Program-made: the position numbers and the translations under genes | Source: Bedellia somnulentella | Taxonomy: Eukaryota; Arthropoda; Insecta; Lepidoptera; Bedelliidae | DNA length: 64,000 nt | Assembly: GCA_963576735.1 (NCBI GenBank) | Contig: OY755171.1 | Span: forward strand, 19,070,182 to 19,134,181 | Reading direction: 5' to 3' | Shown here: piece after piece, positions 1 to 64,000 of the stretch | How the letters are laid out: each line of letters opens with the position of its first letter | Position numbering within the stretch: the first letter of the stretch is position 1 | The notes under the pieces: model-generated | Told to the model about the DNA's origin: nothing | The model's database searches: none | Seen by the model: the letters and a program-made list of their open reading frames with translations, nothing else

Positions 1-1790
1 CTGTTGGTGTCATTAACAGTTATTTGTACCGCTCTGAGTTTTAACATGTTTACTATCCAGCCCCGCAGTGTGGGATTAACATGAAAATTTTTCCAGGACT
101 CTATTGATACTTGGGATATTAGTTTTATCGAAGGCACCTTCAATGTCTATGAAGGTGCATAATGAGGACATTTTAGTGCTGAGAGCACACTCAATTTTGG
201 AAACAACTCTGTGAAGAGCTGTTTCGGTTGATTTGTCCTTCGTGTAGGCATGCTGATGAGTATGTAGGGGCTTTTTTGTTAATATCTCCTCTCTTATGAA
301 CCTGTCACAGAGTCTCTAGTGTTTTTAAGAGAAAAGAAGTTAGGCTAATGGGTCTAAAGGATTTGGGGTCTGTATAGTCAGATTTTCCAGGTTTGGGAAT
401 GAAGGTCACTTTAACCTCCCGCCATGGTAGGGGGGTATATCTGTGCGCCATGCACGATTGGTAAAGTTTCACCAACCACGGGGTGATGATATCTCTGGCC
501 CACTGTAGTAGTGCCGGAATTATACCGTCAAGACCCGGCGATTTGAAGGGGTTGAAGGTTTTTATTGCCCATTCAACTCTATCTAGTGTGACTATCTTTT
601 CAGATTGGGATACATCTATGTTCGTGGGGCTGCTGATTGGTTCCTCAGGCCAGGACACTTCATCAGTGTGACGGCAGTCTGGGAAGACGCATTCCAGTAG
701 CAATTTGTGTGTTTCTGTATGTGTGGTAGTGTATGTTCCGTCTGGTTTTTTTAGCGGCCCTACGGTGAGATTATTATCTGTAGCCAGGAGTTTTCTGATT
801 CTCTCCGCCTTATTGTTAGATTCTATTGATTCGCAGTATTTCCGCCAAGCTTTCCTTCTGCGTGATCTAGTAAGTTTTTTGTATTTTCTTAGGAATAGTT
901 TGTATTCGACATGATAGTCCAGTGGGTAGAACACCCGCCCGAAAACAGAAGGGCGTGAGTTCCAATCCTGGGACGGGCCTACACCAATTTGTCTTTTTTA
1001 AAGTCATATGTGTGGTTAATTTATCATGGTTGCTAACGGTGAGGGAAAACATCGTGAGGAAACCCACATGGCTGAGTTGTACTTAGTCATGTGACAGTGT
1101 ATTCGTACAAAACGGCGATAGGCCTGCCCCCTATCACGTGAGTACACTGTCTAAGCAAAACGTGGGTACCTTCTCTGGAAACTAGATGGCGCTTGCCATG
1201 TGAGTTCAGGAGTATTGGTACCTCTGCCAACCCCTTCGGGGATAAACGGCGTGAACGGTTATGTTATGTTATGAACGGTTATGTAGTTTGTATTCCTCCC
1301 AGTCATCTGGTTTTCTGGAGTTTTTGGCTTTGTTAAAGAGATTACGGAGTTCACCGCGCATAGATTCGAGTTCCCCATCCCACCATCTACCAGACTCTTT
1401 TCCTGGAGTTGTGGGTTTCCTAAGGGGGCAGGACGCCTCGTAAGATTTGGTGATAGCATCAGTGAGAAATTTAACATTGTCTTCTATCGCTACTGTACTA
1501 TCTAGATTTGGCGCGGTTGCGGAGGTTAACTCGTCCCTCAGTAATGTACGATATTTCAGGACATTCGTTGTCCGTGGGTTACGTTTAGGTGGCTGTTTGG
1601 GAAATTGTTTAGATAGATCGAAACAGATTCGCCTATGGTCGGAGCAACTTACATCTTGAGACACATGCCAATTCGTTACAAGATGAGAAGCTCCCCTACT
1701 AACTAAGGTTATATCAACTATTGTTTGCCCTCGGGATGTGACCCATGCTGGTTCGGATCCTACGTTAGCTACATTTAGGTTAGTGGAGAA
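1..1790 (-). mobile_element. Non-LTR retrotransposon (I/R1-like) fragment split by a SINE
   Basis: Read on the minus strand, the end of an AP-endonuclease (SDHRR at about 1640) runs into a linker and reverse transcriptase. 305-895 holds SPGLDGI and FRPISLTSFLLKTLE; after a frameshift, 1-300 continues with FIDIEGAFD. The ORF is cut at 908-1283 by a SINE A insertion whose 12-bp target duplication lies in codons for EYKL. It is truncated by the window edge. Confidence 0.85.
908..1283 (+). mobile_element. SINE A copy 1, inside the LINE
   Basis: tRNA-like head (GATAGTCCAGTGGGTAGAAC, then a GTTCCAATCC B box), the conserved body with CACGTGA, and an ATGTT-type tail. It is flanked by perfect TAGTTTGTATTC at 896-907 and 1284-1295, which defines the element ends. 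Confidence 0.9.
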
Positions 1791-1805
1791 TAAATATGAA
1801 ATATA

Positions 1806-1935
1806 TATACCAACAACCCTTACTTTACCATCTTTTCCCCACTCAACTTTCTAAAAGTGGCTGAGGAATATCTAATTCCTTAGCTCTGGCTACCCCTTCT
1901 CGTGATTTATAGCCGTGAGTATATGTATGTATGTA
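1806..1935 (+). repeat. SINE B, 5'-truncated copy
   Basis: The 3' half of SINE B (CCCCACTCAACTTTC onward) ending GCCGTGAGTATATG and a TATG tail. Confidence 0.8.
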
Positions 1936-2058
1936 TTTTAAATAATCCTTACATGAGGTTTTCATTAACAGAAAACATTCTAGTTAAGAAACAAGTCTAT
2001 GATGCAATGAATGCCTATACAAAAAGCAATTAGTCAATATAAAAATGTATGTTCCTAG

Positions 2059-2186
2059 GCAAGAAACTTGACACCAAATGAAGCAGCTGCTGAGGCTATA
2101 AAACTATTCTACAAAGAAGCTCGTCTGTGTGACAGCCTTCCTACAAAAGTACCTCGAACAGAATCATCACCAGATCCCAGCTCCAG
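2059..2186 (+). CDS. Ube3a: UBE3A exon with second half of the AZUL zinc finger
   Basis: The exon opens in phase 0 after TTCCTAG and reads [18 protein letters not shown] followed by ARLCDS. This matches the C-terminal helix and last zinc-ligand Cys of the AZUL domain, which in UBE3A docks on the proteasome subunit PSMD4/Rpn10. The first zinc ligands must lie on an exon upstream of the window. It ends in phase 2 at a GTATGT donor. Confidence 0.85.
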
Positions 2187-5100
2187 GTATGTCAATTTTT
2201 AAATCAAACTGGCTTTATAAAACTTGTTTCTAGAGCCATTTTACAAAGAGAACCAAACCACCGCGTGGCCTCTCATCCTAGGATAGAGAGGTCAAAACAA
2301 TTTAATATAGAGATCCTAGAAGACTCTTGTAGATAAGAGGGTTTGAGTTATCAATCACAAAATAGTTCAGGAATCTTACATAACATAACATAACATAAAC
2401 GTTCACGCCGAATATCCCCGAGGGGGTTGGCAGAGGTACTAATACTTCTGAACATCACGTGACTTTGTCACCTGGTGTTCAGAGTACCCACGTTTTGCAT
2501 GGACAGTGTACTCACGTGATAGGGGGCAGGCCTATCGCCGTTTCATACGAATACACTGTCACATGACTAAGTACAACTCAGCCATGTGGGTTTCCTCACG
2601 ATGTTTTCCCTCACCGTTAACAAACATGATAAATAAACCACACTTATGTCTTTAGAAAAGACAAATTGGTGTAGGCCCGACCCGGGATTTGAACACTAAT
2701 CGCTTGCACGTCAACCGGTGTTCTACCCACTGAGCTATCACGTCGTCATCAGGAATCTTGTATTGAAATATAATCAATAAATCTGTACTTTTGTTCTTTT
2801 CCCTTTTAAATTATTCATATGGAATCGTCTTATTCTGACCTCCATAAATCTTAAAAGTTAATAAGGTAAATGTAAATAATCAAATGTCTGACTTTTTACA
2901 GCACATCAAATGACCAAAAATCAAGTAATAATGAAAAGTCTGAGCTGGCAGGATCAAGCGGTTCCGAGTCAGATAAAACAACAAAAATAAACACTAGTCA
3001 AAACTTATCTCACATAAATGAGGAAATAACAAGTCATAATAGTAAGTAAACAATACTACATTTTTAATTACTCATACTGATGGAATGCATGTATGAAATA
3101 AAAAGTGTTTCCTGCGTATGTTCCTGAAGGTGGCAGAATCCTATTTTCTTTCCATTTTGTTTATAACATTGATACATGGATAAGATGTTGGTGATTATTT
3201 CATGGTATTATATGTGCTGTTATAGAATCTCGGATGACAACCATTTTGCAAGGTAGATTCTAACGTAATAAAAACAAACCTATGTTTTCATTATTTTCAA
3301 CAAATTGAGAACTATATTGTTTTGAAGACTCACGAAAACAGATTAGAATCTTCTTACCTCGGTACGGAATTTATTGTAAACGATCTATTATTTACTTTAG
3401 CAAATATTGTTAATGAAATACCTCATTAGCTAAATGATCAGAATTGCTCTTAACAAGTTCAGTTAAATTCATTAAGTGTATTGATGGCACAACAAGTTGA
3501 CCTGTATTGTGGTAAAAATGGATTTGCTAGAGTTGTATGTACCAATATCTGTTATAAGGAAACTAGAAGATTTAATGCATCTTTTGTTAGATGGTGCCCC
3601 GTTAACTGAAGAAAGAATATGTCAGCTTTGCGAAGATTGCTTAGCTACGAATGTGGCTCAGCCTTTAATAAGGGCTTTGGGCGAAGCATTCACACAGCCG
3701 GCTATCTTGTCCAAATGTTTCCAAGGAACTATGCGGCAAAACGATGAAACTAAGTCAAGTAAGTATTTGTCATAATTATATTTTATTAGATAAAAAGATA
3801 TCGTTCATAATTCACGCCGCCTCCCTCCTATGTGATAAGGGGCAGGCATATTGATACATTAACCTCTTAAGGCCCAGATTTTGAAATGCCTCGTAGGAGT
3901 TGAGACCCACGGTACAAAATTATGCACAAAATAAATATTGGCTGTCAGGCCCAGACTTATTTTGCCTTGTAACTTTGAAATTCGAAAAGTTATTTTAAAT
4001 CTTTTTGTTCATGAAAACCTATGAATGATTAAGTAGTGTTTGCGTTTCCTACCTCCGAATTTTTAACTAATTCGGAAGGCCACTTGTCTACCTTTTCAGA
4101 TAGAATGCAAATGTTGAAAACGCCTAACTATCACATAATTTAAATCTTTCTGTGCATGAAAACCTCATGTGGGGATTATTACTAATCAAAGAATAAATAA
4201 AGGAAAGAAAAATTTCGACACAGGCGGGAATCGAACCCGCGACCTCGGGTATACGCCCCGACGCTCTGCCAACTGAGCCACCGTGTCAATTGGCTGCCAG
4301 TGCGAAATTCTTCTATCCTTTATTTCTTTTACACGTTTAAGTAGTGTTTGCGTTTCCTACCTCCGAATTTTTAACTAATTCGGAAGGCCACTTGTCTACC
4401 TTTTCAGATAGAATGCAAATGTTGAAAACGCCTAACTATCACATAATTTAAATCTTTCTGTTCATGAAAACCTCATGTGGGGATTATTACTAATAATCAA
4501 AGAATAAATAAAGGAAAGAAAAATTTCGACACAGGCGGGAATCGAACCCGCGACCTCGGGTATACGCCCCGACGCTCTCTCCCGACGGGTTCGATTCCCG
4601 CCTGTGTCGAAATTTTTCTTTCCTTTATTTATTCTTTGATTTATTAGTAATTCGAAAAGTTTTAGGTGGGATATTATTTTTGTATGGGTAGACCATATGT
4701 AAAGGATATGATGGTAAGAAAGAAACCACCCTATAATTTGTTCAAAATTTTGAACCCGCGAAGATTAAAAATTTATACGCGGCATATTTCAAAAATGGTA
4801 TGTACAAATAAATGTACCACGGGTGTTTATTACTATGAGTCGAGCTTGAATGCTGGGCCTGACAAGGGAACTTTATTTTGTACAAAATTTTGTACAAGGG
4901 GCCCTAGGAGGTTATTGTAGGAATAAGAACAACTCAGCGTGTGGGTTTTTCCTGTTGATTTTTGCATCGTTGACTTATTGGTTAAAGTTGGTTTTATGTG
5001 AAAATAACATGTAATAAATATTTTTATATTTTTAATCTAATTTATAAACGATGAACTTTTTTTAATCTTCAGCAACTCTGATTTGCATTTGGTTTTTTTT

Positions 5101-8100
5101 TCTAAAAAAATAAATTTCACCTGGCTAGTGAGTTGAAGCCAGCAAAAATATAATTATAATGTAAGTTCATCTATAGTATTGATATATTTATATTTATGTG
5201 CTAATGGTATACTGATATTGCGTTAAATAAAAATGTGAAAACCTTATAAAACCTAGCGCGTTAATAATAGGCATACATACATACATTACATACATACATA
5301 TATTCACGGCTATAATTTTTGATTTTAAAAAAATAATTATAAGGGGTAGCCAGAGCTAAGGAATTAGAAATTCCTCAGCCACTTTTGGAAAGTTGAGTGG
5401 GGAAAAGATGGTATAATAAAGGTTGTTGGTGATGGGTCTCCAACCGCATCGCCCAATGTTCCCTTAAAAGCCCCAATACCGTTAGCCGCCTCTTACGTAC
5501 ACCCACCGGAAGAAATGGGGTAGTGCTGTTCTAAGCCGGCGCTACACAGCTAGAAAGTCATGATACAGAATTTATAAAGAAACTTAGCTTCCATATTTTT
5601 TGTCAATAAGTCTTTCTTTTCCTGTACTATATTATATAATGTCACTTAAAACAGTTTCCCCCATCGTTGAAGTTTTTCAAAAGATGAGATTTCTTGTAAC
5701 TATTTTTTGCATAGTACAGGGTTTCCTTTGAAGCTTTCATATTCTTAAAAAACGATTCTTCTAGTATTTTGACCATTTTTAATAACTTAATATTTTTTTC
5801 AGATAATGAGTCATCAGCAATGTGTTCGTCTAGCGACCCCGACAAGGATGTAGATAGCGTGTCTGGCTTGGGACTCGATCTCGAGTCTTGCAGGAGAGCC
5901 TTTCAACATTTAGCTAAAGTAAGTTCTTTACTGTGTATCGAAAATACTAGTAGTTGTTAGTTATTATTTATGTTATAAGTTTATAACCGATTTATCTACA
6001 GTTTAAACCATATTTTTTTTCAATATACAATAACGAAAATATATGATTATAAATTTGAAAACATGTTCTCTACATAACTATTTTTCGTTAACACAGATCT
6101 GGTATATGGGCATACTGATCTTGGAACAAGAAATTGCAGCTCTTTTAGATAAAGTAAACAGAATTTTCGAGGGTTGGATATTTATTCATAAACATTCTGT
6201 AAATTTTAATTTAGTAATTTGCATTGGGAAAATAATGTGACGTTAAGTACAAAGTTTTTTTAGAGGCAGGCATATCGCCGCCTTGTACGATTACACTGTT
6301 GCATAACTTGACACAACTCAGCCATGTGACCTTTTGACGATGTTTTCTCTCACAAGTTTGATAACGACAAATATGACTTAAGACGACGTGATAGCTCAAT
6401 GGGTAGAACACCGGTTATCGTGCAAACGACTAGTGTTCGAATCCCGGGTCGGGCCTACACCAATTTGTCTTTTCTAAAGTCATATGTGTGGTTAATTTAT
6501 CATGGTTGTTAACGGTGAGGGAAAACATCGTGAGGAAACCCACATGGCTGAGTTGTACTTAGTCATGTGACAGTGTATTCGTACAAAACGGCGATAGGCC
6601 TGCCCCCTATCACGTGAGTACACTGTCCATGCAAAACGTGAGTACTCTGAACACCAGGTGACAAAGTCACGTGATGTTCAGAAGTATTAGTACCTCTGCC
6701 AACCCCTTCGGAGATATTCGGCGTGAACGTTTATGTTATGTTATGACTTAAGAAAAAAGTTGCTTGTGCAGACCCGACTCAGGATGCAAGCCCACGTCTC
6801 TAAAATCTTCCCACTGAGCCATAAAAAAATTGAGTCTAATACATAATTTTTTGTCCCCAGGTGCCAATAGAGCAATACAGCTCAGCACTAGTGACATCCC
6901 TAACAACATTGGCAGACAATTTGAAGCTAGATCTCCGGATAACGAAGAAGCTGAGTTTGGAAGATGTGGTCAACTGTTTCGTGATAGTATTCAAGTTGCC
7001 AGAACTCGGGTGTAGCGAGTACTTTGATGTCGCCTTACCCGCTTTGTGTCGGGCCGCCAGCTTTCTACCTGTGCAAGGTGAGATTTTTAATAATAATAAA
7101 TAACTTACTAATAATAAATAACTTTATAATTTTAATATAAATAACTTTATAATTTTAATATAAATAACTTTATTGAAAAAAAGGTACACAAATTGAGTTT
7201 CGTACTGCCTAATAATAAGGCAAAGCTCTGTAAACTTAGGATAAGAAGGCTCAACGCATAAAGTTGATTCACAAAAGTTTCAGCTTCTTAAAAAATATGT
7301 TTATAAACTAGGAGTAACAAAATAAAAAGATATATAATATGGGTGTGAATCCCGAGAGGAGGTAGCCAGAGCCAAGGAATTAGAAATTCCCCAGCCACTT
7401 TTGGAAAGTTGAGTAAGGAAAAGATGGAAAAAAAAGGTTGTTGGTGATGGGTCTCCAACCGCATCGCCCAAAAAAGCCCTTATATCCCTTAAGCCCTAAT
7501 ACCGTTAGTCGCCTCCTAAGTACACCCATCGGAAGAACTGTGGTAGTGCTATTCTAAGCTGACACTTCACAGCTAGTAATAAAATAAAACCGTTTAATAC
7601 ATGCCAGACGAAAGCTAACTGCAGTATTGTTAAGGAGCGCACTTTTTGTCGTGGGTTTGAATGAAAGTCATCATAATATAAATATGTGATAAAAAGTTAA
7701 ATATGGTATTTGAATAGGACTCATCTTTTCTCGAATATAATCTTTAATTTCATAATGATATTGTAATTTGACTAATAATATGAAACATAAATAGCTTGGA
7801 GGTACTATTATTTTACTTACATTTAATATACGTTAGAGTATAGGTATAGACGGGATGGCCCCTGGGCCAGCTGTATGCCGCTAATATAATTATTTTCTGA
7901 GGGTATGCCACATACTAAAATTACACATACATAAATATACTCATGACTATAAATCCCAAGAAAGGGTTGCCAGAGCTAAGGAATTAGAAATTCCTCAGCC
8001 ACTTTTGGAAGTTGAGTGGGGAAAAGATGGTAAGAATAAAGGTTTTTAGTGATGGGTCTCCAACCGCATCGCCCAAAAATCCAATAAAAAGCCCCAATAC

Positions 8101-11100
8101 CCTTAGTCGCCTCTTACGACACCCGTGGGTAGGAAGGGGTAGCGACATTCTAAGCCGGCACTACACGGCATTTTACATTAAAATAAATGATTATTTCATT
8201 TAATATATACATTATACTAAAAACATGTTTGTTACCTCATAAATTTCAGGGCAAGCCAAGCTAGCCCGCGCATGGGCTCAAGACCGGACCAATCTGCGTC
8301 ACATATTGGAAACGTTACAACAACTCATCACTCTACGGGTCATCTCTACCAACTACACCAGGGTGTATACTCTACATGACGACGACACGCTTACTACTGC
8401 GACTAAACTGCTTAAAGTAAGTTAATATCATGTATTCATTAATATATTAATATAACGGAAACGTTACAACAACTCATCACTCTACGGGTCATCTCTACCA
8501 ACTACACCAGGGTGTATACTCTACATGACGACGACACGCTTACTACTGCGACTAAACTGCTTAAAGTAAGTTAATATCATGTATTCATTAATACATTAAT
8601 ATAACGGAAACGTTACAACAACTCATCACTCTACGGGTCATCTCTACCAACTACTCCAGGGTGTATACTCTACATGACGACGACACGCTTACTACTGCGA
8701 CTAAACTGCTTAAAGTAAGTTTATATCATAATATGCTATTGTTGGTTTTTAAAGTTAATAACGCGAATTTTAGTGAAAAAAAGTTAAAATTTATAATAAC
8801 ATAACATTACATAAACATAAACATAATACAATATTACATAATAATACATACATTATATAATACATACAACATAATAACATAACACAAACGTTCACGCCGA
8901 ATATCCCCGAAGGGGTTGGCAGAGGTACTAATACTTCTGAACATCACGTGACTTAGTCACCCGGTGTTCAGAGTACCCACGTTTTGCATGGACAGTGTAC
9001 TCACGTGATAGGGGGCAGGCCTATCGCCGTTTTGTACGAATACACTGTCACATGACTAAGTACAACTCAGCCATGTGGGTTTCCTCACGATGTTTTCCCT
9101 CACCGTTAACAACCATGCTAAATTAACCACACATATGTCTTTAGAAAAGACAAATTAGTGTAGGCCCGACCCGGGATTTGAACACTAGTCGCTTACACGT
9201 TAACCGGTGTTCTACCCATTGAGCTATCACGTCGTCACGTTAAAATTTATGTTTTTCCAAAATAAAGTAACAATTAACATACTTACGCTATGGTATTATT
9301 GCGTAATTATTTGTGGTCTGCCAACCCGCAATTGACCAGCGTGGTGGACTAACGCCAAATCACCCTATTTGGGTAGGCTCGAGCCCCATGGTGGGGACAT
9401 ATATGGGCTGTGAGGAATAACGATAGGAACAAAAACACGCCTTCAAAATAATGAGTCAAATATGTTTACTGAAAGTAAGTTATCACCAAACATTCTTATG
9501 CTCGTGTTTGATATTATTGTTGGTGTTTAAGGATAATATTTAATTGAAGAAGAAGAAAAAAAAAAGAATTAATTGGCAATAAAATAATAATTGGTACAAA
9601 AGTTAGGTGAATAACTAGTTTAGCAGAATCGGTTCTGGCTCAGCATAAGTGCCTAAAAAAGTTTAAATGTTTTTTTTGTTTAAAATCTCGTCAACATTAC
9701 CAACCCAATTGTATCATGTTTGAAAATATGTTTTGAAGTTCAAATAAGTAAAAAAAATAATTAAACATTTTGCAAAAACCAATAAATCCTACAAAATTGT
9801 AACACAAGTCAAATTAATTTCAATCATTTCTGACACATTAAATGTCAAATAACCAAATAAGAATGATAAAAAAACATTATCTATTATTTATTTCTTTAAG
9901 CACTTTATTGCATACAAAAACACAACATAAAAACAGTATTTTAAAATTATAAAACAGTACATACATACATACATATACACACGGCTATAAATCCCTTGAA
10001 GGGAAGCCAGTGGTATGGAATTAGAAAATCCTCAGCCACTTGTGGAAGTTGCGTGGGGAAAAGATGGCGAAAGTAAGGTTGTTGGTGATGGGTCTCCAAC
10101 CGCATCGCCCCAAAATCCCTTTAAAGCCCCAATACCGTTAGTCGCCTCTTACACTCACCGGATCTGGTAGTGCTATTCTAAGCAGACATTTCACAGCTTT
10201 ACTCTTTTTTTTCCCCACGGCTAATATTCCCCCCCCCACAGATAGTGTACTACGCGAACATGGTGGCGGGCACCGTGGAGGCGGGCGCGGGCCGCGAGCC
10301 GGCCGTGGTGCTGGCCAGCCCGCTGGACCCGCTGGGGGACGCGCTGGACCACCTCTACCCCCTCAACAAGAACACCAGGTCGCCGCCGCCGCCGGATCCG
10401 CTGTGTGAGTTACGCTTTTTTTTTAAAAAGTACAAAAAACTTATAAAGCAGGAAAAAACACGTAAACACAATTGTAAGTGGAAGTAAGAAAAATGTCACG
10501 AAAAAAAATGAAAGCAATGTAACACAAAAGATATTATAAAGCAAAACTCACAAAAAAGTGAAATATCCAAAAAATAATAGTAATATAGCAGGTATAGACC
10601 ACCTCTACCCCCTCAACCAGAACACCCGGTTGCCGCCGCCCGACCCGCTGTGTGAGTTATACAAGTATCAGTTGTATATTGTAAAAGAGAATAAACCTTA
10701 TAAAGAAAAAAACATATTAAAAAAAATATATTTAGAAATAAGAAAAAAAACATGAAAAAGTAAATTAAAAAACAATGTAAAACAAAATATATTATAGATC
10801 AAAACTCACAAAAGAATGAAATATAAAAATAATAATTGTAATATAGCAGGCATAGACCAGCACAGACCATAGTACAGACCACCAGGTACACATACATACA
10901 TATACTCACGACTGAAAGGGTAAGCCAGAGAAAAGGGTGGTACGCAGAATAACTTAAACTGCTACTTGTCGTCGTTGTGGTCGTGGGTTCGATTCCCGCT
11001 GGTGTCGAAATTTTTCTTTCCTTTAATAACATCTTTTATTTATGAGTAATAATCCCCACATGAGGAATTCATGTCAAAAAACATTAAATTATTTTTTAAT

Positions 11101-14100
11101 CTGACTATGAAATATGCTGTGTGTTACTCAAGCAGGAAACATAATCTGTAAATTTCCAATACATGAATCAACATAAATACATACATATACTCACGGCTAT
11201 AAATCCCTTAAAGGGATAGCCAGAGCTGAGAAATTAGAAATTCCTGAGCCACTTTTGGAAGTTGACTGGGGAAAAGATGGTACAATAAAGGTTGTTGATG
11301 GGTCTGCAAACGCATCGCCCAAAAAACCCTTAAAAAGCCCCAATTCCGTTAGTCGTCTCTTAAGTTCACTCACCGGAAGAAATGGGGTAGTGCTATTCTA
11401 AGCCGACACTACACATGATCATCATGAATCAACATGATCATAATATTATTTTTTTTGTTTCAGCTGTCGAATTAGGAGTAAATGTGTTGGACGCTAGAAA
11501 GCCATATTTACCATTTGAAGATTTTTATAACGAAGTGCTAAGTGATACCATAGAAATGGATAAAGATTTCGCTAACTATAAAACTGAAATTAGTAATGGT
11601 AAGTTGTTTCTTTGTTTGTAAGTTGCTATGTACTTCATACATACATATACATACATATACTCACGCCATTAGTTCCCATTGGGGAAGGCAGAGACTATTG
11701 ATCGCCACTTCGTACGATCCTGACAATCCTCTCTAGCTTCGTTTACAACCATCAATCTTTTCATACATGCTCTTTTATTCTTCATACTTCGGACGCCAGC
11801 ATTTTTGAGCACACCCTCAATTTGGTCCAAGTGTGTTCTCCGTGGTCGTCCTCTACTAACATTACCATCCACACTAGCTCTATAGATCCCTTTTACCAAT
11901 TGCTATGTACTTCAATTGTATAGAAAAATTTTTGCAACCATTCAGCTTCGGAATTTAAAGAAGTGATTTTAGAATTTTAAGGATTTGAACTGCAAAAATA
12001 ATAACTAACTCGAAATTCTACAATATCTTGTCTTTCTTCTAAAATGTGAAAATCAGTCATTTGCCAGTCAAATTTGATAAGTAAAAAGTGTATAGTGAAT
12101 TTATAGAAAAAACTACTCTTGGGTGTTGTTTAGAAGTGGAACTATTTTCTTATTTCGTTTTGATGAAAAAAAACTTTTAATCTTAACCCACATTTCAATA
12201 TTCATATGTGAATAATAATACCCTGATTTTATTTTACTACAATTTAGCTATTCGATTTGCAATATGTGACACCTAATAACATTTTTCTTCTTTCTTTCTA
12301 TCTTTTATATTTGTTAATTTCTTTAGCTTAAGTTTCCATTGCTATACATATATAACAGTTTTATTATTTTACGACATATTGTACAACGCTGCAATAAATT
12401 AATTTTTTACAACATTTTATGAGTCTTGATAAGTTTGTCCCAGATTGTTCTCACAACTCACACTTTCCGAACTGTAGGGCAAGCACGAGCACTATTTTAT
12501 CGACACGATAACGGTTAGAATGAGATGGCAGTATACGATACTAAGTAAGTGCGTAAGAGATGGCTGCTTTATCGCACGCGATAACTAGTTTAATCACCGC
12601 TAGTGCTTGCCTTCTACAACCAGCAACAAACCTATCCCTCAAAAACCTGTTTCTCCTCAGGCAAGAAGTTCTCGTTCCTCTTTTACCCGTTTATCCTGAC
12701 GGCGGCAAAGAAATCTCTAGGGCTGTACTACGAGAACCGGATCCGAATGTACTCGGAACGGCGAGTGTCTCTGTTACACGCGGTAGTAGGAGCCGCTCCG
12801 CCCATGCCGTTCCTCAGACTGAAAGTACGCCGGACGCATCTTATAGACGATGCGCTCGTTGAGGTAACTATATACACATACATACATACATATACTCACG
12901 GCTATAGATCCCTAGAAGGGGTAGCCACAGCTTAGAAATAAAAAATTCCTCAGCCACTTTTGGAAATTTTAGTGGGGAAAAGATGGTAATATAAAGGTTG
13001 TTGGTAATGGGTCTCCGAACGCATCGCCCAAAAATCCTTTAAAAGCCCCAATACCGTTAGTCGCCCCTCACGTACACCCACCGGAAGAAATGAGGTAGTG
13101 ATATTCTAAGTTCGTAACTATATAGTGTGTAGATATAGTACTAAGGTGCGGCGAACCCATCTTATAGATTATGCGCTTGTTTATGTAATTATATGGTGGT
13201 GTTATTGTTTAAATGTGAAGGTGTACTTGTAACTTCGATTAGGATTGGATTGAGATGACTCCGTGCTAGCCGTCGCCCCCGGCTACTATCACGGTAGTAG
13301 CTGTTAGTCTGCCAAGCTGCTTTTGGCTAGTGTGGTGGACTGTGGTTAAATCTCCTATTCAGGGTAGAATCGAGATCCTTACATACATATATACATATAC
13401 TCACGGCTATAAATCCCTAGAAGGGGTAGCCGAAGCTAAGGAATTAAAAATTCCTCAGCCACTTTTGGATTGTTTAGTGGGGAAAAGATGGTAAAATAAA
13501 GGTTGTTGGTGATGGGTCTCCAACCGCAACGCCCAAAAATCCCTTAAAAGCCCCAATACCGTTAGTCGCCTCTTACATACACCCACCGGAAGAAATGGGG
13601 TAGTGCTATTCTAAGCCGATACTACACAGCAAAATCTGGATCGAAAAAAATCGAGATCCTTGTGGGTCATATATGTGATGTGATGTTTGATGTTATGTAG
13701 GACGCGATCTCTCATGCGCACTAGAAACATTTCTCTCATACTCTATAATTTAATATCTTATTCTTAGTCTAAATACAAATCGTAAGTCGTTACACACACA
13801 CAGCAGGGTGTACCTATCTTGTATGTATCTTTCCTGTTCCTACATGTACGTTAATATATTCTACATCGTGCAATCAACGAATTTCACATTCTAAGTATGA
13901 ATAAATACAAATTATAAATTAACATACATACATACATATACTCACGGCTATAAATCCCTTAACGGGGTAGCCAGAGCTTTGGAATGAGAAATTGGGGAAA
14001 AGATGATAATAATAAATTTTTTTGGTGACGGGTTTCCAACCACATCGCCCAAAAATCACTTAAAAAGCCCCTAAAACCTTAATCGCCTCTTACGATCACC

Positions 14101-17100
14101 CACGGGTAGAATTGGGGTAGTGTTATTCTAAGTTATTATAAATTAACTCCCTCGTTTTATCATATGATTCCAGTTAGAAATGGTAGCAATGGAACGCGCC
14201 CTAGATCTCAAGAAGCAGTTGGTCGTGGAATTCGAAGGCGAGCAAGGCGTGGACGAAGGAGGAGTTAGCAAGGAGTTCTTTCAACTCATCGTGGAAGAGA
14301 TCTTCAACCCTGATTATGGGATGTTCACGCAGCAGCCGGACTCGCATACTGTTTGGTAAGTGTTTACATTTGCACTACCTCATTTCTTTTGGTGGGTGTA
14401 CGTATGAGGTGACTAACGGTATTGGTGCTTTTAAGGTAATTTTGGGCGATGCGGTTGGCGACCCATCACCAACAACCTTTATTTCACCATCTTTTCCCCA
14501 CGCAACTTCTAAAAGTGACTGAGGAATTTCTAATTCCCTAGCTCTGGCTACCCCTTTAAGGGATTTTTTGCCGTGAGTTTATGTATGTACGTTTACACTT
14601 GTAACCGACGTAAGAAGTAAAAGTATCAAAGTCGTTAGTCTGCCAACACGCACTTGGTCAGCATGGAGGACTATGGCTAAATCACTCTATTTAGCGTAAC
14701 CGTGTGAGAATTGCCCCCCTGGAACTTTAACTTTGGTGAAAGATTTGCAAGGATCGTACGAAGTGGCAGTCGATTATCTCTGCCTATCCCAATGGGAACT
14801 AATGGGGTGATTATGTATGTAGTAAGATCTCTTTTGGCCTCGAAAGCTATTGTCATTATTCTATTGTCATTATTATAAACTTGTTAAGCGTTTGCGTAAC
14901 CAATGCACTCTATTTAGCGTTAGTATTAAAATAAAAACTTCAAGCTTCTAAGCCTTAAGTCTTTTATTGTCACTGTAAAACCAGCTTGCATTAAAACCAC
15001 TTTATCAAAATCTTTGTCTGTCAACTCGAATAACTAACTCTGTACTTATTTTATTACAGTATATGCTTTTGTTTGATTTCAGGTTCAACCCAACTTCGTT
15101 CGAAACGGAGGCCCAATTCACGCTTATCGGCATAGTTCTAGGCTTAGCTATTTATAATAATGTAATATTAGCTGTAAATTTCCCTATGGTAGTGTACAGG
15201 AAACTGATGGGCAAGAAAGGATCTTTTGAAGATTTAGCTGATTGGAATCTGGTAAGCGTTTTTGATGTAGAGATATCGTAAATTTTAAGGGGCATTCTAC
15301 ATTGTAAGGGGCGGTAGGGCCACTAATACTTCTGTATATACCTCCAATATTTTTGTCACTTAACTCAGAATTTTACCTAGACAGTGAATTCATGTCTCTT
15401 TGTATAGATACACTGTCACAGAAATGAGCTTTCTTTAACTATGCTCTTTTTATGTAACTCAGCCATGTTAATACATACATACATACATATACTCACGGCT
15501 ATAAATCCCTAGAAGGGGTAGCCAGAGCTAAGGAATTAGAAATTCCTCAGCCACGTTTGGAAAGTTGAGTGGGGAAAAGATGGTAAAATAAAGGTTGTTG
15601 GTGATGGATCTCCAACCGCATCGCACAAAAATCCCTTAAAAGCCCCAATACCGTTAGTTGACACTACACAGCAACCATGTTAATCTGTAGAGAAAAATGT
15701 CTCATTCATAGCGTCAAGAAATAAAAAAAATTATTGGTCTCCGTCTAAAAAAGTTGCTGATTAGCGCAATGGGAACTGATGACCTGAATATATAATATAT
15801 ATTCAGGTCATTAGTCAGAATATAATAATATTATTATTATTTATATTTATGTATTTTTTTAATAGTTGTAATGCTGATTTTGTATTGTTTATGTATGTGT
15901 ATCATCTGTATAACAATGAATACATACATGTTTTCTTTCTTTATATTCCTTATTACATACATACATACATATACTCACGGCTGTAAATCCCTAGAAGGAG
16001 TAGCCAGAGCTAAGGAATTAGAAATTCCTCAGCCACTTTTCGAAATTATAGTGGGGAAAAGATGGTAAATATAAAGGTTGTTGGTGATGGGTCTCCAACC
16101 GCATCGCCCAAAAATCCCTTAAAAGCCCCAATACCTTTAGTCGCCTCTTACGTACACCCACCGGAAGAAATGGGGTAGTGCTATTCTAAGCCGACACTAC
16201 ACAGCATATATTCCTTATTAATAATCAATTTTATGTTTCAGACGCTATACAACGGTCTAAAAGACATGCTCGACTACACCGGTGAAGATCTCGAGGAGGT
16301 GTACTACCAAACATTCAGGATACACTATCAAGACGTGTTCGGAAACTTGATATCACATGACTTGAGAGAAGATGGGGAAAATGTGTTTGTCACGCAGGAG
16401 AATAAGAGGGTACGTAGAATATTTTGTAAAATAAAACTGTTATATATGTATAGCAATGGAAACTTAACTAAAGCTAAAGAAATTAACAAATATGAAGGTA
16501 CAGTTAAAAGTAATTAGGTGTCACATATTGCAAATTGAATAGCTAAATTGTATAATTTGAATGTTTTTGTTCATGAAAACCTCATGTGGGGATTATTACT
16601 AATAATAAAGAATAAATAAAGGAAAGAAAAATTTCGACACAGGCGAAGGTAGGGAAAGCAAACACTACTTAAAAGTGTAAAAAGAAATAAAGGATAGAAG
16701 AATTTCGCGCTGGCAGCCATTGACACGGTAGCTCAATTGGCAGAGCGACGGGGGCGTATACCCGAGGTCGCGGGTTCGATTCCCACCTGTGTCGAAATTT
16801 TTCTTTCCTTTATTTATTCTTTATGTATTAGCTAAATTGTTGTAAAATATAATCAGGGAATTATTATTCACATTATGTATATAGAAATGTGAATTAAATT
16901 TAAAGGTTTTTTTTTGTGGGGAGAAATATATTTTAGCGACTTGATGGATCATCTATAGTTTATTTTTATAGCAATATGTAGTTGTAGCTTGTATGATGAG
17001 GGTCACCTGCGTGGTTACCGTGTCCTGAAGTCCTAGTTGTTAAAAACGTGTTGGACTATTCAGAGAAAACAGGGTTTAGTCGCCAAGTTTACGGTTGCCT

Positions 17101-18056
17101 GTATGTGTGAAAGGGCGTTCATATAAAATTTGAACCTGCTACTAAATATATCCTATAACTGGATACATGCTCAACTCATGTATATTTACTTGTTGATAAC
17201 AAATTGTCAGTCATATTATGTAAGATGACGTCTATAGCCTAGCTTGTAGGTTATTAACTTCTGCGACTGCAGATCCCAGGTTCGAATCCTGCTGGGTGCA
17301 CTTATATATATATAATATCATATTATGATGTATACGAATCTGTGTTTCTTGTGTGATTTGGTTTATAATTTTTATTAAGACAGTAAACATTTACAGGAAT
17401 TCGTAGAATCATACGCCGACTTTCTCCTAAACAAATCGGTAGAACGTCAATTCGGCGCCTTCCGCCGCGGCTTTGTGATGGTGACAGACGAGAGTCCGCT
17501 GGGCACGCTGTTCAGACCAGACGAGGTGGAAACACTCGTTTGTGGCAGCAAGGTAACATACAAACATACATACATACACACATACATACATATGACAGAC
17601 GAGAGTCCGCTGGGCTAACTTTTATGAAATAACATGAATCTAGCAGAATCTTACTCTATTATATAGTTCAACACAACATTCTATTTAAAGTTAACTAAAA
17701 TACATTTATCATTTCAGAACTTCGATTTCAACGAACTAGAGAAATCAACGGAATACGACGGTGGATACACATCGGAATCTCAGACCATCAAAGATTTCTG
17801 GAGCATCGTCCACAGTTTGGCTTTGGAAGATAAAAGAAAACTACTTCAATTCACCACTGGCTCAGACAGGGTCCCTGTAGGTGGACTGAGCCACCTGAAG
17901 CTAATTATCGCAAGAAATGGACCCGATAGTGATCGTCTACCAACAGCCCATACATGCTTTAATGTGCTGCTTTTACCGGAATATGAGAGCAAAGAAAAGC
18001 TTGAAGATAGACTTATGAAGGCAATTAGTTATTCGAAAGGATTCGGTATGCTGTAA
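2059..18056 (+). CDS. Ube3a: UBE3A (E6AP) HECT-type E3 ubiquitin ligase, 15 exons, 5' end outside window
   Basis: HECT E3 ligase that takes ubiquitin from an E2 onto a cysteine and passes it to substrates; UBE3A is nuclear and cytosolic in animals. I traced exons with GT-AG borders and consistent phase: 2059-2186, 2902-3041, 3531-3758, 5803-5918, 6097-6153, 6861-7077, 8250-8416, 10242-10404, 11464-11598, 12661-12863, 14174-14355, 15083-15251, 16242-16409, 17397-17552, 17718-18056. They total 2568 nt (855 residues plus stop); with the missing N-terminal AZUL half the protein is close to the usual 850-900. Diagnostic stretches are [34 protein letters not shown] and C-terminal KGFGML. The catalytic Cys (HTCFN) is codon 17955-17957. 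The third exon's acceptor and the two short linker exons are the least certain. Introns are packed with SINEs, mostly antisense to the gene. Confidence 0.95.
2378..2749 (-). mobile_element. SINE A copy 2 in UBE3A intron
   Basis: Full-length, with target duplication CAGGAATCTT at 2368-2377 and 2750-2759. The tRNA-like head is at the right end. Confidence 0.9.
3531..3758 (+). CDS. Ube3a: UBE3A exon, helical middle region
   Basis: It encodes a run resembling the UBE3A segment after AZUL ([13 protein letters not shown], then [10 protein letters not shown]). The open frame extends upstream, but only the AG at 3529-3530 gives the phase needed by the preceding exon; its pyrimidine tract is weak. 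The donor GTAAGT at 3759 is clear. Confidence 0.65.
3805..3870 (-). repeat. SINE A remnant
   Basis: Weak match to the GGGGCAGGC body of SINE A; strongly decayed. Confidence 0.35.
4031..4650. repeat. Tandem and fold-back tRNA-like element (family D)
   Basis: A 308-bp direct repeat (4031-4338 and from 4339). Each unit has the same AAGTAGTGTTTGCG start and a tRNA-like block on the minus strand. The second block is broken at about 4576 and joined to an inverted copy of its own end, making a hairpin to about 4640. Confidence 0.8.
4217..4287 (-). other. tRNA-like cloverleaf within family D
   Basis: Folds as acceptor, D, anticodon and T arms with box A and box B, followed by a TTTTT run. The five-base anticodon stem (TCGGG/CCCGA) encloses loop GCGTATA; the nominal anticodon would be GTA but U33 is replaced by C. 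Repeated with its flanks elsewhere in the window, so it is probably not a working tRNA gene. Confidence 0.6.
5270..5550 (-). repeat. SINE B copy
   Basis: TACA-repeat tail at left, body with GGTAGCCAGAGCTAAGG, head GGCGCTACACAGC at right. Confidence 0.85.
6255..6372 (-). repeat. SINE A, decayed partial copy
   Basis: Matches the GGCAGGC...TCAGCCATGTG segment with many changes. It abuts the younger copy at 6384. Confidence 0.65.
6384..6742 (+). mobile_element. SINE A copy 3, full length
   Basis: Head GACGTGATAGCTCAATGGG and B box GTTCGAATCCC. Target duplication ATGACTTAAGA at 6373-6383 and 6743-6753. Confidence 0.92.
7338..7580 (-). repeat. SINE B copy
   Basis: Body complete; the tail has lost most of its TACA repeats. 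Confidence 0.8.
7925..8172 (-). repeat. SINE B copy near UBE3A exon 8250
   Basis: Full body and head; ends about 80 bases before the 8250 acceptor. Confidence 0.85.
8250..8416 (+). CDS. Ube3a: UBE3A exon whose 3' part is tandemly triplicated
   Basis: It reads from [12 protein letters not shown] to [13 protein letters not shown] and matches the conserved region before the HECT domain. Acceptor TTTCAG and donor GTAAGT are good. The last 109 nt of the exon plus 40 nt of intron recur downstream at 8457 and 8606; those copies keep a donor but have no acceptor, so only the first copy is a full exon. Confidence 0.9.
8308..8740 (+). repeat. 149-bp tandem triplication of an exon end and its splice donor
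   Basis: Units start at 8308, 8457 and 8606. Each holds the last 109 nt of the UBE3A exon, GTAAGT and about 40 bp of intron. Units differ by about one substitution each, so the event is recent (or an assembly error). Confidence 0.9.
8795..9238 (-). mobile_element. SINE A copy 4 with extended tail
   Basis: Target duplication GTTAAAATTTAT at 8783-8794 and 9239-9250. The tail is a long imperfect ACATAA run. Confidence 0.88.
9322..9412 (+). repeat. LINE 3'-end repeat (CTGCCAACCCGCA type)
   Basis: GTCTGCCAACCCGCA, GTGGTGGACTA and GAGCCCCATGG mark a decayed LINE 3' end common in Lepidoptera. Related pieces occur at 13299-13380, 14633-14716 and 28245-28275. Confidence 0.5.
9420..9955. other. AT-rich UBE3A intron, no feature seen
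   Basis: No ORF, repeat family or splice-like exon recognised; A/T runs only. Confidence 0.5.
9958..10197 (-). repeat. SINE B copy upstream of UBE3A exon 10242
   Basis: Complete body with shortened head; ends 44 bases before the acceptor. Confidence 0.85.
10242..10404 (+). CDS. Ube3a: UBE3A GC-rich exon with proline run
   Basis: It starts [10 protein letters not shown] and runs through a GC-rich Gly/Ala segment to PPPPDPL. The acceptor follows a long C tract and the donor is GTGAGT. Phase is 0 in, 1 out. The last 60-odd bases are duplicated downstream as a possible cassette exon (10592-10651). A SINE B ends about 44 bases upstream of the acceptor. Confidence 0.9.
10347..10890 (+). repeat. 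About 245-bp diverged tandem repeat of exon end plus intron
   Basis: Units begin at about 10347, 10592 and 10842. Shared signs are the DHLYPLN coding block, TGTGAGTTA, an A-rich intron stretch ending CAAAACTCACAAAA, and TAATATAGCAGG before the next unit. The third unit has lost the donor. Confidence 0.75.
10592..10651 (+). other. Possible duplicated cassette exon of UBE3A
   Basis: A diverged copy of the end of the preceding exon reads [18 protein letters not shown] against [11 protein letters not shown] in the parent. It is flanked by AG and by the same GTGAGT donor. From the AG at 10590-10591 it is exactly 60 nt, enters and leaves in phase 1, and has no stop, so it could be spliced between the parent exon and exon 11464 without shifting frame. 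The acceptor lacks a pyrimidine tract, so use is uncertain. A third, more decayed copy lies near 10840-10890. Confidence 0.4.
10975..11040 (+). repeat. Family D tRNA-like fragment
   Basis: The 3' half with GGGTTCGATTCCCGC, GTGTCGAAATTTTTC and CCTTTAATAACATC. Confidence 0.6.
11175..11422 (-). mobile_element. SINE B copy upstream of UBE3A exon 11464
   Basis: Target duplication CATGAATCAACAT at 11162-11174 and 11423-11435; it ends 28 bases before the exon. Confidence 0.9.
11655..11905 (-). mobile_element. LINE C 3' end with TATG tail
   Basis: On the minus strand it encodes [19 protein letters not shown] and [16 protein letters not shown], the C-terminus of an endonuclease-RT protein. It runs into CCCAATGGGAACTAATGGCG and GTGAGTATATGTATG. 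The tail is the same as that of SINE B. Confidence 0.75.
11905..12655. other. UBE3A intron with an inverted copy of sequence at 16515-16890
   Basis: 12185-12280 is the reverse complement of the sequence around the family D insertion at 16552-16828. This gives an empty-site version of that insertion. Nothing else recognised. Confidence 0.6.
12661..12863 (+). CDS. Ube3a: UBE3A exon, start of HECT N-lobe; donor duplicated by a SINE
   Basis: It reads [20 protein letters not shown] and RIRMYSERR, highly conserved in UBE3A. The acceptor follows TTTCTCCTCAG. The donor GTAACTATA at 12864-12872 is also the target-site duplication of a SINE B copy, so the same nine bases recur at 13114-13122. Confidence 0.95.
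12873..13113 (-). mobile_element. SINE B inserted at a UBE3A splice donor
   Basis: Target duplication GTAACTATA at 12864-12872 and 13114-13122. The left copy is the functional donor immediately after the exon. The head is slightly shortened. Confidence 0.9.
13385..13632 (-). repeat. SINE B copy
   Basis: Full copy, tail TATATACATA at left, head CGATACTACACAGC at right. It lies inside a CTGCCAA-type LINE end (ATCGAGATCCTT flanks both sides). Confidence 0.85.
13924..14135 (-). mobile_element. SINE B copy upstream of UBE3A exon 14174
   Basis: Target duplication TTATAAATTAAC at 13912-13923 and 14136-14147; 26 bases before the exon. Confidence 0.9.
14174..17552 (+). CDS. Ube3a: UBE3A HECT-domain exons (four exons, 14174-17552)
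   Basis: Exons 14174-14355, 15083-15251, 16242-16409 and 17397-17552 encode the E2-binding N-lobe of [49 protein letters not shown] and [13 protein letters not shown]. Phases 0/2, 1/0, 0/0 and 0/0 are continuous. SINE B copies end 26 and 21 bases before the 14174 and 16242 acceptors. Confidence 0.95.
14378..14592 (+). repeat. SINE B, sense copy just after a UBE3A exon
   Basis: Begins about 22 bases after the donor at 14356; ends GTGAGTTTATGTATG. One of few copies sense to UBE3A. Confidence 0.85.
14748..14822 (+). repeat. LINE C 3' end fragment
   Basis: GATCGTACGAAGTGGCAG and CCCAATGGGAACTAATGG. Confidence 0.65.
15288..15473 (-). repeat. SINE A, old decayed copy
   Basis: Partial matches to the body (CACTGTCACA, AACTCAGCCATGT). 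The next SINE B is inserted in it. Confidence 0.55.
15474..15672 (-). mobile_element. SINE B copy nested in SINE A remnant
   Basis: Target duplication around CCATGTTAA before the tail and after CACAGCAA. The head region has an internal deletion. Confidence 0.8.
15956..16207 (-). mobile_element. SINE B copy upstream of UBE3A exon 16242
   Basis: Target duplication ATATTCCTTATTA at 15943-15955 and 16208-16220, 21 bases before the exon, so it lies in or next to the branch-point region. Confidence 0.9.
16552..16828 (+). mobile_element. Family D tRNA-like element with target duplication
   Basis: Flanked by TAGCTAAATTGT at 16540-16551 and 16829-16840. Contains the tRNA-like block 16722-16793 and inverted GAAAGAAAAATTTCGACAC arms. 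The uninterrupted homologue is at 12185-12280 (opposite strand). Confidence 0.85.
16850..17390 (+). other. UBE3A intron, mostly featureless; weak tRNA-like B box near 17280
   Basis: 17225-17300 has TAGCCTAGCTTGTAGG and GGTTCGAATCCTGC, resembling a decayed tRNA-derived SINE head. Nothing else recognised. Confidence 0.35.
17718..18056 (+). CDS. Ube3a: UBE3A last exon with catalytic cysteine and C-terminus
   Basis: The HECT C-lobe reads [17 protein letters not shown], then [16 protein letters not shown] with the thioester Cys, and ends YSKGFGML and TAA. The conserved -4 Phe and final residues needed for HECT activity are present. An AATAAA lies at 18126-18131. Confidence 0.97.
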
Positions 18057-18125
18057 AGGTGTTGGCCGAGTAGCCATCGAACAAATGATATTTGATCTAT
18101 TGTTGGACAACTTTGTAACATTATG

Positions 18126-18131
18126 AATAAA
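18126..18131 (+). terminator. Polyadenylation signal of UBE3A
   Basis: AATAAA lies 70 bases after the UBE3A stop, followed by a GT/T-rich stretch. Confidence 0.7.
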
Positions 18132-18189
18132 GGTTTGTTTTATTTATCAATGCGTTTTTTTAACACTGATGTTTCATGAATTTGTAGAT

Positions 18190-18441
18190 ACATACATACA
18201 TACATATACTCACGACTATAAATCCCTTAACGGGGTAGCCAGAGCTTTGGAATGATAAATTCCTCAACCACTTTTGGAAGTTGATTGGGAAAAAGATGAT
18301 AATAATGAAAGTTTTTGGTGACAGGTCTCCAACCACATCACCCAAAAATCTCTTAAAAAGCCCCTATACCCTTAGTCGCCTCTTACGATCACCCACGGGT
18401 AGAAATGGAGTAGTGTTATTCTAAGCCGACACTACACGGCA
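18190..18441 (-). mobile_element. SINE B copy just downstream of UBE3A
   Basis: Target duplication AATTTGTAGAT at 18179-18189 and 18442-18452, about 50 bases past the polyadenylation signal. Confidence 0.9.
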
Positions 18442-18676
18442 AATTTGTAGATTAATATCACATATTGTTTTTTTTTTCTCGTGGCCCTACTCGATGACAT
18501 ATCGATAGGTCAACAAGTAAATCCATGAGGAATGAATCAAATTAAAGGGATAGTGTGAGGAAACATATAATTTAGTACTAATATTTTAGTCAGTGAACTA
18601 CTAGGGTAGTATAGTTTTATGGAGTTCTAGGAAAATCCAATCTCAGCTTTAACGTTTACGCCGTAAATATTCTCAA

Positions 18677-20577
18677 ATTGAAACAACTTTTGATTTTCGG
18701 ATATTTTAATCGCGTATTATTACATTATTTTTAAAGCCCGACGTTTCGAAAACTTTTCAGTTATCATGGTCACGGGAAGACTGAGGTGTTATTTGTCATT
18801 ATACAGTACTATAAAATTATTAATACTAACTACCTTCACAAAATTTTAAGTTACATTTGCGTTTAATATTTGCTATGTACAAAAAGAGCTAATGTTATCT
18901 GGAGTCTTGCTAGTGTTCTTCCCTCGCTTAGTTGTGCTAATGATCGGGTTCCAAGCAGGTGGTAATTGCCAACCATCATCTCTATTGAAGTTTGGATGTT
19001 TCTTTATTTCAATAGACTCGCGTATCATTCTAGGTATCAATCGATTCTCTTTTGCTAGAATTGTAGGTTTGTCAAAACGCATGTGGTGGTTTGGCTTATC
19101 GAAGGTGTGTTCACACAAAGCAGATCTTCCAGGACGCCTATTCTTCATATCAGCAATTTGTTCTCTAACGCGAGTTGCTACACTACGCTTTGTTTGGCCG
19201 ATATGTATGAAAGACCACACTCACAGTCTAGTTTATAAACGCCTGCATCTTGTAAAGGGATCTGACATTTGATAGGTCTTAGAAACTGACTTATCTTTTG
19301 GTGCGGCTTGAAGTAGGTCTTAATGGAAGCACGCTGTAACACAGTACTAATTTTGTCTGTTACACCCTTTATAAAAGGTAGAGTTGCAGGGAGTCTTTCA
19401 ACAGTAGGTGGTTTATCGGAGGAGCGGTGACGTTGGCGGGGCAATTTCAGCTTGTTGTTGTGAAGAACTTGTTTCACATGACTGAGCTCTCCAGCAAGAT
19501 GGTGTTCGTCACAAAGATGTTTGGCTCTCTGAAACAAAGTTTTACCAACAGTAGCTAACTGAGATGGATGGTGGTGTGAGTCACCATTGAGGTACCTATC
19601 AGTGTGGGTGGGTTTCCTATAAACTGTGTGACTAATTGAGTTATCAGAATTCCTTATCAAGAGGACATCTAGAAAGGCTAAACTATTATTAGTCTCTAAT
19701 TCCATTGTAAATTGGATCTTAGGGTTAATGGAATTAAGATGGTCTAAGAATGCAGAGACTATGGTTTTGGGTAGGATTGCAAAAGTATCATCTACGTACC
19801 TCTTATAAACCTTTGGAGTGACAGGGAAGGATTTTAGTGCAATCTCCTCCAATCGTTCCATGAATATATCGGCTACAATAGGAGAGACTGGGGATCCCAT
19901 TGCCACACCATCAGTCTGGATATAGAATTCCTTATCCCAAAGTAAGTAGCCAGTTGTAAGGCAGTGCTTAAGTAATTCTGCATATTCTAAAGGTATGTCA
20001 GCATTTGTTAACCTTTCTGTGACAACTTCAACTTGTCTTGTATTGGTAAACTGGTGTAAAGAGACTGAACATCAAAGCTGACCATAATGTCCTCATCACT
20101 AAGACTTAAGTTCTTGATGTCATTAATGAATTGATAGGAATTCTTCACAAAGGCTTCAGTTTTTCCTCTAAGTGGTGATAGTATCTTTGCCACATGTTTT
20201 GCCAATTTGTATGTTGGTGTGTCAATTTGGCTTACTATTGGACGAAGCGGGTGGTCAACTTTGTGAATTTTGGGTAACCCATACAGTTTTGGAGGTTTCA
20301 CACACGATGGTAATAAGGCTTTCGAGTCTAACGTTAGGGTATCACTATGTCTTTTTATTAAATCAGATGTTTGTTTGAGTATTTTAGTCGTGGGATCTCG
20401 TTTGACTTTTTGGTAGGTTGAGTCATCTGACAATAATTGTGATACTTTGTTCTTATATTCAGACGTATCCATAACTACTGTTGAATTACCTTTATCCGCG
20501 CGTAGAACTACTATGTCTTCATTAGATTTTAAATTTTTAAGGGCAGATCTTTGAGAAAATCAAAAGTTGTTTCAATT
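18677..20577 (-). mobile_element. Penelope-like retroelement (RT + GIY-YIG), defective
   Basis: Minus-strand parts in order: 20472-20008 (LYGLPKIHKVDHPLRPIVSQ, DIMVSFDVQSLYTSLP), 19906-19178 (MAMGSPVSPIVADIFM, YVDDTFAI, FLDVLLIR), then 19220-18873 with GQTKRSVATRVREQIADMKN of a GIY-YIG nuclease. RT followed by GIY-YIG defines Penelope-like elements. It is broken by a frameshift/stop near 20010-19910 and another near 19200-19180. A 21-bp inverted repeat (AATCAAAAGTTGTTTCAAT on one side) bounds it at 18677-18697 and 20557-20577. Confidence 0.9.
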
Positions 20578-20715
20578 ATAATGTGCAATCGTGAAAATCT
20601 TAGAAAATACTAAATATTCTCAAAGTAGTGTTAGTGGTACTTTACTTTACCTTAGGAAGGATGGGAAAAGATTATCGGAATAAGTTGGTCATGTACGGAT
20701 AGGGTTCAAATAAAA

Positions 20716-21142
20716 GGCTTATTCCGTTTATCCACCCTAAAAAATCCTCCCTAAGGCGGATATTCGGAAACGCGTGTCCGTCTATCCACCCTGAACGGGG
20801 TGGATATTCGGAATGCATATAATATGGTTCTTCCGATTTTTTACCCCAAGTACAGTAATTTACAGAAACATACACAACACAAAATGGGTCCAAGGAACAT
20901 CGTGAACATTAAAATACTTAAGATAAACATACCTACTTTCTTACTTACAGTTTGAATAAAAATATCTTACAAACTTAGGGTCTTTTTTCTGTAAATGACT
21001 GTACGTAGGCAGGGTAGAAAATCGGAAGAACCATATTATATGCATTCCGGATATCCACCCCGTTCAGGGTGGATAGACGGACACGCGTTTCCGAATATCC
21101 GCCTTAGGGAGGATTTTTTAGGGTGGATAAACGGAATAAGCC
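20716..21142. mobile_element. Long-arm fold-back MITE (hAT-like duplication)
   Basis: Inverted arms of about 150 bp (20716-20870 and 20988-21142) begin GGCTTATTCCG. Flanking direct repeat AAATAAAA at 20708-20715 and 21143-21150. Both arms give the same spurious peptide (WIDGHAFPNIRLREDF). Confidence 0.88.
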
Positions 21143-21651
21143 AAATAAAATACAAAGCTTACGAATATAATAATTTATTGAATATACTCTGATTTACCTT
21201 ATAAACTGTATCACATCTAGAACTAATTAATCAAAGGTTTTAAGCCATATTTCAATGACATGCAAATATATAGTTTGTATATTGGGTTATCCTACCAGAT
21301 TCTTCTACATCAACCAGCCAGTTCCTTTGATTTTTAAATATCCAAGTGATATAAGTATACAAGCAAATCTACCGTCTACAGTTGTATTGTATATTATAGA
21401 AGGATCAATTAGAAATCTCAAGCATTATTATCGAGTGGTGTGTATGTAGTAAAGTTTTTGCGTTAGCACCATAAATACTATTAATGTTGAACCACTGCGA
21501 TAGTGAAATTTTCTTCTCACTTTCCGTATAACATTGGGAAACTTGGTATATAGACATACAATTTCAATTTTCTTGAAAATTACATAAAGCAGGAAGTTGA
21601 CGTCTATTTCAAGTGTAAGTGTAAAAAGGGACTGATTTTTACTACTTAAAA

Positions 21652-21714
21652 ATGACAGAAAAAGATTTACAGTCTTTTAATCTGACTGCTACTCGTATTG
21701 GGTGTACTGTAAGA
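21652..21714 (+). other. Possible first coding exon of a small unidentified gene
   Basis: ATG in good context (AAAAATGAC) opens 21 codons, MTEKDLQSFNLTATRIGCTV plus Arg, ending exactly at GTAAGT. If joined to the TCTTCAG acceptor near 22024 it reads only nine more residues to a stop. No family recognised; it could be chance or the start of an unspotted gene. Confidence 0.25.
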
Positions 21715-21811
21715 GTAAGTAAATATTAGGAATGAACTAAAATTTAAACGTTTTAATAAATAAATTAGGTATAGTTAAAAAAATATTTATAACACAGCAA
21801 AAACAGCCCCC

Positions 21812-21935
21812 TAGCATGAGGCGTGTGAGAGCGAGTATGTCATGTGAGAAGTGAGATACTGACAGATTTTGTATGAGCAATCTGTCAGTTTCTCACTTCT
21901 CATGTGTCAAACGCGCTCTCACAAGCCTCATGCTA
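21812..21935. repeat. Long imperfect hairpin
   Basis: Arms starting TAGCATGAGGC and ending GCCTCATGCTA; the inner stem CTGACAGATT pairs with AATCTGTCAG around a 10-base loop. Either a small MITE or a transcribed stem-loop. Confidence 0.7.
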
Positions 21936-22304
21936 CCAGTGCAGGTATCAAATTAATTAAAAATCAATTTTAAGTCTACTTCTAAAACGGAGTATTCTGA
22001 AAATACATAAAGTTTTCTCTTCAGGTTATATTTTCAACAGGTTATAAGGCCTGACGCAAACGTGTCGTCAACATACCAAGTAATTGATTAATGATGAATA
22101 GGGAGAAGTTATTAGATATTGGCTTTTGTCAGCCTACCTCCGATTTCTGCAAGCAATAAAATATTCGCAATTCTTATGATTTAAAGATGTAAACAACATA
22201 AAAACACTGATTCTATTTCTTTGTTAAAATACAAGGCTTTTTAATACAGGGACTTTAAAAAATATACACATCATATTGTGGGTTTCTAAAAACTAAATAC
22301 CTAA

Positions 22305-22522
22305 GGGCCAGTTTTTTGATCCGTGGTTAACTCAACCATTTGTTAAATATCGTAACTATTAGTTACATATCAGCAAAATGCATTTTTTGACCCGTGGTTA
22401 GAGTAACTAATGGTCAAATATAGAACCAAAATGGATTTACGATTTAACTACTGGTTAGTCATTTAACTATAGTTAATGTAACAAATGGTTATATTTTTAA
22501 CCACGGATCAAAAAACTGGCCC
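22305..22522. mobile_element. Harbinger-type MITE, 218 bp
   Basis: Inverted ends GGGCCAGTTTTTTGATCC with target TAA duplicated at 22302-22304 and 22523-22525. A 3-bp TWA duplication fits PIF/Harbinger. Confidence 0.85.
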
Positions 22523-22728
22523 TAAGACAGCCAAGACAAACCATCAGTAAGCAGATTGCGAGTTTCAATTGAAATTTCATTTTCTATCAGACTGATCGAT
22601 ATCCATACATCAGAGTGAGAACAATACATATTTGTGTCTCTTTTACTCCTTAGCACTACTTTACTGCGGCGTAAATTAAACAATTCGATAAAACTGGCAA
22701 TCCGCCCACTGGTCACAGACAAACGCTT

Positions 22729-24442
22729 TCATAAAATCCCGAAGAGGTTTCTGGAGAACGGCTCGTCGACGGTAACCAAGTGAACGTCCTTGATGACGAC
22801 GGGAAATGGCTGGCGACATTTGTGAGGCGAATTTTGTGCGTGGACTAATGGCGGGGGCGAGTTTGAGGGCGGAAAGCGGGATATGCGCTTTGGACGGAAT
22901 CTGGAATGTAAAATTTGTTATAATATATTTTCTGTGCGTTGAGGCTAGCAGCATGATGCTTTACATTATTGATATGTTTGATTTTATTTTACCCTCAGTA
23001 AACAAAATTATCAGAACCATAATATGTATTGAATATAATGTTGCAGTATCAGGTGTCTTAAATTACTTAGGGCCAGTTTCACCACTTACAGATAAAGTTT
23101 CAGATAGTTATCTGACACATCACGTTATCTGATAGATAAAAGTGGCTGATATATTTTGTAGGTTTCACCGTCTATCTATTAGATAAATTACCCGTTAGTT
23201 AAATTTACCTGCCAGATAACAATAAACAAGACGGCAACGTCGCTTTTATGCGTTTAGGTTTAACATTTGTGAATTAAGTCTTATTAAAAACATTTTGAGT
23301 CGTAATTTAATGTTTTTTGACATGAATTTCTCATGTGGGGATTATTACTCATAAATAAAAGATGTTATTAAAGGAAAGAAAAAATTTCGACACTGGCGGG
23401 GTTCGAACCCGCGACCTTCGGGTATAGGCCCCCGTCGCTCTGCCAACTGAGCTACAGTGTCAGTTGCGTTACTGACTAACTGAATATAATCTTTTATTTT
23501 GAATCGTCATAAAACCAACAGTTTTATTAAAAATACAATCAGAAACAATGTTTTTATTTAGAAAAATGCTTTCAAATGTTTGTAACCGTGTATATGTCAC
23601 AAAATTATGAATTACGATTTAAGAGCTTTCGTGAGAAATGGAATCTCGAAACGCAACGCAAATGCTGTTGGGCAACCGAGTGAAGTGTTTGTTTGTTCAA
23701 CTTTGTTTTGCTTTTTTGCTGTGTTGAGTTTCGTTTTTATAATTCACTATGGAAAAAAACGTGAAATTAATGTTAACTTCACTCAGGAAGAAACGGACTT
23801 GTTGGTGTCGCTTGCAGAGGCCAAAAAATATATATTAAAAATTATTCCAAAAATTCAAATAGGTCCATATTAGAGCACTTCTTATTACAATTTGAACATT
23901 GGTAAAGCAGTTTCATAATTTACCGTCTACAAGTGGCGGTAAATTATGAAAAAATTGTAAAAAAAGTTTCTTATCTGCCGGATAAGAATTTAAAAGCCAC
24001 TTGATGTGACTGATAAGATACCAGGGAGTTTATCTGCAAGATATCACTATCTGAGACCTGTGAAACCGAAACTTGTTGTTTATCCGGCAGATAAGTGCCG
24101 AATAGACTATCAGAGCGTTTATCTGTGAGTGGTGAAACTGGCCCTTAGAGTTTTAGAACTACCCCCAAACTAAAAAATCTACTCCATAAAAAAAGTATCG
24201 GTCAGTCAATCAATAAAATCATCAGTCATAAAAACACAAAAAGACAATACAAAACGGAATCTTACTCACGTATGGTGAGCCGAGCAGGTGCACGCGGCAA
24301 TGACGGCCCCAGCCGCCGCCTGTCTGCGCGCGTGGCGCTGGCAGACCACCGGCGGCGGCGGCGGCGCGCGGTCGTCTGTCGTCGCGCTCTTCTGGTTGGA
24401 GCGGACCATGGAGGCATATGTCGGGGCCGCTATGCGGACGGC
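22729..24442 (-). CDS. Nsun7: NSUN7-like last two exons (24442-24270 and 22900-22729)
   Basis: The penultimate exon follows TTTCCAG and reads AVRIAAPTYASMVRSNQKS, then a proline run and Ala/Cys-rich tail, ending in phase 2 at GTGAGT. The final exon enters with one base and reads FRPKRISRFPPSNSPPP and PVVIKDVHLVTVDEPFSRN before TGA. Two other frames are also open, but only this one fits the incoming phase. A basic, proline-rich tail is usual for NSUN7. Confidence 0.6.
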
Positions 24443-27400
24443 CTGGAAATGTGTCGAGTGTATCAAGTATTTGCAGAGCTTCACATTGGTAGCACGGGTT
24501 GTCGTTGTACTGATTACTAGACTGGCTGGGCCCGTCAGGTCCAGCCTGATCCCGTAATACGGATCTTTGCGACCATGAATTGCATCGTGAGTTGTAAAGT
24601 GTTATATAACATTGACAGCAACAGTGAATCAAGGATGCCAAAACCCGCAAAATAGCATTAAAAATAATAAATATGTCCCTCGGCATATCAATGGAGAACT
24701 GCCAGATTAATTCTCCTCCGAAAGCAAACAACCGTCGGATTCAGCCGCCACCACTTGGTCTTCTAGACTGATAAGGAAAAAACGGCAACGTATAACGGAA
24801 TTGGGGCCAATTTACCAGGTCATGGAAGCTGATCTGACACACAATTTGGGTTCTTGAATGGTAGAAAGAGCCCAAAAGCAATTGAGAAAATTGGATTGGA
24901 AGACAAAGAAGCAAGAAAAAGTACTCAAAGAACAAGTGAATACTCTGCCTTGATTGAGCTTCATGACCGAATCCTACTGACGGACGGTAATCGCCACTGG
25001 CTTCTGTTCTTATTAGACCAGCTTGATACCATATGATCCATGTAGAATGGCATATTTTACGTAGATCAAAAGAAGGTCGTTTATGCGTCCTTTTTACCAT
25101 ATCCTTGAAAATAGATTGGTATTTAGCCTGACGAATCTCTACCGGAAGTGCGTTCCACAATTGAAAAGCCTGCACAGTGAAGGAGGAGCCATAGAAATTG
25201 GTTGAATGAGAGGGAATACTTAATAGAAGATTATGTTCAGAACGTAGATTAGGATCGTAGGAATAGAAGAAAAATTGAAAACGTTCTTTTAGATAGAAAG
25301 AAAAGAAAGAAAGAAAGAGAGACATTTATTCGCTGTACAGAACATGGAAAAATAACATTAATAGAGAAAAAAAAATATAAAAAAACAACACATTATTCAA
25401 TTCTCAAAGCAAGAAAACAAAAGTAAACAAGAAAAAACATACAAATATAATAATTTAATGTTATTGACATGAATTCCTCATGTGGGGATTATTACTCATA
25501 AATAAAAGATGTTATTAAAGGAAAGAAAAATTTCGACACTGGCGGGGTTCGAACCCGCGACCTTCGGGTATACGCCCCCGTCGCTCTGCCAACTGAGCTA
25601 CAGTGTCAGTTGGCATCCAGCGCGAAATTTCTCTATCCTTTGTTTCTTTTTTTACACGTTCAAGTAGTGTTTGCGTTTCCTACCTCCGAATTTAGGATAG
25701 AGAAATTTCGCGCTGGATGCCAACTGACACTGTAGCTCAGTTGGCAGAGCGACGGGGGCGTATACCCGAAGGTCGCGGGTTCGAACCCCGCCAGTGTCGA
25801 AAATTTTTCTTTCCTTTAATAACATCTTTTATTTATGAGTAATACAAATATAATATTTAGAAGGCAAGGCCTCTGTGAGCTTTGGAAGCTCACAACACTG
25901 ATTTTCAGTCAGCACAGACTCAAGTGACATTGCGAGCATTACACCATACGGAACAGATAATTGGACATACGCACAAAAAGTTTATACAAATTTAAACAAC
26001 ATAATTGACAACTGTATATACTAAATAAACAAAGATAAATAATAATTATAGAATAAAAATATACAGATATAGAATACGAATATATAACTGTCGCACTATA
26101 AGATAACAGAAATATATACACATATATATAAACACACATACACATATATATACACACATATATATATGACATAACATAGTGATATGATACATGTAATGAT
26201 TTATAGGCATAATAAGATTTAAAAACATAATCATAATCATAAACGGGAATCTGCAGGTAGGACATTGCGGGATGGGTTTTGCTGTGCCAGCAAGTAATCT
26301 CTAAGCTTACGCCCAAAAGTTTTCCTACTGGTCGCAGCACGTATAGGTGGTGGAATATCATTCCAGCACTTGGACGCTGCAAATCTAAAGCTACCCCGAA
26401 ACGCCGCTGACCGGTGCATTGGCAAGATCGCTCTAACTTTAAACTGGTAGTCACTTTTTGACCATTGCAGTTTTTTATGCAAATAAGTGGGCGATTCCAG
26501 CTTAACTACACCGAACAGCAGAGTGGAAAGATGTAATCGTCTACGGCCCTGCATATTCAATAGCTTTGCATCGTCCAAGTACGGCGTGATATGGGAACGA
26601 GGAGGGATGCGAAAACAAAAACGTGCGCATGCGCTTTGCACACGCTGTATCAGCCTTTGTGTACGACCAAGAATGCAGCTGCCATAAACCACATCACAGT
26701 AGTTTAATCTCGATAATACCAGCGACTCACAGAGGTGAACACGCAAATCCACACTCAGGTAGTCGCGTATATTATAAATGAAAGGGGTGGCAGGATTGAA
26801 CATAATAGAGTAAAGGAAAGTGAGAGAGAGAGATAGTGAATGTGCATTCCGGCGGAGACGAATAGGAAGCCATTTAAGTTGAGTGCGATATGCAGCAACA
26901 TGATCATATTTCCGCAATCCAAAAATAAACCTAATGCAAAAGTTTTGGAGGCGCTCAAGTTTATTAAGTTGCTCTTCAGTTATATCAAGGTAGCAGGTAT
27001 CAGCATAGTCAAGAAGGGGCAGAAGAAGTGATTGAGCTAACGCAGTTTTAGTAGCAGTAGGAAGAAAATTACGCAATCTTCTGAGGGATTCCGCTGAAGC
27101 AAACTTCTTTCGGCCTACCATTACTAATTGGTGATAATATAAGGTCCCAAGATAAGGTGCTATCTATCATTTAACTAACTATAACTAGTTTACCGATCTC
27201 ACCTTCCAAAGGTTGTCTGGAAGAGATCGCTTTTAGCGATAAGACCGCCGATTGTACCTCATTGTAAACTGTATGATAATTTCTAATGTAAATTTGTGTT
27301 TGATGTACAATAAAGAGTTATTCTATTCTATTCTATTATTTATTTATTTATTTTATCCCTAGGTTTTTCACTGTAGGGCTAAAAGGTATTGATGTACCGT

Positions 27401-30400
27401 CTAATTATATAGGCGGTAGTGATGTATAGTCGATCCTAGAAATAATTCGAGAACCTACCGACTATAATTATCTGTTTCTTATTTGGATTCACTTTTAGTC
27501 CATATGCTTCACTCCATTTCAAAATCAGCTCCAAATCAACATTAATCAAGTTTGTGGACATATTTAATCGGCCAAAATTAGCCTGTGTGTAAATCTGAAT
27601 ATCATGTGCATAAAGGTGGTAGGAAGAAGTTAATTGAAGAAAAGGCATAAAGGTGGTAGGGAGAAGTTAGTTGAAGAGAAATACTATTTATCAATATAGC
27701 AAATAAAAGAGGAGACAATACAACACCTTGTGGAACACCTCAGTCACAAAATTCAAAATTGCTCAAAACAGGTCTCAAAATTGCTGAATTCAAACAGATG
27801 ATGGCTAGAGTATAGATGAACATAAATACTCATATTTGAGGCGTATTTATTGGTGTTACTAGATTCATGGTGATTGCGGGCTAAAACAAGATCAGTACCT
27901 ACAATATGAATCAATAATATTATATGACGCCATTTTAAAATGCCAATTTATCGCTCACCTCAGCAGCACTAGTCCTTGGACGTTTCTTATGATGAGTATT
28001 GCTGTGGGTAGTCGTCTTTTTCTTCACGACCGGAGCTGGCTGCGTCGCACTGAACAAACCTCTTTCTTCTGCTACATCTATCATGTATTTGGCGTCGAGT
28101 CGGTTAACTTCCTATAATGAGTTATGGACATGATAGTCATTTATGTTGTCCAAATTATTCATTTCATATTGAGGTAATATTATGTAGTGTTAGATATCAA
28201 TATCACTATCATTCTCATGGGTTTTCTAAGAGGCAACTTAGGGTTAGTCTGCCAACACGTACTAGGAAATAAGTAGGCTGAGCTCTTCCTTTTGGACTTA
28301 TACGAAATGAGATAGAAAAGTAAAATTGTTGGCTATCTTTTATGTTGTAAACGCTTAAATCTTTATCTAAATGATAATTTCGTTACGCTATTGATTTATT
28401 TTTTAATGATTACTTCATCTGTTATAAAAAAAACTATTGTCCTCACCTTTCTCTTAATAAGAGCAAGGTAACACCCATCCCTCGCAGTTATATAATCAAT
28501 GTCTAATCCATTCCCTAAAGTTGGTAGGGCTTGAATATGGAATATATCGGTATCTGGAATCTGAAACGAATGATAATTATAGCACACACAGTACGGATGT
28601 AAACGAAGCCAGAGAGGTTCGCCAGGATCGTACAAAGTGGCGATTGATAGTCTCTGCCTACCCCAATGGGAACTAACGGCGTGAGAATATGTATGTATGT
28701 AAACAGTACACTCACAAGGCGACGCGCACTATGGTTGTTCTTGACTAGTTTACAAAGAAATTGTGCTACAACATAAGACTACAAATGTGTTATGTAAAGC
28801 GGTTACTTTACTACAGGATTTGCATACATACATACATATACTCACGGCTATAAATCCCTTAACGGGGTAGCCAGAGCTTTGGAATGAAAAATTCCTCAGC
28901 CACTTTTGGAAGTTGATTGGGGAAAAGATGGTAATAATAAATGTTTTTGGTGACGGGTCTCCAACCACATCGCCCAAAAATCACTTAAAAAGCCCCTATA
29001 CCCTTAGTCGCCTCTTACGATCACCCACGGGTAGAAATGGGGTAGTGTTATTCTAAGCCGACACTACACAGAAAATAATATAAAATACAGGATTGATACC
29101 TTTGACTATGAACACTATAGACAGATTCATAATGCAACGGGAGAGTACCTCTTTAAGATAGCAATATTTTTCCCTGTAATGTTGCGATCACTAGAAAACA
29201 ATTACCCCAATATACTATAATCACCATTCTAAAAGCTACTTTTTAATTTGAAATTGATTACGTCAATTTATTGTTTCATTAAAGGTTTACTGTTTACTAT
29301 ATTATTTCCTGCTCTTTTTTGTTTAATTTTACCATTTATACTGATGTTTAATACACCGTGAAATCTAAAGCATTGTACTAACTATCAGGGATGAATCTTC
29401 CCATGATTACGAATAAATTTTTGTACGGGACTAACTTTGTTACTGGACAAAAAAAATCAGCTGTTCCATAAGTGCAAGTTATGTAAATATCATACGGGTC
29501 ATGGGTATAGTGGGGTCTATGTTTGTATTTTGAAAAATAAAAGACAGCGCTATTTTATACATGAGTTTTATTGCATTATTTACTATTGACCTTTAAACAA
29601 AATCAGTTTCGTGTGAAAATTTCGAATTCTTTCGTCTATTTCAGTCACATTTTTCATAAGATGATGTATTCGTACCTCTAAGTATTTTAAAGCTATAGCC
29701 TTTATTAACAGCACAAGGTGGTTTTCGAACGGATTTTGCTCTCTGATGTGGTCGTTTAATGTCGGAAATATTCTTTTACCTAAATTCTTTTTCAAAACAA
29801 CTGCGACCATTTGAGCCAAAGCTTAGTCTTTGGACAAAAACGAGGTGCCTTTCAATTTTATAGTATGCCTCAAAACTTTGGTTGATTTCCAATTGCATCT
29901 TCCAGTGGCCGCAATCCATTTTTCTCGTAGATTCGGGTCTTTAGGAAAACTGTAATGAATACGAAGAAATTAAATGAATATAACAAATTTATTACTTACT
30001 AATTCCGTAGATAACAATTGGAAATCATTCAGCGTCGCTATAGCGCGACGAAATTCATAATATACTCACTCATTAACATCATATTACTAATTTGAAAATT
30101 TTACCCTAACGACAGGGTAGGATGAAAACGTGAATTATGGCAACACTGAGATACTGCATATTTTTAGGTTATACTATTAAAAAATTGCTCAAAATAACTA
30201 AAGAAAATGCTAGTAATCTAGTTCAACGTAATTAACAGTTGAATCACTTATTTTCTGATCGCGCAATGTATTTATTATGTATTTATCTAAAGAAAAACAT
30301 TAAAAAACTCACTCACTTGTGGAAAGTCAATCCTTCGATGTGTTTTTCGCTGTGGCTTCCGCAGCCAAGCACGCTACACCCAACCATACCTTACTAAATA

Positions 30401-33400
30401 ATAACTTAAATAATGGAGTCTCTTTTGTCACAATAACAATATACAAATGAATAAAATCTTTCTCAAAATCAAAAGAAAACCAAAATCGCTCACAAGTCGA
30501 CGCTTTGTTTGTCACAATTTAAAAATGTGCCATCAACAAAACGGGTTACGCGATAGAGATGACAATAAAGATTTGTGTCTCTTTCTAACATATAAGAACT
30601 TAAATAAGGGCTTCTCTTTTTAAAATGGATGACGTAACATCGCTCTGTCTATAGTGTTCATAGTCAAAGATTGATACCCTTTTCTTTGTTACAATACAGG
30701 ATTTGGAACAAAGAAAAGGGTATCAACGCTAACGAACGTTTCTAAGCTTATCGCGCTTGACCGATATTTCATAGCAGAAGTGTATGTGTGTGTTCATTAA
30801 ACTTAAAACGTATTTTGTCCAGAATTGCATACTCACGTCGTCCTCCTTATTCTCAGATTCTGTTGTTGGCTCGCGGCCTAATCCTGGTATAGGCCTGGCA
30901 GTAGCCATCATTGCTAAAACTACCTCTTTGGCATTATTGTTGTCTGTATTTTTGGGTGAAACAACTTGAGGTGCTGCTTGACTTTGCTCCAGATTATTTT
31001 CTTCATCTTTATTAGCACCATTTTCCAAGTTTATATCCATTGAATCTATCGATGTAATACTGTTCGCCGTTTCTGGACGGACTTTTCCACCCTAAAAAAG
31101 AAAAGATGCATGAATGACCCATTTATTTATATCATTACCGACGTCATGTATTACTTACATACATACATACATATACTCACGGCTGTAAATCCCTACAAGG
31201 GGTAGCCAGAGCTGAGGAACTAGAAGTTCCTCGGCCACTTTTGGAAAGTAGAGTGGGGAAAAGATGGTAAAAATAAAGGTTGTTGGTGATGGGTCTCCAA
31301 CCGCATCGCCCAAAAATCCCTTAATAGCCCCAATACCGTTAGTCGCCTCTTACGTACACCCACCGGAAGAAATGGGGTAGTGCTATTCTAAGCCGACACT
31401 ACACAGCATATTACTTACACTGCGTTTCTTCTTCAGGTACACGTGTCTTTCTCTTGCTAGTTTATTAGCCTCATTTACAGCCCTTGTGACTTGAGCCTTG
31501 TTTTCTGCTTCCAATATAGAGTGCGTTTCATAAAGGATTAGCTGTATCTGTAAAAAATAATTATATAGGCTGACAATTTTTATAAAGGTTTCAAGATTTT
31601 ACGTTTTATTAAATAAAATATTAATATGAAAACTATATTGAAGCTATGTTAGAAACAAACCCAGTTCTTTCTTCTAAACCCTAAACTTCAGCCTACAAGC
31701 AAGCTTTCTTTACAGATATTTTAACGATACGGTTAAGCTGTTATTTTTGTTGTGTAAACCTATTATTTCATTTCAAAAGTAACTAGCCTTTAAGGTAAAA
31801 TATTTAAAAACTGCAACGCTAACTTTAAATATATAACCCAAACCTGTGGCTTCGAAAGTAGAGCTTTCAAAGTTTTCTTTTGTTCATCCAAAATTGATAA
31901 AACGCGTGCTTTGCCTTCTCTGTTTACCTCGGATTCTGTAAGTATCTGAAAATAAGTGGACAATACTTGATAATCGTGAAAAGAATGGATACTCTACACC
32001 CACACCCATACACTGGCACATCTGGATTAGACAAGTGAAGCGTACCATTTTTGGTCTCTGCTTTGACTACATTTTGATTTGTTATTTAAAGGTTTTCAAT
32101 AATATTCATTATTACCATCACTTTACGTACCTCCAGCATAGTGATATCTCCTCCGCGACCACAAACCAAGTCAATAGGATCAGACACCCCCGAGTAAGAG
32201 TTGGGAGGGGTAGCCAGCACCGCAACAACCCCTTCTAAAGCACTATTAACCTCCGGGGTGTCGCAGTACACGAAGTCGCTTATCACTTGCACTGGGGCGT
32301 CCAGACTTGATGATGCTTCTACTCCGAGATTTCGAAGGTCCGTCAAATAACTATCTATTCTGAAATAGAAAAAAAATATTCCTGTAATGTTTCTGTTCAC
32401 GTCAGCTCTTCTTATGAGTGTCCTATGAGGCAACTTTTAAGGAAGCGCAGATATTAAGGTTTTTGAAGAAAATACTGGAAACCAGTATAGTAACCATATT
32501 TTCTGGTCCAAAATTCCGCAGAGTCTAAAGACAAAGTTCTTTGACTAATGTGTGTTGCCAGTCATGACCTACGACACAGAGACGTGGCCTCTAACAATGG
32601 GCCTCATTAGAAGGCTCCGAGTCACCCAAAGGGCAATGGAGAGGGCTATGTTAGGAGTTTCACTACGCGATCGAATCCGCAACGAGGAGATCCGTAGAAG
32701 AACCGGGGTCACTGACATAGCCCGAAGAATTGTAAAACTGAAGTGGCAATGGGCAAGGCACATTGCACGCAGAGCCGACGGCCGTTGGGGCTCGAAGTTT
32801 CTGGAGTTGCGGCCACGTACCGGACGACGCAGTGTGGGTAGGCCTCCCACAAGGTGGACCGACGACTTGGTCAAGGTCGCGGGAAGCCTATGGATGAGGG
32901 AGCACAGGACCGGTCGTTGTGGATCATTGGGGGAGACCTATGTCCAGCAGTGGACGTCTATAGGCTGAAGATGATGATGATGACTGGAAACCAATCAATA
33001 AAAATCCATAGTTTTACGTAATTTTTTCCTACTCAACCTATTTTCCTATGAACTTTCGAAAGTGGTTGAGAAATTATTTATTTCAAAGCTCTAGCTCTTC
33101 AACTCTCGCCACTTAAACGCTTTCCACGAGAAAAAACGAGATAATATTGACATACTTATCTCCCGCTCCAAACACAATAAGCTTGCCAATCGAAGGAGTA
33201 ACAATAGTATTCGGGGAAGTCTTTCCTTTATCCGTCATGGCCAAGTCTCGGAGCTGGGCTGCCAAATACGCAGAGCATCTGGCTGAAGAAGCGTGCGTCT
33301 GGGCTACTGCCCCTTTGATGGAGTTTGCTCTTATTGCTCGGCATAGTGTCGATGCGCCTTCGCAGAATTCTCGCTCCTAGGACCATTCAAATTGATGATT

Positions 33401-36400
33401 AGAAATAAAAGACGATTTGTTGAAAAATACAAGCAATGCAATTGGTGTGCATAGATGGCTGTGTAAGAGGAGTGACAAAATGTATAGCTAACTTGAAGCA
33501 CATTTAAGTTCATTTGTCTTTTGGTGCAGAAAACCGTTAACATTCCGACTGGCGTACATTATTTTGTTTTATCGAGTCATATTTCATATCTTTTTTTCTT
33601 TTTGGTGATAATTAACTGTAAATACTATAGGCGGCGGCAGCGGGCGGTGCGGTGGCAAACTGTCAGATGGTAAAGTGAGACTGAAAATGATGACAATAAA
33701 GAAGCAACGCATAACTCACCTGAAGCACAATAACACCTTCTTTGATCAACGATAACTCCCCTATTTTACCTGAAGGCGGTCGCAATGTGATAAACCTACA
33801 AAAAATATAGATTTAATTTTAGGTGTTTTTAATAAAAGTAATAAGCTCTTTGTTAGACCCATAGCATATGCATGTTATTCTATCCTGAAATTTTTATACG
33901 GTATCCTATATATTTACGTACAAATAGTCGCGCCATTTGGGGTGGGTGAGACTATCGATTGCGCGAAGGACGATATTAAGAAACTTCTCCATCTTGTCTC
34001 ACATAAAAGAGTTTGAATGTCTTAAACCCTTCATCAATCTAAGGTGTAAGTGTGTTTCTGTTTACAGGGGTGCCTGTTGTCCCAGAGCGTGGTGCATTCC
34101 GGGCACTAAATAAACTTGCTTTGCCAAGCGCGGCTCTGGCATAGTGGGCAATAATCTTTCATAGCTGACGGTTGGTGTTACATGTTTTAGTACATACATA
34201 CATACATTCATATACTCACGGCTGTAAATCCCTAGAAGGGGTAGCCAGAACTAAGGAATTAGAAATTCCTCAGCCACTTTTGGAAATGTGAGTGGGGAAA
34301 AGATGGTAAAAATAAAGGTTGTTGGTGATGGGTCTCCAACCGCATCGCCCAAAAATCCCTTAAAAGCCCAAATACCGTTAGTCGCCTCTTAAGTACACCC
34401 ACCGGAAGAAATGGGGTAGTGCTATTCTAAGCCGACACTACACAGCATGTTTTAGTCTTGGCTTAGAATAGCACAAACCCATTTCTTCACGCAGGTGTCG
34501 TAAGAGGCTACTTAGGGTATTGGGGCTTTTAAAGTGATCATTCGGCGATGCGGTTGAAGACCTAACTCTAAAAATCCTCTTTTTCTCCACTTTACTTCCT
34601 AAAGTGGGTGCAGGTTTTTGAACTTTAAAGGGTTGGATACCCCGTTTTGGAATAAATATTTGTAAATAAATTTAAGGCTCTTACCTAGGACACACCCGAT
34701 CGAACCTGTACTCCCCCGCACAGAGCTGCTTGGAGCCGCTGTACGAGTAGCCGAGACTGTGCAGACTTCGAACCAAGTTTGCAACTTTCCTATCATCGGA
34801 ACAAACACCAATAAATAAATTAACACAAACGGACATACTACACATTAAGTTAGCCTTTAAAAAAGTACAATAATGATTTGAGGTAGGGGATATTAACTCG
34901 AAAATGGCCTCAGCGGGGTCGATAAGCGAGTCAATTACTAGCTAGGCCACGGAATTTATACAATATAAGTACAATAGCATCCTCTTGCAGAATTTTAATA
35001 ATTAGCGTTTAAAATGAGTTAATTTAAGGTAATTTAGTAAAATTTTTACTTGGCTTTAAAAGTGTTGACCCATCCAGTGATGGTTTCTTTGTTGACGCAC
35101 GCCGATATTCGTTCTTCCCTTAAATGCGGAGGTAGAAGCGCGGATAACCTGCACATGTACAGAATACATATTAAATTGAATCTCTATTGCCCTAAGTCTC
35201 ACTCTACGCTATTTTATTTAAATGGAAGTTGTGAAAATTTAATCGGATATCTTATTAGAATAGAATAGAATAACTCTTTATTGTACATCAAACACAAATT
35301 TACAAAAGAAATTATCATACAGTTTACAGTGAGGTACAATCGGCGGTCTTATCGCTAAAAGCGATCTCTTCAGTGATATTCATTGATATCACAGCACAGG
35401 AAAATCATATATTTCCGGTGGGACTACATATTCGTGAATAACCATCTTATCTCAACTCATCACCCACTCGCGCAGCGTTCCCACTTTTTGCCCGTTTAAT
35501 GTCAGATTAGAATATTACCACCCCTTTCCACCTACGGGTGTTGTAAGAGGCGACTATAGGTATGGGGTTTTTTTAAGTTGTTTTTGGGTGATGCGGTTGG
35601 AGACCAATCATTCTCCCCTATCAACTTCCAAATGAGGCTGAGGAGTTTCTAGCTCTGAAATTCAAGCTACCCCTTTTTTGGATTTATGGCTGTGAGTATA
35701 TGTATGTATGTATTCCAACAAGTAATAAGTTAAAGCCTATTACCGCATTCTACGACGCACTATCACATGCCAATTTACAATTATGGAACACAGAAATAAA
35801 TTTAATAACAAAGATAATATTTACGAAAATGCCTTATTCTTAATCCGTATCCTAGAGATAGCCGCTGCAAAATGTACTCTATGCTTCCAAACCGCCTTCT
35901 CAATATCTTCGAAAGGAAACCCCATTTTCTGTAGAAGAGTGATGGCTTTCTCCCCCTCCTCCCGGGCTCTGGTCTCCCACTTCCTCCGAGCCAACTCCAT
36001 CACAAAAAGCCAGACTAAATGGCGGTGGTTTAGATGCTGAAAAAAGAATTATAATATAACAAATTAATATATCACTAAAAGCACCAGGTGATTTTCGTGG
36101 GATTGAAGATTATTGTTCTATGCAACAGATATATTGAAGTGTACCGGAAATGTTTGGCTAAAGATAGTTTTTTTTTTCAAAACATTATGGAATCTTTTAA
36201 ACTGTGTTATTTATATATTTTTTACATGTTATTTAATTACATATTATTCCAGTGTTAAGTTATACAAGATACGGCGATATTATTCCCCTACCAACATTTT
36301 TGTTTTGTCTTTAATTCCATAAAGAAGTGTTTTAATTACATACGAGTAGGTGCTGTGAAAGTTTATTAAAACTGCTTCACTAAAACCATTACCGCCCCAT

Positions 36401-39400
36401 TCGAAACACTTTTAATTTATAATTCCAAGCTTTCAAACTGCGCACGAAAAAGAAATACTTTATTGCCTATCAAATCCAATGATTCAGACTTTGTTTAGAC
36501 TGAAATAACTTGCTATAAACAAGTATCGCTTTCGTGTGTCCTCAGTGGATTGGAAAAAAACAATGGTTTCAGTCACGTTACATGCTTAATGTGATTTAGA
36601 TTGTAGTAAATAAATGCTTATCTTTTTAGCCCTCGTAAATGATATTTATTGCATGTTTTATAAGGAGAAAGTCAACGAGTTGACCTTGACGAATTTTATT
36701 TGGAAAAAGATTAGCGATACCAACAACATCAAGCTGTATGATTAGTTGTATGAAGCTTGCAATGAAGTGACGAAGTGAGTTTTCTCCAGTACATTTATTG
36801 GACTTTTTACAACCTATGCCTGTGTCAATACCGATAGTCTTGTTGTGGGGTGTTTATAGAACTAATTTAAACATACATACATACATATACTCACGGCTGT
36901 AATTCCCTAGAAGGGGTAGCCAGAGTCAAGGAATTATAAATTCCTCAGCCACTTTTGGAATTTGCGTGGGGAAAAGATGGTGAAATAAAGGTTTTTGGTG
37001 ATGGGTCTCCAACCGCATCGCCCAAAAATCCCTTAAAAGCCCCAATACCGTTAGTTGTTTCTTACGATCACCCACGGGTAGAAATAGGGTTAATGTTATT
37101 CTAAGCCGACACTACACGGCAACTAATTTAAAGTTAATAGGAATAACTTGAAGCGGGCTGTTGAAGACTAATGGTCAATCTTAAAGCGTTTTAAATTTTT
37201 TTTCCGTACAAAAAAAAGTGTCGTTCGCTACGGCGGGCGGCATTTAGAAAGTGTCAAGTCTGTAAATTGAACAAACCAATGGTAGATATGTTTAAACTAT
37301 ACCTCCGGGTATACAGGAAAGAAATCGGAGTCGTTGATTGCCACGTCTAATATAGTTTTATCTGAAAAGAAGCACACGTTAAGAAATTACATACATACAT
37401 ACAAATACTCACGGCTGTAAATCCCTAGAAGGGGTAGCCAGAGTTAAGGAATTAGAAATTCCTCAGCCACTTTTGGAAATGATAGTGGGGAAAAGATGGT
37501 AAAAATAAAGGTTGTTGGTGATGGGTCTCCACTCCAACCGCATCGCCCAAAAATCCCTTAAAAGCCCCAATACCGTTAGTCGCCTCTTACGTACACCCAC
37601 CGGAAGAAATGGGGTAGTGCTATTCTAAGCCGACACTACACAGCAAGTTTAAGTTACGAACGTTAAGAAATTAATCAAATCAAAAGTGTTCAAAATCGTA
37701 CCAGTCGAGATAAGGATCTAGAGTTTTAAATGATTGATAGGCGATAAGCTCAGTAACCCAACGCAAATTATTCTTCATTGTAATTTTTTCCTTCTTTATA
37801 TAAATTTAAGTGTCTTTATTCCGAAGCTATTTCGGGTCATAGTACATAGATAAGTTTATTGGTTATTGCGAGGTGAAGCCAATCCAATTACGCTTCTTAG
37901 GCGGGGGTCCGAAGTTAGAAGAATAAAAGTGCATGTATGAGAAGAATAATGAATGTAAGGGAAGCAAGAGAGGTTTGTCAAGATCGACTAAGTGGCGATC
38001 GATAGTCTCTGCCTACCCCAATGGGAATAATGGGCGTGAGTAGGTATAAGTGATTAAGTAAGTAAGTACGCTTTTAAGTATAGTTCTGTGTAAAAGACAG
38101 AGAATAATCAAAGATTAATAAAATAACGAACACGTTCTACAAAAGTCGGTTTTAGAGGGTATCAATTTATAATTATTTATCTATTAACTATTATAAATAA
38201 ATATATAAAAATAAATATATACGTACATATTACACAGATAAAGTAGGCCCCAAACTGAGTAAGACTTGTATTATGGGATACCAACTCAACGATATATTTA
38301 ATATTATATATTATATTATAAGAAACAATCATTTATGCTCATTACATAAATGTTGCTCTCAGCGAGGATAGAACCCGCGACCTCCGGACTAGTCTAGACT
38401 AGCTAGTCACCTATCCACTCGACCACGGACGTCGTCAAAACAACAATTACATTAATTAATTCTGATGGCAGTTTTTAAGAATTTCTATTAAATAACATAA
38501 CTGAACATAAACGTTCACGCCGAATATCCCCGAAGGGGTTGGCAGAGGTACTAATACTTCGGAACATCACGTGACTTTGTCACCTGGTGTTCAGAGTACC
38601 CACGTTTTGCATGGACAGTGTACTCACGTGATAGAAGGCAGGCCTATCGCCGTTTTGTACGAATACACTGTCACATGACTAAGTACAACTCAGCCATGTG
38701 GGTTTCCTCACGATGTTTTCCCTCACCGTTAACAACCATGATAAATTAACCACACATATGTCTTTAGAAAAGACAAATTGGTGTAGGCCCGTCCCAGGAT
38801 TGGAACTCACGCCCTTCTGTTTTTCGGGCGGGTGTTCTTACCCACTGGACCATCATGTCACTGGTCACTGTCATTTCTATTAAATCTGTACAATAATATA
38901 CTGATCTAAAAAAAGTACCTAAACAAAAGCGACATAATCTGAAAGAATCAACCCAACCGAAAGACAACTCGTACAAAATTGAAAGGACATAAATTAAATC
39001 AGTTTTCCCCAAACATGCAACTGTGGCAGAGAGCGGTTACATAAAAGCCCTTCACGACTGACGTGTTTCATACAACTTTGCAAGATGTTTCAAGGACATA
39101 TCAAAATAAATATCCAATCACATGTATGGGGTGAATTTTATTGTCACACATTCGGTTTTCGTCACGATATGTTTGGCACACGAAACCGAATGTGTGCCCA
39201 GAACCTTGGTTGATATTGACTGCATTATGCTATGCGTTTTCTTTCAGTTTGTCATTGGAAGGACATAAGTGAAGAAGAGCTATTTTATACAAAAAGCTAT
39301 CATTCGATGCAAGCATTGAAAATTTGTTTTGACATTGTGCAATTCTCGGTATAAAGCAGAAAATACTGATCATTTAACTAATTGAGCCAAATAATAGTGT

Positions 39401-42400
39401 ATGAAAATAATTCATTTATTTGTGCGCTACATAAAAAAAAAAAAAATTATTCATTAATCACTATTAATTGATTGCTGTGTAGTATGAGATTTGAATTGTA
39501 TTGAACCATTGCTACCTATGGGTGTCGTATAAGGACGAGGTGACTTAGAATTTTAAAGGTGTTAAAGCTATTCTTAGGCGATGGGGTAGGACCACCGGCA
39601 AGATCAACAACTATCGTTTATCGATATGCTTTAGTCAAAGGTCGCTATCTGCAGTACTGTCCGCGGAATAATTAATTTATCCAGGATTCGATCAAAGTCA
39701 TCAGGCTAATCCCCCATAAGAGATGGTGCTCCTTATTTTGGTGGAGATGGTCCATCTTATAATTAATCAGGCTCCGAGGTTATGTTTCATGGAGTATTAT
39801 AATAAAGAAAACTTCACTTTTGGACTTTAATAGTCATTAGAAGTTTTTGTGTTAAAAGTTTAAATTTGAAACAGCAAAATATCACCGTAGCCAATCTGAT
39901 AACAGTAAAACTGAGTTTACGACTGCAGTCTAGTTATAAGATTCTCGTGAGGCAATTTGTCAAACTAGGTTTGTTTCTTTATTGCCGTGATATAACACAC
40001 TAAATTGTGTCATAATCATAACCATCACGGAAATAGCTATAGCTTTTTTAATTTGAATGGGACATAGTTTTAACAGACTGCACATTGTACTTATTTTGAT
40101 TAACTCAGCTTAGATTGTCGAAACTGATCCGAGTAAATAGTCAATCGGTGGCTCTCTAACCGACTTTATCTTTTTAATATCAATATACAAAATACAATTA
40201 AGTAATGTAAAACGGCGGATTATACAATCCGACTGCAACACATATTCAATACTTAAACAGATAATGTAAGCTATAAATGCCTAAATATGGTAAACTGCCC
40301 CAGTAGGTCATGTAAAAAAACGTTTTATGGATAAAGTCAGTTTAAGTTTTATTATCAAAATATCTGTACCGCATATCTGCTTGCATTCCAAATTCTAAGA
40401 CGAATAATTTTAATAGATAAGTGATAATTTTAAAATGAATTTATTTATCATAAAATCCTAAAACTGTTGGTGAAAAATAAAATAAACCTTACGTTTTGTT
40501 CTATGAACATAATTATTTTTAGTAAAGGTTTGTAAAACTATCGTTTTTTAGTGTATATCATTTTATGAGACTTTCGGCTTAGTGAGTTTTGAGGTCAAAG
40601 AAGTGGTAAAGTTTTGATAGCTGTAATGGGTTCCCAGGTGTTACAGTATAAATTAAGATACAAGATAGTGAGCTGTGCGTGTTGTTCACAGCAACTCTAT
40701 TCGTTGCGTGTTCAACGCCATTTTAGTCCTATTAATAAAGTTTTCGATACGAATAGTGTCATATACTTTTCCATAGTAAGAAGTATTGTTCAAAATGTTA
40801 AATTAGTGTAGATAAGTTTCTGAAATACTATCTTTTATCTCAGAGAATTTAATACTATACTTAAGTTTAGTGTGCGAGACACTATTTTTTATATGCATCT
40901 ATATTTTTACTGAGTTAGGTTGTATTTTTATGACGTTTGTTCCTATATTCTTACGGTTTGTTCTATTTCCAAACATACTTATATTAATATTGCAAGTTAT
41001 TCTGTATTATTGTTGCAAGTACACTTTCAGATAGAGCGATTTTATTTCTCATTTCATTACATAACTGATAGCAGACTTACAAAAGACATAATCTGGGGGC
41101 ACGGCAGTGCCCCTGCCAAGTCTCGAGCAAAACGGGCACGGCCGTACCATCTTTTCTCGAAGCGGTTCGCGGCTGTTTCGCCCCCCCTATATCTTCGACG
41201 TGGACAAAAATAGGAGTTTAGGTTTTCGGTGAATAATAGTAGGCATTAGAACAAGCTTAAGTTCGAAATTACACGCCAAATGAATTAATAGTTTAGGAGT
41301 TACGGTCGATCAAAGTTACACCATTTTGTCACTCACTGACTCACTGACAGATCATCAAAAATCTAAGGTACTTCTAGCAGACTTAGAAACTTCAAATTTT
41401 GCACCAAGATAGTTCATTAGCCACATATAAAGGAAAAATTATAAAAACATTAAAAAATTATATGCCATAGAAAACAATTTTATATTTGCGGTTTGGCAAG
41501 AACATTATGTATGGATTTTGACTGCATTGTTAACTTTGTTCGTTGTTCAAGTACCTATTCAATTGGATGAATACATACATAGAATAGAAAAGAATAATAT
41601 AAATGTAATACATAGACTATCATTAATACAAATTAATACATAAAGTTCATTAAATTAATAAAGCTAAAACTCCATTGTATTGCGATAAATATTGTATGAG
41701 CGCTCGATAGATGGCGTTGTACCTGTCTGAATCGCTCTATGGTTTCGTTACAAAGCGCAGTGTAAGTAGTACTTCAAAATAATTCGATAATATTCATTTG
41801 ATACATCTGTCAATGAAAACCCATTTCGAAACTAAAAAATATTGTAGTGATAATTGAAATTCGGAGAACTTTACGTGTTATTTAGTTTAGTTTAGTTATA
41901 GTTTGTAAGTTAGTAGATATATATTTATTTAGTTAGTTATTTGTTAGTTAGTTTAGTTCTATTTAGTTTGCATATATATATAAGTTTAAGCCCTATTGTT
42001 ATAGAAGTAATTGTAAATATAGTGTAATGGAACGTGAAATATTGTACATAAATGGCGACCTTTGTCCCCACAGAGTCATCTCTATTCCTGGAGATGGGTC
42101 GTGTTTATTTCATTCGTTGTCATACAGCATGTATGGGAGTTTTCAGTCGTCAAACGATAAGGGAATTTTAGTAGTATCAAAGCTCAGGAGACAGCAATAG
42201 CTGAATATAATACTCCGAAGTATATATCGCCCAGACTTGTCTACCTTAGAAGTAACGAAGCCTCAGAGAAGAAACAAAAGAGATAGAGACAGAGAATGGG
42301 TTCTAAGCAAAGCAGTAGCTGACGTCCAAGAAATTGTGAGGTCACCTAAAAGTAAAAGAAAGAAATACACTTACAAAAAATAAATGAGATCCCACCGAAA

Positions 42401-45400
42401 ACATTAAATGTAAAAAAATGCCAAGTCTCTCGATGCAGTCTTTCCATCGTAAAAAGTTTTGAGATCTCATAGAAGCCAAGTCCTATTCAAAATATTTCGT
42501 AGTTATAAATCAACATTTAGTAATTGTATCAATAGTTTTCTTTATATTATAATTATAGTGACTTGGCAATGAGCACAAATTAAAAGCTGCTTGCTGCCTG
42601 GAATTATGTGCAAATGTTACTGACGAGACCAGTGATCAGATTATTTGTTATGTGTGAATCATGATGGTCACTACCGACTACATTCTCCAATACAATAATT
42701 AAGAATACCTTACGGGCCATCGCTTTATGAAAGTAAATGAATCGAGAGTGCACTAAGACTGACTGCCGTTGCCGAAATTCGGTTGGGACGACACGGATAA
42801 ACCAACAGAAAATTAATTTTGTGATATTAATGTTTACGCATGCGGTGTGTGTAACTTTAAACTCCTCCAAATATGCCGTTTTATTTGTTTCTTCTTGTGC
42901 TCATTGCCAAGTCACTATAATTATAATATAAAGAAAACTATTGATACAATTACTAAATGTTGATTTATAACTACGAAATATTTTGAATAGGACTTGGCTT
43001 CTATGAGATCTCAAAACTTTTTACGATGGAAAGACTGCATCGAGAGACTTGGCATTTTTTTACATTTAATGTTTTTGGTGGGATTTAAATATATATTGAA
43101 ATATGTCGTACAATTTAGAAAAGCCTTAATATACAGTGTGTCCAGTAAATAAACGTCCAACTGTTAACCACCAATAGAGGACCCTGTGAAGTGCCCGGAA
43201 ATACATTTTTTTTTATTTTAGAAATAAGCCAGGTTTAAGTTGTTTTTTATTTTTTTAAATTCCTTTGGGCTATTTTGTTATGGTAAGAGGGCAAAAATAG
43301 GGATATCGGCATATTTTTTTTTTTAATTAGACTTCTAATGAAGCAAAGAACAGCTTGGTTAGCAAAAATTGAGGATTAGAGGAGAATTGGTTAGCAAGAG
43401 GAGGACCACTTAAACCAGGCTTATTTCTAAACCAGGTTTAATATAGTAAAAATATTGCATTTCCGGGCACTTCACAGGGTCCTCTATTGGTGGTTAACGG
43501 TTGGACGTTTATTTACTGGACACCCTGTATGTATGTTTTTGTAATTTCATACAAAATTATACTCTCGCTATTAGTTCCCATTGGGGTAGGCAGAGACTAA
43601 TTAATAACTTGATGATACTTACATCGAAATACATCGTAGACGATGGAGTAGATGCATCGCATTTCTGGCTCATCAACGAATTTTACCTTCATGGGAGGTT
43701 TGCATAGAAGGCATGCTGCTTTTAGTACCTTTTGTAGGAAGAAAATAACAATAAGTGAAAAGATACATACATACATATACTCACGGCTATAAATCCATAA
43801 AAGGGTAGCCAGAACTAAGGAATTAAAAATTCCTCAGCCACTTTTGGAAAGTTTAGTGGGGAAATGATGGTAAAGTAAAGGTTGTTGGTGATGGGTCTCC
43901 AACCGCATTGCCCAAAAATCCCTTAAAAGCCCCAATACCGTTAGTCGCCTCTTACGTACATCTACCGGAAGAAATTGGGTAGTGCTATTCTAAGCCGACA
44001 CTACACGGCAAGATATCATCTACAAAGTTTACATGTATATTACTAAAAGTAATAAATCCTATAAATGGGTAGCCAGAGCTTCAGAATGAGAAATTTCTCG
44101 GCTATAGCTGGAAGTTGAGTGGGAATAGATAGTAAGATAAAGGTTGTTGTTGATGGGCCTCCAAACACATCGCCCAATTATCCTTTCAAAAGCTCCAATA
44201 CTTCGCCTCTTACATGAATTGCAGTGTCTAGTCTAGTCTTAGTGCTATTCTAAGACAAATTTGCGACTAATGAAGGCTTAGTAAATATTTCTGTTTCATA
44301 AATATATAAACAATTGTTTGAACATACACAATTTTCTTTTTGGTATCCAGTGAATATCAGTTGAAACTTCTTTTACATTTATTTGAGAAGGAATATTTTT
44401 TAGTTATCTAATCTAATTGTACATACATATACTCACGGCTATAAATCCCAAAGCTACCCCTACCCAGAGCTTCAGAGCTAGAAACTCCTCAGCCACATTT
44501 GGAAGTTGATAGGAGACAAGATGGTAGAAATAAACTATCGTTGGTGATGGGTATCCAACCGCATCGCCTAAAAACTACGTAGAAAGCCCCATACCGTTAG
44601 TCGCCACTTACGACACCCGGCAAATTGCATTTAAAATTCATCATCATAAATTTAAATAGAATTGCAGCATACCTTCTCAATATCCCAGACGGGTGAGGGG
44701 CTGGATTTGACGCAAACCGGCGGAGCTGAGTTCACGTTGTTCAGTATCTCCGGCCGCCATGGTATCCAGGAATCTGGCTGTTGGTCAGCATCTTTCCCCT
44801 TCTCATCCCTATAATTAAATTTTTACATACATACATATACTCACGCCGTTAATTTCCATTGGGGTAGGCAGAGTCTATCGATCGCCACTTTGTACGATCC
44901 TGACAAACCTCTCTTGCTTCGTCTACATCCATCAATCTTTTCATACATGCTCTTTTATTCTTCATACTTCGGACGCCTGCCTTTTTGGTTTTGCTCAAAA
45001 AGGCAGGCGTCCGAATTTAATTTTTGTGTTAGGCGATTGCTGTTTAATAGTGTCGGCTTAGAATAGCACTACCCCATTTCCTCTCGTGGTTGTTCCTAAG
45101 ATGCGACTAAGAGTATTGGGCCTTTTAAAGTTCTTGAGCTAGTGAGATTTATTGCTGTTCTATGGCTATAGTTACATGTTGCACGCAGGCAGAACTCTGA
45201 ATTGGAGCTCGGTTTCTGGTTAACTTAGTGTTCGTAGAAGCTTTTCACTCAGCCGATGATAAGACTTGGGGTAGTGACTTGTAAGGTGGCAAATAGGTAA
45301 TTGTAGAATTTTTTGGGTAGGATGACTGTGAGGATATATAAGTATGCGAGGATAGATATATAGTATAGGGTTTGAAACGGCACCAGAACAATTATATTGT

Positions 45401-45937
45401 TATAGACCGTGGGTGTATACGATCCAAATTATTTTCTCCTACTTTCCCTTTGGTAAAAAACCATTTCGGTAGAACACAGAAATGCATAGGTGAAAAATTA
45501 TTCACGGCAGTGTATAGTTGGATTATAATTAAAAGTTTTATATCTTTCAGCGTTCTAGGATAAAGCAATGAATGTAATTAAAGTATTTGTAGGGTTGTAG
45601 ATATCCGTTACGCGAAAATTATGAAGAAATTGGAATGTGAACATTTGAGTGCTTTTTCTGTAATAAAATAAAGGTCTTCTTTATTTCTTTCCTAAAACTT
45701 TGTGACGCGACTCAAACACTAGAAACCAGAACAACCTTCATTTACTCCTCTTATAAGGGTTTCCCTTCATATGTCTAATAAAATATTGCGGGAAATTTAG
45801 GAACTACCAATACAGTTATTTCACTTAATGTCACATTCGCTAAATTTACCAAAGAAATAATAATATTAATAATAAATATAACTTCTATTTGTCAACCTTG
45901 GGTTATTAACTTACATATTAGTAATTGTTTGGTTCAT
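22729..45937 (-). CDS. Nsun7: NSUN7-like NOL1/NOP2/Sun family protein, 17 exons, probable pseudoenzyme
   Basis: NSUN proteins are SAM-dependent RNA m5C methyltransferases. Exons in transcript order: 45937-45915, 44808-44673, 43728-43623, 37361-37303, 36036-35825, 35148-35050, 34789-34685, 33795-33720, 33376-33156, 32359-32131, 31945-31844, 31547-31419, 31091-30837, 28560-28447, 28111-27959, 24442-24270, 22900-22729. All borders are GT-AG, phases agree throughout, and the sum is 2364 nt (787 residues; vertebrate NSUN7 is about 720). NSUN7-like stretches include RTRAREEGEK-type helices, SRIRIKNKAFS, KETITGWVNTFKA, EYRFDRVCPR, ATPPNSYSGVSDPIDLV and DGCYLALIKRK. The family's two catalytic cysteine motifs (PCS-type and TCS-type) read PPNSYS and ETHS here, so methyl transfer is doubtful. 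The first 23-nt coding exon and the last two exons rest mainly on phase and splice sites. Confidence 0.85.
23070..24144. mobile_element. Harbinger-type element, 1.07 kb, with Myb/SANT-like fragment
   Basis: Inverted ends GGGCCAGTTTCACCACT with TTA duplicated at 23067-23069 and 24145-24147. Inside, 23760-23830 (+) reads VNFTQEETDLLVSLAEAK, resembling the first helices of the Myb/SANT-like domain in Harbinger accessory proteins. No transposase is left. A family D tRNA-like element (about 23305-23500) is nested in it. Confidence 0.8.
23389..23461 (-). other. tRNA-like cloverleaf (family D)
   Basis: Same block as at 4217, with GGGTTCGAACCCCGCC T arm; nested in the Harbinger-type element. Confidence 0.55.
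25040..25265 (-). mobile_element. LINE C-terminal fragment (jockey/CR1 type)
   Basis: Minus strand reads LRSEHNLLLSIPSHS, SSFTVQAFQLWNALPVEIRQ, the C-terminal region of jockey/CR1-type reverse transcriptase ORFs. The open frame continues beyond both sides without similarity. Confidence 0.7.
25453..25843. mobile_element. Palindromic family D element with two head-to-head tRNA-like blocks
   Basis: Blocks at 25535-25607 (-) and 25726-25798 (+) are near-perfect inverted copies. The palindrome extends to ATTACTCATAAATAAAAG at both ends. Direct repeat ACAAATATAATA at 25441-25452 and 25844-25855 marks the insertion. Confidence 0.85.
26085..26170. repeat. TATACACA-type microsatellite
   Basis: Imperfect run of TATATACACA units. 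Confidence 0.8.
26237..27121 (-). mobile_element. Chimeric LINE 3' ORF: two RT C-termini fused in frame
   Basis: The N-terminal half (27121 to about 26770) reads LLDYADTCYLDITEEQLNKL and HVAAYRTQLKWLPIRLRRN up to FNPATPFIYN. The second half restarts at an earlier RT point: HLCESLVLSRLNYCDVVYGS, then LHKKLQWSKSDYQ, FRFAASKCWNDIPPPIR. Both are homologous jockey/CR1-type C-terminal regions from two different LINEs, joined without a frame break. Confidence 0.8.
27180..27345 (+). repeat. LINE 3' UTR with TATTC tail
   Basis: GCGATAAGACCGCCGATTGTACC to CAATAAAGAGTTATTCTATTC. The same end occurs on the minus strand at 35262-35395. Confidence 0.75.
27436..27790 (-). mobile_element. RT fragment with mutated active site
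   Basis: Reads PQGVVLSPLLF-like at about 27735, then YAHDIQIY where the RT catalytic motif YADD is expected, then LELILKWSEAYGLKVNPNK. A short direct duplication (AAGGTGGTAGG) at 27610-27665 repeats part of the frame. Confidence 0.7.
28597..28702 (+). repeat. LINE C 3' end fragment
   Basis: AACGAAGCCAGAGAGGTTCG, GTGGCGATTGATAGTCTC, CAATGGGAACTAACGGCGTG and TATG tail. Confidence 0.75.
28823..29072 (-). repeat. SINE B copy
   Basis: Full copy ending CACTACACAG, directly before the THAP-bearing element. Confidence 0.85.
29101..30668 (-). mobile_element. DNA transposon remnant with THAP-like domain
   Basis: 25-bp inverted ends (TTTGACTATGAACACTATAG) with direct repeat GATTGATACC at 29091-29100 and 30669-30678. 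Minus strand near 29950-29840 reads FPKDPNLREKWIAATGRCNW, a THAP zinc-finger core. 29819-29583 ends HLVLLIKAIALKYLEVRIHH, a C-terminal pattern of THAP transposon proteins. The middle is deleted and frames are broken. Confidence 0.75.
30672..30728. repeat. Hairpin next to the THAP element
   Basis: TTGATACCCTTTTCTTTGTT pairs with AACAAAGAAAAGGGTATCAA around a 16-base loop. Confidence 0.7.
31160..31408 (-). mobile_element. SINE B inserted at an NSUN7 splice donor
   Basis: Target duplication TATTACTTACA at 31149-31159 and 31409-31419. Read on the minus strand it contains GTAAGTAAT, the donor of the exon that ends at 31419. This copy is in the sense orientation of NSUN7. Confidence 0.9.
31419..31547 (-). 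CDS. Nsun7: NSUN7-like exon covering the degenerate catalytic TCS motif; donor inside a SINE target duplication
   Basis: It reads IQLILYETHSILEAENKAQV. This aligns with the motif VI region of NSUN7 (vertebrate form: YCTCS followed by an acidic ENEA-type run); Thr-Cys is replaced by Glu-Thr-His. The donor GTAAGTAAT lies inside the 11-bp target duplication (31409-31419) of a SINE B copy, which is repeated at 31149-31159. Confidence 0.85.
32131..32359 (-). CDS. Nsun7: NSUN7-like exon covering the degenerate motif IV region
   Basis: It encodes DSYLTDLRNLGVEASSS, then VVAVLATPPNSYSGVSDPID. In active NSUN enzymes the equivalent loop holds a Pro-Cys pair (motif IV). Here no Cys is present in PPNSYSG, so the residue that releases the product is absent. 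Confidence 0.85.
32520..32980 (+). mobile_element. RTE-type LINE 3' end
   Basis: Reads LPVMTYDTETWPLTMGLIRR, MLGVSLRDRIRNEEIRRRTG, KWQWARHIARRADGRWG and VGRPPTRWTDDLVKVAGSLW, the C-terminus of RTE/BovB-type proteins. It ends in GGCTGAAGATGATGATGATG, the usual RTE 3' repeat. Confidence 0.88.
34195..34446 (-). repeat. SINE B copy in NSUN7 intron
   Basis: Full copy; TACATACA tail left, GCCGACACTACACAGC right. Confidence 0.88.
34455..34660 (+). repeat. SINE B, degenerate inverted neighbour
   Basis: Lies head-to-head with the previous copy, giving an imperfect palindrome 25 bases from the NSUN7 donor at 34685. Confidence 0.7.
35262..35395 (-). repeat. LINE 3' UTR with TATTC tail, minus copy
   Basis: Reverse of the end at 27200-27345 (AGAATAGAATAGAATAACTC). 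Confidence 0.8.
35500..35712 (+). repeat. SINE B copy, degenerate
   Basis: ACCTACGGGTGTTGTAAGAGG to GTGAGTATATGTATGTATG. Confidence 0.75.
35825..36036 (-). CDS. Nsun7: NSUN7-like exon with N-terminal helical domain
   Basis: It reads HLNHRHLVWLFVMELARRKW, then LLQKMGFPFEDIEKAVW and ISRIRIKNKAF. It resembles a UBA at first sight, but continuation across the splice into LSALLPPHLREE and VNKETITGWVNT matches the NSUN7 N-terminal region. Acceptor TTTTTTCAG, donor GTAAAT. Confidence 0.85.
36873..37122 (-). repeat. SINE B copy
   Basis: Flanked by ACTAATTTAA before the tail and AACTAATTTAA after the head: a target duplication. Confidence 0.88.
37388..37645 (-). repeat. SINE B copy close to NSUN7 exon 37361
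   Basis: Starts about 25 bases beyond the acceptor. GTTAAGAAATTA occurs on both sides (target duplication). Carries a 5-base internal repeat (CTCCACTCCAACC). Confidence 0.88.
37940..38062 (+). repeat. LINE C 3' end fragment
   Basis: GCAAGAGAGGTTTGTCAAG, GTGGCGATCGATAGTCTCTG, CCCAATGGGAATAATGGGCG. Confidence 0.7.
38155..38437 (-). mobile_element. Third tRNA-derived SINE (family E)
   Basis: Minus strand starts GTCCGTGGTCGAGTGGATAG and has GTCGCGGGTTCTATCC, a tRNA-like A and B box pair. The body GTTGAGTTGGTATCCCATAA and AT-rich tail follow. Confidence 0.7.
38495..38872 (-). mobile_element. SINE A copy
   Basis: Target duplication ATTTCTATTAAAT at 38481-38493 and 38873-38885. The head variant (ATGGTCCAGTGGG, CAATCCTGGGACGGG) matches the copy at 908, not the majority type. 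Confidence 0.9.
38890..41085. other. NSUN7 intron, little recognisable
   Basis: A short hairpin at 39147-39199 (CACACATTCGGTTT / AAACCGAATGTGTG) and a decayed SINE B piece at 39520-39600. No convincing exon on either strand. Confidence 0.5.
41088..42200 (+). mobile_element. Helitron-like remnant with truncated OTU protease ORF
   Basis: Starts with a GC hairpin GGGGCACGGCAGTGCCCC. ORF 42027-42200 (57 codons) reads MEREILYINGDLCPHRV and IPGDGSCLFHSLSYSMYG. GDGSCLFH is the catalytic Asp/Cys block of OTU cysteine proteases, which occur in Helitron proteins. It stops soon after, so the His-containing half is missing. Assignment to Helitron is an inference from the OTU and flanking repeat style. 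Confidence 0.55.
42389..43084. repeat. 190-bp inverted repeat with 316-bp spacer
   Basis: Arms 42389-42578 and 42895-43084 are nearly identical reverse complements (CTCGATGCAGTCTTTCC in one arm). The spacer contains a minus ORF of 88 codons with no recognised family. Probably a fold-back made from Helitron-related sequence. Confidence 0.85.
43134..43527. mobile_element. Tc1/mariner-type MITE, 394 bp
   Basis: Long inverted ends CAGTGTGTCCAGTAAATAAA / CAGGGTGTCCAGTAAATAAA, flanked by TA at 43132-43133 and 43528-43529. About 70 bp of each arm pair closely. Confidence 0.85.
43545..43605 (-). repeat. LINE C 3' end, short piece
   Basis: TAGTTCCCATTGGGGTAGGCAG; ends within 20 bases of the NSUN7 donor at 43623. 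Confidence 0.6.
43766..44010 (-). repeat. SINE B copy near NSUN7 exon 43728
   Basis: Full copy about 40 bases upstream of the acceptor (minus strand); AAGATA flanks both ends. Confidence 0.85.
44046..44260 (-). repeat. SINE B copy, old
   Basis: Body recognisable with many substitutions. Confidence 0.65.
44420..44630 (-). repeat. SINE B copy near NSUN7 exon 44673
   Basis: Tail ACATACATATACTCACGG, head region shortened; ends about 40 bases from the donor. Confidence 0.75.
44826..45010 (-). repeat. LINE C 3' end
   Basis: CCGTTAATTTCCATTGGGGT to CATACTTCGGACGCC, then an inverted 15-base echo (AAAAAGGCAGGCGTCCG). Begins about 17 bases from the NSUN7 acceptor at 44808. Confidence 0.7.
45140..45900. 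other. NSUN7 first intron, no feature seen
   Basis: A partial SINE B piece lies at 45049-45140; the rest has no recognised repeat or exon. Confidence 0.4.
45915..45937 (-). CDS. Nsun7: NSUN7-like first coding exon (start codon)
   Basis: ATG at 45937 opens MNQTITN and ends in phase 2 at a GTAAGT donor. The next exon (44808) enters one base short of a codon, so the join is in frame and continues MDEKGKDADQQPDSW. No other nearby ATG with a fitting donor was found. Confidence 0.55.
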
Positions 45938-46317
45938 GGATGGGTCTTTATTGATGGAAAGTCTCCGGCTAAGGCTTAATGTTACAACATACTTGTTCAA
46001 GAATTCGCCATAATTTCAAGGAATCATATCCTTTTATATTTTTTAACACTTTACACACCCGTAATGAAATTACATAAAATAACAGTAACAAACACTTTTA
46101 CGTTTAATTTAACACAAATAATAGAAAAAACAAATCAGTTTTTTTATGTTTTCGCTTTTACATCGCAAATTAATGTCAACTGATGACAACAGTGTAGTCT
46201 CTGGCTGGCCTTTTGGTTTGTTGTTTTACAATTTTCATTAAAAAGTTTGTATGGGCAAGTGTTTTGGTTACGTACCCACCTATAGAAATATAGTTAGGTA
46301 TTCTTTTTAAAAGCTGA

Positions 46318-46510
46318 ATGTCGGCTTAGAATAGGAGTAATCCATTTCTTGTTATTGCGGCTTTTAACAGAATATTGGTCGAAGCGGTTGGAGACCCATT
46401 ACTAAAGATCTTAATTTTACCATCTTACCCCCCCCCCACTCACTTCCAAAAGTAGATTAAGAATTTTGGATTCTGAAGCTCTGCATACTCATTTTTGGGG
46501 TATGTATGTT
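46318..46510 (+). repeat. SINE B copy, degenerate, upstream of NSUN7
   Basis: TGTCGGCTTAGAATAGGAG to GGGTATGTATG, much diverged. Confidence 0.6.
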
Positions 46511-46519
46511 TCTTCTCAA

Positions 46520-46865
46520 ACATAAACATAAACGTTCACGCCGAATATCCCCGAAGGGGTTGGCAGAGGTACTAATACTTCTGAACATCACGTGACTTTG
46601 TCACCTGATGTTCAGAGTACCCACGTTTTGCATGGACAGTGTACTCACGTGATAGGGGGCAGGCCTATCGCCGTTTTGTACGAATACACTGTCACATGAC
46701 TAAGTACAACTCAGCCATGTGGGTTTCCTCACGATGTTTTCCCTCACCGTTAACAACCATGATAAATTAACCACACATATGTCTTTAGAAAAGACAAATT
46801 GGTGTAGGCCCGACCCAGGATTTGAACACTAGTCGTTTGCACGATAACCGAGTGTTCTACCCACT
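46520..46865 (-). mobile_element. SINE A copy, head-truncated
   Basis: Target duplication GTTTCTTCTCAA at 46508-46519 and 46866-46877. Lacks the first bases of the tRNA-like head. Confidence 0.88.
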
Positions 46866-47024
46866 GTTTCTTCTCAAGTGAGTTGAAAATAGTTGTATAA
46901 CACATGTGAGCTATTAGTCCTTACAGAGTTTGGTCCCTTAAATTGATCACCTTGGATTTGGGTTTAAAATCCACTTCGGCTGTAATTACCAACTTCACTT
47001 ACTTGTATCATAACGTAGTGTTAT

Positions 47025-48160
47025 CTATACTTATAATAAATCTGTAGAGAGGTCAATTCTGTACATGAAATATATTTTCAAAATAACTATCAGGTGGTGA
47101 TTAGGGATCGATACTGATGCCAAAAATGCAATCAGTAAAATTTTTGTCTGTCTGTCTGTCTGTCTGTCTGTCGGTTTGTATGTTCCTTATGGAAACAAAA
47201 ACTACTCGACGGATTTTAACGAAACTTGGTACAATTATTCTTCATACTCTTGCGCAGGTTTTTGTATACTTTCCAGCAGAGAAGAAAAGGGGAATTTTGG
47301 GGAATTTGGGGAAAACGGGAGAAGTTACTCCATTTTTTAAGCTTCCGTCGCATGTGCAGCCTTAATGGTTAAACTTACATAGAAATCATGTGTGGCGGAA
47401 ATAATCTTCATAAAATTATCTAAAAAAAATCCTCAACAGTATATGCTATCTTTTATGGTTGACTCACAATAACACGTGTAATTCCTGATAGCTTAGCAGT
47501 TCGGAACATCCTGATTATATTTGTTTACTCTTACGTTTGTAAACCTCTCACTCATCCTAATTAATTTAAAAAAGGTAACATTATTACCTATTCAATAAAA
47601 AAAGAATCATAGAAATCGGTAGACAAACACCGAAATTATACATAAAATAAGCCATCGCGCCCGTGATCGAAACCAAATCTTTTCTAATTTACATATAACA
47701 TACTAGATGGCGCCAGTAGTTGCATCCTTCATAACGTAATGACTATTTTTTAAGTTGTTATAAATACTTCATGGCGTTTTATTCCAAAATTTGCTATTAA
47801 ACGGAAATACGGAACCGTTCATTAAAGCGCATTCAAAATCACCAAACTACACTGTTAAGGGAATGCTATAAATTTAATAAATTGAAAACATTACGCTGAA
47901 TTTCACAATGCTTGAGCAGTGACTGAAGAAAGAAACCTCAGATATTTAAAAAAACAACGCTACCCGTGCGAAGCTGGGACGATCCACTAGTAAGTTAATA
48001 TATCTATACTTATAATAAATCTGTAGAGAGGTCAATTCTGTACATTAAATATATTTTCAAAATAACTATCAGGGGGTGATTAGTGATCGATACTGATGCC
48101 AAAAATGCAATCAGTAAAATTGTTGTCTGTCTGTCCGTCTGTCTGTCCGTCTGTCTGTCC

Positions 48161-48195
<35 letters not shown>

Positions 48196-49005
48196 GGTTT
48201 GTATGTTCCTTATGGAAACAAAAACTACTCGACGGATTTTAACGAAACTTGGTAGAATTATTCTTCATACTCCTGGGCAGGTTATAGTGTACTTTTCATC
48301 AGAGTAGTGAAGGGGAATTTTGGGAAAATTTGGGAAAACGGGGGAAGTTACTCCATTTTTTAAGCTTCCGTCGCGTGTGCAGCCTTAGTGGTTATAGTTA
48401 TATAGAAATCATGTATGACGGAAATATTTAACATAAAATTTTCTAAAAATATCCTTCTGCAGCATATGTCTATCTTTTATGGTTGATTCATAATAACACG
48501 TGTAATTCCTGATAGCTTAGCAGTTCGGAGCATTCTAATTATGTTTGTTTACTCTTACGTTTATAGTTCTCTCATTCATCTCTCATTTAAAAAAGTTTAC
48601 GTTATTACCTATTCAATAAAAAAAGAATCATAGAAATCGGTACAAAATAACCAAACTTATACATAAAATAAGCTATCGAGCTCTGTCGTCGCACGTGAAT
48701 GCTATAAGGATAATTTTTTAGTAATATTTTTTTTAATGGTTGCGCGCGCAAAAGATAGCCGGGAGTATACTATACTCCCTGTATGTATGCAAAGTTTGTA
48801 ACTCTGATTGTTTGTTTGCATGGTTTTATTTTCGGAGATACTGAACCGTTCATTAAAGCGCTTTCACAATCACAAAGCTATACACTTTTCAGGAATGCTA
48901 TAAATTGCTCTAAATTTCACAAAGGTTGAGCAGTGATTGAAGAAACCTCAGATATTTTTAAAACTACGCTACCCATACGAAGCTGGGCCCGATCCACTAG
49001 TAATA
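47025..49005 (+). mobile_element. Two tandem Helitron-like copies
   Basis: Both start CTATACTTATAATAAATCTG (47025 and 48003), carry a TGTC microsatellite (47145-47172; 48123-48196), then ACTACTCGACGGATTTTAACG. They end with a GTGCGAAGCTGGG- or ACGAAGCTGGG-type hairpin and GATCCACTAGT. Ending in CTAG after a small hairpin fits Helitrons. Copy 2 lacks about 100 bp present in copy 1. No Rep/helicase ORF. Confidence 0.7.
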
Positions 49006-49049
49006 TAATAAGTTTACCAAGAACATGTATTCGAATGAGAGTAGAGTGA

Positions 49050-49413
49050 ATGCAGTAGAGATGAGGTCCCTCAGAAAAGTTTTTAATGATTGAAATATGA
49101 TTCTTGCGTTGTAAAAGATGATATTGTAAAAAAGATAGAAAAAGGAATGTTGAGATGGTTTAGGCACATAGAAATGATGGTGGTGGTGAGAGGGTTCTAT
49201 ATAGAGCCTATATGGAATGTAATGTTAGTAGCGAACGACCTCGGAGGACACATTTGGACCAAATAGGGTGTGTTAAAAAAGGCACTTTTCCGAAGTATGA
49301 AGAATAGAAGAGCATGTATGAGAACGAAGCTAGAGAGATTTGCTAGGTTCGTACAAAGTGGCGATCGATATTCTGCCTACCCCAATGGGAACTAACGACG
49401 TGAGTATATGTAT
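49050..49413 (+). mobile_element. LINE C 3' region
   Basis: Decayed frames read [31 protein letters not shown]; ends ATGGGAACTAACGACG and TATATGTAT. The LTR element is inserted in its TATG tail. Confidence 0.75.
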
Positions 49414-52020
49414 TGTTACGACATCTGTTCGCAAGTAGGAGATAGGATTTGTCACTACTAGAGAACAGATGGCGTTACTAGTATTTTAATAAGTAAAAAT
49501 AGGAATTACTAGATGTTTCTCGAATATCGACTTTTCGAGAATGTGGTACTAGAACTTTCTGTAATATTCGCGTATTTGAGATTTGGCATATATAAAGAGC
49601 GACGCGTGCTACGGAGTTATTCGAGTGCGAAGAACTAAAGCGAGAACAAGCGAAATACTAGAGCGAAGAAATTAAATACGACAGTGCAGTGATATACGGA
49701 TTACGGAAATAAGCGTAACGGTGTGGACAGTGTTACTATAACGGAGTAAATTAGTGTTGATAATTAACTATCGATACTCGCACTAATTAACAACACTAAT
49801 TTACTCCGTTATAGTAACACTGTCCACACCGTTACGCTTATTTCCGTAATCCGTATATCACTGCACTGTCGTATTTAATTTCTTCGCTCTAGTATTTCGC
49901 TTGTTCTCGCTTTAGTTCTTCGCACTCGAATCCACTGCCACCACTGCTGAAGTCCCTCTCCGGAACGCTAAACCCTATCACGCAGCTGAGCGCGGAACAC
50001 GTGCTCCAGGTGTCGCTCTCCATAGCGAGACTCCAACGCATCCAGCAGGTCCTTGAAACCACCACTCGGAGTCGGCAGCGCCTCTATTACTGACAGTGCT
50101 TGACCTCGGAGCGCCACCGTCAGTGCAGTCAAACACTGTTCATCAGTCCAACCATTGGCAGCCGCAACAGTCTGGAACTGATGTCTATACGCCGACCAGG
50201 ATGTTGTTCCGTCGTAGGGAGGAACCTTCACACGAGGACCATGGACAGCTACTACATTCTCACATTGGTGTCAGAAGTGGGATTTGAAGATGCCAGTTAT
50301 GCCGAAGGAAGACGGAAGAGAGGGTGTGAAGACACGCGCTCAGAAAGCCGCAGAGGGTGAACAGCTGTCGGAAATGAGGTCATCGGTCACGAACCCTCGG
50401 AGTGACATTCCAGAGGAGACGTCCGCGGTGACTAACGCGCCGTCTACATCAACGGCGCCGGCGGCCGCAACTAATACTGACTTGGCGATGATAGTTGAAA
50501 TGTTTCAAAGCATGCGTGAAGCACAACAAAGCATACAGGATGTTGTGAAAAACATACATTCGGAGGTACAGGGTGTTGTGAAACAAGAAGTTCGTGAGTT
50601 GCGCGAGGAACAGCAAACTAAGTTCTCACAAGTTCTCACTGCGGTCAATGAAGTCAGTGGTCGGGTGGTTACTGTGGAAAAAGACGTAGAGCAGATGAAG
50701 GAGCAGGTAACCACTATTGAGAAAGATATCGATGACATGAAGACCGACTTCCGCGGAATGGAGAAAAGGGTTCTGCAGCTTGAATCACGACCGGTCAAGG
50801 TTGTCTCCGGTGAGAATGTAGTAGCTGTCCATGGTCCTCGTGTGAAGGTTCCTCCCTACGACGGAACAACATCCTGGTCGGCGTATAGACATCAGTTCCA
50901 GACTGTTGCGGCTGCCAATGGTTGGACTGATGAACAATGTTTGACTGCACTGACGGTGGCGCTCCGAGGTCAAGCACTGTCAGTAATAGAGGCGCTGCCG
51001 ACTCCGAGTGGTGGTTTCAAGGACCTGCTGGATGCGTTGGAGTCTCGCTATGGAGAGCGACACCTGGAGCACGTGTTCCGCGCTCAGCTGCGTGATAGGG
51101 TCCAGCGTTCCGGAGAGGGACTTCAGCAGTGGGCCCTTGAAATCGAGAAGCTCGTCCGCAAGGCCTATCCCAGTGTAGATCCGAAGACGGTGGAAATGAA
51201 CCTGGTGCAAGCATTCGTCGACGGCATCAGAGATATCGAAGTGAGAACAGCGGTGAGACTTCAACACCACACGTCTCTCAAGGATGCCTTGGCGAACGCT
51301 CTAGAAGTTGAAGCTTGCCGCCAGGATACGCGCCAAACTCATCGACTTCGTGAGATTGCGGAAGCAAATGAGGACGTCAAGGTCATTAAAGCACCCGTCG
51401 GAAGGAGTACTGGACCGATTAATTATGGCTGCGGGAAGAGGGGCTTCGAAAATAGTTCACATCGATCGACTTGCGAAGTACCATGGAAGCAATAATACTC
51501 GGGACGAGTATTAATGTAAGGAGGGGGTAATGTTACGACATCTGTTCTCAAGTAGGAGATAGGATTTGTCACTACTAGAGAACAGATGGCGTTACTAGTA
51601 TTTTAATAAGTAAAAATAGGAATTACTAGATGTTTCTCGAATATCGACTTTTCGAGAATGTGGTACTAGAACTTTCTGTAATATTCGCGTATTTGAGATT
51701 TGGCATATATAAAGAGCGACGCGTGCTACGGAGTTATTCGAGTGCGAAGAACTAAAGCGAGAACAAGCGAAATACTAGAGCGAAGAAATTAAATACGACA
51801 GTGCAGTGATATACGGATTACGGAAATAAGCGTAACGGTGTGGACAGTGTTACTATAACGGAGTAAATTAGTGTTGTTAATTAGTGCGAGTATCGATAGT
51901 TAATTATCGATAGTGTTTGTTGTGTTGTGTAAAGTGCGTTATTGGTCAATAAATATAATTACACCTTATTGCACGAAAGTGTGACTGGTATTTATCAAAT
52001 TAAGAACCCGGTACGTAACA
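49414..52020 (+). mobile_element. Gag-only LTR retrotransposon with rearranged 5' end
   Basis: 5' LTR (forward part 49414-49759) and 3' LTR 51531-52020 are nearly identical, begin TGTTACG, and the 3' copy ends CGTAACA. The target duplication is GTAT. A TATA box (CATATATAAAG) and AATAAA lie inside the LTR. A primer-binding site at 50266 (TGGTGTCAGAAGTGGGAT) complements the 3' end of a tRNA-Leu type. A purine tract precedes the 3' LTR. No pol: the gag ORF runs almost into the 3' LTR. 49760-49931 is an inverted copy of LTR 51736-51908, and 49941-50263 an inverted copy of gag 50810-51132. Confidence 0.9.
50290..51495 (+). CDS. Retrotransposon Gag protein, about 401 residues
   Basis: Capsid-type gag of an LTR retrotransposon (Ty3-like by retrotransposon-gag pattern). 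The N-terminal 130 residues are low complexity and coiled coil (heptads around VEKDVEQMKEQVTTIEKDI). The core begins VKVPPYDGTTSWSAYRHQF and continues LKDLLDALESRYGERHLEHV and LQQWALEIEKL, as in Retrotrans_gag domains. At the C-terminus a single zinc-knuckle-like CGKRGF lacks the full CCHC. Met at 50290 directly follows the primer-binding site, so there is almost no leader. Intact ORF without protease, RT or integrase, so it would need a partner to transpose. Confidence 0.85.
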   Translation: MPVMPKEDGREGVKTRAQKAAEGEQLSEMRSSVTNPRSDIPEETSAVTNAPSTSTAPAAATNTDLAMIVEMFQSMREAQQSIQDVVKNIHSEVQGVVKQEVRELREEQQTKFSQVLTAVNEVSGRVVTVEKDVEQMKEQVTTIEKDIDDMKTDFRGMEKRVLQLESRPVKVVSGENVVAVHGPRVKVPPYDGTTSWSAYRHQFQTVAAANGWTDEQCLTALTVALRGQALSVIEALPTPSGGFKDLLDALESRYGERHLEHVFRAQLRDRVQRSGEGLQQWALEIEKLVRKAYPSVDPKTVEMNLVQAFVDGIRDIEVRTAVRLQHHTSLKDALANALEVEACRQDTRQTHRLREIAEANEDVKVIKAPVGRSTGPINYGCGKRGFENSSHRSTCEVPWKQ

Positions 52021-52068
52021 GTATGTATGTATGTTTCGAATAAAGACGATTTTGGAATCTTAATATTT

Positions 52069-52318
52069 TTTTGCCGGCTTAGAATGTCGCTACCCCTTTC
52101 TACCCACGGGTGTCGTAAGAGGCGACTAAGGGTATTGGGGCTTTTATTGGATTTTTGGGCGGTGCGGTTGGAGACCCATCACCAAAAACCTTTATTTTTA
52201 CCATCTTTTCCCCACTCAACTTCCAAAAGTGGCTGAGAAATTTATAATTCCTTAGCTCTGGCTACCCCTTCTAGGGAAATATAGCCGTGAGTATATGTAT
52301 GTATGTATGTATGTAATA
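52069..52318 (+). repeat. SINE B copy
   Basis: Full sense copy, tail TATG x5. Confidence 0.88.
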
Positions 52319-52667
52319 TCTTTTCTTACATATGTTAAGGTAAGGAAGATTGAATCTAAAAATAAAGCTTTACAAGCTATATCTGGCTACGCTATCGCGG
52401 TATTGTATGCTCAGTAAGAAAATAGGTGCAATGATTACTTGAGTAATCGAATGGAGGCTTCGCATGCAAACTGCGGCTGATGTATTAGACATGTAGGCTA
52501 CTGGGTGATGGCTGCCATGGTTCCGTAAGCAAACCTTTCATAAATAATGCAATACCATGGCTATTACAATATAAATACAGCTATAAATACCAAAATGGGG
52601 GCTAGCTAGAGCTTCTGGTCTATTCCTCAGACACTTTTAGAAAATGCTGTGTAGTGTCGGCTTAGAA

Positions 52668-52880
52668 TACTGTGTAGTGTCGGCTTAGAATAGCTCTACC
52701 CCATTTCTTCCGGTGGGTGTACGTAAGAAGCGACTAACGGTATTGGGGCTTTTTAAGGGATTTTTGGGCGATGCGGTTGGAGACCCATCATCAACAACCT
52801 TTATTTTACCATCTTTTCCCCACGCAACTTCCAAAAGTGGCTGAGGAATTTTTAATTCCTCAGCCACTTTTGGAAGTTGT
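52668..52880 (+). repeat. SINE B copy with duplicated head and inverted end
   Basis: The head TGTGTAGTGTCGGCTTAGAA is repeated just upstream. The 3' part turns back on itself (TTTTTAATTCCTCAGCCAC), replacing the usual tail. Confidence 0.75.
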
Positions 52881-53085
52881 ACTTAGTCACATGGCTGAGT
52901 TGTACTTAGTCATGTGACAGTGTATTCGTACAAAACGGCGATAGGCCTGCCCCCTATCACGTGAGTACACTGTCCATGCAAAACGTGGGTGCTCTGAACA
53001 CCAGGTGACAAAGTCACGTGATGTTCAGAAGTATTAGTACCTCTGCCAACCCCTTCGGGGATATTCGGCGTGAACGTTTATGATT
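52880..53085 (+). repeat. SINE A, 5'-truncated copy
   Basis: From TTGTACTTAGTC to GGCGTGAACGTTTATG. It is fused directly to the preceding SINE B. Confidence 0.8.
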
Positions 53086-53137
53086 TATGATTATGATAAT
53101 ATATAATGACTTAATCATGTGCAACTCAACTCAACTC

Positions 53138-53755
53138 AAACGTTCACGCCGTATATTCCCGAAGGGGTTGGCAGAAGTACCAATACTTCTAAATATCACG
53201 TGACACTGTCACCTGGTATTCAGAGTACCCACGTTTTGCATGGACAGTGTACTCACGTGATAGGGGGTAGGGCTGTCGCCGTTTGGTACGAATACACTGT
53301 CATATGACTAAGTAAGTACAACTTAGTCATGGAGGTTTTCTCACGATGTTTTCTCTCACCGTTAACAACCATGATAAATTAACCACAGATGTGACTTTAG
53401 AAAAGACAAATTAGTATATTAGCTGTGTAGTGTCGGCTTAGAATAGCATTACCCCATTTCTTCCGGTGGGTGTACGTAAGAGGCGACTAACGGTATTGGG
53501 GCTTTTAAGGGATTTTCGGGCGATGCGGTTGAAGACCCATCACCAACAACCTTTACTTTACCATCTTTTCCCCACTCATCTTTCCAAAAGTGGCTGAGGA
53601 ATTTCTTATTCCTTAGCTCTGGCTACCCCTTCTAGGGATTTATAACCGTGAGTATATGTATGTGTGTATGTATGTAAATTAGTATATGCCCGACCCGTGA
53701 TATGAACCATGATCGTCTGCACGATAAGCGCTATCGATGCGCTATCACGATGGCT
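53138..53755 (-). mobile_element. SINE A copy interrupted by SINE B
   Basis: Parts 53138-53419 and 53676-53755. The break carries the target duplication AAATTAGTATAT at 53408-53419 and 53676-53687. Confidence 0.85.
53420..53675 (+). mobile_element. SINE B nested in SINE A
   Basis: Full copy between the duplicated AAATTAGTATAT; shows SINE B moved after this SINE A. Confidence 0.9.
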
Positions 53756-53801
53756 ATCTTTGATGTGCATATTTTATATTAAGAGTTGATAAACTTTGTT
53801 T

Positions 53802-54050
53802 GCTGTGTAGTGTCGGCTTAGAATAGCACTACCCCATTTCTTCCGGTGGGTGTACGTAAGAGGCGACTAACGGTATTGGGGCTTTTAAGGGATTTTTGGG
53901 CGATGTGGTTGGAGACTCATCACCAACAACCATTATTTTACCATCTTTTCTCCACTCAAATTCCCAAAAGTGGCTGAGGAATTTCTAATTCCTTAGCTCT
54001 GGCTACCCCTTCCAGGGATTTATAGCCGTGAGTATATGTATATGTTGATA
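53802..54050 (+). repeat. SINE B copy
   Basis: Full sense copy; GTTGATAAAC occurs on both sides (target duplication). Confidence 0.88.
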
Positions 54051-54209
54051 AACCACAACCTTGTTTGATATGTGGAAAGCAATTTCTGTTTAATAATAGT
54101 ATCTCTGAGTGTTTTCTGAAGCTTAATGTGTGGTTAATTTATCTTTGCGATAAAAAATCACGAAGCTAAGTTGTACTAAGGATATGACCCGAAAATGAGA
54201 TTTAAAAAC

Positions 54210-54430
54210 TACATACATATACTCACGGCTATAAATCCCTTGAAGGGGTAGCCAGAGCTAGGGAATGAGACATTCCTTAGCCACCTTTGGAAAGTTGAGT
54301 GGGGGAATTGATGGTAAAATAAAGGTTGTTGGTGATGGGTCCCAACCGCATCGCCCAAAACTCCCTTAAAAGCCCCAATACCGTTAGTCGCCTCTTACGT
54401 ACACCCACCGGAAGAAATGGGGTAGTGCGT
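54210..54430 (-). repeat. SINE B copy, head lost
   Basis: Runs ACATACATATACTCACGG to GGGGTAGTGC then leaves the family. Confidence 0.82.
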
Positions 54431-54624
54431 AAAAAAACTACGCTTGCAATTTTTAAGAAAACCCCGAACCCACATAGGAAAACAATGCTCGGCGTACGTA
54501 TCATGTTCGTATCGTATCGTGTGTTGTTTGTGACAGTCTATTCGTTCTTTAAAGTTTTCTAATGCCAAATTTTCATACAGTATAATACCATTAGTAAAAT
54601 GTACTAAATAAAATGCAATTTAAA

Positions 54625-54745
54625 TGCTATTAACCCTCATTGGGTTAGGCAGAGATTTTGAATTTTTGGGTAAGTCAGTAAGACCAGTCTTCCGACAATT
54701 TTTGCTTCCATCACTTTCATCAATCTTTTTATATACTTAAATGAT
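54625..54745 (-). repeat. LINE C 3' end, decayed
   Basis: AACCCTCATTGGGTTAGGCAG and CATCAATCTTTTTATA. Confidence 0.5.
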
Positions 54746-54917
54746 TTACACACAGATCTGTATTTGAATAGATAACGCAAGTGTCATTTTTTGTATAGAA
54801 ACTTGATAGAAACCAAGCGTGCCATTATTTTTCCACCTACTGTGACGTCACATGAGCAATTTAGTGATGGGACTCCCCGTCAGCGCGTAAATGATTCAAT
54901 CGATTATATTCGAGTGC

Positions 54918-54978
54918 ATCGACAGACGAATGATAAATTGACAGAAGAATGATAAATTGACAGAAGAATGATAAATCT
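54918..54978. repeat. Short tandem repeat, about 19 bp, three units
   Basis: ACAGAAGAATGATAAATTG repeated with small changes. Confidence 0.75.
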
Positions 54979-54979
54979 A

Positions 54980-56010
54980 GAATTATACCTGTTTTTTAAT
55001 AACGCTATTTTCTCATGGTCTCATTTTTATTCTGAGCAACTCTTCCTAAATTTCTTTTTCTCCAACACTACATCTTCTCGGAGAACAACGATCTAAATCA
55101 GTTAGTTTTTTTTAGATACATGGAACATCCATCGCGAATATTATCATTTCTCTGTTCCCAAAATCGATTAGAATTAGAATCGAATACAACTATCTGTGTA
55201 GGTACAACACATTTTGCTTAAACTGACAGAAATATGACAATAGCTACCGTACCGAGCTGATTGACAGGTGAAAATATCGTTCATTGCGTGTTTTAATAGA
55301 CAAGCCATACTAGCTTTGTAACTAAAAGCGGCAATGTATTATAAATTAAGCGATACACACTCGTTTAAAAGTTTTTCAGTGTAAAACCACAACGAACATG
55401 AAATAATTGATTTTGCAATAAAAACCACATAATCTAATAATAAAGTGACCTACCGATGAAAGGAAATCTTTATATTAATTAGTCCCGCTTTATTTAGATA
55501 GTTTTTGCAACTCAATACGGCACAATTAGGCATTTTTTATATTTAGTTTGACATCTGTCACCGAGAACGTTCGAGCACGGACTCAATCAAATGGCGATAA
55601 ACTAAGATAATTTTACTCAGTTTTTACACGCGAAGTACATGCACTTGCGGCATCTATTCAAATACATGTCTGTGGATTTACACTTTGGTCTCCCGCTTTT
55701 ACATATTAAACCTTTTTGGATTCACACAAAGACTACTATTTTTTTTAGAAGTGTTGAATCAAAAAAGTGTTTGGCATGGAAATAACTATCCTTTGTCGTG
55801 TAATGACAAAAAAGTTGTACATCTATTCTAGTAACAATAATGTAATTGAGCATATTTTGTTATATTACATTAGAAGTTTGGGAAGGTCACGCTCGCTTCG
55901 TGTGTTGCTTTTGAAAACTTCTTTATATCATGTTATTATATGTTTAGAATTTACTATCCGTTTGCAAATCTATATATTGTTAGGATAATTAGTTTAGTGT
56001 CAAGCCATTT
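54980..56010. other. Intergenic, nothing recognised
   Basis: No conserved ORF, no known repeat family seen. Confidence 0.4.
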
Positions 56011-56737
56011 CAGGTGTTCATGAATATGTTTGTATTAAGAGTAGTAAATCAGATCAGATCAGCCATAAACAGAGAAAAAAAACATGAGTTGAGTAAGAGA
56101 TGGGTGTGTGATTCGTGCTCAAACATTACAATGCGTGAGATAAGAAAGGGAGGCGGCGATACTCCAGTGGGTAAAAACGCCCTGCGGCCGACGCCGGTGG
56201 ACATCGATATGTCAACAGAGTCAATCAACTACTCGCCCCCCCCGGGATCCGGCTGCATCATCACACCAGGCTAGTTCCGTTCGCGATCAGCTTACGTTAG
56301 AGAATATAGAGCTTTTACTGGAGGATACATTAAGTAAACGTTTTGAAGTGATGGACGCAAAATTGACGAATATTTGTCTCGAATTCACCAAACAGCTGAC
56401 CTCACTTAGCTAACAAATGGTAGTTTTGGAGTCGAAAAACGTTCTCCTACGAAAAGAAATCACAAATATTAAACAAGAAATCAACGAACGAGACAGGCAG
56501 TCCGTTCTGAATGACGTGGAGATATCAGGTGTTCCGGAATGCGAAAGAGAGCTTCCTCATAATCAGTGGCGTAGCTAGCATAGGTGGCACCCGGGGCGGA
56601 TTTTATAGGTGTCACCCTAAAACTCAATCGAAACTGTTAAAATAAAAAAAAGTTATAATCATTTACGTTATATTAAAATATGAGTACCTATTACAAATAT
56701 TTGTTTATTATGTAAAACAAATTTAGTTTGTTAAAAA

Positions 56738-59281
56738 TTAAAATTTCTTCCTTCTAGCTTTGACACTAGCGAACTCCGAAATCACGTCTTCAAAATTTAT
56801 ATTTTGTGTTGCTTCATGTTCTATCGTTAAAATACCAAGATTGTTTAATCTGGTTTCAGTCATTGTAGACCGCAAATAATTTTTAATTAATTTTAATTTG
56901 CTGAAACTTCTCTCACATGAAGCTACTGATGCACATATTGTTATAAATAACTTTAGTGCTACCGTTAGATTCGGAAGAGATTCTGTAAAATCCCATTCCA
57001 CAATAAATTTCAAAAAGTCCAGTATCACCCAATTAGAGACAGTAATATTAGCCGCTTTTAAATGTCTTCTCAATCTTTGTATTTCTAAAAGGAGTTCTGT
57101 TTCTGATACTTCATCATAAAGGTTAGTAAATTTTGATATAGCTAATTTTAACTGTTCAGTGTTTGCCGAAAGCAAAGTCTTTGACTGCACAACCTTTTCT
57201 TTAATGGACTTTACTCTTGTTTCGAGTTCAATATTGAATCTGTCAATGCATTCTAACATGTCCTTTTGAAGTTCCGCTCTAAGTGTAAGTCCAGCATCGG
57301 TGGACGACGCTAACTCACCGGGCATGCGTTTCTTGCGACGAATTCGTCGTTCCATCGAAATGTTGTATTTTTCCGATTTTTGTACAGCAAAATCTATTGC
57401 CTCTTCTGCTAGATGCAACCGTTTCTCTCCAATGAATAGACGAAGTGCTTCTAGTTTTATGATTATTTCATCAACACATAAACCTTTACTTTGTAATGCA
57501 ATCTGAGCATTGTTCACTTCCCTTATCACATCATTCCAAAAGAAAAGAAAACAAAGAAATGAGAAATTGCACACAGCAGGCATAAGATTTTGTGCAGCAC
57601 CTCTAGTTTCTAAATTTACGTCTTGGTCACATAGTTCCTCAATTGCAGATATTATCCCATCAAAATTTTCAGCCAATACTTTTACTGCACCGTAATGAGC
57701 ACTCCATCGCGTTGTCGAAAGTATTTTAACAGATGCTTTGCTGTGATTGAGGAGCACTTCCCAACGGCTTGTGGAAGTTGAAAAAAAGTTAAATATTGTT
57801 TCCACTGCTCCGAAAAATGTAACACAAGTCACATTTTGTGCGAACGAATGTTGGCCGCATAAATTAATTGAATGATCTATACAACCAATAAAAATTGCTT
57901 TATTGTTTATTTCTTTTATAATAGCTTGTACTCCTCCGTGTATACCACTCATAACTGCAGCATTATCATAACCTTGAGAACGACACATCATAATATCTAA
58001 GCCATCGTTTTCAAGCTTCTTTAGTATTTCAGCGCTGAAGTCAGCTGCTTTTTTTCCATGTAAAGGAAAGAATCCTAAGAATACTTCTTTGACTTCTACT
58101 TTTCTATTATTAATTTTTACATAACGAATCACTTCAGACATTTGATCAACATGTGAAACGTCAGGTGTGCTATCAAACATGATACCGAAATATTTGGCCG
58201 ATTTAATTTCGTTTACAAGCTGACATTTTACGTGATTAGCTAAAACATTTATGAACTCATTTTGTATTTCTGGCGATAAATATGTTACTTTAGGTGATTT
58301 TTCCTGCTCCGAATATAGTATATGTTCTTTGAGTACTGCATCATACTTTGACAGCAGTTTAACAAGTTCTAAGAAATTACCTTTATTAGACGACCCTTTG
58401 GTTTCATCATGTCCACGAAATGCTAGGTTTTGTTTAGCCAAAAACAATGTTATATCTAATAATCGAGATAAAAGATTTTTCCACTTCTGTTTTTCCGTAT
58501 TCATTAATTGCAAGGCTGCATCATCTATTGTGGTGTGAGATTTTAATCTCATTTCCAAAGTTTTCCACTTTTCGAAATTTTCTAAATGTTCACATGAAGT
58601 TTCATGGTCCAATACTTTAGGATTTAGTTTCCACCACTTCTGAAATCCAGTTGTAAATGTTGTTTGTATGTTACTGACAGCAAATAAACGACCGCAAAAA
58701 CAGTACAGGTTATTTGATATAGGAGAAAATATCATCCATGATCGTAGAATTTTTTCACCACTAGGCATCGGTTTATAAAACCATTCCTGTGAAAGATGAC
58801 GAGAATCACCTTTAATCTTTGAACCATGACGAGATACAGTAGGAAACGGTCCTTCTTTGTTCTGGAAATGTTCACTGCCCTTTTTTATTATGTCAATGCG
58901 AACATTATCAGGTACCGGTAAACTCCAATGTGAAACATCTCTCAAGTGTTGAACTGATTCTTCAAAGCTAATGCTATCTCCGAAAGTAGCATAAACGGCG
59001 TCATTTTCATTATTTATTTTGATTCCGTCAAGGTCCTGGGTCGTCTTCATTGATTCTGTATTGTCGATGTTGCTACCTGAATGTGAGTCTCCAAGATGTG
59101 AATCATTACTTTCGTCAGCAGGAGACTCGGGTACTTTACTTGAACTTTGGCCGCTATCTGCTTTTGTGACATATTTGAAAAGAGAACCGGACATGCTCTG
59201 AATTTCATCCATTTTAGCCTTTTTTGCTTTTCTCTGTTGAAACCCGCTTTGTCTTTTCGAAGTATGAATTCCCCGAGGCAT
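56738..59281 (-). CDS. hAT transposase, ZMYM1-like, 847 residues, intact
   Basis: Cut-and-paste transposase. The N-terminus (1-150) is basic then acidic. A TTF-type zinc finger at about 165-245 reads FYKPMPSGEKILRSWMIFS, FCGRLFAV and HETSCEHL. The RNase H-like core (DUF4371) follows with IMFDSTPDVSHVDQM (first Asp) and QGYDNAAVMSGIHGG. A CxxH-type HSINLCGQH segment and an insertion domain come next. The C-terminal dimerisation domain reads CASVASCERSFSKLKLIKNY and RLNNLGILTIEHE. Length and order match ZMYM1-type hAT proteins. With no stop or frameshift and perfect target duplications, it looks like a recent, possibly active insertion; it is not obviously domesticated. Confidence 0.93.
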   Translation of the reverse strand: MPRGIHTSKRQSGFQQRKAKKAKMDEIQSMSGSLFKYVTKADSGQSSSKVPESPADESNDSHLGDSHSGSNIDNTESMKTTQDLDGIKINNENDAVYATFGDSISFEESVQHLRDVSHWSLPVPDNVRIDIIKKGSEHFQNKEGPFPTVSRHGSKIKGDSRHLSQEWFYKPMPSGEKILRSWMIFSPISNNLYCFCGRLFAVSNIQTTFTTGFQKWWKLNPKVLDHETSCEHLENFEKWKTLEMRLKSHTTIDDAALQLMNTEKQKWKNLLSRLLDITLFLAKQNLAFRGHDETKGSSNKGNFLELVKLLSKYDAVLKEHILYSEQEKSPKVTYLSPEIQNEFINVLANHVKCQLVNEIKSAKYFGIMFDSTPDVSHVDQMSEVIRYVKINNRKVEVKEVFLGFFPLHGKKAADFSAEILKKLENDGLDIMMCRSQGYDNAAVMSGIHGGVQAIIKEINNKAIFIGCIDHSINLCGQHSFAQNVTCVTFFGAVETIFNFFSTSTSRWEVLLNHSKASVKILSTTRWSAHYGAVKVLAENFDGIISAIEELCDQDVNLETRGAAQNLMPAVCNFSFLCFLFFWNDVIREVNNAQIALQSKGLCVDEIIIKLEALRLFIGEKRLHLAEEAIDFAVQKSEKYNISMERRIRRKKRMPGELASSTDAGLTLRAELQKDMLECIDRFNIELETRVKSIKEKVVQSKTLLSANTEQLKLAISKFTNLYDEVSETELLLEIQRLRRHLKAANITVSNWVILDFLKFIVEWDFTESLPNLTVALKLFITICASVASCERSFSKLKLIKNYLRSTMTETRLNNLGILTIEHEATQNINFEDVISEFASVKARRKKF

Positions 59282-59405
59282 ATTTCGTTCTGGGTATTCT
59301 AAAAAATATTTTTAGTTAGTAAGTGAAACGTTGATTTTATAAACTAATTATAACAGTAAATAAACACCTACACGTTACGTAACTAGCTTTGTGAAATATA
59401 TTTTT

Positions 59406-59455
59406 CCCAGACGCAGGATTGTTAATTTATATTACCTAACAATCCTGCGTCTGGG
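59406..59455. repeat. Perfect 19-bp hairpin in hAT leader
   Basis: CCCAGACGCAGGATTGTTA pairs with its exact reverse complement around a 12-base loop. Confidence 0.8.
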
Positions 59456-61909
59456 TGTAAATATGTTTTTAAGTATTATTAGAAAAATATTAGTTGAAAA
59501 CTCCACCGTTAATTGTGATATCCGTGCCACGAGTGCTCGAGCTGCTCATCTCGGAGCAAAATCAACGTACGCGAAGTTGTATGATATGATTATGATAACT
59601 TTCAATCAAAAATCTAAACTTAATGTATTCCGTTTTTGTAAACAAATCCCATTGCTATTAGATAGGAAAATATTAAGTAAGTTAATAATAAATAAGAATA
59701 TTATTTACAATTAAACATTATTACCTAAAGTAATATCGTAAAACGTGTAGAAATATAAGTAAAATCTTTTTACACCAGCAAAGTCTTTAAAACCTATTTT
59801 AATAAATAAATACCTTTAGTAGATAAGTAATACTTGCCTAGGCTAAACAAAAAAATATTATTTCAATCCGTCTGAAATACCTTCTTTAGGTACCTATTTA
59901 TCATTTAGGACGTCTCAATAATATAGTTTAAAATACACAGTAATTAAAAGAGAATAAAATTGAAGGGTTTTTCAAAATAATCTAAGATACTGCTATTAGA
60001 AACTAAATGGATAAAAAATGTAAGTATTACCTGTAATAACAAAAATAATTCACTTACCTTGTTTATTTTCTTCAAGAATCGACTTTTATACAAAAAATGT
60101 TGTTTATAATATCTAATAATTAACAAACACTTTGCACTAGACTTTCACACGTTCACGTAAGCGAATATTGAAATGAATGCGGTCGGAAACAAAAGAAGCC
60201 CAATCCACAATACAAGTGACGAGCGCTATATCGAGGGAATCCCCTGACTAGCGTTGGTTATGCGCGAACGGGGTATTAAATTTTGGGGGAATCCCTGATC
60301 GATTGACACTGTGCACATTGTTTTTTTTTAATATCAATTATTATGTTCGTGGTATCGTGGTACGATATTATAGTTACCTAGATAATTTTATTAGTGGCGG
60401 TTATGCTCTCTGCCGCAGATTTACGATTTTTTATAAATAGAAAGAACTATAACTGATGGTCATAGTCGGGCTCGGGTGTCACCCGTTTAGGGGCGGGCCG
60501 CCCCCGCCGCCCCCCCTTAGCTACGCCACTGCTCATAATATAGTGGTGAACGTGGCTCGCAAGTTGGGGATGGAGTTGGAGGAGCGTGACGTAGTGAGCG
60601 CGCATCGCGTCGGCGGGCGACACCTGGTGGCCACTGCCGCCGCCGGGCCCGCGCGCGCCCGCGCCCGCTTGTACTGCGGCTAGCGCGCCGCCTCGTCTGC
60701 GACCAGCTGCTGCGCGCTGCGCGCGCTTGCCGCAACGCCACCATTGCCGACCTTGGCCTGCCACCACACGAACCGTGCCGTCCTTATATCAATGAAAGAC
60801 TTACCAAACCTGAACCTTAAAATAATAAAAGATATTAAATCGAGTGCACAAGGGCTGGACAATATCAGTTTGTCAATGATTACGCTTACTTTACCCGCTA
60901 CTCTTGATTTAATTACTTACATTGTTAATTTTTCTATACAGTTTTCATGTTTTCCCAGCCAATGGAAATCTGCTCTTATTAAAACCTAAAATTAGTAATC
61001 CTCTTACACCATCTGACCGGCGCCCTATAAGCATTCTGCCATGTTTGTCGAAAGTGTTGGAAAGAGTTGTCTGTAATCAGTTGACCGAATACATTGAGAA
61101 GTCACGTATTTTACCAATACATCAATCTGGTTTCCGTAAAGGACACTTGCTCAGCGACAGCGCTTTTAGACGTGATTGATAATATTGTGACTGCTGGAGA
61201 CCATGGTGAGGGAACTGTGCTTGTGCTCTTAGATTTTTCTCGTGCATTTGATTGTATGAATATTCCTTTGGCGCTTGCTAAGATGGCTTATTATGGTTTT
61301 AGTACTGAAGTCATTCAATGGTTTCCTAGCTACCTTTCAAACAGTTGAATTATCCGTTCATAGTATAAAATCATACTCTGCTGCGTCACAAATCTTTAAA
61401 GGAGTTCCTCAGGGTTCGATTTTGGGCCCGGTTTTGTTTATTTTGTACACGGCAGATATCATCAAATGTGTTTACCATTGTAGTTACCATTTATATGCAG
61501 ATGACATGTAATTATATTTATCAATAAAACCAGACAAACATTACCAAACAGTAAAGATGATAAATGATGATCTTAGCCGGATTTATGACTGGTCAAGAAT
61601 GGTTTGTCTCTGAACCCTAAAAAATAAAAATTCATGGTCATAGGCACTAAAAATCAAAGAAACCAAATTCTAAGTAAAAATCCAGGAATCAAAATAAATG
61701 ATATTTGTATAGATGAGGTAAAATCAGCTCGCAATTTAGGTCTTTTGATGGACTCAGAGTTGAAATTTGAGGATCATATTGTGGAGGTAGTGCGTAATTG
61801 TTTTTATAGACTTAAACTGCTGTATAAAATCAGAAACTTTCTAAGTAAATCTCTTAGAATTCCTCAGCAGATTAAACTATGGTGACATAGTGTATGGCCC
61901 CTGTCTGCT

Positions 61910-62139
61910 TGTTAGGTCTGTACGAGCCAATAGCCGTACATTTTGCTATGTAAACAATTTTACCTTAGTGACCTAAATTAAGTCAGTTCTTGTCCGTCAT
62001 CAACCGCGCGCGACACGTACTCATCCTCATATCATTATAGCATAGTTATCAGTTTAAATAAATCAAATTATCATAATTATATACTTCTTTTATCATTTCT
62101 ATCATCTTATCAAATTGGTGTGTGGACCTGGCCCTCACA
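61910..62139 (+). repeat. 5' LTR of a BEL/Pao-like retrotransposon
   Basis: Begins TGTTAGGTCTG and ends CCCTCACA. It is followed by ACATATGGTCCTTCGAGG, where TGGTCCTTCGAGG is the primer-binding type usual in BEL/Pao. The 3' LTR is outside the window. Confidence 0.75.
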
Positions 62140-62502
62140 ACATATGGTCCTTCGAGGTTTTTGGACAGGCGGGGCTAACAATCGCGAACTTCGAACTTCC
62201 GGAACACGTGTTTTTGTAGCCTAATTACTTCCTGTGACTAGCAGTTCAATATCGAGAACAATATCATATCAATTTATCAGTGACTATTAAAAAGACTCAT
62301 CAAAAACTTTAAACTATCCTATCATATCATATAAACTTATCAGTGAACAATTTATAAGTGGAGTGACTCCTTTGGATTTGGATTTAATCGGGTCAGACAG
62401 ATCTGGTTGTTCCCGCCAGGAATTCGAAGCAGAGTCATCGAGGTGGTTTGGCAGCTTATCAAGTAAGATCCACCCATTTTATTATCATCAGCTTTTATAT
62501 CA

Positions 62503-64000
62503 ATGAGCAGCGAGATGGAAGATATCTTAGCTACTCAGCAGCAGATTATCAACGGCGTAGAACAACTTTACGTTAATTTTAAGAAAGACAACTTTGAGAG
62601 GAAGCATTCACCTGGCTACGCTAAAAGGAAACTCGAACCCCTTGACGCGTATTGGAGAGAATTTCAGACAAACCATATCAAACTTTGCGGATTCAACATC
62701 ACGAATCATCAATATTTTACGCAAAATCAATACGAAAGTTGTAAAAGTAGGTACGAGTATATAAAAAGCAAGATAGAAGCTGTTCAACATGAGAAACCAG
62801 CTTCACTGCTGAAGCCACCAGTTCTCGTGGTTGGCGAGGCATTCGCCAGCTCCTCAGGAGAAGGCGGCGCGGGCTCCGGCGCGCAGCAGCAGACCGCGAG
62901 CGGGCAGGCCGCCGAGCGACAGGGAACACCATCGCCTACTCTACAACATCATTCCCAATTTGCTTCAACCTCTACTCTAACGTTATCTGAGAAAATGAAG
63001 GAGTTATTAAAGAGGCAGAACAGTAATTTCAGAGCTCTACAGCGTACGTTAGGGGCTGTCCATTAATCACGTGAGGCTTGAAAGGGGGGGGGAGGGGTTT
63101 GATAAAAATCACGAAAATAACACAATGGGGAGGGGGGGTGTAGTAAGATATCTCGTGTATTTATTTTTTAGTCAAACCCGCGATTTTGAAACAAATATTA
63201 AGCGGCACATTTTTATTATGGTTCTTAATTTCAGAATAAATTAAGATTATAATTTATCCTGTATTTAAATAAAGATAATATATTCAGAAAAAATTAAGAT
63301 TCATTGTAGGTACTAAAAATACACGTGATTTTGAGAAAGGGGAGGGGGGGTGGTCTTAAACCTCACTACGTATCACCAATGGGGGAGGGGGGGTTAAAAA
63401 TGCTTAAAAAAAGATTACGTGATTAATGGACAGCCCCTTAACAGGTATCCACATGAATAATATAACGGAGAAGTGGGAATTGGAAGATACATTACGCAGC
63501 ATCCAAGCTAGATGGCAGATCATAGACTCGCTACATTGGGAGTTGGACAGCGAACTGGAGGGAAAATATGAGGAGTATGAAGAAGCTTTCTCTTATTACG
63601 AGCAAAGCTACAGCAACATCAAAAAAGAACTTAACAAGAAGATGTGGTCGACTCAACATAGGGACAAACTGACTCCACAGATGGATATACTTTCTTTTGA
63701 AGGCAACTATCACCAGTGGGTGTCCTTCAAGGACCTGTTTACGGAGACAATCCACCAATCCACAGAAGATGCAGTATTTAAAATCAAAGGTGAAAGGAGA
63801 AGCTGAACGTTTAATCCAACACCTTCCTATCAGCTCAGACAATTATGACGTTTGTTGGCAACTACTTAATCAACGATTCAATAACAAAAAACTAATTTTC
63901 ACATCCCTTATCAATATCATAATGAACATCCCTATCATGCAATCAGTATCAATTCACGGCATCAAGCGCCTTCACGACTCGGCGTCAGAATCTATCAACG
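62503..64000 (+). mobile_element. BEL/Pao-like gag region, split by a MITE and frameshifted
   Basis: 62503-63051 starts MSSEMEDILATQQQIINGVE and has an Ala/Gly/Gln-rich linker. Coding resumes at 63438 with NNITEKWELEDTLRSIQARW and DILSFEGNYHQWVSFKDLFT, the capsid motif of BEL/Pao gag (DUF1759 type). Near 63775 the frame shifts by one and continues EAERLIQHLPISSDNYDVCW to the window end. The MITE adds an early stop, so this copy cannot make full Gag. Confidence 0.85.
63052..63437. mobile_element. Harbinger-type MITE with G-runs, 386 bp, inside gag
   Basis: Inverted ends GGGGCTGTCCATTAATCACG; TTA duplicated at 63049-63051 and 63438-63440. Internal runs of 4-9 Gs recur on the + strand at about 63083-63100, 63126-63138, 63340-63352 and 63380-63393. 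Confidence 0.88.

Follow-up and report, generated by a model that had tools for sequence, protein, structure and literature searches.

A SINE between two copies of a splice donor in an NSUN7-like gene of the moth Bedellia somnulentella

Target duplications that carry splice signals have already been described beside mobile elements. In the dog, the merle SINE of PMEL17 is reported as an insertion at an exon-intron border with a 15-bp target duplication and with the original splice site kept beside the exon, and the length of its tail is described as affecting both splicing and coat colour (PMC7349775). Introners, by the account given in PMC9860276, draw a splice site from the target duplication. 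As for SINEs with short tandem tails, HaSE1 is described with target duplications of 5-18 bp (PMC3272025) and SfSE1, of 298 bp, with an (ATGT)n tail (PMC8010984).

The locus presented here lies in a window of 64 kb (the whole stretch of DNA analysed, positions 1-64000), in a gene on the minus strand. As described in the dog, a SINE is found at an exon-intron border with a target duplication, the original splice site stands beside the exon and a competing site is present in the insert. However, the merle case concerns an acceptor and an element in reverse orientation, whereas the moth locus concerns a donor and an element in sense orientation and is known from DNA alone. The likeness to introners, as far as their description goes, is that splice-site sequence next to a mobile element stems from a target duplication; introners make new introns and most of their families carry DNA-transposon signatures, whereas the moth SINE is a retroposon enlarging an existing intron. 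An introner identity of the moth element was considered and rejected, because the element includes neither the acceptor nor the other 67 nt of the intron. With HaSE1 (PMC3272025) and SfSE1/PxSE1 (PMC8010984) the moth SINE shares, by their descriptions, the length class, the short tandem tail and the frequent location in introns. Among the titles and abstract openings searched, no report was found of this locus or of a donor duplicated by a SINE in Lepidoptera, which is no proof of absence. By analogy with the dog SINE and the introners, the locus is best seen as a donor-side instance of a known phenomenon.

The SINE and its flanking repeat

The element and the repeat on its two sides are as follows.

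31160-31408, minus strand: SINE copy of 249 bp, sense to the gene, ending 3' in a (TATG)n tail
31149-31159, minus strand: distal duplicate, exact match, reading TGTAAGTAATA on the gene strand, with the distal donor GT at 31158-31157
31409-31419, minus strand: proximal duplicate, exact match, made of the last exon base (31419) and the donor GTAAGTAATA from 31418, in the context AGT/GTAAGTAA

On the minus strand the SINE begins at 31408 with TGCTGTGTAGTGTCGGC and its tail finishes at 31160, ends which agree with those of the other copies. Indeed, copies of the family have a common start TGCTGTGTAGTGTCGGCTTAGAATAG and a common end GCCGTGAGTATATGTATGTATGTA, although they vary and some are truncated at the 5' end, and these shared ends indicate that the borders given in the initial annotation were right. 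BLAST of the 249-bp repeat against the window returned 40 rows, of which 30, query included, have E <= 3.4e-16, so that the element is present as many short dispersed copies, as is typical of a SINE; 17 of these 30 alignments span at least 240 bases, and eight rows, counting the query, exceed 91% identity over at least 240 bases. The simple-repeat 3' tail typical of SINEs is present as well, (TATG)n being found in most of the 24 copies examined and the tail motif recurring at 22 sites; the minus strand carries 18 of these 24 copies. The window as a whole is very rich in this family. Compared with a consensus of 13 copies of the younger group, itself among them, the SINE at 31160-31408 has 8 mismatches over 248 sites (3.2%), its nearest sisters differing by 2.8-3.2%. 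It is thus probably not brand new; both target copies flanking it are still identical. A search of 31100-31450 against Rfam for a Pol III head gave no family at or above the gathering score, and ARAGORN, run with the bacterial code, listed no tRNA at the SINE.

The repeat TATTACTTACA occurs as these two exact copies, with no others on either strand of the window, and they adjoin both ends of the SINE exactly. On the gene strand it corresponds to the final exon base plus the donor, the duplication taking in the last base of exon G (T at 31419). For 23 SINE copies, the longest exact match between upstream and downstream flanks was determined, excluding matches of the tail unit alone, with swapped flank pairs (n=506) as control. 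Matches of at least 9 bp (range 9-14 bp) were found for 16/23 own pairs compared to 3/506 swapped pairs, and matches of at least 10 bp for 13/23 compared to 0/506, while 7/23 own pairs showed a match of only 4-6 bp. The family hence displays target duplications of variable length, and 31160-31408, given the contrast between own and swapped pairs at 9 bp, is an ordinary SINE insertion whose target duplication measures 11 bp; the initial annotation had already proposed an insertion with a target duplication. Such a flanking repeat is the normal signature of retroposition, which would have proceeded by target-primed reverse transcription. A chance repeat beside an old SINE, with no target duplication, could draw on the low-complexity TACA/TATG tail and on swapped flanks that match over up to 9 bp, but it is hardly credible for 11 bp abutting both element ends, when not one swapped pair extends to 10 bp.

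The exact extent of the duplicated target is less sharply fixed than the repeat itself. The family tail ends in TATGTATGTA in the consensus, and the first four letters of the duplicate, TGTA, fit the tail as well as the target; AGTAATA alone is therefore surely target, and the GTA of the distal donor could derive from either the SINE tail or the target. The distal GTAAGT could accordingly begin with tail sequence, TGTA having been joined by microhomology or by chance to the target AGTAATA, with a shorter target piece duplicated. Given the consensus tail end and a four-base overlap that fits either side, this origin has a sizeable chance of being right, though we consider it short of the favoured one; seven target bases still match at both exact junctions and the distal donor sequence is identical whichever side supplied TGTA. 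It departs from the main explanation only in the source of these four bases and is otherwise compatible with it.

The NSUN7-like gene and intron G-H

Joining eight minus-strand exons at their splice signals yields a single open frame of 443 codons; seven further exons were placed, in order, by tblastn searches using lepidopteran proteins. The traced gene comprises 15 exons from about 44.8 kb to 24.3 kb; the borders of the first, second, A2 and last exon were adjusted by eye, and the third exon has weak protein support (tblastn E 0.019). A protein search with the 443-aa translation returned 56 proteins, the top ten being 58-66% identical and nine of these ten coming from named Lepidoptera. Among more distant relatives, P0027 and P0030 (E 1.0e-51 and 8.9e-50) bear the name NSUN7. 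The NSUN7 identity given by the initial annotation is thereby supported by homology, the names being the sources' own. No Pfam family, and hence no methyltransferase domain, was found above the cut-off for the 443-aa translation or for four single exons, so the gene is claimed only as NSUN7-like by homology. A PDB sequence search gave a single match (E 0.74), which is not meaningful.

Other features were observed along the gene and the window. About 17 nt separate the end of a tail-like piece, GTGAGTATATGTATGTATG, at 44824-44873 from what appears to be the acceptor of the first traced exon, and this acceptor region may thus be partly repeat-derived. In the H-J intron, 29583-30400 on the minus strand holds THAP-like words (KDPNLREKWIAATG, by eye) and a 79-aa open frame, and is perhaps another gene or a transposon remnant. 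A 308-aa open frame at 26237-27163, minus strand, resembles by eye the end of a LINE reverse-transcriptase protein.

The exons and the intron around the SINE, with the donor-like sites inside it, are listed below.

31419-31547, minus strand: exon G, 129 nt, placed by tblastn and alignment, acceptor TTTTTTACAG
31092-31418, minus strand: intron G-H, 327 nt now and 67 nt in the reconstructed empty site
30837-31091, minus strand: exon H, with an open G-H join in phase 0 via the proximal donor, carrying an RPIP motif
31179-31180, minus strand: SINE-internal donor-like GT, GCC/GTGAGTAT, U1 duplex -7.7 kcal/mol
31362-31363, minus strand: SINE-internal donor-like GT, CCG/GTGGGTGT, U1 duplex -10.5 kcal/mol

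Exon G shows 81-86% identity in tblastn to four proteins among the matches listed (nine proteins run). An alignment of 20 of the 56 protein matches held 16 lepidopteran-like and 4 non-lepidopteran sequences, the latter less alike at the end of exon G. Among the 16, exon G is complete in 15, up to ...RERHxxxKKK or nearly, and only its first part is present in P0015. The same 15 rows carry RPIP further on, a motif found in the window in exon H, and the intended join thus links exons G and H. With the donor at 31418 this join is in phase 0, from AGT/GTAAGTAA to TTTTTTAG/GGT.

Removal of the element and of one duplicate gives a reconstructed empty site, with an intron of 67 nt starting GTAAGTAATACATGACG. 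At the proximal donor the exon bases and the first ten intron bases of this empty site are all unchanged, while the distal donor has the same ten intron bases (+1 to +10) preceded by TAT instead of AGT. The gene does carry two copies of the donor GTAAGTAAT, one beside the exon and one beyond the SINE, as had been noted at first. Since the proximal copy retains the exon edge and ten intron bases, the old donor stays usable, and the proposal that its survival explains how so close an insertion was tolerated is sound as logic.

Which donor is used

Pairing with U1 was computed with a duplex program in which the register is not fixed, using the U1 5' end sequence. The proximal donor (-8.0 kcal/mol) has a slight edge over the distal one (-7.0 kcal/mol), the difference being small, and an out-of-frame GT at 31420 that overlaps the proximal donor reaches -8.2. 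The SINE itself brings donor-like GTs with pairing similar to or above that of the duplicated donors: GTGAGTAT is found near the 3' end in 18 of 24 SINE copies, and the GT at 31363 has the strongest pairing among the GTs listed between exons G and H. If the distal donor were used, the exon would grow by 260 nt to 389 nt and the frame would shift, meeting a TAG after 11 codons; the two SINE-internal donors tested lead to the same TAG. The addition of about 260 nt foreseen by the initial annotation is therefore reproduced by the computation, but to it must be added a truncation of the protein after 11 extra residues.

We are fairly confident in the reading that a SINE insertion duplicated the donor of this NSUN7-like gene, with mainly proximal use to be expected. 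The inserted element would be a lepidopteran SINE tailed by (ATGT)n, and its landing site the opening bases of a short intron that was already present; the tail and the duplication point to LINE machinery and target-primed reverse transcription. Staggered nicking would have left TGTAAGTAATA on both sides, up to four bases of which may be tail instead. The copy on the exon side would retain the old donor in unchanged exon context, allowing the normal G-H join and removal of the SINE as part of a longer intron, and the copy beyond the SINE would be a spare one, with the acceptor 67 nt away. A transcript made from this spare donor would stop after 11 codons and probably be degraded. Given that the gene is intact and that U1 pairing is slightly better at the proximal site, mainly proximal use would be expected, while distal or SINE-internal donors would be used to some extent, as noise.

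Donor choice has been analysed in human genes, where, according to the results outlined in PMC9225289, the donor nearer the downstream acceptor is favoured among donors of near-equal strength in short introns, and the donor nearer the upstream acceptor in introns longer than ~250 nt. In the same source, human minigenes that carried a pair of equal donors, with flanking introns of 365 nt, are described as using the upstream donor exclusively, and all human events before the equal-strength filter as showing a downstream donor preference of ~60%. At the moth locus the intron upstream of exon G measures 296 nt and the downstream one 327 nt (proximal donor) or 67 nt (distal donor), which places it on the border of the ~250-nt rule as that source presents it. 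Indeed, the insertion moved intron G-H past ~250 nt, the size at which splice-site pairing is reported to change in these human data (PMC9225289), a point absent from the initial annotation. Human rules of donor choice may not hold in an insect. Against mainly proximal use stand the 67-nt intron of the distal donor, which has the size reconstructed for the ancestor, and, in the same human results, the downstream preference reported for short introns and that of ~60% over all events before filtering; by analogy the distal donor could prevail, and in an insect all the more.

If the distal donor were mostly used, pairing would occur across a 67-nt intron as before, exon G would gain 260 nt, and truncation and decay would lower output, making this a partial loss-of-function allele. 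The identity of the two donors from +1 to +10, their similar U1 pairing and the position of 67 and 327 nt on either side of the border described in PMC9225289 speak for this alternative. We nevertheless regard it as unlikely, since it entails a 389-nt exon with a stop whereas the rest of the traced gene is open and conserved, and since a strong loss might have been removed over the age suggested by a divergence of 3.2% from the consensus.

Other SINEs in the gene and significance of the doubled donor

A second SINE of the same family in the same gene, at 37390-37645, lies 28 nt upstream of an exon acceptor. It is flanked by TAATTTCTTAACGT, a 14-bp repeat, at 37660-37673 and 37376-37389, with 14 extra bases between the upstream copy and the 5' end of the SINE. 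The copy at 37376-37389 just precedes GTGCTTCTTTTCAG/exon and contains CTTAAC, a putative branch point by its look; CTTAAC is found 21 times in the window, counting both strands. Another SINE, at 43764-44010, stops 35 nt short of the acceptor of the exon that starts at 43728, and its 6-bp flank repeat is no better than chance.

Within 36 nt of an exon are found 3/12 of the intronic SINE copies and fragments of the NSUN7-like gene, with 0.75 expected (binomial P 0.035); the count is again 3/12 within 40 nt (P 0.046), and 1/12 within 12 or 20 nt (P 0.22 and 0.35). The cut-off was picked after the data had been seen, and the set of 12 includes two short fragments (39473-39529 and 28652-28701) and excludes, because it lies upstream of the first traced exon, the tail-like piece at 44824-44873. 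For these reasons enrichment near exon edges is not claimed, and the proximity is suggestive, not established. The chance that a whole donor (6 positions) falls inside an 11-bp target is ~0.005 per intronic insertion and 0.06 for 12 copies; such events would be uncommon in one gene and presumably numerous genome-wide. A broader proposal, which we hold as speculative and doubtful, is that in SINE-rich genes of Lepidoptera target duplications insure splice signals, so that insertions at exon edges survive more than expected. This gene would illustrate it twice, with the donor at 31409-31419 and with CTTAAC, the branch-point-like sequence at 37376-37389; the two donors, set between an intron of 67 nt and one of 327 nt, would then offer a natural test of intron versus exon definition.

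The doubled donor is an ordinary consequence of how SINEs insert, and it illustrates that insertions near exons need not harm, as the splice signal can travel with the duplicated target. If the proximal donor alone is used, the event amounts to ordinary intron enlargement. If both are used, the locus would be a natural minigene, with donors identical from +1 to +10 and 260 nt apart, straddling the size at which pairing across introns is thought to switch to pairing across exons. The appeal of the locus is that of a natural experiment on donor choice.
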